Positions 1 to 64,000 of a stretch of DNA of 64,000 nucleotides are shown one piece after another. The translations under genes and the position numbers were made by a program. The notes beneath the pieces were generated by a model that was not told the origin of the DNA, made no database searches, and saw only the letters and a list, made by a program, of their open reading frames with translations. Within the stretch, counting starts at the first letter, position 1. Each line of letters starts with the position of its first letter. The stretch lies in the NCBI GenBank assembly GCA_021234155.1, contig JAJEKV010000062.1, positions 372,001 through 436,000 on the forward strand, given 5' to 3'. Origin of the DNA: Isoetes taiwanensis (lineage: Eukaryota; Streptophyta; Lycopodiopsida; Isoetales; Isoetaceae).

Positions 1-1491
1 ATGGGAAGACAAGGGCCCTCCTCATCTCCATCCATATCTCCCATGCTTCGGCTCACGGGCTGAGGCAAGTTGACATCTGCCCTTGCAAAGACCACCACCT
101 GCCACCCCCCCAGCCCTCTACCTCCACCTCTGCCTTTGCTGCCTGCACGTACCTGACCTCTTCTTGCTCCTCCCTTCCAATCGAGCCACATTCTTCTCTG
201 GGAAAATTGCTCTGCTCTATCCTCAAACATCTGCAGCCTCCTCCACGCACCCGGCCGCCTATTCCCATGATCAGCCATATGAATTCCGATCCTTCTTACC
301 CTATCAATCACCACTTCCTTCGCGGGCCTCCGAGGCCTCTTTCCAACCAACCTCCGGAACCCATGCACCGGGTTTCGTGACTCTCCGTACCAGCCGCCCT
401 CCTCAGGTGGTTTTAATTTCGAGATCCGCACAATGGAAAAATTCCATTGCCTTGTATGTCTCGCAACAATCACACGGCTGCTATCTAGCGTGAGTCTCGG
501 CAGCACCATTTCATACACTTTCACCTTCAATCTGGCTTCCTTTCTCAACTGCATCATGCCCTGACACCCTAAAACACACAAAATCAGGAGGGAAGAAGAG
601 TCTTACCAGCGCCTTCCATCCCCGCTCAAGCTCCAAGCCCCCCGCAAAACGCTCGCACCAAAAACCCCGCGGGGCCTCCCCGGGAGCCATCCGGCTCACA
701 TGAAGGCGACATGGCTCGCCAAGGCCTCCCCCAATCCCTCCCCATCCACTTTGCGGAGGGCAAATCGCTCGGGCTTCCGGGGCCCGACGCACATGCCCTG
801 CCATAACCGAACCATTGGAGCCGAAAACAAACTAACCACAAAAAAACACCCATCTATAGAAACTATCTCCTTAAGCCAATTAAGCTCCTCAACTTGCCCA
901 AAATATACCATTTCAAATACAATACTATACAACAATCATAGTCCGCACCCTACCCAAAATACGGTTTCCAAATACGAAACGAATTGGGTGCACTTACTAG
1001 ATACATAAAAGTCAAAATGAAAAATGAAGTTCAAAATAAATGCAAAAAATTAAAATGCAAACCTTTCATATCATGTACATATGTTAAACTGAACTTTTTT
1101 TATATTATTAACTCTTGATCTTATTATTTTCTTTGGCAAGTTATCCACAACTGGTATTCTAAGGTGCAATTCTGGTTCTAGAATGTCAGCAACAAATTAA
1201 AATCCTTTGACATGAAAACAACACGTCATTGATGAATAAATAACGGAATGTAATCAACAGAAGGAGATTCTTTAAATTAGATGTTTCGAGAAACAACCGC
1301 ACAAGTCCAAAAGCCTCAAATACCTAGTGTAGCTGGGGCTGGATATATTTTGCATAAATGATGTCGTGAAGTTCTGTCGAAGGTACATACATGGTTTCTT
1401 TAAGAATTGGACATAGCATGGCCTTTTAATATTCCACGCTCTTTCTATACAATCATGCCAATATCACTGTTATGACATATCCTGATGTTAT
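1..1491. other. Flank without recognisable gene
   Basis: The first ~800 bases are C/T-rich on the plus strand with several short overlapping open frames on both strands, none resembling a known family. The rest is AT-rich and featureless up to the copia target duplication GTTAT at 1487-1491. Confidence 0.5.
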
Positions 1492-1739
1492 TGTTGGATA
1501 TATAAGGCTTGACATCTATCCCAATTGTATTTAGTTATTAATTTATGTCATCTATTGTTCCTAGAGTTTAAGGTTTTATTTGTTGGACGGTTGCCGAGTT
1601 TCTAGAGCAACCACAGGAAGTCTAAAGGTGGTTGGCCTGTATTTAGTGAGTTCTAATTTTAGAACCACTGTGCTGTATAAGGATTCTCTATCTCTCAATG
1701 GAAAAGAGGCTGCTTTGGTACGTGTGTGTCTTGTTTTCA
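1492..1739 (+). repeat. 5' LTR of the copia element (248 bp)
   Basis: Begins TGTTGGATAT and ends TTTTCA. It is matched along its length by 4463-4596 plus 25116-25226, the two halves of the 3' LTR. Shared stretches include the leader after TTGACATCTATCCCAATTGT and the segment GTGAGTTCTAATTTTAGAAC. It supplies the uninterrupted reference showing that the 3' LTR was cut by a later insertion. Confidence 0.9.
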
Positions 1740-1752
1740 TGATATCAGAACG
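1740..1752 (+). promoter_or_regulatory. tRNA primer-binding site of the copia element
   Basis: TGATATCAGAACG directly follows the 5' LTR. It is close to the usual plant copia primer-binding site complementary to initiator methionine tRNA (TGGTATCAGAGC), with substitutions that fit decay. Confidence 0.65.
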
Positions 1753-1945
1753 AGTCGATAGCATCTACAATCAGATCATCATCTAGGCCCTTCTCCATCC
1801 CTTTCAACTGCAATGCTGGTGCCTTGACCTTGGAGATATACTCCTCTGCAATTGCAACGTTTGGGAAAGGCATGTGCATCATCAAAGACAGTCATAATAA
1901 TGTTTTGGCACAGGACGAAAGAGAAAGAACATTGTATAAGCTGAG
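1753..1945 (+). other. Copia leader and lost gag region
   Basis: No convincing gag or protease domain is visible between the primer-binding site and the first integrase motif. Most of gag and protease appears deleted. Confidence 0.5.
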
Positions 1946-4263
1946 TTGGTGCAGGGGCAGTGCACTTCTCTAAGTGCCTCCACAACAGACATAAACCAAG
2001 GTTGGCATGAGAGGTTGGGACATGCCAACTTTCAGTTCCTGAAAAGAATGAGGGAGCAAAACTATGTTTGTCGACTTCCCAAAATAACGCCTCCTTCGGG
2101 ATTATGTGAAGGATGTACCTTAGGGAAGCTAAGTAGAAAGGCATACAAGAAGCAACCGAGCACACGAGCTGCATCACCTCTAGATATGGTGCACACGGAT
2201 GGGGTGCAGCAAGAGTAACCTCTTTGGGAGGCTCCAAGTATTTTTTGTTGGTGATTGATGATTGACCTGGATAAATTGGATCTTTTTTCTTGCATGCAAG
2301 TCAGAGGCATTTGAATACTTCAAACAATCGAAGAATATAGTTGAAAACTTCAAAGGCCAGAAAGTCAAAGCTATTCAAATAGACCAAGGGGTGAATTCCT
2401 TTGTATAGAGTTCATAGAATATCTCCAAGTGGAATAAGGCATGAGACCTCAATTGTGCATGAACATCAACAAAATGGGGTTGTGGATCATAAGAAATGAA
2501 CTGTTCTTAAATGTGCAAGGGCTCTAATCCTATCCAAAAGCATTGACTTCATGTTTTGGGCAGTAGCTGCCCACACAGCAGTATACATCACAAACAGGGT
2601 GCGAACCAAGGCTCTAGATGGTTGTGTACCAGAAGAAGCATGGACGAAAAAAAAAACCAAACGTAGAAGGGTTTAAGACCACCCCTGTAAGGCCTATGCA
2701 CATTTGTCAAAGGTTGAAAGACATGCAGGTAAATTCTATCTTAAGGCCATTGCATATATGTTAGTGGGGTACAGTGAGACGATGAAGGGTTATAGATTGT
2801 TTGTACCAGCCACAAGGAAAAACATTGTACGCAGAAGTGTCAATTTTGATGAAGGCGACTTTAGCTTGGGAAAAAGAGATGGAAAATCATCTAAAGGTGA
2901 TCCCATGCTTTCTGTACCAGGTGAGTCTCTGGACACCAGCAGTAACTCTGAATCAAACCTCGATCGAGATCAAGAAAATATGCCATGCGAAGAATTTGAA
3001 ATTCCATCTAAACCAGAGTCTGGTGAAGACTGTAGTGGGCCATCAAATCAGGAAGTGCAGTCTGGTTACATCGCTCTGCACAGCAGTGCCTCCATTGCGA
3101 AACTTGCCAGCTTTCAACAAGCCATGTCAAGCCCACAGCAGCATCTCTGGAAGAAGGCCATGGATGAAGAATACTCCTCCCTCTTGGAGAACAATACTTG
3201 GGATCTCGGCCCACTTCCATAAGGACGCATGGCAATTTCTTGTAAGTGAATTTTCAAACTTAAATATGATGAAAATAACTATAGCTCAAAATACAAGGCA
3301 TGGTTAGTAGCCAGGGGATGCTCTCAAAAGGCTGGAGTTGATTTCTAGGAGACATATGCTCCTGCAGCACGACTCTCCTCCATCCGAGCCTGGATCTACA
3401 ACAGACGGATGTTAAGTCCGCCTTTTTGCATGGCAAGCTAGATGAGGAGGTCTACCTAAAGCAACTAGAAGGGTATGTTTCTCCAAGATTAAGAAATGTA
3501 CCATGACACATGCTCGTGAGGTAAGCACTCCTTCTGTCCCTTCTAATTTGTGCCTTGTTGCCACTCCTCATGGAGCAGAAACACAGCCACACATGTTCGG
3601 CTTGTCCAACAGACGTGTAGTAGGCCCTCTAATGCACTTTATGGTGTGCACGAGGCCAGATATAGTAGAAAGTGTCATCACCATCAATCAATTTATGGAA
3701 AATAAGGCCCCCTCATGTTGGCAGGTAGCTAAGAGAATTCTGCAGTATTTACAGTCCACCTCGTGCATGGGGGTCACTTACAGACGCACATGCCATGTGG
3801 GACTGACCCTTGAAGGTTTGGTTGATGTTGATTATATCGGAGATACAACTAAACGCAAGCCCAGAACTAGCTTTTGTTGTAAGCTGCAAGGGGAAGTCAT
3901 CAGCTGGAGTAGCAAGACACAAAGATCAAATGCGTTAGCACCTGTAAAGCAGAACATATGGCCATATGTGCGGCTACAAAAGAAGCCTTTTGGCTTAGGA
4001 GCCTGTTATCAGACCTTGGCATTGTTCAAAAATGGGCAAGATTGACCTTGAATAACAATCGAGCTGTTGTTAATCTGGCTAAGAATCCCGGTAACTTTAC
4101 GAAAGCCAAACACATTGAGGTACAATCTCATTTTACTAGAGGAAAGGTGGAAGAAGGAAAAATCATGATCAAGTATCTGGGAACTCACATCATGACAACA
4201 GATGTGTTCACTAAACCACTTCCTAAGAGACATTTTGTTCAATGCTTTGAAGAGATGGGATGA
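1946..4263 (+). pseudogene. Degenerate copia Pol polyprotein
   Basis: Pieces run in canonical order. At 2000-2216 is a GAG-pre-integrase zinc-binding motif (WHERLGHANF, then CEGCTLGK). At 2704-2850 is the integrase C-terminal region (MLVGYSETMKGYRLF, then a VNFDE motif). At 3300-3480 are RT pieces (WLVARGCSQKAGVDF, ETYAPAARLSSIRA, DVKSAFLHGKLDEEVYLKQ). At 3503-4263 is the RNase H region (CTRPDI, then KAKHIEV and DVFTKPLP near the end). Stops occur around 2217 and inside RT, and frame changes occur between pieces. The RT core that should carry the YVDD catalytic motif is deleted: sequence jumps at about 3482 from the DVKSAF region into the region before RNase H. The integrase catalytic core between 2218 and 2700 is very decayed. 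The protein cannot be active. Confidence 0.85.
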
Positions 4264-4445
4264 CCAGAGCTTGAAACTTGATTGAATTTATATGAAAGTA
4301 GGGTAACTGTCGTGTTCAGCAATTTGTTTTGCAGTTTTTAGAATAATAGAAGTAGGGGAGTGTCGATCTTGAGGGGGGAGTACTGCATAGCAGACTTGTT
4401 CAGCAATTTGTTTTGCAGATTTTGAAATGGACAGAAGAAGTGGAG

Positions 4446-4462
4446 TAGTGTTTGAGGTGGAG
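4446..4462 (+). other. Polypurine tract before 3' LTR
   Basis: The purine-rich run GAGGTGGAG immediately precedes the TGTTGGA start of the 3' LTR, the expected place for the plus-strand primer. A similar GAGGGGGGAG run lies further upstream at about 4371-4380. Confidence 0.55.
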
Positions 4463-4596
4463 TGTTGGACATACAAGGGTTGACATCTATCCCAATTGTA
4501 GTCAGTTATTAATTTGTGTCATCCATTGTCCCTAGAGTTTAGGGTTTTGTTTGTTGGACAGTTGCCGAGTTTCAAGAGCAACTGCAGGACGTCTAA
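4463..4596 (+). repeat. 3' LTR of copia element, left part
   Basis: Matches the first half of the 5' LTR up to GACGTCTAA, where homology stops because a DNA transposon begins at 4597. The last three bases TAA (4594-4596) are the target duplication of that transposon. Confidence 0.9.
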
Positions 4597-4639
4597 CACA
4601 AGGAGCCCAAAAATGAACTACTACATTTAACCAATATAT

Positions 4640-4860
4640 TATCATTTGAAAACCATGGTATACGTGGTTTTTTACGCATGAATTTGTTCGATAGAAAAAA
4701 AACCACATGCAATAGTGGTTTGTCAAGGGTATAGTGGTTTATGACATGGTTATTAATGGTAGTTCGTAATGTTATAGTAGCTTCTTCGAACTAGTTGTGG
4801 TTTTTGAAACACTTTCATGCATGCGGTAGTGGTTCATTCACACTCTTAATCACCACATTA
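4640..4860. repeat. Left subterminal repeats of outer transposon
   Basis: The motif TAGTGGTT and variants (ACGTGGTTTTT, AGTTGTGGTTTTT, AACCACATGCA) recur about every 25-45 bases just inside the left TIR. A matching set in reverse orientation lies inside the right TIR. Such arrays are typical transposase-binding regions of CACTA-like elements. Confidence 0.6.
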
Positions 4861-5310
4861 AAGATATCAATTTAAATCTATCTTTGTGGAAGTTGGGTTG
4901 AAGTTCCAAAATCTAAAATGATAATGTGCTTACAATAAAGATCAAAAGATCAAGATTTTCAATTTCTATTAAGTGCATAAAGAAACCCTTATAAAACAAA
5001 AGCATCATGCATCCCACTCTTGTTAAATTTGCCATCAACGTGTATAGAAATTGATTGGCAAGAACATCACTAGCACTTCCATAACATGCAATCGATAGCT
5101 AGTCACAACATTTGTATTAAATGTCTACATGCACCATAACAAACCTAGCATGTACAAAGCAATATCTAGTATCCATTTGTTTTGGGATTATTTACAATCT
5201 TGTCAGAGAGAAAATGACTCCAACTTGAATCATATGTGTCGTATCTTATGCCCTCTTGAGAATACTATAAATTACTCATATCGACACAAATTATTCTCAT
5301 AATTGATATA

Positions 5311-5338
5311 GAAGGAAGGAAGGAAGGAAGGAAGGAAG
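5311..5338. repeat. (GAAG)n microsatellite
   Basis: Seven tandem copies of the tetranucleotide GAAG. Confidence 0.9.
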
Positions 5339-6840
5339 TATATTTTAACGTCCGCGGAGGCCAAACTTGACCTATGAGACGGTACATGCAGTACACAAAG
5401 CAGATAAAACCACACCAAAAAGACAAATGCTACTATACAATGTGTTCCTACTACTGGGATGAAAAAACCCCCACATGGGAGGAAAAACCCTGGTAGTAGG
5501 CTCTCAGATCCCTTGTCCTGTAAGGGATGCTCTTACGGTAGAGACTTGCAAAATGTAGGATGCGAGACGTGCAACCATTGGCGATGCCAGCAATTGATGC
5601 AGCGGTGCCAGCAATTGATGCGAGACATTTTATCAGCCAAACGATGTAAGTTCGACACAAACAATAGCTATACGAGTTTCAAATATTGCTTATTATTAAC
5701 TCCACTTATAAATCATAATTCCACATTTTGGATCATGGAATGTAACTTTAGAAAAACAATAGATGGACAATGATTGAGTTTCAATCTAAGAAATAACATT
5801 TTGTGCACTTTCTAAATCGATACCTATTATTTTGTTGCTCTTATACAAACAAGTATAAGATGGATTTTATTACCCTTAATGCTTGTTAACTTTGTCTATG
5901 CATGCTTAGTGTTGAGACTCTCTAAACTTTGAAGATGAATATGATAGTTTGGGGATACCATAACTGAAATATTATACCAATCAAATTGTGCTTATTTTAG
6001 AAATCAAAGATGACTACCATATCAGGTATGACTCCAAATAGAGAACACAAATACATGTTAGCATTATCTGCCAATGTGACTAAGAAAAAGGTTATAATAC
6101 TCTATATACTCCGATTAATGTTGGTTTCCAATATGTTGGATGGCAAAGGAAATATTACAAATATTTAGAGTTGAAATTAAATGTTCTGACCAAGGTGCCA
6201 TGTTGCGGACTTCACTCATTTGGGGGGTATAAGGCTCTATATGCCATGGCTAAATGTCGATAACTGGTTGTTTAGACACAATCGATTAAAAGATGGTCCT
6301 ATTATGAAAGATGGACTATTGTTTTTGTAAACCCTCAAAAGCTTTTCTCCTAACGTTCCCCTCTCCCAAAAACAACTAATTGAGGGTTTAAGAAAAGGAA
6401 ATTGCAAGTATGAAACAAAGTATGCTTTATAGCTATGCTATTGAATAAATCTGAGACACAGACACCTACACAAGCACTTAATTATTAGAACACGAGACCC
6501 AATTAGGTTGGTTGCTCAAGCCATAAGAACTTTCCAGAATCTATCTTAGAGAGGGAAACCGTTTTGAGTTTATGGCTTCTTGATGTGCAGAGCTTGGATT
6601 AAGCTATGTCGCAGACGGTCTTTACAAAATATAATATGCACATCTTATGAGGGCTTAAGCAAAATTACAATGGTAGTTTCTAAAGATGAAAACCATATTA
6701 TATTTCAATATGAGTTTGATAATGACATTTGAATAAAGTACTCAACTTTGGACTTTGCCTACCTTCATAGATGGTGGCTCAAAGCTTTGACAAACTCGGA
6801 AGTCCATAGATATCATACAACAAGGTGCTTTCGCACAAGG
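5339..6840. other. Interior of outer transposon, no gene seen
   Basis: AT-rich sequence with only short unsupported open frames. A short direct repeat (CAGCAATTGATGC) occurs twice near 5588-5620. Confidence 0.5.
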
Positions 6841-6847
6841 GGTTGCC

Positions 6848-7020
6848 CAATTGAAGCAAAAGCTAGAGGGACGGAATGCAAAAGGAGGGAAGGAATGCAG
6901 ACGAATCGAGAAAAAACTAGTGGGAAGGAATGCAAAAAGGGCAAGGAGGGAAGGGATGCTAGAAAGGACAAGAAGGGAAGGAATGCAAAAGAGGAGGGAG
7001 GGAAGGATGGCTATGGCGGC
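6848..7020 (+). repeat. Purine-rich minisatellite, GGAAGGAATGCAAAA-type unit
   Basis: The motif GGAAGGAATGCAAAA, with variants, occurs at about 6869, 6889, 6923, 6948 and 6976. Short lysine/arginine-rich open frames here are by-products of the repeat and not supported as genes. Confidence 0.6.
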
Positions 7021-7862
7021 CTCCAAGAGAAGGAAGGGCGCAACTACGATGACCTCCAAGAGACCAACGCCGTAAATATCGTCCAAGAGAAGGCAATATA
7101 TGCTTTGTTGTTAAGTGCCACTCGATTTAAAATGGCAGCGTGAAATGCGGCTTTCGGTTGGCAATAGCTCCCAACTGCATCTCACCCTTCCATTTTTTGC
7201 TCTGCCATAATCTAGTATAGAGTATTTTTAGAACATGCCTTCCCCACCACATCCGTCCCCAGGGATTGCCCTGCCAGCAACCCACAAAAATAGAAGGAAG
7301 TGGAGAAACTAGGCTAATATAGGGCCAGATTCCACTATCGGCAACAGCACTTGGGAGCAAAATCTCAACTGCGACTTCCTTCTGTGACCTAAGATAGGCG
7401 ATGATTCCATTCATGGCAGCGGCAATTAGTTCAAGAATTTAAAAAAATCAAACTTGGCGAAAATCTACGGCATCTGTTCTCTACTTGGCAGGAATCCAGC
7501 CCACGGCAATTATCATAATCTAAAAGTTACGACAGTGCTCTCCTGATAGTTAACGAGTGTTTTGGAATTAGATGGAGAGTTTTCAGTTTTGAGGGCAGCG
7601 TTTTGCTAACTGCTAACTGCGGTAGTGGAATCATCATCGAAGCTTCAAATCCGAGATGCCATCAAAGGATTGATGTTCAGTTAATTGACACGCCCATAAC
7701 TGTGCCAGTGGAATCTCAGCCATAGTTAAAATTATTCATAACCTCTACTTTGGGGTGCCACCATTTATCAAAAATGTATAATTTTATTTATTTAGCGGGA
7801 AGGGAAAATTCATGAAGCCCTAAATTCTGGAAACCCTAGCCTTTCCTAACTGCGGCATAGCC
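7021..7862. other. No gene recognised
   Basis: Unique-looking sequence inside the outer transposon. Only short open frames are present. Confidence 0.4.
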
Positions 7863-8150
7863 TAGCCATGGCGATGGAGGATCTTCAAAGGGCGGCGATA
7901 CATCAGGGCGATGGCAGACTTTCTTATGGCTGCCGATATGGTATATCTATCAAGAACATGCTCTTGTTCTTTCTTCTTCCCTCCTTTCTTCTGTGTCAAC
8001 TATTTCTTGGTTTGTTATTCTATTTGTTTGTGCAGGACTGTTCATATTCTTCCCTTCAGCAGAGCAGCAATGTTTTCGGGGCAGAGGTGGTTGAAGAACT
8101 ACATAAAGCTGGGCAGGATGAAATCACAGATATCTTTTGCATTTTCATTC
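7863..8150 (+). pseudogene. Two exon-like segments of an unrecognised gene inside the outer transposon
   Basis: Sequence before 7868 resembles a plant 5' leader (AAACCCTAGCC), and ATGGCGATGGAGG is a good plant start context. A possible donor follows GCCGATATG at about 7938, and an acceptor TTTGTGCAG ends at about 8033. Joining there keeps frame: a short N-terminal segment (MADFLMAADM) runs into a coding-like exon containing VFGAEVVEELHKAG. No family was recognised. Its exon/intron layout differs from the surrounding non-coding DNA, so it may be a host gene fragment picked up by the transposon. It could also be chance. Confidence 0.35.
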
Positions 8151-8956
8151 TGCATCTTTTATTTGAAAAGGGCCCACAATTTGGTAAGATTTTCATGGCT
8201 TACATGTGATACAGCCTTAAAGATGTTCTGCCTTAAAGATCTTTAAGCCTTTAAGGATGTAATGATAATAGTATATATGTTCATTTTTGCTACAATTTTC
8301 GTTGTCTTATGATTGTAAATGCAGATCTAATAGTCTAATTGCTTTTTAGCTATGAAGGTACATATCCAGCTCTGTTTTTAGAAGGAGAGGAGAAAATTTC
8401 CATTCTTGTTACTCATATTTACTATCCAAAATTCTAATGTTGAAACTTCAAGCACACAATAAATTTTGCATCGGATCTCGTGCTGTTAAGATTTCACTCA
8501 AATTTGTTGTTTAATCTGTATAGCGATTTCAGAGTTTCTATTTTTTCGTGGACGTAAAAATTCATCTTATCTTATCTTATCTACCAGGGATACCAGGGTT
8601 CAAATCCCTGCTTGTATTATCTAATGTATATGGTTATGTTAAAAATCACAACATTTCATACACCAAATTGGTTTGATGGTATACAAAATTTTTGTTTTTT
8701 CGTCTCAAATAACAAGTGAGATATTTAATAAACATCTCTTAATTCCTTCTATAAACCACTACTAGTTATTGAATAGAAATGTTAAGAATTTGAAGCATAG
8801 ACCATAATATCCAATTGTTAGAGAAAATTATAACACTGCAGATGCATTTAGAGCATCCTAACTTGCAATGGTTTCCACCTTGCACATGCCTTACTATCTC
8901 TAATATATAATTGTAATATGGAGGATAAGGGGGCAGTTTAACGTAGGCCTAGTTTA
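8151..8956. other. No gene recognised; short (TCTTA)n run
   Basis: AT-rich. A pentanucleotide run ATCTTATCTTATCTTATC lies at about 8564-8581. A palindromic TTAAAGATCTTTAA lies near 8235. Confidence 0.45.
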
Positions 8957-9304
8957 TAGTAAGTTTATTTTTTCTTAGCTAGATTTGAGCACGTGGAAGA
9001 ATATAAAAATTTAGCCTTTTAGGATTTGACAGGTGTACCATAATCTCTAGAGTCTTCGCGGTGGTTCTATGACTTACAATATGCTCCGGATTCTAAACGC
9101 TCTAGATTTTAGACGTAGGCCTAGGTTCCGGAAGGTCGGAGTAGTGCCGATTCCTCTTGGCAAGAAAAAAAGAGAAGATTTGTGCTCTGAAAATGCCTCC
9201 TTTGGATTCGTGTTGGAGCCAGATTGTCGTCAAGAACCCTCCGTTGAAGCAATCTATGTTTATACATGTTTTGGTGCTCAACCCTAGCTGCAGCCAGTAC
9301 TAAT
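8957..9304. repeat. First ~700-bp tandem unit, left part
   Basis: Starts at AGTAAGTTTATTTTTTC and continues through GAGCACGTGGAAGAATAT, CTCTTGGCAAGAAAA and TTTATACATGTTTTGGTGCT. The same order of sequence is found in the units at 20737 and 21432. Homology breaks at the CACTA element starting at 9305 and resumes after 20367. Confidence 0.8.
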
Positions 9305-9345
9305 CACTACAAGAGGAAAGGGGTATTAGAGTCAGTTTTAGCGTC
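9305..9345. repeat. Left terminal inverted repeat of CACTA element
   Basis: CACTACAAGAGGAAAGGGGT followed by ATTAGAGTCAG. It pairs with 20335-20367, and GACTCTAATAA at the right end continues the match. Confidence 0.9.
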
Positions 9346-9933
9346 AGAAGGATATTTCTGGTGTTTTTTGAGGTGAAAACAATGTTCTGTAGTTATTAGC
9401 AGCACTTATAGTTAGATACCATCTATTCAAATAACCATTTGTTCATACACTCTTAATATAACTACTCTTTCTCTACATTTTTCATTTTCTCAAAAGTCCT
9501 CATTTCATACATACCTATGTGGCTAGAACAAGATTGCCAAGGCTACGAAATATAATAAAAGTGTGCAAAGATCATACTTGTCTCATATGATTTAAAAGTT
9601 CACCGATACATAATATTAGCAATTGTATCAAGAGGATCTCAATACAATATTCCTCAACGACAATGACATATACTTAAAAAATAAAATCATTGAACTAGTC
9701 TTTAGTAATGTCATATAGCAAATCCTGCTCAACTTCTTCTATTTCATCATCATCCAATTGCAAAAGGAGCCGCGATACATGTCTCTCTGTCCCATTTTCT
9801 CGTGGTCGCTCTCCTCATCAAAGTAGTCATCAAGTATACAATGTTCGGCTATGCATTGGAGACCTTACCAAGGCCTTGATGGTCCTCTAATTGTGAATCA
9901 TGCTCGTGGTCAATGGTTTCTTCAATCGGTCAA

Positions 9934-12900
9934 TCAACTCCAACTCACGAGGAAGTGGAATATCGATGATGATCCTTGGGTGTCACAATTAGAATCATTG
10001 AGGATAGGCATGGCAATAACTCTTCGAGAAGTTGGTTGTGAATGAACCACTATCCGCCATTTCTTATCCCTAGGATTATCATGGAAAAATACTTGCTTCA
10101 CCCGACTAGGAAATATAAAAGGTTCGCCTAGATCTCTTAAGACATGTGAAGTGTCTACCTCATAGAATCCGTAAGGGTGTACCAATGGTTTGATTTCTTC
10201 CTTGGGTTTGTGTTTTGAACCATTTGGCCTTTAGCACGCTCACATGGAATGAACGAAAGTTCAAGTCCATGATTTTGGTAATAACTCCAATATAATCAAC
10301 ATTGCCATCAATAGGATTTATGTCCCCTACATTGACTCCTTTGAAGAAAGGAAGCCATTATTCCGAGTCAAAAGTGACACGACCTTTATCAACTTCCTCA
10401 ATAATGAAAGTGTTGTCCATATGCCCACATTGAAGAATGATATCTTATCTACAAGTGAGAATAAGAAACATTAGTCATAATTTGCAACAAAATACAAATT
10501 GGAAAACATTGCTCGTAGTTTACAACAACATATATATTAGATTGATATCTCTAAAATATAAATAGGACTGAAATTTCTTTAATAGGAACATTACCTTCCT
10601 CTCACAACCTAAAGCAATGTTGAAGTCATCAATGGATATCTTCTCCTTTCTCCTTTGCTTTGTCCATCTCTTGACCAACCACCAATTTGGCATTGATGAA
10701 GGTAAATCCTCTAGATGATCCGGATATCTTAATCTCCCTCTTCGAGATACTCTATTTTCTCGCATATGCTTCTAGCCTTTTTTATTTCATCACGAGCCTT
10801 CTCATATAATTCATGCCATCGCCCAAGGCTTTCAAGATTGTTAATGACAAACCTATTGATGGCAAAGAATTCTTCATCACTTAGCTTTCGACCTTCCTTA
10901 CCCAATCCTTGTAACACTTCACCTTCTAGCTCTTTCAATCTATCTTTTTTCCATATTCTAGGTGCATTAGGATGTACCGAGGTCGTAGCTCAAAGAAGAA
11001 AAAATAATGTCTCTTGTACCAAATGTCCCTCAAGAATACAACCTTCGTGCTTTGCCATTTGCCGCACAAATCCTTTCAAAACTTTCATATATCGCCTAAA
11101 AAAAAACATCCACCTAGATGGAGTCGACCAACGAGCATAATTTCTCGGCAAATGTAGTAGTAGATGCACCTAGCATAAAAACATTAATCTTCCCATATTT
11201 CAAAGTTATAATCTATAAGTATCTTGTACTTACTTGTAGGTCAAAGAAGTCGGTGGGGAAAAATCATCTCAAGCATACACAAAGTCTCTACAATTTCAAC
11301 TTCCATTGCGTGAATGTCTTCAACGCTAATTTTTTTGATGCAACCCATCTAGAGAACTTGCCAAGTCTATAAATGATTGTACGCATGATGGTGCCCATGG
11401 TGTAAGACAGCTTTCGAGCACAAAAGGAAGAAGATGCCGCACCCCACAAAAATGGGACATTAGTTTGCATGCATACATAGTATAACAAGATCTAACAATA
11501 ACCCGTAAAAATTTTGTGCCAATCATGTGTCTTCAATCCAAAGAATTTTATCCTCCTTTGTAAAAGCCCTTTTAGAGACGCCATAACCCGTAGGCGCAGC
11601 GATTTTTTATAACATTTTTCACTTGCATAAGTTCTTGTTTTTCAAAACCCATGGGCCTTGGCCGAATAAGAGGTGCTTTGCCATCTTTTTCATGGGCCAT
11701 AACCTCGCATATTATTTGTCGCTCCTTGAGATCATACCTTGCATTTAGTGTCTCGCATTCTCCTGCCAAGTGCCTCCACAAAGAATGTGCAACATTCTTT
11801 TGAAAAAATGTGCATTGATCCAACAAATGTACAATCTTTAGGTCACACCAATATTCTAGTCGATAGAATATTGACAATCTCTTCATTCCCAATGGAGGAG
11901 AGTTGAGGTGTTATCGTTCCATTTTTCCAACCAATCTTGAGGAGTTAGTACTTTGGTTGGTTTGTTATGTCATTAGCACGAAGAGAATGACCATGTGGCA
12001 AATACTTTTGATGCCCCTTGTAAACCATTTTTGATAGATGTTTTGATCTGCATTTAGGAACTTGATCACCACATGATGGACAACCACTAGCACCTTTAGT
12101 TTGCAAACCTATATGACCCATAAATAAGTATTAATACATCATTAAACCAAAGAGAAACACTAAAATTGATCAAAGTACCCGAGGCTACACTAAACCTGTG
12201 ATAATCATGGATCATGAAACATAAGATCCCATGAAATGTAAAACATGGGGTGCCTTCACAATGTCGTACATTTTTATGCCTTTCCATAATGTCTCTAGCT
12301 CCTCAACAAGAGGTTCCATGTAAACATCCATATTCTTTACTTGATACTTTCCTATTGATAACGAAAGTGAAAAATATATGAGAAAAATGCATAAAACATA
12401 ATGCACTCTAGAAATATATTATATCTCAAACATTTAAATACCTGGTACAATTAGTGTCAACATCATGTGTCCAGGCTTAGTTGCCATCCAAGGTGGAATG
12501 TTGTAGTTAACAACAACAATGGGCCAAACACTATGTGAGGATGACATTGTACCAAATGGATAAATACCATCCATCCCAAGTGCAAGGCGATGTTTCTTGG
12601 TTCGTCCCTTGAAAATTGGCCATTTGTCTTCAATGTGCCTCAAAGCTTCCGCCTCAAGCAGAATTCTCATGATGCCATCTTTGCTCCTATGCGTGGCATG
12701 GAAATCCATAAATGCCGCTAGTGATGGTGACCTAAACATGTGTTGTAGTCTAGGATGATTGGCATATGTCTCAACACCTTCTTAGGCACTTTTGTTTTCA
12801 TGTGGTCAACATATCTTGGTTCTTTGCATTTTGGACATTCTTGCATATGCTTGTACTCATTACTTAAATAGAACACAATCATTTGGACATGCATATATGC

Positions 12901-13376
12901 AATTATATTCCAACCCCAGTTCTCAGAGTAACTTTCTTTGCCTCCCTTCTATTTTTAGGAAGGCAATTGTCACTTGGAAGTATCTCACCAAGCAAACTTA
13001 AAAAGAGAACAAAGTGTCAACCCAAAGATAAAGAAATTAATAGGAAAATACAATTGATATATTATCATATTCATATATAAGGAATAACATACCAAAAGCT
13101 CCTCGACACACTACTATTACTCCAACCGGATTTATGTTGCAAGTTTAGGATGAGCAAACATGTTGCTAAGCGAGATGTCTTTGCACTGTGGATATAAAGG
13201 CTTACTAGCCTTTGAATATAGAACCTTCCCTCGCGTAAGTTATGTTGTCTCCACTCATCTACATCCATTTCGGCCCATGGCGGAAAATAATTTTGTATTG
13301 TATCAAACAATCCGTGTTCGTGGCAAAACTCACCGGCCTCGAGGAGGAAACTTTTACTCCGCCTCACCATCATCAT
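9934..13376 (-). pseudogene. Decayed TNP2-type CACTA transposase
   Basis: Reading the minus strand from high to low coordinates gives the standard TNP2 order. At 13070-13376 is an N-terminal segment. At 12740-12870 is CPKCKEPRY followed by PKKVLRHMPI. At 12434-12739 is the catalytic region with LGMDGIYPFGTMSSSHSVWP and NYNIPPWM. At 12270-12330 is MDVYMEPLVEELETLWKG. At 11572-11892 is a segment with LEYWCDLKIVHLLD. At 10960-11140 is a DUF4218-like piece (MKVLKGFVRQMAKHEGCILE). At 9934-10400 is a DUF4216-like piece (DYIGVITKIMDL, then PFIFPSRVKQVFF and a DNPRDKKW motif). Stops and frame changes separate these, so no full-length protein can be made. It belongs to the inner CACTA element, and domain identity is secure from order and motifs. 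Confidence 0.88.
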
Positions 13377-13433
13377 AATTTAGGACCGCCTCATCCTCTA
13401 TGGGCTGCCAAACATAAAACAATCTCAAATTAG

Positions 13434-16400
13434 TGGTTGTTTCAAGGTTAGTTGTTATCCTAACTTCATATCCTTAACCATTACCCTCATTTAATCTTTT
13501 TAATCAATTGAAATAAATAATCATCAATATTCGCCTCGCATACATACATGATACATTATATTGCATGAGAACACATATGCGTAAGAGTATATGATAGTAA
13601 AAATAACCGACACTACCAAATTTATATCATAATATTATGTACACGATGTAAAATCGCACCAAAGTGCATACATCATTTCAACTTATGGTCTTATACCTAG
13701 GGTTATGTTTCCTCATTCATAAGGAACTACACATAGGGTCACCCTTTTGTTGACGCTTCTTCGCTTTGGGACAGTCCTCCTAAAAGAATAGCACAAACAG
13801 CTTCATCCTCTCGGTTTTAGACTTTAGCACAACATCTAACATATGGTCCGGACATGACCATGCATAATGCAAGTCATGGTCATCTCAGTTTCCCTCAAAA
13901 TCGTGATTTGTCAACTCCGACGACATGCGGAGCTATTTATGAGACCTGCAATATTCCCATGAAGACTTGGCCGACCATCAACAAAATGAACTCATTATGT
14001 ATAAACATTTTGCCTCGACTTCTACGCCTCCAACTAAGATGATTCGTCATACATAAGTAGACATGCTTGGCATGAAGGATGCTAGTTTTTGCCATGTACC
14101 CCATAGGTACGTAAGGACCGCCCATATGCCATCAATATTGCTATTTCTCCTTGCCGCATTACTGACATGATCTAAAATTATACAAACCGTCACTGTAAAG
14201 CTGATGGTGCAATCATGTATTTATGGCCCCAATATATAAACTCCTCTTAACAGGAAGGTAGTTGTCCATCCTAACATCCCATTGTCCCAAGGGTCAAATG
14301 GAATAATGACTTACTTTGAGGGAATCACTTATTAGTAAAATCTCCGCTTCTGCCTCTTATCCGTGATGAGTAATTATGTATGTTCCCTTCGGTCGAGCTC
14401 TTAAAGCAGCTTGATTTTCCTCTAGTGTCTCTAACATTAAGTGGTTCAACATCATCTCTCCACTTGTGCTATATCCTTACTCGATGAGCTTATCATCCAT
14501 TATACGCGAATAGATGTTGTATTATCTCAAGATGATCCTAAGATAGTTGAATATCAACTTTCTTTTCAAGACTGAATGGTTACGATTAACTCAATGTATC
14601 GCAAATTATGTTTCTAAAATAAGCCAAATGATCCTAAGTAAAATTAATTTTAATTCAATATAAATAGATAGTACCTCCCATTATCGTCAATTTATCATTC
14701 CTCGCCGCTACGGTGGTGCATTCCTCATCCAACCATGCTTTTAATCTATGTCACTTAATAGAATATATCTTCATTTCTTTGTCCCTTTGCATTGTTTACA
14801 ATTTCAAGTCCCAACTTGTTTGTATTGCTCGGAATGATCATCATAGTTTACGCGCTTACTTTTGAAGAGCTGAAGAGGAACTAAGCTCCTAGACACAAAA
14901 AAGAAAAAATGATGCATTTAACATGAAATTAATACCAAATCATAAGCTATGTTCTACTTCCTCGCAGTAAGTCTATAGGTAGCATAGGCTCACTACTAGA
15001 ATCATGAATCAACATTGGAACTCTCAATATTAAAATGAAGCCATGAGCAATGGAAGACACAACCAAACCGAAATAACCATGAAAACACACCACATTAAAA
15101 TATCGCTATGCCTTAAAATACGTAGTGCTGAAAATTTTCCTTAAAACCGCTTTATATTTTAAGGGATTTATCAAAATGCCCATTGTATTTAAAGAAATTA
15201 GCAAATTGCCCTTATTATCGAATTACATTTAAAGTGTGATACAAATTATAGCCATAGCCATATCCTAGCTCCACCATAGCCGAGCATCGACGCATTATGA
15301 AACAAACGCTCGATGTTTAGAGCCTATATTCTTTATCACTTCAAGACGGGCTCCCACTGTGACTGCATACATATGGAATAGCATTCTCAGATGGTAATGT
15401 AGGATGTAGAATGCATTATGTGATGTTTGCATGGCCGCCTGATGTATGAAAGAATATCCTTCGGAAGTCTTGCAAAGACATCGTGGAAATGCATAACAAG
15501 TAAAGAAAACTCAATGGGAAAAACTACCACATGTTCCGTGGCCATGGATGGAGGCAGACTTGAGCCAAAGATCACCAAAGGATATTTTGGGAATGCAACA
15601 TTTGTCCTTCTTTACTTCCATAAATGCTACCAACTTACGTATTAATCTTCTTCAAAATGTCATAGAGTTTGTTAGCAATGCCACCGTGCTGGCCGATGAC
15701 AAGTATTTATACCGGCAAAGATAGATGCTATGAGCTTTTACAACCGTGATGCTTAATCACAAGCAGCCGCTTCTTGCCCGTGACGGTCGGGCTACAAGTC
15801 AAGCACTCTTCCACTCTATGATGTAGACTTCGGTTGGGGTTCCCCAGCGGTGCAACTTACCGTGATGTCTGCATGCATGTGGTTCAAGCCCCTTCTTACA
15901 AAGAAGGGGATTCCAAAGATAGATGGCCAAAATTTCCCGAACTCTTGCATAAATACCGTGGAAAACTCAAGCTGCCGAATGTGCTTTTCATTTCCTTGCC
16001 CTCGAGCCTTCCGAGTTTAGTTTGACCAGCTAAGTTTTACATCAAATAATTGCAGCCCTGGCCAATGGAGAACCAATTTCTCCCATGGGTGCATGGGCTT
16101 AAATGCATATGGAGCACTTATAGATATTTTGTGAGTCGTATACTATTTGATTGATTATAAGAGATTGGAGTTTTCAGCGGCACGTAAAATTTGTAGAGTA
16201 TTGTTGATGGTAATGCATCAGTTATGCTTTGGATGTTGGTCTCTTGAACTCGGGAAAGGTTGGCATGTTGAAACTTGGAATCCAAATGGAAATGTTCATC
16301 AATCATCAAACTTAAGCCCCGACAGTATATGAAGTGTAAATGGGGATGTGGTGCATGTATAAGACCTAATTTCCCAGCCTGTCGACCATAAAAAGTCTAC

Positions 16401-17300
16401 AAGGTTTTGGCATCGTGATGGCACACATTCATTTAGAATTGAACGTGGAAAGAAAGGGTGATTGAAGAAGGTTTTGAAAACAAAAATTTAAAGCAGTAGC
16501 TTTGTTGAATTGAATCCTGCTGATATATAACTGGCCGACTTCTCGAAATGGCTGATGCTCCTCGGGTTGGTTATAAGGCGGCAAGGACTAATAATGGTCG
16601 CATTGGATTTCCGAATGGATGGCAAGCAATCCCCGCTGCACATATTCTCACGCGCCATGGACCACGCCAGGCCTCGTGAATTAGTATTAGGACTACATGA
16701 AAAGCATTATGTCTCAAGCCGATAAAGATTGGTTGGTACCGTGATTTATTATTCCATTCCCCCTTTATTCTAACGTGATGTACATTACAATAAGTGCCTT
16801 CTGCTATGATTCCTCAGTTCGCCACAAGGAACAACAAGATTAGTTCTTATTCCAAAATACTCCTTCCAACAACTTTTAAGAGTAGCATACCAATTATGCA
16901 TAGTCAAACTTCAACTTATGGTATTGTTACGATCCATATAGATTTCAACAATTACAATTAGATGTGACAATCTACACTTTAACCCATTGCCCCACTCAAT
17001 AAAACTCTACTTGCCATGGCTTGTCATAGATCAAATGTTGTGCCAAACACGTGGTTTTGATTTGGACCAAAAGGCAAGACACATAGTCCCCAAGAAGAAG
17101 GAAAAATGCAGGTAGGTGCCTAACCTATGCTTCAGTTTTCAAACAAGTAGGCTAGCTTTGCTACATCATATTATAACCTTCACTATTTATTATTTCAATC
17201 TGTTAGCATGAGGGCAAATAAAATGATATAATATACTATTGGTAAAATGACATACTATTGGTAAATGGATACTTGTGGGAGATTTGTAAATGGATGCTTA
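13434..17300. other. CACTA interior without recognised gene
   Basis: Long AT-rich stretch with many short open frames on both strands. It probably contains introns or decayed parts of element genes. Nothing is identifiable. Confidence 0.45.
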
Positions 17301-17383
17301 TAAACATATAGAAACATAATGTTTTGAGTTGCTTGTTCTTCATTGATGCTATTTCAATTATATTATTTCTAAAATTTAATATT

Positions 17384-18204
17384 CTACCATTTCTTCTAGT
17401 GAGAACAAGCAAATGCAAGAAGGCAAAGGGCCACACATGGCCCACCTCTACCCCTAACTCCGGGAGAGGATTATGCATGCAAGTTCTTGCCAATATGGAT
17501 GTTGAAAATCTAAAAGGCAATGCAACCGCATCGCTAGTAGACCGCAATGACCCTATCCTTAGCCCAAGTCCTCAAAGGAAGCTGGGCATTTTCCTCTAGT
17601 GTTTTCATCATGACCCAGAAGTATTCTGGACATTGAACATTGATCCACATCCACTACCATAGACGGTGATGCATACTGAAAGTGGTCATGAAAAGCAAAG
17701 AGGCAATGGAGATCGAAGTTCACAAAGCCCAAAAGGAGGTAAGATTAATTTTGTTGTATGTAGATGTAAGTAATGCTCAATTAGATGTATTTCATGCTAG
17801 AAGTTGTATGTAGATGTAAATAATGCTCTTTTTAGGTGTTATTTCATGTTAGTGCACTATAGGTCTCTATTCAAAGGAATTTTAGTCTATCATGTTATAG
17901 TCTTCTAATAAACTGAAATTAGGTGTTATTTTTACCTTATAGGTTTTCTATTCAAAAGGAGGTAGCCTTCATATGGGATGAGCATCTACAGGCTTTTCTA
18001 ACATTTCGTGCACCAAGCATAAAGCAAGATTATTGTGGAAGTCAACTCAACAAAACCTTGGGCTACAAGTTAAGCAAAGCCGAAAATATGAAGTCGTTGA
18101 AGCAAAGGCAGAGGGACTTTGAAAGGGTGTTTTTGTATCACATCTGGAATATGGCTAAGAGATGGAATCAAGCAGCGCTTCTTCTTTTAATTTTGTTTTT
18201 CTAA
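17384..18204 (+). pseudogene. Possible remnant of second CACTA gene (TNP1/TNPA-like), unproven
   Basis: Two plus-strand open segments have charged, protein-like composition: 17400-17599 (with RTSKCKKAKGHTWP) and 17940-18160 (with KLSKAENMKSLKQRQRDFER). A plausible acceptor TTTCTTCTAG precedes the first. Lying opposite to and downstream of the transposase, they sit where CACTA elements often carry a second gene, but no family motif was recognised. Confidence 0.3.
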
Positions 18205-19640
18205 CTTATCATATTATATATGCATACTAATTCTGTAATTAAAAAAATAGACAATTTGCGCAAGAAGATACGCGAAGATTAAAAATGCAGCCCATTAACG
18301 CTCCTAAGAGGAATGGAAAGTATTCAAAGCCTCCCACATTCTAAAACCACATGAGCAACAAAAGAGAGTCAGAAATGCTAGGACATATGTCTGCCGATAT
18401 GTATAAATATACTCTTGCTTTTTTTCATGCTCAATGATATTGTATGATGTCAAGCTGAATTAGATTAATGAAGTCTACTTCATTTTATGCAATGCAATCT
18501 TCAAGTCTAAAGATTGGGGTTTGTACCCTTGAGACCAAATTGACGTAACTAAACCATTGGGCAATAAAAGACATGAAATGATACTCGGAGATGGACAAAA
18601 GCCCTGATCCGTAAGTTATCAGTAAGTTGTTTTTTACGTGTCGCTTTAACTTGTCTTTACTTATCATTTCGTGAGGTTTAAGCCTCAAGATTTTTGTGAA
18701 ACGAAAGCAAGAAGTCGAACACAAAAGAAGAATAAGGTATGACATTGTAGTATCTAAATATTTCTCTTTATTTGATTATATTATATGTCTTTCTTAACTT
18801 TACACTTTACTCTCATATTAGAAAAAGATATATGGAAGAGGTGGAGGAGGATGGAGATGAAGGGGAAGATGAGGATCCGTGATTAGGAGGAGGAGGAGGA
18901 CGAGGAGGACGAGACTCCAGGATCGCCCAGGATGAGGATCTACGAGGGCTTAGGCTTAGGGCTTAGGAGAGGAGAGGGCAAGGAAGCAAGGAAAATCATA
19001 ATGGAGATCAAGATGATGATGGGGATAAAGGTGAGGATCGTGGATCAAGGTGGGAATGAGGACAAGGATGAAGGCTACATGAAGAAGAGCAAGTGTTGGA
19101 AGATCATCATGTTGAGGTATTATCAACTTTTTACTTGGTGTTCTTTACATTTTAATTCATTATTAGTGTTATAAATTTTATAATTGCTTCATTCCTGTGT
19201 TCCAATAGAAAAGAAATGCCATTTGGATAAGAATCATCAATACAAAGGAGTAGAGAGGATTACTTGTTGATGAGGATCTATGCATATGTCAAAAATTATT
19301 ATGCATATGAGGATGATATCATACCATCGAGGAAGATTGTAAACCTATTGCTAGGAGAAACATTGAAAGTACAAGAAGATTGCTAGATCACATCAAGTGA
19401 TCTTTTAGTATTTGATGTCTCTTTCCGTGACTGCATTCATGGAATTTGCTACTTTATGTTCTAAGTTTTTGTGGCTACTTTATGTTCTATGCATTTTGTA
19501 GAACTTTATGCAAAGACTATGGATTTTGCTACTTATATTTTGTGGTCTTTTTGTAGTTATACTAGAATATAATTAAAGTAGTTGTAGAATATATATGTAA
19601 TGTAAGGTACAAATTTCTGCAACTTAAATATCCCTCCCTT
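18205..19640. other. No gene recognised; GAGGA-rich patch
   Basis: 18830-19060 is rich in GAGGAGGA and GATGAGGAT runs, coding for acidic low-complexity peptide if translated. No support for a gene. Confidence 0.4.
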
Positions 19641-20334
19641 TAAATAAAATTTGGGTGACTAAAAAAAGGTAATAGGCAATTGATTCACAATTGATGTATG
19701 GGTTGTCTTATGGACTGATGTAATGGAATGACGTTATAACTAACTCAAAGATCGACTTCTATCCTCCGGGACGCAGAATTGACTCAATTGTGTCATATTG
19801 GCTGACTTTAATTCTAACGCTACGTAAACTCTATTCCGACTCTACTTCCGATTCTAAAGTCGATGCTAAGGCCGCCTAAATAGTTGACTCCTAATTTAAT
19901 GCTATGAATGACTCTAACCGGGTGACACTAATGTCAATTTTAATTGTGATGGTAGTTGACTTCTATTCAAACACTACCGCTGACTAATACCGACTCGTGT
20001 TGATGGTAGAGCTGTCTCTAATCTAACACTATGGTCAATTCTAATTGTGACTTACTGTTGATGATAGAGTTGCCTCTAATTCTAACAACACTAAGGATTG
20101 ACTTTACTGCGGACTCTAATGTCGATGGTAGAGTTGCTCTAATTTAACACTATGGTTGACTCCTAATTGTGACTCTATATCCGGCTGCAAAACTCCACTC
20201 TAAAGTTCTGACGTTAATTCTCGCTTAAATCCATTAACGTGAGAGTCACTTGTAAAGGCCACCATAATGTCAGCTCAAGGGTTTTTTTGGTTTTTTATAT
20301 CTAAGTTTATAACTAAGATCCTAATTTCTTAAAC
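19640..20334. repeat. Right subterminal repeats of CACTA element
   Basis: Many variants of GACTCTAAT, TAGAGTTGCCTCTAAT and CTAACACTATGGT recur within ~600 bases of the right TIR. The left end has ATTAGAGTCAGTTTTAGCGTCAG. This is the expected arrangement of CACTA subterminal binding sites. Confidence 0.65.
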
Positions 20335-20367
20335 CGACTCTAATAATTCCCTCTTCCTCTTGTAGTG

Positions 20368-22138
20368 AACTTAACTAGATTTGTGTACTTTCGATTTTAA
20401 GCTTCTATCCTTCCGTAATAGTTTCTTCGCAGCTCCTTTAGCATATAAAAGATGAGTCTAATTTACAAAAGCATTTTTCCATTTGACATGATCCGAGAGA
20501 AGCCGGATAGAAACCCCGACAAATGCCCACTTGGCCGGCTTGCCGGGCGTATGCTTTTAATTTTGTGCGTAGATGCAACTACGATGGCATACCGTGAATT
20601 GCCGGTGATAAATCATCGAGGCCATGCCGAATCGGGCTGGTGATAGAGCTTTAGGCCTAATCGAAGATTTGTCCGCAACAAGGAGTGGCTCGGAATCTTA
20701 TGGAGGACTGATTGGCAGCGTATGCAACAAACCTAAGGTAATAAGTTTATTTTTCTTAGCTGTGGGTTTCATACGGAAGAATATAAAAATTCTAGCCTTT
20801 TAGAAATTGATACAGTGTACCATAATCTCTGTGAGTCTTCGCTATGGTTCTATGACTTACAATATGTCTCTGATTCTAAATCCTAGATTTTGACGAGGCC
20901 TAGGTCTTGGTCTGAGAAAATATTCCTCTTGGCAAGAAAAAAAAGAGAAGTCCTTGATTCGTGAAAGTCAGCTGTGATTGTCGCCAAGAAGCCTCCATTG
21001 AAGCAATCTATGTTTATACATGTTTTGCGCTCAACCCCTAGTCAGCGCCGCATTTCAATCCAACGATTTGTGTACTTTCGATTTTGCTTCTATCCTTCCG
21101 CATAGTTTCTTCGCAGTTCTTTAGCATATAAAAGGTGAGTCGAATGGCGATAAAAGCATTTTTTCCATTCGACATGATCCGGAGAGAACAAGCTGGATAG
21201 AAAACCCCGGACAAATGCCCACTTGGCCGGGCTTCTGCCGTATGCAGTTTTAATTTTTGTGCGAGATGCAATCACATGGCATACCGTGAATTGCCGGGTG
21301 ATAAATCGCCGAGGCTACGCTTAATCGGGTTGGTGATAGAGCTTTAGGCCGAACCGAAGATTTGTCCGGCAACAAGGAGCGCTCTCAAATCTTATGCGGT
21401 GACCTGATTAAGTAACGATGCAACAAATTTAAGGTAATAAGTTTATTTTTCTTAGCTAGGTTTGAGCACGCGGAAGAATATAAAAATTTAGCCTTCTTTA
21501 GGATTTGACAGTGTACACTTAGAGTCTTCGGTGGTTCTATGACTTACAATATGTCTCGGATTCTAAACGCCTAGATTTTGTAGGACATAGGCCTAGGGTT
21601 CCGAAGGTTGAGAAGTGCCGATTCCTCTTGGCAAGAAAAAAGAGAAGATTTGTGCTCAAATGCCTCCGATTCGCGGTTGGTTTATTGTCGCCAAGAAGCC
21701 CGCTGGAAGGCAATCTATGTTTATACATGTTTTGGTGCTCAACCCTAGCCGCGCCAAGACGCTTCAATCCGTAACGCAGATTTGCACTTTCGATTTTTGC
21801 TTCTATCCTTCCGTGACAGTTTCTTCGCAGTTCTTAGCATATAAAAGGTGAGCTCTAATGGCGATAAAAGCATTTTTTCCATTTGACATGATCTCGAGAA
21901 CAAGCCGGACAAAACCTAACAAATGCCCACTTGGCCTACTTGCCGGGTTAAGCTTTTAATTTTGTGCGGTAGATGCAACTCCTACACCGGTGAATCGGCC
22001 GGTGATAAATCGTCGAGGCCACGCCGTAATCATTGGTGATAGAGCTTTTAGGTCAATCGGGAAAGATTTGTCCGCAACAAGCATACTAAACCTTATGCAA
22101 AGATTCCGATTAAGCAGCGTGATGCAACAAATTTTAAG
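20368..22138. repeat. ~700-bp tandem repeats of the outer transposon
   Basis: Landmarks recur in order. GGTAATAAGTTTATTTTTCTTAG starts at ~20737, ~21432 and ~22138 (degenerate), while TGTACTTTCGATTTT-type sequence falls at ~20383, ~21069 and ~21783. With the left part at 8957-9304 this makes three units of about 717, 695 and 706 bp. Each contains CTCTTGGCAAGAAAAAA, a GCATATAAAAG motif and a GC-rich ACAAATGCCCACTTGGCC block. No coding function seen. Confidence 0.8.
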
Positions 22139-24880
22139 GTAATAATCTTTATAATCTTGATGATAGCCCAATGTCGGCTTAAAAAAATTCACATGCAGAT
22201 CCCCAATTAGATGGAGCACCATCCCTTCTTTCAACTTCTAAGAAAGTTCTTGCAAAGATATTTCATGTGCCGCTTGCCGCAGGTTCAAAACAAAGTTAGC
22301 AGAAAAGCATAGGGCTCGCGACACCTTCCGCTTTTAGATGTTTTAGCTCGTCAGATGTTTGCTAGGCGTACTCAAATTTAAATTCGATGGTTGAACAGCT
22401 TAGACCAAGCAAGCCTGTGCAAGGCCGTGAGTGTTCAAGTAAGGCACATGACCCTAGTTTTGTTTCTCCAAGCCAGCATATAATCATGCTGCCAACCACC
22501 CTTGCTATCATCGTTTTTGCGCATTAACTGTATATTTAAATGCAATACGTAACTCGCTTCAAATCTTAGGCGTAAATTGAAACCGTGTGTTATTTATATC
22601 TCTTCAAATCTTGGGCCAAAGAATGGAAACCACCATAGGTATTTAGATAAATCGTAAATAACATCTCGCGATGCCATCTCCATGCTTCCCGGTGACATAT
22701 GGAATCCAGAATCGCTATATGGGCGCAGCAGTAATGTTGGAACATACAATATACGACTTTCATTTGTAACATGCAGAGGACTGATTGCAGATCTTCCATG
22801 TTTCAGAGCGTTCGAATATCCGAACTAAATTGGGCACGCCTTTTTATTCTTTGATTCAGTAATGTTAATCAGGTTCTGATAAAACCCAAGCTTCCTTATT
22901 AATAAAATTGATAATGGATTGAACAGATAGCCGAAGTTTCAAATGTGATCATGGGCATCCTGAGTCTTAAGAATTCATGTCTTTATTATTCATAATTTCA
23001 CCTTCTACTTCCAGCTTGCTCCGAGAACCGCAGAGTAGAGTCGCTTTTAATGTGTTGTTTGATTCGGTGACATCAAGTATCATAATACCAGGTTATAACT
23101 AAATAGCATGAACAGTAAAATCCATGGTCATATGGAGAGGTATTTTGACCAATCCATCGCGGTCAAGTTTCAAATTGGGTGCTTTTGAATTACTACCAAA
23201 TTATTCACGTCACCAAATTATTCGGTGTGGTCACCGATGAAGTAGCTGATATTGATCTTAACCTCGATATCGGATCTAACCCATCAAGCTACTGCTGATA
23301 TCGAAATCCAATTCCATGTCTTACACTCAATACATGCCAAGTAGGTTAACTTTTAGACATGGAAGTAGGTTAACTTTAGATGTTTTTGACATGGATTGGT
23401 TTTCAAATCCAGATATTTTATCATGCCCATAAAATTATAAGCATCTTTGACATTAAATCCCAGCCTTTATGTTTTAATAAGGATATCTTTGAAATCAATC
23501 TAATAGTATTCTTATGATGGAAAATATCGATTTCTCGCACTCAGATCTTATGAAAATCATTCTAAGCTAATTTTAGCCTACAAAGTTTTTTCAAAACCTC
23601 GGTTTGTCGTGGCAACCATCTCTAAGCTAAATAGCTTAATTTAGTCTACAAAATGTTTTTCCATAGATTGGAATTCATCATACAAAAAACGTCGTTTGCA
23701 TTATTTTCCAAATGTTTTTGGGTCATAGTTAGTGATATTGGTCTAATCTCAAAGCCATTCTAAGCCGAATCTACCCCCATGTTTACTAATATTATCATCC
23801 TAAATTTTGTTCACGTACAACCAATTATCAATTGCTTTTATAGCAAAGTTTTAAAGGATTATGGAAGTTCAACATGAAATAATCTCTAAAGGGAGCTCAT
23901 AACCATAGCTTTTGTTTGTCTTGCAAATGTAAAGGTATTAAGTTCCTTTTAGTTCTCCTTTGTTTCATTTCCATTTTGTTTTGTTTTTTTATTATCACAG
24001 ATTTACTATGAAGCATACCGAAGTTTTGTTGGGACCATGTCTATTTATGTTCTGATCCCATTGCTTGATTGGGTTCTTTGTGGATGTTAGAAAACTCTTA
24101 TCTTACATTTGTGTATTCAAGAGGCTTAGTTTCTAATGCTCGACATAATTCTTTTGCTTCTAAATACAAGCAGGTTTAATCTATGTCAATTTTCTTAAAG
24201 CCATAAGATAGTCATGCCAACTACTTTTTTTATTTAAAACATGAAATTATTGCCAATAAAAATGTATCATTTCAATACCAAAAGATATGACCCATCGAAT
24301 ATAAGCTTAAAACATGTCAATAATTATATCCAAAATATGTATTATATCCAAAACATGTAATTACTCATCGATATCCAACTCCAAAACTATCGAAAATCGG
24401 AGCAACTCTACAACTTTTCCTGTGATTATTGCACTTAATGTTTAGATTTTATTTTCTTTGGCAAAAGGCTTATAATTATGGGACACGCCATGTTGTTGCT
24501 AATTGTGATGTATTTTAAGGCGATTCAATGCATGGGTCATAAATTAGGTTTCATAAAGTACTTATCCTAAGCTAACCTATAATCATAATGTGTCTACTTA
24601 TGAGAGCCTCCCGTAATTTATTGCCATCTAATTCAAGAAATTTGAACGAAATCAATTTAAAATTGATCGAGTGGCGGGCGACCATGATAAGTACTTGTAT
24701 TTTGTAAACCAATATAGATTGCATTGTCTAAAACACCAATGATGTGTAATAAAAAGTTGAGAAAGCTTATTATGCCAAACAACAATGGTTTATGTTCAAA
24801 ACAATAAGCAACTTAAATTAAAGCCAGTAATTGTTTGTGTCCTAAATTATAATCGATTCACATACTTAAAATATATCAAT
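22139..24880. other. Interior of outer transposon, no gene seen
   Basis: AT-rich sequence without recognisable domains. A short internal duplication (AAGTAGGTTAACTTTTAGA-like) occurs twice near 23339-23380, and related sentences around TTATATCCAAAA recur near 24325-24350. Confidence 0.45.
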
Positions 24881-24889
24881 AGAGCAGTA

Positions 24890-25060
24890 TTAAAATATGG
24901 TATAAAACTTAACACACTAACTAGCATTAAAAACCATAGTGGTGAACTATAGTAACAAACTAGAATAAAAAGCCATGAGTAAGAACCACATTGTGTAACT
25001 AGTCGTGGTTATTCAACACATTAACCCACTTAGTAACATTACTTTATTATAGTGATTTTA
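24890..25060. repeat. Right subterminal repeats of outer transposon
   Basis: AACCATAGTGG, AACCACATTG and CTAGTCGTGGTT recur before the right TIR. They mirror the left-end array at 4640-4860. Confidence 0.6.
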
Positions 25061-25112
25061 TACAAAAATGATTGTGAAAAACTAATAACAGTTAATTTTT
25101 GGGCGCCTTGTG

Positions 25113-25226
25113 TAACGGCGGTTGGCCTCTATTTAGTGAGTTCTAATTTTAGAACCGCTGTGCTGTATAAGGATTATCTCTCAATGGAAATGAGGCTTCT
25201 TTGGTATCGTGTGTGGTTTGTTTTCA
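25113..25226 (+). repeat. 3' LTR of copia element, right part
   Basis: After the TAA duplication (25113-25115) the sequence matches the second half of the 5' LTR (GTTGGCCTCTATTTAGTGAG ... TTTTCA). It ends exactly before the GTTAT target duplication at 25227-25231. Confidence 0.9.
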
Positions 25227-25231
25227 GTTAT

Positions 25232-26293
25232 TGCACTCCAGAATACCACATCCCTTCTACAAAGCTTGTCTAAGACTACATCAACCTCTTTCATATTGCA
25301 CACTGCTAAATTAGCTTGGATCGTCTGCTCGTGCATGTATATGCCATGCCAAATCACATACTTTCAAAATGTTTGTGCCTTCAAATAATGCCCTCAAAAA
25401 GTTTGTACCTTCAATGCTTAAAAGGACACGAGGCCAATGTATAGCAGCATTTACTACACATGTTCAGTCGAAGAACAACCCAAGGCAACCTCTGTAACCA
25501 CGCAATTAGAAGCATAAATATTATAATTTGAAGCGTGCATAGTCCATATATTAGCAAGTATTCAGATTGTTATATCCCAAAACTACGTAAATGCAAATGC
25601 ATAAGCTCCAGGAACACATAGATGCTGCTTCATCGATGTTAATTATAGATAGCACAATTATGCCACATATAGATTAGAGTTAACATGACCAGAGCATGTA
25701 ATATGTGCACTACAAGAGTAAGTCAATCATAGACTTGTTTCTCTACTGTTCCAAATGCAGAATTCATAGTCTTTAATCCACTAAGCACTTAGAAATATAA
25801 AACCCTTTATGAAGCATTCATAATATAGCGAATATTATCCCGCTTAATTATTAATTCAGAGCAAATGCCTTAAGAAGCACACAAGAACTTCTTTATTCTG
25901 TAGTTATAAACATGAGAAATACCTTCTAACAAAGCCAATGCTATGAATATTAGGACATACTACTAAATAGAGCAAAAGCTATAAATCATTAATCGCGTTG
26001 TAACTTATCTATTTTGTCCATTTGCTGCTAACGCAATTAAGACGTATTTTACAACAAATGCTATGGATATTAAGGCTTATTACTAGAAAGAGCATAATCT
26101 TAGGGAATAGTAAATTTCTCATGGACGTGTAATTGTGTGTTACATGGATTATGAATCTTATTACGGGGACTACAAACCAGGAGATGAGGATTTATAAGAA
26201 ATTGCATCCTCAATTTCAAAGGCTTGATGGTCGTTGATTTTTACCTATTTATGTTCGCGCATTAGTATCTCTATCTTTGTTACATTTTCGTTC
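25232..26293. other. Intergenic, no gene seen
   Basis: AT-rich. A weak direct repeat (AATGCTATGAATATTAGGAC and AATGCTATGGATATTAAGGC) occurs at ~25938 and ~26058. Confidence 0.45.
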
Positions 26294-26519
26294 TAAGGGT
26301 ACCTTCGTACCCGCCGTTAAGTTAGGATTGCGTTAAGCTTTTAACGGATTTTAGATTCACACCACAAGTTAGGTTAGTGTTCTGTTAAGTTAAATAATTA
26401 GTATTCCGTTAGATCTTTTAACTTAAAATCTCTAACCCAGACACTCTTCAGACCAATTTACATTAGGTTAACAAATTTAACGAAAAGTTAACCCAAAAAT
26501 CAAAATCAACTAAAAATTA

Positions 26520-26539
26520 AAGTGACCTCCGGAGGTCAC
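26520..26539. repeat. 20-bp perfect palindrome
   Basis: AGTGACCTCCGGAGGTCACT is its own reverse complement. It lies between the left TIR region and the GST exon, possibly at a capture junction. Confidence 0.7.
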
Positions 26540-26656
26540 TATAACTGTGGCTATTCCGGAGCTCGAGCTCGACAGTGATGAAGATGGCTTTAGAGCAAGC
26601 AAGAAGGGGCTCTGGAGACCAACTATGTGTACTGAACTTGATAATCTGCATTGCAG

Positions 26657-27022
26657 GTTTATGATGCAGGTGGAAGAATCTGGAGGACAGAAGGAGAGGA
26701 GCAAAAGAAAGGACTTCAGGATCTGATAGATGTGTTCGTTTTGCTTGATGATGCTCTTAAAAAGGTGAGCAATGAAAAACCCTTTTTTGGAGGTGATGAA
26801 ATAGGGTTTGTAGATGTAGCATTTGGTCCATTTGCATGTTGGTTCCGTACATGGAAAACCATAGATGGATTTAAATTACCTGGAGAAGATCATTGCCCCA
26901 GACTTAACAGATTTCTCAAGGTCTATTCTGAACATCCTACTGTGAAGAAAGTTCTCCCAGACCCTGAGAAAATTCTAGAGTTTGCTCAAGCTTGGAGAAC
27001 CCGTTGGCTGAAGTCATCTTAA
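26657..27022 (+). pseudogene. Captured exon 2 of a tau-class glutathione S-transferase
   Basis: The open frame starts right after an acceptor (TTGCAG at 26651-26656) with VYDAGGRIWRTEGEEQ, the place where plant tau GST genes have their single conserved intron. It continues through FFGGDEIGFVDVAFG and ends naturally with TRWLKSS and a stop at 27020-27022. This is the alpha-helical C-terminal domain that shapes the hydrophobic substrate pocket. The N-terminal thioredoxin-like exon with the catalytic serine is absent: the ~140 bases upstream do not encode it. The frame is uninterrupted over 121 codons, suggesting recent capture, but it cannot make an active GST alone. Confidence 0.88.
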
Positions 27023-27819
27023 TACGAGATCTACCTTATTATATCCCTTCAAATAAAACACAAGTCTGATAGGGATGCCCTGAATGCATGTTTATGGTGT
27101 TGATGATGAGTTTATGTCAACTACGAAAAGCACTATGCAGCATGGATTGAGGTTTAGCATTGCTGACTCTATTGAGGTATAAATATGAGAGGGAAAGGGA
27201 GCACAGTTCCTGCAAAATGGATGGTGATCCTTTTCTTTGGAAGCTTTTGTCTCGGCATGATATTCAAGAGGTATGCACTTAACTATGTAGTAGGTTTGTA
27301 AGTGTCTTCAACACGAATCTATTAATCGTTTTAGTCCTTTTAGGAAGTGTTTCTTACGAATTTTTAGCATGCATCAGATTGTGACATGTCTGAGATTAGG
27401 GTGCTTTATTAGACTGTAAAGATACAATGTTACATTAGCCTAATTGCTGAAACTTGCCATAGTCCATACTTTTAAACAATATCTAATATTCAACCGTAGA
27501 GTGCTCATAGGCTATCTTCGCATTCATGTAAGATTTAACTCGGCTTAAATTTGATACACTTGTCCGTGAGCATAGAATAGTGTTTTTGAGGAAAAGCAAA
27601 TACTTACAAGCATTTGATGAGCGCAGGAAAGGAATTGCTGTCCGTGATTTATTATAGGCCAAGTAAACTCGTACTCATTGATTCAAGATGATCTTGCCTT
27701 TAAATTTATTTATCGCCCATTCTTTGCAAGCATTCACACCGATGGCATTCGACTACTCTAATGTAATCACGGAGGCCATTTGACGTGGTGAAGCGATCGC
27801 TTTTCCTTGTCGTGTCTAG

Positions 27820-27993
27820 AAATTCAAGAACTTATTAGAAGGAAAACGGATTCATGCTATCATCATAGAAAGTGGAGTAGAAGTAGATCCTTATATAGAG
27901 AATCATCTTGTACAAATGTATGGTAAATGTGATGCTCTGCATGAAGCCTGGAATGTTTTTATTAACATGAAAAGGCGCAATGTGTTCTCTTAA
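27820..27993 (+). pseudogene. Captured PPR gene fragment
   Basis: The frame reads KFKNLLEGKRIHAIIIESG, then a segment with HLVQMYGKCDALHEAWNVF, and ends at a stop after KRRNVFS. This is the L/S-motif signature of PLS-class pentatricopeptide-repeat proteins (GKxIHA, MYxKC, RNVxSW). Only about 1.5 motifs remain. It shares the transposon with the GST exon but comes from an unrelated gene. It is not a copy of the PPR gene at 31621, whose corresponding motifs differ. Confidence 0.8.
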
Positions 27994-28178
27994 GTTAAAA
28001 AAAAAGGAACATAACTTATTTTGGTATGAAAGGATTTAATTGATTTATGTTATGTTAAAATTTTAACGGAAAATTACCTTAATCTTGGTGCGAACGTAAT
28101 TGTTTTTTATAGGTTTAACTTGGTAGTTAAAAAAATTAACTTAATCCTAATCTAAGGGCGGGTGCGAAGGTACCCTAA

Positions 28179-31060
28179 GTGTTCTATATAAATTATTTTC
28201 AAATTTCAAAGATTCGAGTGTTAATATCTAGCATTATAACAGGGGGTTTTTTTTGTGGATTTTATACTTTTGGCATGGTTTCATATGATTTCATGGGCGA
28301 TTACACTCCAGGCATACTTCATCAAGATATCTAGAGTGCAATTCAAGTTTTGCATACAATTTGTGCAGGGTAATTTTTTTCATCCCTCCTCATCGATAGT
28401 GATCGAGGCTTACAAAGAAAGCCCTCTCTTTAATTCAAAAGATCCAAGGCTTATAATAAAAGCCCTTTTCATGAGATTAGGGCACCTTAGGTTTGTGGAA
28501 TCGATGATGGTAATGCTTACTTCGAGTCATGGATAGCCGATGGAATAGGGCTTATCTCAGCTTCATTCTAATCATCCAAGGGTAGGTCAGTCCTCTTTTA
28601 TTTTTCCATTCGTGTGTATTTCTCAAGTAGGATTTCTTCATGGATCGAAGACTGCAGGATTTTTCTCTCCCAATCCGGTTATCTTATTAGCTTTTCTTAT
28701 GCAAGAATTGATGTATTACGTAACTATTTTCGCTTCGATCCGCTTTGATCCGCTTTTCGGCGTAAAGGGCTTCACAAATTAACGGAATTCCCACAATCTA
28801 TGGATCCTTAACTCAGCCTAACAAAAGGGCTTAGCCTCGAAAGATAACTCCCGGTGATTTCAGAGGCTGCACGATCACGAACAGTGGCAGGTTTTCTTAG
28901 GCGGTATTCGGGGCTGCTTTATGCTCGAAAGTGGATTTTATGTACACTCGCATGGACAATATGATAATTCCCAAGGATGGCACGATTGGGGCATTCCCGT
29001 AGACAAAGGTACCCTTCTAATTCTTCTCATTGTTTGATTTTAGCCCTGTTTTCCTTACCTAATCCATCAATGTTAGCTCGCTTACAAAGGAGTAAATCAT
29101 ACAAATTCGCTCCAAAGCATAAAATCCCTCGCTTTGAACGCCTATAGCCATTTATGGCGAGACATACTTGTGATTTTTCTTCACGCTAAGTTTTAAAAGA
29201 TGATGTTTCGCAACCCGACCATGTTAAAGCTCTTATAAAGAAAAATCACTCTCTTTATCCGGAATATTGATTGCCCAAAACCGCTATACCCTGCGGCTTC
29301 AGAATCCGCAAAAAGGTATAACCAAAAGCAAGATGCCTATAATGATGTGGGCTAACAATTTTGTCAGCTTCGAATGGACCTAAAGTGCTTCGATGCATAC
29401 ATGCAAGTGGGATCATGACCCGGCTGTGCAAGCAAACAAGAGTAGTAAAATCGGGTAAGAGCGACAAATTTTATTGAGTCGAGAGTCGCCGCTCGACCAC
29501 TCAGCTTCTTTCCAATCCCATTTTAGAAGCTTATGGATTTTAATGATACCGATAGTGAACTCATAAAGAGGTGCTATTAAAAATGACGTGTTAAAGACCA
29601 TTTAAAGAGTATGGCTATGGCTAAACAAACATGGCAATACACTGGTTCTTAAAGATGCCTAATTCCAAAGCTTCTAAATTTGGCAGCTTTGAGCTTCAAC
29701 GGCTTTATAGTGTGAGCACTCGTGAAAATTGGGTGAATTCGTTCCGGAATTTTTGGACTTAAAGCAATAATATAGCATGCCTTGATATTTGAACTTGCAT
29801 TAACTGAAGTTTCTTGCCGTGCCCCTTCATAAGTGAGAGCTCGCTAAGGTGACACCAAATGGCAAATGCTTTATTAATAGCCGCTGGTAGTGGAGACAAA
29901 TCTTGAACTCACTTCAAGTAATGGCAAATGTCGCCAGTTTTACCAATATCTTATTTTATTCCATGTATTTCACCCCGTTTCTTCAAAGTCCTACTACAAA
30001 GAAAGATTTCTATGAGATATGTTTTTTCACATCTCTATTGCTTGTTGAGCAAGAATTTATATATGTTGGTTTGAACTTGTATTAGTACAATGGATGTTTC
30101 TTCATTTCATGTCAGGAAGATTTTCCCATTTTCTTCTGCTTTTTAGTTAGGCCCAAAGGCCTTTTTAATATAACAATCAACACACAACTACCATTAACAT
30201 TATTAACATAAACCATCAGATTTAACATTATTTAAATTGTAATCCCCCTTAAACCCCCTTTGGGTGCATATTCACACTGTGGGTTACGTGAGCCAGAGCC
30301 CCAAAATATATTTACAATACATGTAAAATTAACACCTCATTAAGTACATTCCCTTCAAACCTTATAGTATTTTGCAAACCTTTAATATACGCGAGAGATA
30401 CAAAAAATCTTGTACATGCATACCCCACAAACGAGGATCAAGCATGTGACGGCCCGTATCTCGAATAATGGGCAAATATGCCCATCCGTTCCAGTTCCCA
30501 TTCCGAATTTTGGGTCCAAGTTCCCGTTTTTGTTCAGGATAGCTATGGGTTAAACACCAATTTTATGCACAACAAAAAAGAATGGCTCAAACGAAACTAG
30601 TTGATGGGTTCAAGATGTGAATCCAGTTGTCAATGCCATAACGCTTTACATTAGATTAGATTACATGCAGCACTACTCACGAATTTATCAATGCATCCAT
30701 TACTATTGCATGCAGGCACAATTGATCAAGAAAATCATCATCCATCATTCGTATACTCCTATTCCACATCTTATACTTTGATATAGACACACTCCACGTG
30801 GGATAAATGATCTACATAAAACAGACCATCTAGTTACAGGAATTTGACAAATAAAGTCTCCACATACATCCACATACCAACAAGAAAATTACTTATTACA
30901 GTTGTTGTGCAGCTTAAGGTAGTTTGTAACCCTTCATCATGCATTTTCTGAAAAAGTTCGAAAGCAAGATTGTCTTGACAGTGCTACACATATATCAACG
31001 ACCATAGCATTGCAAGGTTTCAAATATTTGATGAATCATACAAAACACAACTAGCCTTCA
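28179..31060. other. No gene recognised
   Basis: Mixed AT-rich sequence with several short open frames (for example 28255-28536 plus strand). No domain was recognised. The stretch 28780-29010 has less AT bias and might be decayed coding sequence. Confidence 0.4.
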
Positions 31061-31067
31061 GGATTAT

Positions 31068-31610
31068 TTGTCTACTCTAATATTTTCTTTCTGTGTTCTA
31101 TCAAGGCATCCATATTTGTACTTCGTGAGATATCTTTTAAAAGGAGTGATACCTCCTCTATGGGTTCATCAAGGTTCTGTCCACTGCCTTCTGAATGTTT
31201 TGCTACTTGATCAAATTGAGCCTGTTCCTGCATGTGTACATCGAACAGGCGACAACCACCCCTGTAGGTGAAAAATGCTAGGCACCATGCTTTAGCATGA
31301 AGTTTGTTTGCCAACAAATCTGTGCGATAACCACCCCTGTAGGTGGAAAATGCTAGGCGCCATGCTTTAGTGTGAAGTTTGTTTGCCAACAAATCTGTGG
31401 CATTCTTCACCAGTTTCTGTGAGGAATGATGGTGCCTAAACTTTTAGTTATTAGCAATTAAGATGTCAATTATTCCATTTGATTTTGCAGTATCTGTAAA
31501 AGTTCCCTTTGTCATTGATCAGCCGGCTTGCAACAGCACTTCCAAATGTAAAGTCTGGGTTTATCCCCAAAACCAGTGCACTTCAATTAAAATGCTCAAT
31601 GATTCTATTG
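31068..31610 (-). pseudogene. Unrecognised coding-like remnant with in-frame 75-bp duplication
   Basis: On the minus strand, 31500-31600 is open (with VLGINPDFTFGSAVASRLIN) and 31072-31430 is open (with KNATDLLANKLHTKAWRLAF and ending in ALIEHRKKILE). The second segment holds a tandem duplication of exactly 75 bp (25 codons; starts at 31261 and 31336), repeating a TDLLANKLH.KAW.LAF.TYRGG unit with few changes. No family was recognised. It follows the PPR stop by only ~20 bases and does not resemble a PPR E+ or DYW domain. It may be the tail of another gene. Confidence 0.35.
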
Positions 31611-31620
31611 AGTCCCCAAA

Positions 31621-33012
31621 CTAGCGCACTTCTGTCACAATCTGATTCTGCATCGAACTGTATTTCAACCAATCAACCCCTCTAGCCTCCAATCTTCTTC
31701 TTACCTTTGCAGCATCATCCCACCTGCCATTTGCAGAATATATATTTGAAAGCAATACAAGAGCTACGACGTTGGTTGGGTCTAACCTTATGACATTTTC
31801 TACAGCATGTTCAGCAAGAGTCACATACCCATGTATCTTACATGCACTAAGAACAGCCAACCAGACCACAATGCTTGGTTGGAATGGCATGCCATAGATT
31901 AGCTCCTTTGCCTCATCAAGACGACCAACACGGCTAAGCAGGTCAACCATGCACGCATAATGCTTCATTGATGGAGTGATACCATGAAGCTGACACATTA
32001 GATAGAAATAGTACCGACCTTCCTCAACTAGGCAACCATGGCTACATGCAAAGAGAACAGAAAGAAAGGAAATTTCATCTGGTTGCACAGACTCATATTG
32101 CATATGGTCGAAAAGTTCTAGTGCTTCCTTTCCATGGCCATGCTGCGCATATCCTGCAATTACTGCATTCCATGACACAACATCTCGCAAAGGCATCCTG
32201 TCAAAATTCTCTAGTGCAGCTTCTATATCCCCAAACTTTGCATACATATCAACAACAGCATTCCCTAAATAAAGATCTGATTTACCTCCAGATTGAATGC
32301 TGCTGGCATGAATCCATTTCCCAAGTTGAGAAGATGATACAAGAATGCATGCACATAGCACATTCACAAAAGTAACTGCATTTGGTATTCCTCCGCATTG
32401 TTGCATTTCCTTGAACAGGTTGAGGGCTTCTGCTCCATTTTCATCTCGCACATATCCTGCAATCAATGTCGTCCATGTGAAAACATCACGCAGTTTTGCG
32501 AAGTTAAATATGAGACGACTATCTTCCAAACTACCACATTTCATATACATATCAATTAGTGTATTGCTCAAAACAAGGTTAGACTCATATCTAGCTTTAA
32601 GGACATCTGCATGCACTTGCTTCCCCTGCCCCATAGCTAATAAGCAAGTGCAGGCACTTAGAACACTGACATAAGTGACCACATTCGGTTTTACATCTTC
32701 CTGCTCCATTCGCCTGTACAGCTGAAGCGCCTCATTGCCATATCCATAGTAATCATATCCTGAAATGATTGTAGTCCATGTAAAAACATTCCGAGACTCC
32801 ATTCTGTCAAAGATATGGCAGCTATAGTCCAAAATCCTGCACTTGGCATATAAATTAAGAAGGATGTTCTCCAGGAACATGCTCGGCGTTACAAGATTTT
32901 TCAAAAGTTGTGCATGTATATGTTTTCCCTCTGCAAGAGCTCTCTTGTTCACACAGCCCTGCAGCTGGGAGCCATAAATTTTGAAGTATTTCAAGGCATC
33001 ACGATGACACAT
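31621..33012 (-). CDS. PLS-class pentatricopeptide-repeat protein, 463 aa, E1-type end
   Basis: The uninterrupted frame contains about ten P/L/S-type PPR motifs with characteristic signatures: GKHIHAQLLK, LLNLYAKC, RNVFTWTTIISGY, PNVVTYVSVLSAC, RDVVSWNAVIAGYAQHGHGK and YACMVDLLSRVGRLDEAKEL. After the repeats an E1-like region follows (VWLAVLSACKIHG, then VLLSNIYSANGRWDDA). The usual E2 and DYW domains are missing: the end after RRRLEARGV diverges and stops. PLS proteins bind organellar RNA, one motif per base, usually for C-to-U editing; without DYW this one would need a partner deaminase. No transit peptide is evident at the chosen ATG, so the true start may lie upstream or in another exon. 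Intronless, as is usual for the family. Confidence 0.85.
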   Translation of the reverse strand: MCHRDALKYFKIYGSQLQGCVNKRALAEGKHIHAQLLKNLVTPSMFLENILLNLYAKCRILDYSCHIFDRMESRNVFTWTTIISGYDYYGYGNEALQLYRRMEQEDVKPNVVTYVSVLSACTCLLAMGQGKQVHADVLKARYESNLVLSNTLIDMYMKCGSLEDSRLIFNFAKLRDVFTWTTLIAGYVRDENGAEALNLFKEMQQCGGIPNAVTFVNVLCACILVSSSQLGKWIHASSIQSGGKSDLYLGNAVVDMYAKFGDIEAALENFDRMPLRDVVSWNAVIAGYAQHGHGKEALELFDHMQYESVQPDEISFLSVLFACSHGCLVEEGRYYFYLMCQLHGITPSMKHYACMVDLLSRVGRLDEAKELIYGMPFQPSIVVWLAVLSACKIHGYVTLAEHAVENVIRLDPTNVVALVLLSNIYSANGRWDDAAKVRRRLEARGVDWLKYSSMQNQIVTEVR

Positions 33013-33790
33013 GTATTATCTCTTGAACTATTATTTTTCTGGCATATCCTAGTTCCGTGTTTCACACAGCTAACCATTTACTATCATCACGTGCAACATG
33101 CCATCTAACAATCAACCGTTTAAACTAAAGGGATTTTAACAGAGATTTTAGGTTACGCTTGCCCCAAGTAATGCAGAAGATCTTCAAGATCGGCTATGGT
33201 GTGCTGAAGCACACAAAATGAGCACTAAACATAGCGAATGTGTCATGGCCATAGAGAGACCAGAATAATCGCCTTTCAAAAAGACATGAAACTTAACATA
33301 TTTTCCAGCGGGACTTTTTCATATGCGGATGGCTCTACCGTACTCGGATGGCTCCTACACATTTCGGGGAAAGAAACAACGGTCTCAAGTTCTTACCTTG
33401 GCTTTCCACAAGGAGCTGCATCGGTTATCTTCTGCCACCATATTGAACCCTAACGTTAAAATCTACTGTTGCATGGGTCGTTTGTGCAAATTTCATTTTA
33501 TTCATCAAATAAGCTTGTTGTGCCAGAAAAAGACCGAAATGCAAGAATATAAGACTGGTGTTTATTATATAATAAGCCCAATGAATGGATGATCTGCATA
33601 TGCATTTGTAAATACTTTTGCAGCCTTCGCGGCTTCACGCTATTCATACATCCTGCACATGCAATTTAAGATTCTAAAAAATTTTGCAACCTTCGAGATT
33701 AAAAAAACCACAAATCTATTCTTTCTTTATTTTTCTTCTCAAAAACAAGAATATGATATGCCAGTGGACCTCTAGAGGTTTCCCATTCGT
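33013..33790. other. Region between PPR gene and exon-like segment
   Basis: Upstream of the PPR gene. Short open frames only; nothing recognised. Confidence 0.4.
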
Positions 33791-33821
33791 TCCAAAGGGT
33801 TCCAAACAGCTGTAAATGTCC

Positions 33822-34008
33822 TACTTCTTAAACCTCTCATGCATAGGGCACTCCATTCCCTCGTACATCTGCTGTCCAGATAACCATTTCCCAACACTTC
33901 AATTTCTCTTCTATAGTATCTCCAGATCAGGCGCAAGCCTTCAGTCCTTACAGCCTCCAGGTAAGCTGCAAGTACATTCTTATAAACCCTTTGATCTATT
34001 TCCTGCAA
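33822..34008 (-). pseudogene. Exon-like segment of an unrecognised gene
   Basis: On the minus strand a TTTTGCAG acceptor near 34005 opens a frame with EIDQRVYKNVLAAYLEAVRT and WRYYRREIEVLGNGYLD, ending near a GTTTAAG donor at ~33826. Composition is protein-like, but no family was recognised and no partner exons were found. Confidence 0.3.
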
Positions 34009-34079
34009 AATTGACCATCCACATGCTACTCTTTGTACTAGGGGGATTGACCATCCATAAGATACAGTAACTTGAAAAG

Positions 34080-34895
34080 AAATTCATGTAACTGTGCCAG
34101 CTTTGGATCTGTTTTGTGTATTATATCAGAAATAATGTCATGGTTTTAAGTAAAGCAAACTAATAAACTGATTATTCTCGCAAAGGGATAATAGAATGCT
34201 GAAAGGACAAAAAGTTGGCATGTTTGTTAGACAAACAACAAAGCACTGTATCCTAACAGCAGAAACATCGTATTTTAAAAGCACATAGCGACATTCCAGC
34301 TAAAACCAACTGCAGAATCGTGATAACCTCACAACTGGTGATTCATAACTAATGCATTATAATCAATTACTGTGATTGGCAAAAATATCTATATTTTGTA
34401 ATGAATAACAGAGTTCCCCACTGAAGTAGAAAACCCCAATCAGATAACATCAAGTGCTTCATAAACCATGAAGCCAGGTATTTCGAACAAACGTGAATTC
34501 AGAAAAATACTTCATAAAAATTTTGAAGTTTGGTCATGAGAGCAATCACAGCCTGCCTCTAACAGGGTCAGAGAAATTGAGCAGTAAATCTCAGGCAATT
34601 CCCAGATCCTTCCACAACTGAGATATAATGTGCATCTGAAATGAGAAAATGCCCACCTAGCCTCAACATTCCCCAAACTGCATTGAGAAAACCTAAAATA
34701 GCAATGACATTGTCACAAAAGCAGGCTCCATGGCAAAGATGACTTACATGTGATGCAAACTAAAGCACAGGCTTGAATGGCAAAAAAGAACTACTACAAT
34801 CAATGGGGTAAAAGTATAACATTATTCCAAAGGGCACTTAAGCCCACTCATTCCCCCCCAAAGCGCCGCCAACTCCCAAGCCCCTGCCCACACAA
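34080..34895. other. 3' flank of the SMT2 gene
   Basis: AT-rich, without coding signal. The part nearest 34895 is probably 3' untranslated sequence of the sterol methyltransferase gene. Confidence 0.4.
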
Positions 34896-34901
34896 CAGAA
34901 C

Positions 34902-36026
34902 TCACTGATTCTGTGCTGGCTTGCGACAAACTAAAAGATGCATTGGACTGAATATCCCAGTTTCTCCGCCACGAGTAAGATACACTGCAGTCTTAAACAA
35001 CATTTCATGAACTTCAACCACACCTTGAGGGGCTATACCCAAAAATGAGAGCAATGCAATTACCACATGATTCCTATAATATGAAAGCTTTCCCATTTGC
35101 AGGCGTTTCCACCATGGCAAAGCAGGGGGGAGAGCTAAATCTCTGTCCTCCAGAACCTCAAAACCCACTTCTTTGGCAATAGCACCAACCTGACTGAAGC
35201 TCCTTAATCCAGGCAAGGCATCACCATGCTCAATGCCATGGATGATCTCCCTATGCTCAGCATCATCAGCATTATACTTAGGAGTGGTAACCCATTCATA
35301 AGTTACATACAGCTGCCCAGGCTTTAAAACACGATAGATCTCAGCATAAACATCTTTTAGCTGAGGTGCATGACATGTTGCCTCTATGGAATAAGCTGCA
35401 TCAAAAGAGTTATCTGGGAAAGGCATACTCAAAAAATTGCCACAAATAACCTCACAGAGGTTATCTAACTGAGCCTTTTTATTATGACTTCTAGCTCTTG
35501 CTACCTGGTAGTCGTTGATAGTAATCCCCACCACATGTGCTCGAGAATGACTAGCAATCGCCCTCATAGGTCCACCGACGCCACAACCAGCATCCAACAC
35601 CTTCATTCCAGGCTTCAGTTTTAGCAGATCCGCAACCTTTTCTTCATGCAAACGTGTTTCTTCTTTATGAGACTTGCCAGATACTGCCGGAGAAAAATGA
35701 AAGCTTTGGCCCCAACCCCACTCATAAATATCTGTTACCAGATTATAGAAGGTATCTACAAGCTTGGGCACTCGCTCTTTCATGGTGATCTGCGCTGGTT
35801 TGTCAAAGAAAGCCGCATACTCACGATAGTTATCAGCAACCTGCTCCCTTGCAAGAGATCCACCACCAAGATCAACAGCCCTTTTCCCCTTCGTTTCTGC
35901 AGAACCTGCAATGCAAAGGGCCCAGTATATGCCCCCAAACAAGGCCGCTCCAGTTCCAACGAGGCCCCAAACTGTGATCCAGTTACTACCCATCAGAGCT
36001 TCCATAGCGGCTCCTGCTATTGTCAT
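34902..36026 (-). CDS. SMT2: 24-methylenesterol C-methyltransferase (SMT2 type)
   Basis: 374 aa, close to the usual 355-365 of plant SMT2. It adds the second methyl at C-24 of the sterol side chain using S-adenosylmethionine, steering flux from 24-methyl to 24-ethyl sterols (sitosterol, stigmasterol) at the ER. A hydrophobic N-terminal anchor spans about residues 17-40. Family regions are intact: YEWGWGQSFHF (101-111), the SAM-binding LDAGCGVGGP (144-153), YSIEATCHAP (212-221) and the YEWVTT region (243-248). The C-terminus ends in GIFSPMHLLVCRKP. Downstream motifs such as HEMLFKTAVYLTRGGETG favour SMT2 over SMT1. The gene is intronless, like Arabidopsis SMT2 and SMT3. Start: first ATG; a second in-frame ATG at residue 8 would remove only seven residues. 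It appears intact and functional. Confidence 0.95.
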   Translation of the reverse strand: MTIAGAAMEALMGSNWITVWGLVGTGAALFGGIYWALCIAGSAETKGKRAVDLGGGSLAREQVADNYREYAAFFDKPAQITMKERVPKLVDTFYNLVTDIYEWGWGQSFHFSPAVSGKSHKEETRLHEEKVADLLKLKPGMKVLDAGCGVGGPMRAIASHSRAHVVGITINDYQVARARSHNKKAQLDNLCEVICGNFLSMPFPDNSFDAAYSIEATCHAPQLKDVYAEIYRVLKPGQLYVTYEWVTTPKYNADDAEHREIIHGIEHGDALPGLRSFSQVGAIAKEVGFEVLEDRDLALPPALPWWKRLQMGKLSYYRNHVVIALLSFLGIAPQGVVEVHEMLFKTAVYLTRGGETGIFSPMHLLVCRKPAQNQ

Positions 36027-38440
36027 CAGATCCGATTAGGCAGCGCCGGAGCTCGCCGGATCTGATGATCTAGCGCCGCCCTGCTCCTTCCTCCTCGTCC
36101 TCTTCTCTACTGAAAATAGAGGAGAAAAGCAAAAACGCAGGCGTATATTCTCGTTTTCGTATGAGCAATTTATGGAATATTCCTCCCTTCGGGGAGCCCG
36201 TCGCCGGCTTTGGTCACAAATAAAAACCTGATGGAATATCTTTCTTGAATGGTATATTCTCCCGACTTAATAAACATAGGGCCTATTATAGGTTGTTTCT
36301 CGCTTTCACAGGTTATAAATACTGGTGTCCTCTAGGGCCCATAGCCCATTTGGTCTCTGTGGATGATAAAATCTCATTCTATTTTTGTGATCTTTGACGA
36401 GTTGGTATTATGATGATGTGCAATACTGGAAAACTTTTTAGCTCTAGCAAAAAACCTCCTATTGTTCTCTGACTATTCGGATATTCTAAGTTTCTAAGCG
36501 GAAATTTGTATAGCCTTTATATGAAAATTTACTCAAAATTCTCGTGCCATGCACTAACTTAACTGGAAAGTTTCAATTTTTAACTTTAAAAAGCCTTCTT
36601 TGCCCGGACGTTGTCCACAACTATTGGCTTGCAATTAATAGATATAATTATTGTTGTCGTTATGTTAGGTGTATCTCATAGGCTAGCTGGTCTTATAGAT
36701 GTTATTTTTAAAACTAGCAATTGAGATAGAAAGTGTTGTTTTGAAATGAACATTTGACTGCCGTCAGAATGCCGACGATTACTCATCTCCTCATGATTAT
36801 AGTTTATGTATTCCCTTCCCATAACTAGAGCACTACTACAAAAGGAACCAACACCTTTCCTCCTCTTCTTCCTACTTGATATATTCTCCTTTAGAATACT
36901 AAACAACTTCTTTTCCTTCCTCCTCTTCTTCATGCCTCTACTTTTTGGACGATAAGACTAATCTGACTAGGCAGTCAAAAATCTTCCAAGTTGAATCATG
37001 CTTGGGTTGTGCTTAGATGTAGGATTGCATTATCATTGGTGGGGCATATGCAAAGGAGTGGCCACATGGGCCCAAGTGCTACGCTGATACCAGATGTGAC
37101 TTAGCTTTAAAAGCGCACATGCTTCTTCGTCTTCTGTCTTCTATTAGTTGTTTAAAATTGTCCATAAACTCCACTTGGAGAACAATTCCATGGGATGGTC
37201 CTATGGAGAATCAATTTTTATGTGTTGGAGCATATGGCTTCATGTTCACTACATGTAAAGTTCATAAAGTAGCAAAAATTGGTCTACTTTTGAGGTTGGA
37301 TAAATGTTAAACAAATAAGATAACTTCATGTACAGAAGCTTCGATTCTAAAATTGATAATTTTTTCCTTGTCGTCAATTAGTTAATATTAATAGAATGTG
37401 TGGTTGTAAATTTCAATGCGAGGAACATGGTCATTTCATACATAAATTGCTGGTCATTATAGCTAAAACGTTTCTTAATTCACGAACGACGGATTTAATT
37501 TGTTTGGGAAGAATTGTTTAATGCTTTTCACGATGGGGGACTGGCATTTAGAAGGACAAAAGTTGTTTGTCAATGTATAATATGTAACATTCGCTTTGAA
37601 TTCAATCTGTGGAAAATGCCAAGAGTGGCAATATTTACTATGCTTTCAAAAACTTATACTATTGTTGGTAGTACTAAGCTTTCTATATTATAGAGCATTG
37701 ACTGGCAATTCAAGGGTGATAAACTTAGCATTTTAATAAGTTTGTTGTGATGATACCGACCAGTACATCTGTTGTACTCAATTGGCCCTCCGTCTAATCC
37801 ATTACCATTGAAATTGATCCAACTCACTAGATGAAGAATATGGAGGTGTTGAATCACCCACTCTATGATGGGCGGATCTCTACATATGAGAAGCATATAC
37901 CGTTGGTTAGAGTAACCCAAACCATATCATAATCTAGTAATAATGGCATTCCTATCATACATTGGGCACCGACAACGTAACTCATACCTACATATGGAGA
38001 TACTAATCTAGGCTCGGTGAGGGTGACTGATTGGGTATGGGTCTCAAGAGATATACATATTGATGGAATGTTCATAATATAATAGAATTGATGGTGTATG
38101 ATATTGCATTGTCTTATGCTTTCTGAACATAATGATAAGTATTTCTTCAAGATACAGTTGTCTAGGGTTGAGACACTGCACATAAGAATCAGGGTAGATA
38201 AATGCATTTACATCTCAATAGAACCGTAGGACCAAATATGAGATATTAAATCGATTATTTGTTCAATGGTTCAAGGATTAATAAGTGGTCAAATGAAAAT
38301 CGAGCAAGGTATCTTTTTATATTATAAAGTTTTACCGTAAGTGTTGGACCATGCCCTAATTTAGATGGCTCAGATTATCAGATTGCATCCGAAGGCCAAG
38401 ATTTATCGCATGACTTCTCACCACTGTGATTGGTTATCGC
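36027..38440. other. SMT2 upstream region and intergenic DNA
   Basis: 36027-36130 is likely SMT2 5' leader (CT/GA-rich next to the start). The rest is AT-rich with no coding domain. 36835-36925 has CTTCCTCCTCTTCTT-type pyrimidine runs. Confidence 0.45.
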
Positions 38441-38443
38441 TTT

Positions 38444-39192
38444 GATCTCTTAAGAGGAAAAGGAAAAGGGAGGATGAAAGGGAAAAATGAAGGTAAAAAG
38501 GCACGAGAAAAAAGGGAAGAGGGAAATGGGAAAAGGGAAGGGAAAAAAGGCATGGGAAAAGGGGAAGAGGAAAAGGGTGGTGAACGGGAAAGATAGCATG
38601 GGAAAAAGAAAAAAATAAGGTAAAAGAAAAGGGGGAGGAAGGAAAAGGAAGGGAAAAAGGGCAACGGGAAAAGGGGAAGAGGGAAAGGTCGAGGAAAAAG
38701 GGGAAGAGAAAAATGGTGGAGAAAAAAAAAAAAAAGGTATGGAAAAATAAAAAGGGAAAGGAAAAACGAAAAAGAAGGCGGAAACGGGACAAGGGAAAAT
38801 AGAAGGGAAAAAGGGCACGAGGAAACAGGAGAGGAAAATGGAAAAGCGGAAGATGGGAAGGGCATGGAAAAAATTTGAAGAGGAAAAGAGTGAGGAAAAG
38901 AAAAAAAAAGGGAAAAATAGCATGGAAAAGGGGAAAGGGAAAAGGAAAAGGAAAAAAAGGGGGATAGGAAAATGGGAAAAGGGAAGACAGTGGGAAAGGA
39001 GGAAAAGAAGCATGTAAAAAAGGTGAGGAAAAATAAATGGACAAAGGTATGGGAAAATAAAAATGGAAAGAGAAATGGAAAAGGAAGGGGGAAAGGAAAG
39101 GGAAAAAGGGCACACGAAAAAGGAGAAGGGATGAAAAAAGAAGGCAAAGGAAAAAGGAAAAGGGGCAAAGGGGGAAGGAAGGAAGGAAAAAT
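38444..39192. repeat. Purine-only low-complexity tract, left part
   Basis: About 750 bases almost wholly A and G on the plus strand, built from GGGAAAAGG, GGAAAAAGG and GGGCACGAG variants with rare C or T. It gives long but meaningless Phe/Ser/Pro-rich frames on the minus strand in all three phases. Not coding. Confidence 0.85.
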
Positions 39193-39775
39193 TTTTGCCG
39201 ATCCGCGGAACCCAATGGGTTATGGGACCAAGTACATAAAAAGGGGCCAAGTCACGGACCGAAGTCCAAACAAGAACATGGGCGAAGCCTTAAACCAAAA
39301 CACTGGCGTGAGCCGAACACAACCATCATGACCCGGATTAAAACCACATGGGAAAAGACCGTTGCTGGGATGACTATGGCTGCTCCACAGATCCAAAATC
39401 CATCTTTGTTGCCTGGTAACAAGCATACCTTCATACCTCCGCGGCACAAGGCTTCACCAAAGCGACCCAACCGTAACCTCTTCACAACCGGGCGCCGGAA
39501 ACGGATGCCCCCAACGCCAATCGCCCGTGACGCTACAGGAAGGCGGCCTTTAAAACCGGCCAGTGGAAATCGCCCATCTGGAGGTGCCTCACCCACCCTC
39601 CACCAAGGCCAAGGCGCCAAAGAGCGCGGCTTACCCGTGATGCACGCAGCGACATCCACACAAAAGCACACATAGGGGCCATCCTTCACCGCCGCTTTCC
39701 GACGCCATCCATCACTTTACGATCCGGGCCGGGCCTGAAAGCGGCGCCAGTAAAGCGCCCGGCCAAAGCCCGGAA
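39193..39775. other. GC-rich segment inside the purine tract
   Basis: This ~580-base segment differs sharply in composition (CpG-rich, balanced purine/pyrimidine). It contains GGATCCGGGCCGGGCC-like and GCGCCCGGCC blocks, has open frames on both strands and no recognised domain. It may be an insertion that split one purine tract, or a member of a higher-order satellite. Confidence 0.45.
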
Positions 39776-40556
39776 AAGGGGGGAGGGGAGGGGATGAAAA
39801 ATGAAAAGAGCGCGAGGAAAAGGGAGAGGAAAATGTGGAAGAGAAAGAAGAAAAGGGCACGTGAATAATAGAAGAGGTAAATAGTGAGGAAAAAGAAAGA
39901 AAGCAAGTGAAAAAGAGCATGAAAAATGGGAAAAAAAAAACGAAAAAAAAAAAAAAAAAAAAGACAAAAAAGGGTATAGGGAAAGGAAAAAATGAAAAAG
40001 AGGAAGAGGGCGAGGAAATGAGGCAAAGGGGCACATAAAAAAGGTGCGAAAAAATGAATGGAAAAAGGCATGGAAAAAGAGAAAGGAAAAGAGAAAAGAA
40101 AAATGAAAGGGGGGGAAGGGAAAGGAAAAGTCACGGAAAAAAAGGGAAAAGAGCGGAAAAAGGATGAAAAGGAAGGAAAAGAAAAAGATAGATGGAAAGG
40201 GGGGGAGGAGGAAAAGGGAAAAGCGTACAAGAAAAAAGGGGAGAGAGAAATGGGAAAACGGAGGCATGGGATAAAGAGGAAGAAGACGGAGAAAGGAAGA
40301 AAAGGGGCACATGAAAAAGACGGGGAAAAGGAAACAAAAAAAGGGCGTGAAAAAAGGGAAAGGGAAAGAGAAAAGAAAGAGGAAAGAGAAGGGGAAAAAT
40401 GGCACGGGAAAATTAGGAAAAAGGGGAAAGACTGAAAAGGGAAGGGAAAAAGTCCATCAGAAAAAAGTGAAAGGGAAAATGAAAAAAGGGGAAAGGGAAG
40501 GGAATGGAAAAGGAGGGAAGATAGAACAAAAGACAAAGGAAAGGGAAAGGGTGTCG
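39776..40556. repeat. Purine-only low-complexity tract, right part
   Basis: Same kind of A/G sequence and repeat variants as 38444-39192, including a long A-run at about 39935-39962. Confidence 0.85.
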
Positions 40557-41604
40557 AATACACAAAAACCTATTATAGCTCAGCAATGTTGGACTTGGTT
40601 TCTATTATATTAGATTTATGAAAAGGAGTCTGAGATGAACATATTTCCGTCCGCACAGGTTCCCAACTTATGCCCAGCAACGCTGGGCACCATTACTAGT
40701 CTTCAATAGAGATAGAGAGTTTTATCGGTCTAAGGAAATTGATGCGTTGATTCTATATGAATAAGTGCCACCAAGAACTTATAAGATGCATATTACTGTA
40801 TTTTTAGATATGCTTGCAGACAGATTCATCATTTGGATAAATGCCTGAGCTGACGAACCAGATTGAATAAGAGTTCCAATGTTATAGTGATTTGCCCAAT
40901 TCCAAATGAACTGTATTTCGGTTATATTGCTATAATGAAGTTTTGACCATTCAATAATTGTATTATTCCTTTGTGTCTATTGCAAATAATCAAAATGTAT
41001 GACGAAGATCTTGACTTTTAGATATGGAAAGCACAAATGAAAAAGATTTTGTAAAATAAAAACGTATAGGAATTATTGTAAGTAGATAATATTGGTGATT
41101 CTAATATTTCAGCTAGTATTCTTGTAGGAAAAAGGAAGAATAGCTCTTCAGATGGTGCATTTGCAACAAGAAGTTTGGATGCAACTTCAACAAGTGGAGT
41201 CCATATGACTTCTAAGGAAAGTGATGGAGGTAAGATGAAAGAGGCCTATGCTATTTAAACCAGCAAAGTAGGAAAGATGTTAAAGATAAGAGGTAAAACT
41301 CCATGAGAAAAATAGAAGTATTTGCTCAAACACTTTGAGGAAAAAGCTTCTTCACAAATAGATATAGTTGCAAAGAATTAAGGAAACTAGGACTTAAAGA
41401 AAAGGATAATTTGACAAAGTTTTTCTCCAAGTTTGAGAATATTATGGCAGATCTTGAAGGTGCAGGGATGGTGCTGTTGAGCAACAAAAGTTGTTACATG
41501 TTGCTAGAGCCATGGAAAGGAATAGCAACTAGCCACTTTGATCAGAAATGTGGCCAAGACTCGTGAGATTGCTGAGGAAATTTTAATTTAATTTAATTTA
41601 ATTT

Positions 41605-42875
41605 ATATCTAATGCTCACTTGGGACTCGAGAGGCCATGGAGCACATGAACATCTTGTTTACAGTTTAAGTAAAAAGGATCGGTGTGCATCCACCGTCCT
41701 TATGAAGAGCCCTAAACATGATGGTGGCATCAACCATAATGAATATAAATCTGTTGTCTGAACACCAAAATTGCTCCTAGTGTGCCCATATTCTGAACAT
41801 TGCAGGAATACATGTTGTTCATCCTCAACGCCCCCACGAATTACATATCTTTACAGTCACGTTTTACGGTGGTGTTCTTGCCCATCTCCTATTTCTACTT
41901 CGAGCTTATGGGATCCTCGTTTCGGTATCTGCAATCAAGCGCCTATATCCTTTTGGTATAGATGCATTTAAATAGTTTTGACATGTATATACATCCATAT
42001 GGTTAATGCCGGCCTCGACTTTGCGGCATCCTTTTTCTGGTTCAGCCCATAATTTGTCCATTGCCGACTTTTTCTAGCAAAAACAGGTGCTTCCTCTTTT
42101 ATCTGTAGACCGGTTTGAACTATTCAAGCCCCATTTGTTTGCCCATTGCATCAAATTTTTCTTCCAACCCTGATCTGATGCCATCATAGCGCGATGTGAA
42201 AGACGATTTGGATTCTGTGCCATAACTCGATTGTAGAAATTAACAGATTGGTATAAGCCTTCAAGTTCTAGAGGAAACATACCTACTTCCGCCAGCATGA
42301 TGGCATAGGGGATTTGGGATCTGATACCAAGCTCCTCTTTCAAAAACATTTTCTGAACTGCTTCTAACTCTTTCCATAGTCTGCTGGAAAGTTCGGGTCC
42401 CCAGATAGGTACACCATATAACAGAACCGTTTGAACTAGAGTCTTAAATAAGATTCTTTTCAGCCCCCAATCTGTGAGTGATGCCCTGCCGCATCTTGCC
42501 AGCATGCTGTACAGGGCAGCCTTGCCTCCCGATGATCTCCGTTTCACACAGTTTTTCCAGCTGTAATTTGATGCTATATCAATTCCTAAGTATTTGTAAC
42601 TATCAACAGTCTCCAGTATTTGGCCTTTGTATGTGAACTCGCCGAATACCATGATCTTGGATTTGGATAGGTTTACGCTCATTCTCTTTGATTCACAAAA
42701 CTGCTCCAAACTGCATAAATGGTCTTGTAGCACTTTCTTGTGATTTGCTAGCAGTACCACATCATCGGCATAAAGAAGTAATTGAATCACATACGTACCT
42801 AATTTTGTGCCTGCAAGAGATCTGGCTTTCAACCAATCTTCTAGTTCATCTATGAAAAACTGGTGAATGATTCAA
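41605..42875 (-). mobile_element. 5'-truncated LINE inserted in the copia gag
   Basis: The insertion lies on the minus strand and ends at its 3' side in an (AAATT)n-type tail (41580-41604 on the plus strand). It carries the RT C-terminal half and a Cys/His region. Its 3' part is clearly related to 63041-64000, for example TCTAATGCTCACTT followed by GAGGCCATGGAGCACA. The copia gag continues on the other side with FDQETVFLDNYVD, showing that the LINE came later. Confidence 0.75.
42074..42832 (-). pseudogene. LINE reverse transcriptase, C-terminal half
   Basis: The frame of 252 codons has the RT catalytic box YADDVVLLAN, followed by SVNLSKSKIMVFG and YKYLGIDIASNYSW, typical of non-LTR retrotransposon RT thumb regions, then a LLYGVPIWGPELS segment. 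The N-terminal fingers and the endonuclease are absent (5' truncation). A later frame at ~41800-41900 encodes a remnant of the C-terminal zinc region (GGVEDEQHVFLQCSEY), with the first cysteines lost. Confidence 0.88.
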
Positions 42876-43387
42876 ACTGAATTTGACCAAGAGACGGTAT
42901 TCCTTGATAATTATGTTGATGCTGAAGTGTTGTTTACTTGAGAAGATAAATTTAAATGAAGGAGTTCTAGAGATTTACCTGTGGCAAGAGATAAAGGACA
43001 GGTTGGTCCTTGTTACCATTGTAAAATGCATGGTCACTTAAAAGTTGATTGCCTAAAACTGAAATATATGGAGTGTTCTAATTGTGGAAGTAAGGTATTT
43101 TTCTAATAGATGCTATAGTAATAAGAATGGAAAGAGGAAGAGCAAATAGAGGAACAAGAGCATTTAGAGGACGAGGTAGAGGTACTAGAAGACAAAGTGC
43201 AGCAGTAAATTTGACACAAGAAATGGAAGACGAGGAAATTGAAGAAGACGAAGATGCCGAAATATATAGTGCTACTATTTTCCTCTACTTCTAATAACGA
43301 AGAGTCTAATGATGAAAATGAAATGTTAAGCCTAGATAGTGGAGCAAAGAAACAGTAACAGGGTCGGCCAAATACTAAAGGAGAAAA

Positions 43388-43725
43388 GTGAGAATAGAAT
43401 AGAATAGAATAGAATAGAATAGAATAAAGTTTTTATCGTCACCAATTGGTCTATGCGACCAGGACGGGGAGGCAACAAGCATATTCTTGTCAGGGTTAAC
43501 CCCTCCCCTAAGCCAGAAGGGTTGTTTGGGGAAAACCGACGAGGAATAGATTTTTGTCAAAAAGCATCTGAATACAAATACAAACACAAATACAAATATC
43601 ATGGGGAAGACATATGTGTACACGTATCAGGTAAGTGCCCGAGGGCCGAGCTGATCTCGGCGATCCATGATCTCTTGAAGGTATGATCCCAACTTTCGTA
43701 CCGAGTGCGTGCTTAAGATCTCATG
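43388..43725 (-). mobile_element. Short (TAGAA)n-tailed insertion, SINE-like or LINE 3' end
   Basis: Seven copies of TAGAA (43395-43427) abut a ~300-bp moderately GC-rich segment that interrupts the copia protease region. The tail orientation suggests a minus-strand retroposon whose 3' end is at 43388. No clear polymerase III box pair was found. Its right edge, about 43725, is estimated from where copia-like sequence resumes. Confidence 0.4.
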
Positions 43726-43994
43726 CGGAGCAAAGCTAGTTATGTAAAGCTTGAAAATAGAGCACTCTAGAAAGTTCAAAGTGTAGGAATCTTAGAACTC
43801 TTCGATCTCAATGGGAAAGCAAGTCATGTTGACAGATGTCCTTTGTGTTCCTTCTCTTGTTAGAAACCTGATCTCTGTTAGTCAGTTAGTTGATACGGGC
43901 TATAAGGTAGTCTTTGAGAAAATGGAACTATATTTTTCAAAATGAAATCAAGTTCCTTAGTAAGGAGCAGGTTATAAGAGACAGCCTGTTCTGC

Positions 43995-44245
43995 GTCAGA
44001 AAAATCGTCAGAAACCTTTCATAGAATAGGCAATTTGCCCAGACTCATATGGCTGACGCATATTCTGGCGTATATTCTCTAAGGAAAAATCGTCAAATTT
44101 GCATCAGAATTTTCGTCAGATTTTCCTAATACAAAATCGTCACTTTTTTCGTCAAATTTAGCGTCAGAATTTGCATCAGAATTACGTCAAATTTTTCGTC
44201 AAAATGTACGTCAAATTTTTCGGCAGATTTGTATCAAAGTATCCG
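43995..44245. repeat. CGTCA-motif array
   Basis: More than ten copies of TCGTCA, GCGTCAGA, ACGTCAAATTT and GCATCAGAATT-like words within 250 bases. Clustered short words like this are typical of subterminal regions of CACTA or related DNA transposons; the partner end was not found. Confidence 0.55.
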
Positions 44246-44765
44246 TTATATGCTTCATTAGTGATTCATCAATTTTGTCATATTTTTGTCATTGCACAAG
44301 GCCATTTGCATTTTGTCTAGATTGTTTCTATATAATGATGTTTGTATTTAACAGGGTACAAATTCATAAAGAGATAAGAGTGCATATAGAAGAAAAAATT
44401 TTGTATTTAGATCTAATCATAGTTACATATCAAAATTGACAATCTTTACAATGCCAACAATGCTAAGAAGAGAATGGACTACAACAAACTACATCAGCAT
44501 GAAAAGGAGGAATTCAAAGTCTTTAATGAACGCTTCAACTGTAATCTTCAAGCTTTCTTAATTCCCTCCATTGTTATCTTACATAGCCAAGCAATAATCT
44601 CGCCATTAAAGTAGAAACTAGACAACAATAAAAACTTGAACATAAAAAATAGTAGTTACCTGGTTTAGAATTTATAGTTTAAAGCAGTATAACTCTTATT
44701 TTCAACCACCAACGAACATAAATTTATATTAGATCATAGTGTACAACTAGATGTCTAAAAATAAC

Positions 44766-44837
<72 letters not shown>

Positions 44838-45226
44838 TAAAGCCGAGAAGCTATGAGCAAGAACTATTGATGCAACATTTACATATACCTTTTCAGATTT
44901 TGTGTGTGTTAAGCCTTGAGCTGCAAGCAAGATCTCAAGCTCCTTGTCTTGAAAAGAAGGAATATTATCTAAGTTTAACTACCTTAAACAATGTCCTGAG
45001 ACAATATGTCCTATTACCTTAAACAATGTCCTAAAAAGTCGCATTTAATTAAAGTGCGTCAGATCCTGATGTTTGGGTCTCAGACTGAAAATGGAACTCA
45101 TACTAAAGGAAAAAATGAATTGAATGCTTGAATAGAATTATACATCATACACCAAGAACTGGGTCACTTGTTTTCCTCATAAATTTTACAAACCACGAGT
45201 TGAGAAAGTTTTCAAGCTTCTCAATA
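44246..45226. other. No gene; contains (TAGA)n microsatellite
   Basis: AT-rich. A (TAGA)n run of about 17 units spans 44769-44838. Confidence 0.7.
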
Positions 45227-47415
45227 TTATCTACCCTCATACAGTGCTATAGCATGGAGGTTACTCATGGCTTTGTCCATCTCTCTTTTGGGGATCATGT
45301 GGATCTTGTCCTTTGAAATGTGACAAGTTGGATATGACCATACCACACACTCCACCAATTCCCTCCTTTGAGGATCAACATGATTTTCCCTCCAGTTATT
45401 CTCCCAGTAGTCGGTGTATTGCTCCTTCAAGTTGCCCTTCTTGTGCCTTTCAATGGGCTCCCAATATTGAATTTGGAATCCAGGACGCAGCAACTCCTCT
45501 CCATCAGGCATGGTAGTGGTAACATCAGAGAGTGCCACCCCTAACTATATTGGACAATCCTCATCGCCAGGCCTTACTAGCACAAAGTATCCTTTCTTGA
45601 TGTCCTCAAAAGGATTTCACTCAGGAAGATCAAACCACTTCGGCTTTGAGGCCTTGCTTTCCACAAACCACTTGGAGCCATTGTTAGGATCCAAGTCAAC
45701 TTTCCTAGATATGCTTGCTCCATGAGAACCCTCTCATCTAGACTCTGGTAAGAACCCGTCTCTCGACCTCCCAACATGGCATTTACGTTTCTAAGCATGT
45801 CACAACTTTCTTCCAAAAATTGATTAGGGAGTCCATGTGATTTTTCTTCAGGGTGGAGGTGTGCTTTCCATTTTGAACATCATCCAGTGCATTATATAAT
45901 CCTGATGCTCTTCACTAGTTGGCTAGAGTCTTAATAGTCTTGAAGGGAGGAAGTGGTTTTGGCTGCCCTCTAGGAATAAGAACTTCACCTGTAGCCCCCC
46001 GTTGCCACAACTCGATTTCTTGTACAGGCATCCACAACTTATCACCTGGTCTCCACTTATATTGCATGATTGGCATTCCATCCCTAACTGAAGTGGCTTT
46101 GTGTGTCCTGTCAACCGATCCTTACCATCTAACAAGTATCCTTGACAAATGATTTCCAGTCTGCAACCTCATCCATCAAGAAAGCCATTGGGTTGGGGTT
46201 AATGCAGCTCTCAAACACATCCATTAGTTCAGGGAGACTAGTCACGTTTTCTCTCTTGAGCTTGGTAGAGAAAGTTTCGAGTAATGCATCTATATCATCA
46301 TGCAATATGCCCAACCATCATGAACCCCACCTTCACAATCTTGAATACTCCCACTGCTTCAGATATGACATTGCCCCAAACATCCATCTATTCTTTTTTT
46401 CTTTCCAACAGTTGTCCAATTGAACAGATAGCTCCTCCGACAGTTGTTTCTCAAGTAAAGGGAAGTCATCCCAAGTCCTCCTTGTTTCTTTCGACACCTT
46501 GGATGTGAGCTCATTTATCTGCCTTTGGTAATAGAGCAGTTGATCATCCATCAAAGCCTCAAAAATGGGGGACGATTGACCCTCTCTCTAATGTTCTCAA
46601 GCACTTGAAAATAGAATTCACATGAAAATTTGGATCATCCCTCCATAGATTAAGCCAGTTCCATGCCCATGTGTCAAGACACCCGCCAGACTTACTTCCA
46701 TCTGAAAAGCATTTTGACAACGTTTGGGCAAAGGATCTAGCTTTGGCAAAGAAAGTCTTGTGTTAGTCCATCTTATCATGAATTATACACAAAAATCTGT
46801 CAGTTGCATCTAGAAAAATGTTCTCCACTGCCAATACAACTGTCTACATGATATTTGGTCCCTTTGGTGATCTGGAGATTGCCCCCTGATTGCCATTCTT
46901 TCTTTCTCTATTGCAGTTGATGCAAGTGTATCCTTCAATTGAATACAAGTGTTGCACTTTGAGAATGACATGTGTTGCAAGACATACACGTCTGAGAAGT
47001 GAGTTTTCCATAACCTGCTGAAATGTGATTGAGAAAGAGGCCGACCTCCAGTAGTTTCTGGAATGGAATTGACCTCTTTAAGGCACTTTTTCTGGATGTA
47101 ATATTGTGGCAACACCCTTTGGACCACTCGTACACCGTGCTCGTTCGCCTTCAACTTATGAGGCATAGATTGAGACATATATCTCACAAAGCTCTTGAAG
47201 ACTGCAATGGCCTTCAAAGTATTTGCTTTAGGTTTCAAAGTCAGTGCATTGCCATGCTGGAACAACCTGTGTCCTTTTCTGACCTGCTCCCAATATCTAT
47301 AAAATGAAGTCTTGCTCATACCAAGAATCCATCTCAATGCTCTCAATACCTTCAGACCCCTCAATTGATAAAGTAATGTTCCTGTATTTTCATTATAGCA
47401 AGAATTTCTATACAA
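45227..47415 (-). pseudogene. Decayed DUF7869-like transposase gene
   Basis: Minus-strand blocks in one main frame follow the order of a widespread transposon-associated family. 46810-47415 has ETTGGRPLSQSHFSRLWKTH and FSKCNTCIQLKD. 46590-46800 has LSLPKLDPLPKR and GVLTHGHGT, with a frameshift next to an IIHDKMD motif. 46333-46554 has SVQLDNCWKEKKNRW. 46129-46314 has MHDDIDALLETFSTKLKREN and DEVADWKSF. The three Asp/Glu positions (HDKMD, LDNC, MHDDID) could be an RNase H-fold triad; that is inference. 45227-45538 lies in another phase and may be the C-terminus. Internal stops show that it is dead. The family name is from memory and needs a profile search. Confidence 0.7.
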
Positions 47416-48640
47416 GGAGTAGATGAAATTAATCCTGTCTTTCTGAAGCTGTCCAATGTATTAGGACCTTATTTTTACAAGGTCATCCACACTATACTGG
47501 ACGGTGCAATCTAGAGTGCAACACTCTTGTCCCCTAATTGCTTCTAGGTTTTCTTTGGTTGGTTCTAGTTCTAACCCTTTTGCGCATCTTTGGCTTCCTT
47601 TTATGAAAATTGTAGCGCCTCTTCCTTGTAATCAAAGGATGCTCATTCACCACCAAACCTTCCACCACCAAACATTCCATATTGCCTGGGCTGGGCTTTG
47701 GGGTATCTACTTCAGTTGGGCCTTCTAGGTTCTCACCATTCTTGTGTGTAATATATCCACGTCAGCAGTCCGCACACCCACGTCACGCATGACATGGCCT
47801 GTACGTGCCAGACATTCATTAAGGCACTTTTTCGAGGATCGAGGGTGCAGCCAAAAATAACTGCACTTTTCCCTTCCTCTATGCCGACCGATTCATTCTC
47901 CCTTGGTTTATCGCACTCCTTCATCCTCCTTTGTTTTTTCTGCAAGCCAGAACCTGCTGGGCGATCGAGCGATGAATAGCAGAGCGACCTATTCTTATGA
48001 CAGCCGCCTGGTCAACAGATCGTGACGCATCCAGTGCCGAAGTTTTCGCGCAGATCGAGTCCTCCAAATGACGTTATTGTCTAAGAAGAAAACGAGGTTC
48101 TTTTCAGTAAGTTTTTAGCACTATTTTTACCATTGATCTTGTTATTTTCATGTGCTTTATTGTATCTTACTTCCTTCTTTCTTTTATAGCAATTAGATGA
48201 TCTTACTATCGCCTGATACAATTTCCAGCCCGACAAACCCCTATTCTCGATTTACAAGTGCCTGTGTAAGTAAGGAATCAGACATGGAAGCTGCGTCTTC
48301 TTCCAGCAAATCTGCCAGGTACGCTCTTTCCTTATGTTATCTTGTTCTATTTAGGTCAGGTCAGGACCAGGATCATTGTTTTTTTTTTCTTTTTTTCTTT
48401 TTTTTCTTTTTTTTTTTGGAAGCATGTTCTGTGTTCTTTGTTTGTATTATTTAATTGAATGCTCATTGTTGCCATTTAATCATAACTCTGAATAGGGACA
48501 AGCAACCGAAATTGCCGACTAGGAATCCTCCAAAGACAGATGGACCTTTCTAACACATGATTGAACTCTAAAGATATTAGGTAGTTTAAAGCATTGCACA
48601 AATTTTCTAACACATAATAAAAAAGGTGCATTCTACACCC
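47416..48640. other. No gene recognised; T-rich run
   Basis: The upstream side of the decayed transposase. A T-run with scattered C spans 48378-48418. 47980-48100 has GTGACGC and CGCGCAGATCGAG words but no clear TIR. Confidence 0.45.
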
Positions 48641-48644
48641 TGCA

Positions 48645-49222
48645 TTCTCGACTCGCGAGTCGAGAATCCCTCACCCAGCCAGCACTCCAGGATCTACTCT
48701 CCCTATTCTCGGCTCACGCAAACACTCCTATTCTCGACTCTCGAGTCGAGATTGCCTCACCTACCCAACACTCCAGGATTTATTCCCCCACACTCGCCTC
48801 GCTATTACACTCCATATTCTCAACTCGCGAGTCGAGAATGCCTCAGCCAGCCAATGCTAATCTACTCCCCCCATTCTCGAAACGTGAGTCGAAAATGTGG
48901 CCATCCAGACTGGATCCCTCTACTCCAGCACCTTTGAGGATAGGGGCTCAGTCTTGGTGGTCGCATACTAGATATGCGAGTCGAGAGGACCATAAGGAGG
49001 GTTGAGAGGCTTTCTCAACTCACATTCTAGTGCATTCTCCAGTGTCGAGTTGCAGCTGCCTCTATCCAGTCAGAGCCACTCTCCTTCGAACCATCTTCTT
49101 CGAATATTGCGAAGGGGAGGGGCTCAGACTGGATGGAGGCCTCTGCAACTAACCACAAGACAATGCAATTGAACTGCATCCTTAAGGAGGGCTGAGGGGC
49201 TTTATCGACTCGCGAGTCGAGA
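48645..49222. repeat. Repeated palindromes, core CTCGACTCGCGAGTCGAG
   Basis: Perfect or near-perfect palindromes occur at 48645-48666, 48731-48751 (ACTCTCGAGT core), 48817-48838, 48874-48895 (degenerate), ~48968-48986 (one arm) and 49204-49222. The first three are spaced 86 bases apart and separated by related sequence (CTCACCCAGCCAGCACTCCAGGA-like), so this is a decayed ~86-bp tandem array with one hairpin per unit. Confidence 0.8.
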
Positions 49223-49422
49223 AGGCCATCGTCTTACACACAGCAATGCAGACTCCTTATCCCACATCCGCCCTTAACATGCCCAAGCTCCAATGCATTC
49301 TCCAGTGTCGAGTTGCAGGTGCCGCTATCCAATCAGAGCCACTCTCTTTCGAACCATCTTCCTCGAATATTGCAAAGGGGAGGGGCTCAGACTGGGTGGA
49401 GGCCTCTGTGACTAACCACAGG
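49031..49422. repeat. Direct duplication of a ~130-bp block
   Basis: 49031-49160 and 49294-49422 share order and nearly all bases (TGCATTCTCCAGTGTCGAGT, CAGAGCCACTCTC, TTCGAATATTGC, GGGGAGGGGCTCAGACTGG, GAGGCCTCTG, ACTAACCACA). Offset is 263 bases, with a palindrome unit between them. Confidence 0.85.
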
Positions 49423-49429
49423 GGAATGC

Positions 49430-50080
49430 ATTCCAACCAAAACTACCAAAACATAGAGCTGTTCGCGAGTTACTCCGACTGGTTTCTCCCTTGCTCAACA
49501 TCTCTCAACCCAGTGAGTGTCTCGACCCTGAAATATGGTCAACAAAGAAACAACAAATCGATCAAGCTTTTGAGCAGTTCCACATTCTAAACAAGTCTAA
49601 CATGCCTAACAAGATCTCTGAAATAAGAATCCTAATAAAACAGTGGCTAGCACTCACCTCTTCTCGCAAGTACTCTTTGGGCCATTGGATCATAGATCAT
49701 GCAGCCTCTCCGAGGGTCTTTGTTTCTTCTGTCGGTCTCATCAACAAGGCATCTCCATCAAAAACTTGTGTCAAAGTGATTCTTGTGTATCACGTCTCCA
49801 TGGCGCTGCAGTGAAGAGTGCCCGTGTCCTCTAGCTCATCTCCTACTGCTAGCTTGGCCCCACGTACATCGATCAAATCATCTAGTTTCAACAAAACACT
49901 CAGTTAGACGGAGATACAGATTAAACCGCTGCTAGGAGCTTACAGCGTCGTGGCGCCATGCCGAGAAGTCGTTCAGAATCTCTCTCGGCATCCCGTTGCT
50001 AAGACCCGATAAAACTATACGCCCGATAAACTCCTCTACCCCGATACACTTAGTCCACTGAAATGTAAAATTTCGAATTA
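49430..50080. other. No gene recognised
   Basis: Short plus-strand open frames without family resemblance. Confidence 0.4.
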
Positions 50081-50740
50081 GTGTTTGGGCGGGCTAAAGA
50101 TGGTCGTGCTGTACCCTTAGCCCGCTGTTCTCCCTTGAATGATTGTATGTCCTTTATTTCAAATTTAAGAACACGCCGAAACCTGTTTTTTACGTGCAGT
50201 CTCAAAATCACAAAGTACCGGAAGAGACTAAGTTTAGAAGGGAATTCGAGCAGCAAGAGACAGCACCAACATCAAGAGATGATGACTATAACAAAGAAGC
50301 ACGGCGCTGGATCGGAGCCGGGTTCTAGTGGAACGAAGAAACGAAAGACCATGCCTCCCGGTAAGATCTCAATTTTGATTCGATTCGTCTACTTGTTCTG
50401 ACGATATGTTAACCTTGCAGCATTTATGGCGGAGACACTTGTCATCACTGATAGAACTCCCATCCTTGAAGGATTGGAGACAGAGCTGCTGGAAACCCCT
50501 GCGGATTGCTGGTGGTATGTCGAAGTAACATCTTGTGGGAAAGAAAAAGATCTGTTTTTCTGGCAAAGGGATAAAAGAAGTTCCGGCGACAAGTATAAGA
50601 AGGTCGGTGTGGTCCTCTCTGCTGCTGCCCCAGATACAAGACATGTTACTTTGTATGTGGAAGACGTGTTGAAAGGAAAATTTTACCACACCAGAAAATT
50701 GCCAGTCTTCTATATCGATGAGCAAGGCCAAGGGGAGTGA
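50081..50740 (+). CDS. Unrecognised two-exon protein gene with 60-bp intron
   Basis: Exon 1 (50081-50360) ends ATGCCTCCCG before a strong GTAAGA donor, and exon 2 (50421-50740) follows AACCTTGCAG. The join is in frame. The intron is 60 bp. The start could be at 50081 or the downstream ATG at ~50279. Exon 1 ends in a basic stretch (SSGTKKRKTMPP) resembling a nuclear signal. Exon 2 encodes 106 residues with LEGLETELLETPADCWWYVE, KEKDLFFWQRDKR and VTLYVEDVLKGKFYHTRKLP, suggesting a small beta-rich domain, then stops. A further open frame overlaps downstream (50718-51116), perhaps the rest of a frameshifted gene. No family recognised; a transposon or a fast-evolving host gene are both possible. 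Confidence 0.5.
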
Positions 50741-51190
50741 CAAAAGGCCAGTGCCTATAAATTGCCAGAACTTGGGCTGGAAGGATTTGGAAGGGATGAA
50801 GGAGGCTAGAACGCTCACTTCAAGGGAGCTCGGAATGGAGATTTTCAGGGTGAGGGAGAAGCTCTTTAACACAGGGATATTCACATCCAGCATGTTTAAG
50901 ACTTTAAAGCACTCAACAGTTACAAAGGATATTGTTGAGAGGGAGAACAGTCCAGAGAAGAGTGCAAGGTGCAAGTGGGGAAACAGAAAGCACTCCAGAG
51001 GATTCCGCTGCGGAAGACGACTCCCAGTTCTTGGATCCAGACGACTAAATAAGGAAGTCGCAGAGGGGGACCCAAAAGATGGATCACTTGGCTCAGTTTT
51101 ATCCACTGGGGATTAGCCACAAGTTGCTACTGGACATCAGACGGCTGAAGGTTTGCACTGGTGATGCGGTCCTCTTCAACTACAGGAATT
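50718..51190 (+). pseudogene. Possible continuation of the unrecognised gene in another frame
   Basis: The 132-codon frame (50718-51116) overlaps the end of the upstream exon by 23 bases in a different phase and contains EARTLTSRELGMEIFRVREK and FTSSMFKTLKHSTV. A third-frame segment at 51090-51190 has PLGISHKLLLDIRRLKVCTG. The alternating frames suggest one gene with frameshifts. Confidence 0.35.
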
Positions 51191-51540
51191 TAATCCAGCT
51201 CGCATGCTAGAGATTCTCAACCTCATGGGACTCAGATACACATTTTGGTTCTGCAAACTTATGCTCATTAATCTGTATTTAATGAATACTCTTCAGCAGC
51301 TTACTTGCATACAAGATGGAATCCATGACTTTAGCATCCATAAGAAATTAGAGTTCCTCCTACATCATCCGTCGTTGTTCAAAAAAGCCATACATTCTTG
51401 AGGTTGAGTCCTCTAAAGTAAGCGAGCAAGCTGATTGCGGTAGGACCAAGCTTGCCGAAATAGAACACAGATTCAAGGACATAGTTCTGCATAAAATTTG
51501 TGCCTAACCATTGAAAAATTGAGGGTTTTTATTTTTGTTA

Positions 51541-51680
51541 CTGGGAACGACGTTCCCAAATAGTGGGAACTAGTTTCAAAACTTAGTTCTAGTAACAAGC
51601 TATATGGAAACTTCCAAGGAAGTTTCCAGAACTCCAGACCCTCGAGAATCAGTTCCAGAATGGGAACCAATTTCCTAGCT
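51541..51680. repeat. Cluster of GGAA/TTCC inverted repeats
   Basis: Near-palindromic GGGAACGACGTTCCC, a perfect hairpin with arms GGAAACTTCC and GGAAGTTTCC around AA, and further GGGAAC, AGTTCC and TTCCAGAA words lie within 140 bases. Confidence 0.6.
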
Positions 51681-52828
51681 ATAGGTGAGCTGCGATGGAC
51701 AATAGATTGCCTACTTCAAAGGCCTATAACTCCAGTCGTAGACACTCGATTGAAATGATTTTGTTTCTTTGAATAGATTAGGTCCCAGCGTTTCTAGAAA
51801 TGTGGTTTTTCTTTTGTTTTGATCAAAGAAACCCAAAAGGAAAAGGGACAGGTCTCTGTTGTGTCTAAATTGTGAGCCCACTATTTGTGGATACCCTTCC
51901 TTAGGGGACGAAAAATTCTGCCAACATTTGACCCAATCCAAAATTGTTACTTCATACTAGAGATTAATCCAATGCTTCTGTATAGTGAACAAGATCACAC
52001 GGCAAGGGGATTGAAAAAGCGAAGGCTTATTACTTGTGCAAGATTAAGTAGCCATCAACTTGAGATTGGAGTGGGACATTTTTCTAAGGACTTAGATTTT
52101 GTCCTGTGGTTGAAGATGAAGCTCACCCATTCCTGCCCTGTCCTGTCTTTGGTGAGCTTCGGAGCAAGCACAACTTTTTTTGTAATTCCTTTTATGACAT
52201 GACATGCATAGATCTAATCAGGTTGAGAGACTATCTCCATGAGGGGTGGCACCATCAAAAAAAACTCTAGAGTTGAATATGAGATTGAAGAGAGTGATTT
52301 CAAGTAATAGATTGTTTTTTTTTTCTTTTCGCCAATGGATCTAAGGGTCTGAACGGTGTGAAAACTACATTGCCAATCATGTCACCATCGTTATTGTTCT
52401 AATTTTTTAGCATCAATTGATAACACAAACGCTCACGGGAGGATAGGATACATTAGAGAGAAAAGATTTCCTGCTTCAATTTCATGTGTAGCATCTACGT
52501 AGTCACAAATCTTGGCCAGGAGATGGCCACAACAATAGCTCCTATGGATGCTGATAAAATACAATTGGGGAATTTTCCCCGCAAAAAATCTTGGCGCGAG
52601 TAGTTTTCCAACAGCCTGTTGATGAAGATAAAAAGTGAAGTCCAAATAATTTAAATTCAAACGTACGTTTGCATCTGTACACATTTGATACACGGAAGGC
52701 ATCTCCCAGTTTACGATGTGTCTCCAACAAAACCGGTTCCTTGAACGGATTATGCTGCTTCCCTTCTGCTTTACGAAATTCAGCATGCTCCAGCGGACGC
52801 TCCTGATGGTACATTCCTTGGTTATATC
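51681..52828. other. No gene recognised; 3' flank of katanin locus
   Basis: Short open frames on both strands, none family-like. Confidence 0.4.
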
Positions 52829-55800
52829 TTAACATACTGCATCTAGCGCCACTGTTAGATCTGATGCAGCCCTTCCGATGTCATTTTTCCTTCTGCGTCA
52901 GTTTCATTCAAAATGTCATGTAACTTTCACAAACGAGTTAGTTTAATTGCATTTTAGTGTACCAACCGAGAAAGTGGCTTCAACGTTCCCCTGACCGCTT
53001 GCAATTCTGTAAAACACTTGTTGCACTTTTCATGCCTGACAGCATAGACATTTTGTCTCTTATTTTCCTGTGTGACAAATTGAAAGATTTCATTGCAGAC
53101 TTACCGCTGCTCAGCCTGGAGATTCACCCCTATGGAGGGAGATGTAGAAAGTGTACTTTGTATAATTGATCCAAAGCTTTTCAGGAGAATTGACAATGTT
53201 GAAATTGCTGTTGTGATATGCCTACATTACAAACCAGTAAAACCTTTATTAACTAGTCATAATGCAATTATAAAATTAGCAGCCATACCTGTCAACACTA
53301 CTGCTCAACAGAATATTGAGCAACGGGATGACCATCGCAAAGGTATCTAATGTCAGCAACTCACTTCCTTCAAGTATCATGCTAAATACATCACAAAGTA
53401 CCTGCAATAATAAATATGAATGTCGTGTAACTTGTGAAGATAATCAATATGCACGAAGAAGATTATCAATATAAGAAGCACATACTGCATTATCAGCTAG
53501 CCTTTTCATTGTGTCAATGGCCCCCTTGAAATCTGCCCTTTCCCAAAATCTTCGCACAATCTGATTTGCCAAATGCAATCATTAAAGAACCAACACCCGT
53601 AAGAAGAGCTTGGATATCTCAACAATCTGGCATAGTAATACCTGCAGTTTTGTAAGCCGCGACTGCAGAATGCCTGAAATATTGATATGCTGCTCCAACA
53701 ATTCAGCAATAGTGTCATCATTATCCCCACATTGAGATGACGTATCCATAATCTAACATGGAGAAAAACAGCCAAAATGACATAAAGAAATGTGCAGAGA
53801 AAAAAAAACTGAAACAGGAGAAAAGTGCAGCCACAGATCATAATATTATTGTATTGTACATGACCCAGGCTATATCACAATCACCATAATGTTTACATCT
53901 CATAATCCTAATAACGAACCTCTAAAGTACTGCCATCCACAAAGTCAAAAATAACTTGGGAGAGTATAGGCTTGTTGACAGAATAAACGTGTGCGCCAGC
54001 AAACTGGACAGAACTACGAAGTGTTTTGCACAAGAATTGAAGCAAAGTATTTAGCAGTTACAAGTAGTAATGACAATGCCCGTTTAGTCCTGTTTTAATT
54101 CTTTTAAAGTCGGGACGTTAAAAAGATTTTTCCCCATATTAAAAGTAAGGCCTGCATAATATGCAATCAAAATACAATATTTCATACCGATTTGTTCAAA
54201 TCAGCATCCTCAAGACATTTTTCCTTGCTTGTGTAGATGACAACAGGCACATCAAAGTTAAGGCTCCTGCTTCTCCTCTCTACATTGGCGGTAGGAGTTG
54301 TTGACTTCAAAATTTCCCCATGTCCTGCACATCATACATATAGATTAGAAATATATGAAGATGCAGGCCCCCATCTATTATGGACTCTTAAGTAGCGTCC
54401 CTCTAAGAACTACACAAAAACGTGTCCCTCTATCCATATGTACTTTAATGTTGATGTCATTATACCATTTTTGGAATTACAGGACTCAATATTGACATCC
54501 CCAGTTTTAATTGGCACTAGATTCTGCTGCTTGGTTGAAGAAATAGTATGTAGAAGGTTTCAATTTCATTACTTCCTCTCTTCTAGATATAGAAAGCAGA
54601 AACAAAAATGAACATCATGCAAAAAGAAAGGGACTTGGCAGAAGTATCATACCGGCAAGGACTTGGCAGGATGTAGATTTTCTAGGTAGATGGTTACCAA
54701 GAGTAGAACTTTTTCGATTTTGAGCCGCTTCTTTCAATATCACATTTGCACTGCTATCAACTTTATCTGTGTCATGTTCTTCAGGAACATGCTGTGACAA
54801 CCTTTCTGCTGAATAATTTTGAAGTTGCGAGGAGTTATCTTTTCTAACGTCATCCAGTTCAACTTGTATGTGATTATTCCTAGCCCCATTGTAGGCCAAA
54901 CTAGTCTTATCAGAAGCAGCACGTATTGGATGAGAATTTGAATCCCCAGACTGAACTCTAGTGACGGATCCCTTCCTTGGAGTGAGCACATAAGGTTGTG
55001 CCACAATGTTTGCAGGTGCAGACACTCTGCATGAACGAGGAGTCTTTGGGGCAGTGGGAAAGTTCTCTACAGCATGTATATCAAGTTTTACTGCCAGCAG
55101 ATGCAAAAGTCAAGAGCTAAAGCAGGGGACAACTCTTTTATATATTGAGGACTTAGCAAACACTTACACTTAGAAGATGACATCTTCGCATTTTTCGCAG
55201 GCGACTCCAGTATGGGAGGCGTTGTGCTCTTCAGTGGATGTTGTTCTCTTGTGTTGAGAGTGTCCTTTGCCATCACAACAGCATTTGTACGGGAGGCTGA
55301 ACTGATTTGTAATGGTGTTGCCTGCTAAAAACAGTATAGACAAAGTGATGAACTTAGCAGCTTATGTTTCCCTTGTTTCTACAAAAAAAAACCTCTTTTT
55401 ACAGCTTTTCCTGTTCCCCCATGCCCCCAACAAATTATTATGGCAGCCAATAGTCATTATACAGAAGAGATTCTATGGAATTATCATGATCATTTGAAAA
55501 TCCACATATTTCTTTGCAAGAATCTCCATACAACAATATAACTTGAAGTAGCAAAGCTTACCACCAAGTCCACAACCCAAACACTGACACAATTCTTGTT
55601 GTAAGAACAACCAAGAAGCTTTTCTTCATGAACGTTGAAGTCGGCAATTTTGGACCAGCTTACATCAACCACATCGTGGTATCTTAATGGCTCCCAAGAT
55701 AGTACCTGCACAAGGGAAAGGACACGAACTGAGACAGATAAAAAGCCTCTGCAGAGAGTGAGCTTGTGTGTTTAATTATGAGGAAGGAAAATACTGCCAG

Positions 55801-56531
55801 CCAAAAGACAGGGTCACATGACAATTGCAGCTATGATTATTAAATACATGATTCATGGAATTGCATACGTGAACTCTAAACTTTTTCGAGCCAAATTTAC
55901 AATAGCAATGAATATCGAGTAGGAAATAACCTTGAGATTTTCATGTGCTGCACAGAGCAAACTTCGGCCATCAGGATCAAACAACATTGCACGTAAGCCA
56001 GGAACCTAAGCAGCAAAAACTTACTGTCAGGACAGGTATCTCATGTTACACGGTCTTCAACCAACTCTAGAAATGATATTACTTACCTCTGGTCCAGACG
56101 ACCCAATAAGCTCAAAAGTTTCGAGGTCATAAAATTTGACAGTTTTGTCAACAGAACCTGGAAAGGATAAAAGGAAAATATTGCTTGTAAGATCTGTTAT
56201 GAGTGCAATGCCCGCGACTACCAAAGCCTCAGCAGCATCAAACGTTACAGATTCTACTGCGCTTGAATGCCCTGATAGACTCTGCATGATCCCCAAAGGG
56301 AAGCTTTAATCTACGAATTTATTCCAACAAGCACTAGTGAGCTATTGGATCAAAGCAAATGTTTTGGGGAAGACTTACAAGAATCGCATTGGGTTTTCCA
56401 ATTGCCCACATGTTTACTTTATGATCTTCGCCTCCAGTAACGAGTACCCTGGAGGACTTTCTGCCAATCTTGAGGCAGTTGACATCTGAAGTATGTGCTA
56501 CAAACTCCTCTGCGAGATCCAAGTCAAGGGG
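52829..56531 (-). pseudogene. Katanin p80 (KTNB1-type) gene with middle WD40 repeats deleted
   Basis: Exons with good splice sites, 5' to 3' on the minus strand: 56379-56531, ~56210-56281, 56087-56157, 55931-56005, 55562-55705, 55168-55321, 54653-55090, 54188-54324, 53642-53752, 53486-53560, 53289-53401, 53105-53221, 52967-53035, 52829-52892 (stop 52829-52831). N-terminal WD40 has [20 protein letters not shown] and GHSSAVESVTFDA. The last WD40 part has TVKFYDLETFELIGSSGPE and NVHEEKLLGCSYN. A linker follows, then the con80 domain (SRLTKLQ, RRFWERADFKGAID, TSPSIGVNLQAEQ). The protein is the targeting subunit of the microtubule-severing katanin complex. WD repeats ~2-5 are missing: VVAG is followed by an intron remnant and then SVDKTVKF. 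The frame stays open across this junction. Exon 1 was not found. Could be an expressed short form, an assembly gap or a pseudogene. Confidence 0.85.
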
Positions 56532-57160
56532 CTACATACATTTCCTTACGAACAAATAAAAAACGCGTCTCATCAAGCAAAAAGATGTTACAAGATTTCA
56601 TTCAAAGGATACGGAGTTTGTAGGCCCGTTTCATGCTGGTCGTCAAATGCAAATAACTAGAGAAATCGATTCCCACTCTTAAAAACTTTCCGAATCACGG
56701 ACATGAATCGTATTTCATGTTGTAGAAGCTCCGTTTGGTGGAAATATATTCGAATCAGCCAAGGAAGCCCCATCTTGCAAGCGGAAAACTGAAGCAAAGA
56801 TCAAGGAACCAATGGCCAAGCCACAAGCTGCAAAAACCACGGATCAAAGGGGGAAATGTCCGAAATCAACATATTGAAGGCCTGCGAGCTCAGATCTGAT
56901 GATTCTGGCAGATAAAGAGCTTGGAGCCGGAGTATAAGGCGGATCGAAGACGAAGAAAAGGAAGGATCTGCCCGTTGTGTTCCCCTGCGTTTGATTTTTT
57001 TTTTTTTCAAATGTGGAAGAGCGGGCCAATGTTATTATATTATGGACACCCTTTTAATGGCCATGGACGCAATAAGTGGCCACGACCTTGTGTCCTAGGG
57101 TCCCCTGCTACCCTGGAATTACAACAATTTTTGGTCGCTATTGACCCACATAAGGTCATC
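56532..57160. other. Upstream of katanin gene
   Basis: Expected to hold the first exon and promoter; no convincing N-terminal exon was seen. A T-run lies at 56993-57008. Confidence 0.4.
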
Positions 57161-57162
57161 AG

Positions 57163-57415
57163 GATTCCTCCACTTCATTAGCTAACGTAATGGCCTACTC
57201 ATGAGGCCTGAAAATAAAGTTATTCTTAATGTGGTGATGTGGCACAATCCCAACGGTTGGTGGTTTCATCCCGTAGAATACAAGTCATATATACCACTCA
57301 CGATTCCTCCACTTCATTACCTAACGTAATAGCCAGATCGTGAGGGTTGAAAGTAATGTGGTGATGTGCTGCAATCCTAACAGTTGATGATTCATCCTGT
57401 ATAATCTCCAATGAT
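57163..57415. repeat. Direct duplication, ~139-bp period
   Basis: GATTCCTCCACTTCATTA, CTAACGTAAT, ATGTGGTGATGTG and CATCC.GTA.AAT words recur at an offset of 139 bases (57163 and 57302). Confidence 0.75.
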
Positions 57416-58020
57416 CATGATTCTAACACGACCCAGATTAAGGGTAACTTTATTTTCATTCATGAGTGAACATTACTTCTTCCTTATTAGGGTTAGGTTT
57501 CATATATGACGCTCTTAATTTATTGAAAAGTAGAGCCATAGATGTTGTGTTAGGTTCTTCTCCAGGTACACGTACACGAGGGCAATTGTTTTTTAGTTTT
57601 TTTAGCTAGCTTGCCTAAACCCCCTACAATTCTAGCCTATCCACATTTCACGCCACATGGGACAAAACTTATGAGCATCGTTGGATCACAATTTTCTGAG
57701 ATCAACGGCTAGGAAAATTAGAAATTCCACTGAAATTTCCTTTCGCACACTTCAACTGTTAAATTTCATGGTCCTAAGGCCAATCCATTGGCTTATTTCA
57801 TATCTTGATTTCCACCGGACTCGATCTTTTTCCTGCAGTAGCTTATTTATATTTGGTTGATTTTTTTTATTATTATTATTTTTTTTAGCACACCAGCCCT
57901 ACCGGGCCTACAGCCTTTCCTCAAATTCTAGCCTATCCACGTGTAATTTCCACCTCATCAAAATCTGAAGTGGCATCAATCTACACCATTGAATCTCTAG
58001 TTTCATAAATCAAGGGTTAC
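57416..58020. other. No gene recognised
   Basis: AT-rich; TTATTATTATTATT-type run at ~57868-57885. Confidence 0.4.
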
Positions 58021-58239
58021 CTAAATTAGAAAATGGCCGAGAAAATACAACGGAGATGGGAGGAGCTGCAACCCGAGATCCTGCCTATAGCATTCTGGTG
58101 TCGTTGTTGCCTCTACGATTCTTGAATGTGCATTATGGTCAAATCTCATTTCAATCATCCTTTTCCGCATTTCTGGCTCTTCAAGGTTTAAAGCTTTGAA
58201 ATTAAAAGCTTCCAGACTCTGGCCAACAGATGCGGCCAT
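58021..58239 (-). CDS. Possible first exon of an unrecognised gene
   Basis: An ATG-started minus-strand frame (MAASVGQSLEAFNFKALNLE, then EPEMRKRMIEMRFDHNAH) has natural-looking composition and a CAAAGCTT-rich coding style. No family was identified and no downstream exon was linked. Confidence 0.3.
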   Translation of the reverse strand: MAASVGQSLEAFNFKALNLEEPEMRKRMIEMRFDHNAHSRIVEATTTPECYRQDLGLQLLPSPLYFLGHFLI

Positions 58240-59065
58240 AAAATGTACTCACGACTCTCGTTTTCCTTTTTTGTTTTTCTTATTCTAAAAGTTTTGATAT
58301 TAATCCTTTTACGTTTCCACCAATTCTATTCCGTGCATGCTGGAGGTGCTCGGCACTCGGGCCGGCCCGGCAGATTTTTTTTTTCGCCCGAGGATTCGAA
58401 GGCAAGATCCGTCTTGATGCATGCAATCCATTCTAAAAAGAAAAGAGTTGGATTGCAGTGTGTGGATCAATGTCTGGCTATATTTCTGCAAAGCGTGCTC
58501 TCTCATTTTGAGACGCTTCATTTAAACCAAAGATCTATCTTGCTATAGGACCATTTGCAAGGTGGGCGCTTCTGATCTAGGTAAACATTTTGCTTTTTTT
58601 ATCTGATCTTCCAAGCTTCTTCATTCATGTGTTCGATTTTTATTCTTTCTGCATACAATTTCGTTTGTTCAACCCTTTTCTTAGCATCATTTGTCCTTTT
58701 GTTGCATCCTCCAGATCCTTCATGTTATCAGGTGTCACAAAATCATAGGAGAAATGGCAAGCAGTTAATCTTCAAAAATGGTTGGCCTCCGGCTATGAAG
58801 TTTCATGTATTTCCTCTAGTATTCAGTTCAATAGACATGTGGGATCATGATGCATCAAGATGCAGAAGCTGCATTAATAATATAGAACACTTAGTACATT
58901 ACAAAGACCTGTGTCGGGACAATTTAACAAATGCATGGGAATTGTGAATCAGTTATTTTTGTAATGGTCGGTAAGGAATTCCTTAGTTCAAAGTTGAGGA
59001 AGTTTTGGTTGCTTTTTTTTTGTTCATTTGGATTGACTTGTTTGTTCTAACTTTATGCTTCTCTT
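58240..59065. other. No gene recognised
   Basis: Contains plus-strand exon-like pieces of unclear origin, e.g. before a GATCTAG/GTAAAC junction at ~58580, and a short open frame at 58627-58947. Confidence 0.35.
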
Positions 59066-59072
59066 ATGGAGC

Positions 59073-59140
59073 TATAAGCTTATGCGACAGATGGGTGATG
59101 GAACTTATGGAACTGTATGGAAAGCAATAAATCGTTTAAC
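59073..59140 (+). pseudogene. Fragment of a MAK/MHK-type protein kinase first exon
   Basis: The frame reads YKLMRQMGDGTYGTVWKAIN: the glycine-rich ATP loop (GDGTYGTVW) of RCK-family kinases, with the initiator ATGGAG seven bases upstream but out of frame by a small deletion. The following VAIK lysine segment is missing. Only about 23 codons remain. Confidence 0.55.
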
Positions 59141-59249
59141 TGTGTGTGTTGCTTTAAGACTTACAATGGACTTAAATGTGGCTTGTGGCTTGATTTTATT
59201 ATGTGTTATTTCACCACTTGGTTCTTTTAATTATCTTCTCTTGCTCCCC

Positions 59250-60110
59250 TGTTCTAAGGAGTTTATAGAGCAGCGGAGGATCTCGTTAGAAGGTACTTGC
59301 ATAGGCTTGCATAGCATCCTATACTAATGAAAGGTGAGGAGCTTAGATTATTTCTTCAATCAATTGGACGAGGCTTCAAGAATGTTGGATGAAGCTGTAA
59401 AACTTCCACGTCAATTATTTGGCGATGGGAATAGCAACATCCTCGTGCCACAGAAAGCAACATTGCCTGCTAAGGGGGGTAAAGATCTCTTTAGAATGTT
59501 TAAGGAACTTAAGCAGTCAGTTACAAACGACTGGGGTGGAGCAAAACCTCATGTTATCGAAGAGGACAAGGAATTTATTGAAAGAAAGGAAAAATTGCAG
59601 GATCTTAAGCAAGAACTAATAGATGCATCCCAGCAGGTAATTTGGCTTCATGTCATATCATTTGCAGTTTTGTAGTTAACATTCTTCACTTAACTGTCTG
59701 CATTGTACCATTCTTTTTCTTCCTTAAACTCAATATTAAAGCAACGCTCAGTAAAAAGTTGCAAGGACAGCTACATGCAGTGGCATGGCAAATTGATGTA
59801 GAGAAAAATGTGAGTGTCTTTTGCTTTGTGACCTTTGCATGCCAGACTGCTATGATTCCTTGTTAACATACATTCACAAATTTCGTCATTGGTATCTAAA
59901 AATTGAAGATTACCTCTTATTGGTACTTGTCCTTCTCTCATCTCTGTTTGAGCAGGCTGAAGTCCTGGTAAAAACTCAGCAAGAGCTTGAAATATCCCCA
60001 GGATTTGCAGTTTTTGTTGCAGAAGAAGGTCCATCCTATAGATTCCGAGACTGTTGTTGGATAGGATCTGGTGGTGCATTATTATTCCAGACAAGTAAAT
60101 AATGGATGTG
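59250..60110 (+). pseudogene. Sorting nexin 2 (SNX2-type) gene fragment
   Basis: 59258-59640 encodes, across three phases, EFIEQRRISLE, a HPILMK.EELRLFLQSIG segment and then an open stretch with ASRMLDEAVKLPRQLFGDGN, FRMFKELKQSVTNDWGG and EDKEFIERKEKLQ. It ends at a CAG/GTAATT donor. 59956 onward (acceptor AGCAG) gives AEVLVKTQQELE and then decays. This covers the end of the PX domain and the start of the BAR domain of plant SNX2, an endosomal retromer-associated protein. An in-frame stop in the HR/LA segment and at least two frameshifts show that it is dead. The N-terminus and most of the BAR domain are absent. Confidence 0.85.
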
Positions 60111-60284
60111 AACTTAAACCTTTTTCCACAGTTTCGGCACCGAATCCTCAGGTTGCTGGTGCAAATGATGGTAGCATGTACACATTGGTAAGCTTACAAA
60201 CCTAGCATGTATATTTGTTATAGATACTTAATTTATTAATGTCAAAGCAAAACTACTGATCTATTTATTTTTGCAGGTCTTCAA

Positions 60285-61175
60285 CTGTAAAGCATATCTT
60301 CAAGCAAATCTGGAGCAATCATTACGAGTAATTTTTGGAAGAGCTTTTGAGGCTGGTTCCTTGTTTGAAAGCCAAGGGAGCGTTTGTTGTAGCAGTTTTC
60401 TTCCTCAACAATTCACACTTCCAATAGAGTTTGTGATATGCATGTATGTCTGTCTCTTGAACATGAACTTTGCTCCTTTGACCTTGCCCAAGTCACATCT
60501 ACTGCCATCGTGTTTACTTAAGAGCATATAAATTTACAACTTTCAGGCAGATTAGTATTTAATTTTTTTCCATCGTTTAGACTAAAAAGATGAATTGGTG
60601 GATACATTCTAGAAGTAAATGTTTTGTATAAGTTGATTACTATAATATGATGTAATAGTTATCAGAAACTATGACCCTATCTTCTCTTGTTGGAGTAATC
60701 AGAAAATTGCCAAAATTTTTATTAGAACTGTGGGATGCTTGAGCAAGCAAGGAATATATTTTGCAGTTTCAGGTTGTCATGAAAAAGAAAGTATCTATCT
60801 GCAAAGAGAGTGACCTTATTATGAATAAGCTGGTGGAGCTTAGTGTGAAAAGATATGGTTGTCTTATAGTTGTGGACAAGGGCAAACGCCTCCTTGGAAC
60901 ATTTACAGATGGTGATCTTAGGCGTGCTCTTGAATCTAAAGGGGAAGAGATTTTCAAGCTGACAGTTGCAGAAACGTGTAACAGGTAAGATAGTTTTGAA
61001 ATTTAAGGGTCAATTGTTACAAAATGCAGTGACCTTAATCCTAACCACTACAAGTTGCCACGTTCAATCCATAAAAGTGCAATGGCTGTTATGCCATGCA
61101 AAAGATGGAATCTCCGCCATCACCAGTTTCATTTTTGCCTGTTGTGGATCATGAGAATGTGGTCATGCCAATTTT
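60285..61175 (+). pseudogene. Arabinose-5-phosphate isomerase (KdsD/SETH3-type) gene fragment
   Basis: 60295-60540 carries SIS-domain remnants in shifting frames: an FSKSGA sugar-phosphate motif with one extra base, then ELLRLVPCLKAKGAF, then LEHELCSFDLAQVTSTAIVF. 60773-60984 is a clean exon with [20 protein letters not shown] and [16 protein letters not shown] (first CBS domain) ending at an ACAG/GTAAGA donor. 61085-61165 has the second CBS piece (MQKMESPPSPVSFLPVVD) after a one-base deletion. The enzyme converts ribulose-5-phosphate to arabinose-5-phosphate for Kdo synthesis. The N-terminal SIS half is missing and frames are broken. Confidence 0.88.
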
Positions 61176-61255
61176 TATGCACCCCAATGAAGTCTATGTT
61201 CAATCCAGGCTATTTTCGTGTTTGAATGATGGTAATGAATCATGCAGTAATGGCT

Positions 61256-61300
61256 CTGTCAAACCCCGTAAACCCTGTCAAACCCCGTAAACCCTGTTAA
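61256..61300. repeat. Two copies of a 19-bp repeat
   Basis: CAAACCCCGTAAACCCTGT occurs twice in tandem at ~61259 and ~61278. It resembles but is not the plant telomere repeat. Confidence 0.75.
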
Positions 61301-61443
61301 TCTGGCATCTTCCGATACAACATTTGAAATTGGTTTGCTAATGAAATAGTTTTTGTGGCACTAGCTAACCTTTTGGCCCTTTGTTTCGCCATATCCTTTG
61401 CTTATCTGATTAGAACATTGTTTCATGCTCAAAGATTTGAAGG

Positions 61444-61537
61444 ACAGTACAAATGCATAGGAGAATAATTCTTGCCGAGCTGAGATCATTTAGTACAAAT
61501 GTGTAGGAGAATAATTCTTGCCGAAGCTGAGATCATT
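61444..61537. repeat. 47-bp tandem duplication
   Basis: AGTACAAATGCATAGGAGAA... through GCTGAGATCATTT is repeated once with three or four changes. Confidence 0.8.
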
Positions 61538-63040
61538 TTTATACTGTCAAAGCTTTATGGAGAAAGGAGAAGATGAGTAGGCAATATGGAATGCTGTATT
61601 CAGGTCTTTGTCAAGGCTCTATGGTCCAGTTAAACATTTCCGTGCGGAATGTTGCACTGTCATGACATAGTTTCTCTAAGAGTTGTCCTCTTAGCCGTAC
61701 TCTTTACCAGAAGCATTACTCTGCTGTCATAAACAGTGCAGCTCCATACCCAAACTAGACAACATTTGATGCATGAATTGTGATTTGATGCTTTGATTAG
61801 AAAATGAAAGCGTTAAAAGCTTAGTGAATTGTTGCAAGATCTGGAGCCGATTTTACAGAAGCCGCAAAAGGAGGACATGCACCAAGGATTCTCTGTGTAA
61901 ATTTGAAATTGACCTTTTTTGTTCTGAAGAGTTCCAGATTTGAGCTTAATTGATTGCATATAAGTTGTGCAAGGACCTACGAAAAAGTGCCATAGTTTGC
62001 TCTAAAACATTCAGTTTTCTTATTTATTTAACGTCTGCAATTTGATTCCTAAAACATGTAATTGCTTCAATCAGGGAATTTGCTTTGCAAAAAGTCCAGT
62101 TGTTTAATTGCAATTTTTATTTCCATGTGCAGGAACTGGGCTCAGGCATTTCCGGCATCTTGGCTCTCAAGGGTGATTATTATCTCTTAGAAATCTGCAG
62201 ATGAGCCCACAAGGTAAAACTTCCAGGCAACAGAATTTCTCTTTCTAGCTATTTCAAGAAAAATGACCCATCTCATATAACTGTTTCCTGTAAGGATTAA
62301 AGCTCAGGTGATATGTTTGATCTTGTTTAAAAGAGAGATCCTAAGTAGATTTTCTGCATTCACTATTAAGATCTGCTTACAACAATATTATTACAACAGG
62401 GAAGTGTATGTTTTGTTTGCGCATTATTGTTCTATGAGGGAGCTAACGTTCCTCCTTATGTTTCTTATATGAAATGATTTAACACGTGCAACAGGAAGGT
62501 CCATAATAGTACCCCTCAAATAGTGGACACTTCAGAAAAAATAATAATAACCTTGAGCGATCAATTATACCTTTGAAGCACTATGAGATACCATCAATTA
62601 TACCTTTGAAGTTCAATGACTTATGCATGCATCCATTAATGTCTACAACCAACGCGCTAATGTGACAAGGTTTATTTTGCAAAATGTATGTGTGATTCTA
62701 CAATTCAATTTGCAACAAGCTTTTGTACGCAAAAAATGAAGTAGGGAACGTCAAGCAAAACTAAGAAATATTGTTTTCTCAAATGAAATACAAAGAAAAA
62801 ATCACCAAATACAAGTTAGTCTTCAAATACAATAGTTTACCACAAATACATACGAAAAGCACTTTTCCAATTACCACTGTCTAATGGCACAACCCTAAAT
62901 TCCTGGTACTCACATGTTGCTAAAGCCTAATGCTTGAAAACATATTTTTATCTTGTTTATAATGCAGCCTAAGTCAACGACCAAGCCTTGACCAGTTTGG
63001 TCTTGCTAAAGCCTTCTGGTGTACCTTTTGCTAGTTATTT
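61538..63040. other. No gene recognised; one exon-like piece
   Basis: A short segment after GTGCAG at ~62152 (ELGSGISGILALKGDYYLLE in one frame) may be another gene fragment, unassigned. ATCAATTATACCTTTGAAG is repeated at ~62558 and ~62593. Confidence 0.35.
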
Positions 63041-64000
63041 GTCTAATGCTCACTTAGGACCTTGAGAGGCCATGGAGCACAAATATACGAGAATGTTCGG
63101 TGCGTATCCACCTTGCTCATATACCCTCCTAGAAAATATGGTTTCAAATTTAACAATGCAGAAAAGTCATCTACGTGTATGTCGAACTCATCTCTCATAA
63201 ACTCATATGCTTAACAATGTAAAAAAGTATGGGTCTCATCTTCTATGTCTCTTGAACCGCATATCTTACACTTCATGTCTTCCAAGGAGACTTTGAACCA
63301 TCTGCCTACTTCAATTTCTAATCGATGAGAGCTGGTTCTGTATCTGGCTATAATTTGCTTATGTGCATTTGAGATATCCGAGCATAGATAAGCTTAACTT
63401 TTGTAATCTGTCATGACATTTACTTTTCCTCTGTAATGAACCATTCTGCTACCTGGGGCCGTCCATAAACAATCTATTGCAAGCCTTTCCAGTAAGGTTC
63501 TAGCCGTCCTATTTGTCACTAGGCCAATTTGCTTCTGACAGCCCCCACTTATTCGCCCAGTTCCAGAAGCCTCTTAGCCACCCTTGCTCTGAATTTGCCA
63601 TAGCTTGATAAGAGATTCGATTTGAGCTCTATTCTTTGAGCCTATTCACAAAATTTACAGATTGATTAGTGCTTCAAGCTCCAGGGGTAGCATCCCAGCT
63701 TCTGCAAGCATTATTGCATACGGAGTTTGAGCATTGATCCCAAGCTCTTCTCGCAAAAACATTTTCTGCACGGATTCTACTTGGCTCCATAGCCTATTTG
63801 AGCATACTGGCCTCCACATCAGTGTACCATATAATAACACCGTTTGAACCAGAGTCTTGAAAAGTGTTTTTTTCAGCCCCCAATCAATTAATGATGTTCT
63901 GTTACACCTCAATAGCATGTTGTACAGAGCTGATTTACCCCCTGTGACTCTTCTTTTTATACATTCTTTTGAACTGTAGTTTGAAGCAAAATCAATGCCT
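63041..64000 (-). mobile_element. LINE copy, RT thumb and C-terminal zinc region, runs off window
   Basis: The minus strand from 64000 reads GIDFASNYSSKECIKRRVTG, then (63655-63918) LIDWGLKKTLFKTLVQTVLL and LREELGINAQTPYAIMLAEA, matching the LINE at 42074-42832 motif for motif. A C-terminal zinc region at ~63200-63290 has CKICGSRDIEDETHTFLHC (C-X2-C ... H-X4-C). The 3' end lies near 63041, where similarity to 41608 starts. Several frameshifts and a stop occur between RT and the zinc region. The catalytic YADD box would lie beyond 64000. Confidence 0.8.

Follow-up and report, generated by a model that had tools for sequence, protein, structure and literature searches.

The DNA analysed here, called the window, is a 64-kb stretch of the Isoetes taiwanensis genome (contig C1070, positions 372001-436000). 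Within it, at 26297-28175, lies a TAA-flanked TIR element of 1,879 bp. A first-pass annotation had described TIRs of about 40 bp together with TAA duplications, and both turn out to be real. The inverted arms (26293-26342 and 28130-28179) are 50 nt long with the TAA side included and are 82% complementary, the element-internal part of this pair being 46 nt at 83%. A TAA is found immediately beside each end, and a 23-nt end pattern, searched for with a tolerance of 3 mismatches, has two hits in the window versus none in 100 shuffles. Pieces of two genes in the same orientation had been described as well, and indeed the GST and PPR pieces are both on the + strand. In the list of parts below, the division into arms, GST, middle and PPR comes from BLAST of the window element against 55 loci.

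26294..26296, no strand: left target-site duplication, TAA, adjoining the left end
26297..26342, + strand: left TIR, GGGTACCTTCG..., one half of the inverted pair and found family-wide
26297..26652, + strand: left arm, transposon backbone; the C930 and C1056 copies align along all of it, the majority of the other relatives along 200-320 bp
26517..26544, no strand: subterminal palindrome, TTAAAGTGACCT / AGGTCACT.TAA, conserved in the family
26647..27064, + strand: captured tau-like GST fragment, consisting of the 6-10 bp end of intron 1, exon 2 and 3'UTR
26657-27022, + strand: GST exon 2 including its stop, inside the captured fragment 26647..27064
27064..27750 (27064-27617 and 27627-27750), + strand: middle backbone segments; C930, C1047 and C1035 have this middle without GST
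27770..27991, + strand: captured PPR-gene fragment, 90% identical to C1078 and C1071 and 91% to C1047; its right edge is a junction left by deletion, as judged against the C1056 sibling
27990..28175, + strand: right arm, backbone, 88% identical to the C1056 sibling and present in L057-L064
28130-28175: right TIR, within the right arm 27990..28175
28176..28178, no strand: right target-site duplication, TAA, adjoining the right end

The longest frames within this element are the GST frame and the GST antisense. A third end-like site in the window, at 29004-29014, is instead attributable to chance, as it has one mismatch, no adjoining TAA and no arm homology.

The palindrome at 26517-26544 is near-perfect, that is, TTAAAGTGACCT, a short spacer and then, in most copies, AGGTCACTTTAA. 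It can be made out in 19 of the 21 distinct rows (two are incomplete and one of the 19 is quite diverged), while the surrounding arms diverge. It is possibly a binding site for transposase. Of the middle backbone, a 93-bp piece (27174-27266) has complete or partial copies at ten other loci with 79-96% identity, and the family TIR was not found within ~1.5 kb of those ten. The middle segment is present at C1025 and C1027, with no family TIR within ~1.5 kb there. Elsewhere in the window, positions 38001-42000 form a long purine/pyrimidine-biased stretch with strong strand asymmetry (AT skews of 0.475 and 0.240 and GC skews of 0.33 and 0.31, over two 2-kb windows).

The TIR family and its superfamily

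Other inverted pairs of this TIR had been proposed as something to search for in the genome (1,658,258,908 bases in 1110 contigs), and further two-ended elements do exist. In a first search for the TIR end, 40 of 240 candidates were scored; every one of these 40, among them the window, was a match. An exact 19-bp consensus end is present in 66 copies, 61 of which are preceded by TAA or TTA, i.e., the combined TWA-plus-19-bp pattern occurs at 61 places versus none for a reversed control. A 67th exact match to the pattern comes from the left end of the window element itself, where a T occupies the free position. With up to two mismatches allowed, the 19-bp pattern is found at 401 places versus 89 for the reversed control. 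Twelve elements were seen with both ends (the window element, two on C1056, and one each on C967, C1019, C931, C919, C907, C944, C1067, C445 and C1043), and in ten of these the TAA or TTA duplications match, the exceptions being C445, which is TTA/TAA, and C1043, which is off by one base. The window element, that is, belongs to a multicopy TIR family.

The TIR consensus of PIF/Harbinger transposons is G/C-rich with a GGG start, and autonomous members carry a second, MYB-like ORF. The window element begins with GGG at both of its ends, and the TWA duplications just described are as expected of this superfamily. A relic of the DDE_Tnp_4 transposase (PF13359), 77 codons long and ~0.77 kb from one element end, is found in three of ten fully read relatives, these ten having been chosen by eye from paired ends rather than as a random sample (C974, C133, C941, C1045 and the other C907 pairs were left out). 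The three are L057-L059, which are 3.7-4.0 kb long and have the same arms as the window element, with the relic detected by Pfam in L057 (6.2e-11) and via tblastn in L058 and L059. It may represent the family's own transposase or instead another capture. Relic and TWA duplications together nonetheless support the PIF/Harbinger assignment, and the original description of a PIF/Harbinger-like element holding fragments of two unrelated host genes holds up.

Against the loci that cover the window element, the 77-aa C-terminal relic gave no tblastn match; the window element is a non-autonomous TIR element. Genome-wide, PF13359 yields 1704 first-look candidates, and the best 150 of the 1704, which were scored, are all above cut-off. 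In most of these 150 the match is free of stops, and many are located within long open frames, so that PIF/Harbinger elements look, as judged from these frames, both abundant and partly intact in this genome. By eye, none of the best 150 falls within 10 kb of the 100 TIR ends listed out of the 401, and in this comparison no full-length transposase source with these ends was found.

The captured fragments and their relatives

The GST frame is uninterrupted over 121 codons, just as first described, though it is without a Met; it retains the original stop codon. Among 31 PDB sequence matches of its peptide the best is to PdGSTU1, with tau class or GSTU names among the others, and PF00043 (GST_C) is the one Pfam model to reach its cut-off (score and cut-off both 20.7 bits), with four other GST_C models below theirs. 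Donor-like loci, which the first-pass annotation had proposed to look for, are found elsewhere in the genome as two-exon relatives with 91-93% identity. Over the exon, the window copy is 93, 92, 92 and 90% identical to L041, L042, L043 and L044, respectively, and over a longer DNA stretch 93, 93, 92 and 91%. In both L041 and L042, exon 1 is followed by an intron and by an exon 2 that is open, whereas the exon 2 of L044 contains a stop. Comparison with such relatives corrects one detail of the original description, namely that the GST segment starts exactly at the intron acceptor, as homology instead begins 6-10 bp inside the intron. A local, complete GST gene of which the fragment might be the end was not found, exon 1 having no tblastn match within the 64-kb window at E 0.01.

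The PPR fragment is shorter (53 aa) and falls below both Pfam cut-offs (24.9 versus 30 bits and 18.4 versus 25 bits). Across 55 aa, however, it shows 93% identity to the peptide of a PPR sequence at C1078. The gene copies at C1078 (L015) and C1071 (L016) are 98.4% identical to each other over 2.1 kb, with frames broken in both and with upstream sequences that are dissimilar in the loci compared; to go by this similarity, the pair looks like a recent duplication. Both cargoes of the window element, then, are host-gene fragments that have donors elsewhere (L041 and L042 for GST, C1078 and C1071 for PPR), which is the pattern by which Pack-TYPE elements are recognised.

A sibling of the window element is found at C1056:29095139-29097897. 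It contains the same GST (91% over 745 bp), a longer PPR part and a TAA pair of its own. The left flanks of the two are unrelated, and the sibling's right flank, of which 45 bp were compared, is also without a match. The same composite is present, that is, at C1070 and at C1056, in each case TAA-paired, as is to be seen where a composite has itself transposed. Neither copy is complete relative to the other, with ~1.3 kb lost from the window element between PPR and the right arm, at a shared TT, and with the stretch equivalent to window 27041-27407 lost from the sibling.

Copies without GST are found as well. In C930, C1047 and C1035 the arm is followed by the middle, with ~40-47 bp of homologous backbone in the position of the GST, and because all three share this stretch the GST-less state is taken to be the older one. 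At the left GST junction the backbone reads TCTGCA-CTGGG and the donor TTTGCA-TTGCAG, TGCA being common to both, and at the right junction at best a single T is shared. As evidence for template switching, TGCA alone is weak. GST is common to C1056 and the window, and PPR is common to C1056, C1047 and the window, in the same order, from which we infer that PPR probably was captured first and GST second. By its collinearity with C1056, the PPR of C1047 would be inside the element, the right end of which lies beyond the sequence read; this C1047 copy is interrupted by what appears, by eye, to be a nested Copia element.

Routes of capture, fate of the cargo and comparable systems

This family offers copies from before and after one capture, relatives of the donor gene, and two junctions that can both be read, and rival models of capture therefore become testable. 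With considerable confidence, we consider the window element to be a non-autonomous Pack-TYPE PIF/Harbinger element that arose by two serial captures, first of PPR and then, by break repair, of GST. The ancestral element would have consisted of left arm, middle and right arm, and its first acquisition would have been a portion of a PPR gene. Then, in one lineage, the element would have broken internally, immediately after its left arm, a GST gene serving as the repair template. At TGCA, close to where GST intron 1 ends, the repair strand would have changed templates; having copied exon 2 together with the 3'UTR, it would have returned to the element at a point ~40-47 bp farther along. The resulting composite of PPR and GST would have transposed at least once, as suggested by C1056 and the window, with internal stretches presumably lost later from each of these copies. 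The element would probably have been mobilised in trans, the DDE_Tnp_4 transposase coming from a gene located elsewhere, and the two gene pieces would be passengers lacking protein function.

A different route, the model of Catoni and Gisby, is joint mobilisation of two neighbouring insertions. Here one insertion would have been in GST intron 1 and the other behind the gene, with the inner ends lost and the outer ends acting as those of one transposon. This has been proposed for maize Pack-PIF elements with serial internal insertions (PMC8903248, in the part available), and it likewise yields host DNA flanked by transposon arms. The left and right backbone of the window element together fall, however, only ~40-47 bp short of a complete element, a fit which two independent terminal deletions would rarely produce (this is reasoning rather than calculation), and there is no family TIR, with up to 3 substitutions allowed, in ~1.5 kb to either side of GST loci L041-L047. 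Neither the near-complete backbone nor the lack of TIRs near those loci is decisive, but joint mobilisation seems unlikely all the same.

The serial-capture reading treats the GST piece as a passenger, whereas the uninterrupted frame had originally been read as a sign of recent or selected capture. Selection might explain why 121 codons are open up to the original stop codon, with the frame serving either as a chimeric gene or to produce regulatory RNA directed at GST genes. The changes in this frame, with four ambiguous sites set aside, are 8 nonsynonymous and 3 synonymous on the window branch, random expectation being 25% synonymous; this speaks to protein and not to regulatory RNA. A further 6 nonsynonymous and 3 synonymous changes are shared by the window and C1056, with 5 and 1, respectively, on the C1056 branch. 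About 4.7% of random substitutions create a stop, and 24 substitutions thus leave the frame open with a probability of 0.32, i.e., the open frame is unremarkable. There is, in addition, neither Met nor exon 1, the sibling's frame has been shifted by deletions, and the nearest donor relative is 93% identical. Neutral-looking changes, the missing Met and an openness not calling for explanation leave 'selected capture' unsupported, and 'recent' fares no better given that 93%. To judge from its substitutions, the window copy looks neutral, with no sign of protein function, and selection on the frame we regard as quite improbable.

Capture of a processed exon via RNA, rather than at the DNA level, would account for homology that starts only 6-10 bp before exon 2, yet is scarcely credible, as those 6-10 bp are retained intron sequence, exon 1 is not attached, and the sequence after the GST end contains no poly(A) tract.

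Host-gene fragments within TIR elements, mostly without protein function, are familiar from the Pack-MULEs of rice. Pack-MULEs have Mutator ends and longer target duplications, versus the TAA seen here. The first-pass annotation had called the window element a multi-gene Pack-TYPE capture of a kind best known for MULEs. The first half stands, as there are two unrelated gene fragments; the second overlooks that Pack-PIF elements have been described from maize and rice, among them a cluster in maize that took up two genes serially, multi-locus cargo being frequent in maize (PMC8903248), and PIF transduplication for grapevine (PMC2528002), to go by the available parts of both papers. In maize Ds, capture through repair errors following excision is mentioned (PMC3260210, likewise in part).

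A close likeness is to Zm-Pack-PIF cluster 18 of maize (Gisby and Catoni 2022, PMC8903248), which, as described in the part of that paper available, has PIF TIRs, an internal host-gene insertion and, in a subgroup, a second insertion; TTA/TAA duplications are typical of the maize Pack-PIF set, as of the Isoetes family. The cluster 18 elements average just 402 and 535 bp, however, with inserts of 163 and 58 bp, and are present in many copies, whereas the Isoetes elements are 1.9-2.8 kb, have longer cargo, were found as two GST copies and are hosted by a lycophyte. Pifvine-3 of grapevine (Benjak et al. 2008, PMC2528002) similarly has, within the portion of the study available, host exons and introns inside PIF elements, sometimes common to several copies. 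There, however, the foreign DNA is a long 5' region outside of ORF1 and the transposase regions, whereas in the window element the transposase relic was not found.

In the available part of a 2026 review of gene capture (PMC13317346), PIF is named once and neither lycophyte nor fern is mentioned; the Pack-MULEs of rice are among the cases it cites. Literature searches naming lycophytes, Selaginella or Isoetes, covering titles and the starts of abstracts, found no lycophyte Pack-PIF, which is weak evidence of absence. The window element is thus a well-resolved new example of the known Pack-PIF elements, in a lineage for which no report was found.

Cargo is not limited to GST and PPR, the pair of which accounts for two of the ten fully read elements. 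Fragments of DUF2921 are found in one, L064 (Pfam 1.9e-09 along with 0.00027, the latter below cut-off). Another, the 8.15-kb L060 (TAA/TAA), has an aldo-keto reductase fragment at L060:4228-6486, with one ORF matched by Pfam at 1.6e-07 and two neighbouring ORFs, which look by eye like aldo-keto reductase, giving no Pfam match. No cargo was recognised in the few ORFs scanned of L061 and L063. For the C445 and C907 elements, where the scan took in 3 ORFs out of 24 listed and 4 out of 16, respectively, Pfam gave no match at E 0.01, nor did two C1067 ORFs or a single C913 ORF produce one. A Mem_trans part is found in four of the ten (L057, L058, L059 and L062), all full-length at 3.7-4.1 kb, with Pfam values of 1.5e-42 for L057 and 2.1e-26 for L059, and with L058 and L062 recognised by DNA similarity to L059. 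Pfam gives only Mem_trans for this cargo, which we take to be PIN-FORMED-like.

It is possible, though we would lean somewhat against so broad a claim, that this one lycophyte PIF family serves as a general gene-shuffling machine, in place outside of the seed plants, with at least five host families (GST, PPR, PIN-like, aldo-keto reductase and DUF2921) having been taken up by break repair inside existing elements, which would make template switching, and not the fusion of neighbouring insertions, the way in which PIF elements capture genes. Along most of their length L057-L059 share 95-97% identity, versus 91% for the window element against C1056, and the PIN-like Pack element therefore appears to have been amplified more recently than the GST one. 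These three near-identical copies show that a Pack element has moved recently in this genome, and copies of this kind may give rise to small RNAs and lead to genes being mis-annotated.
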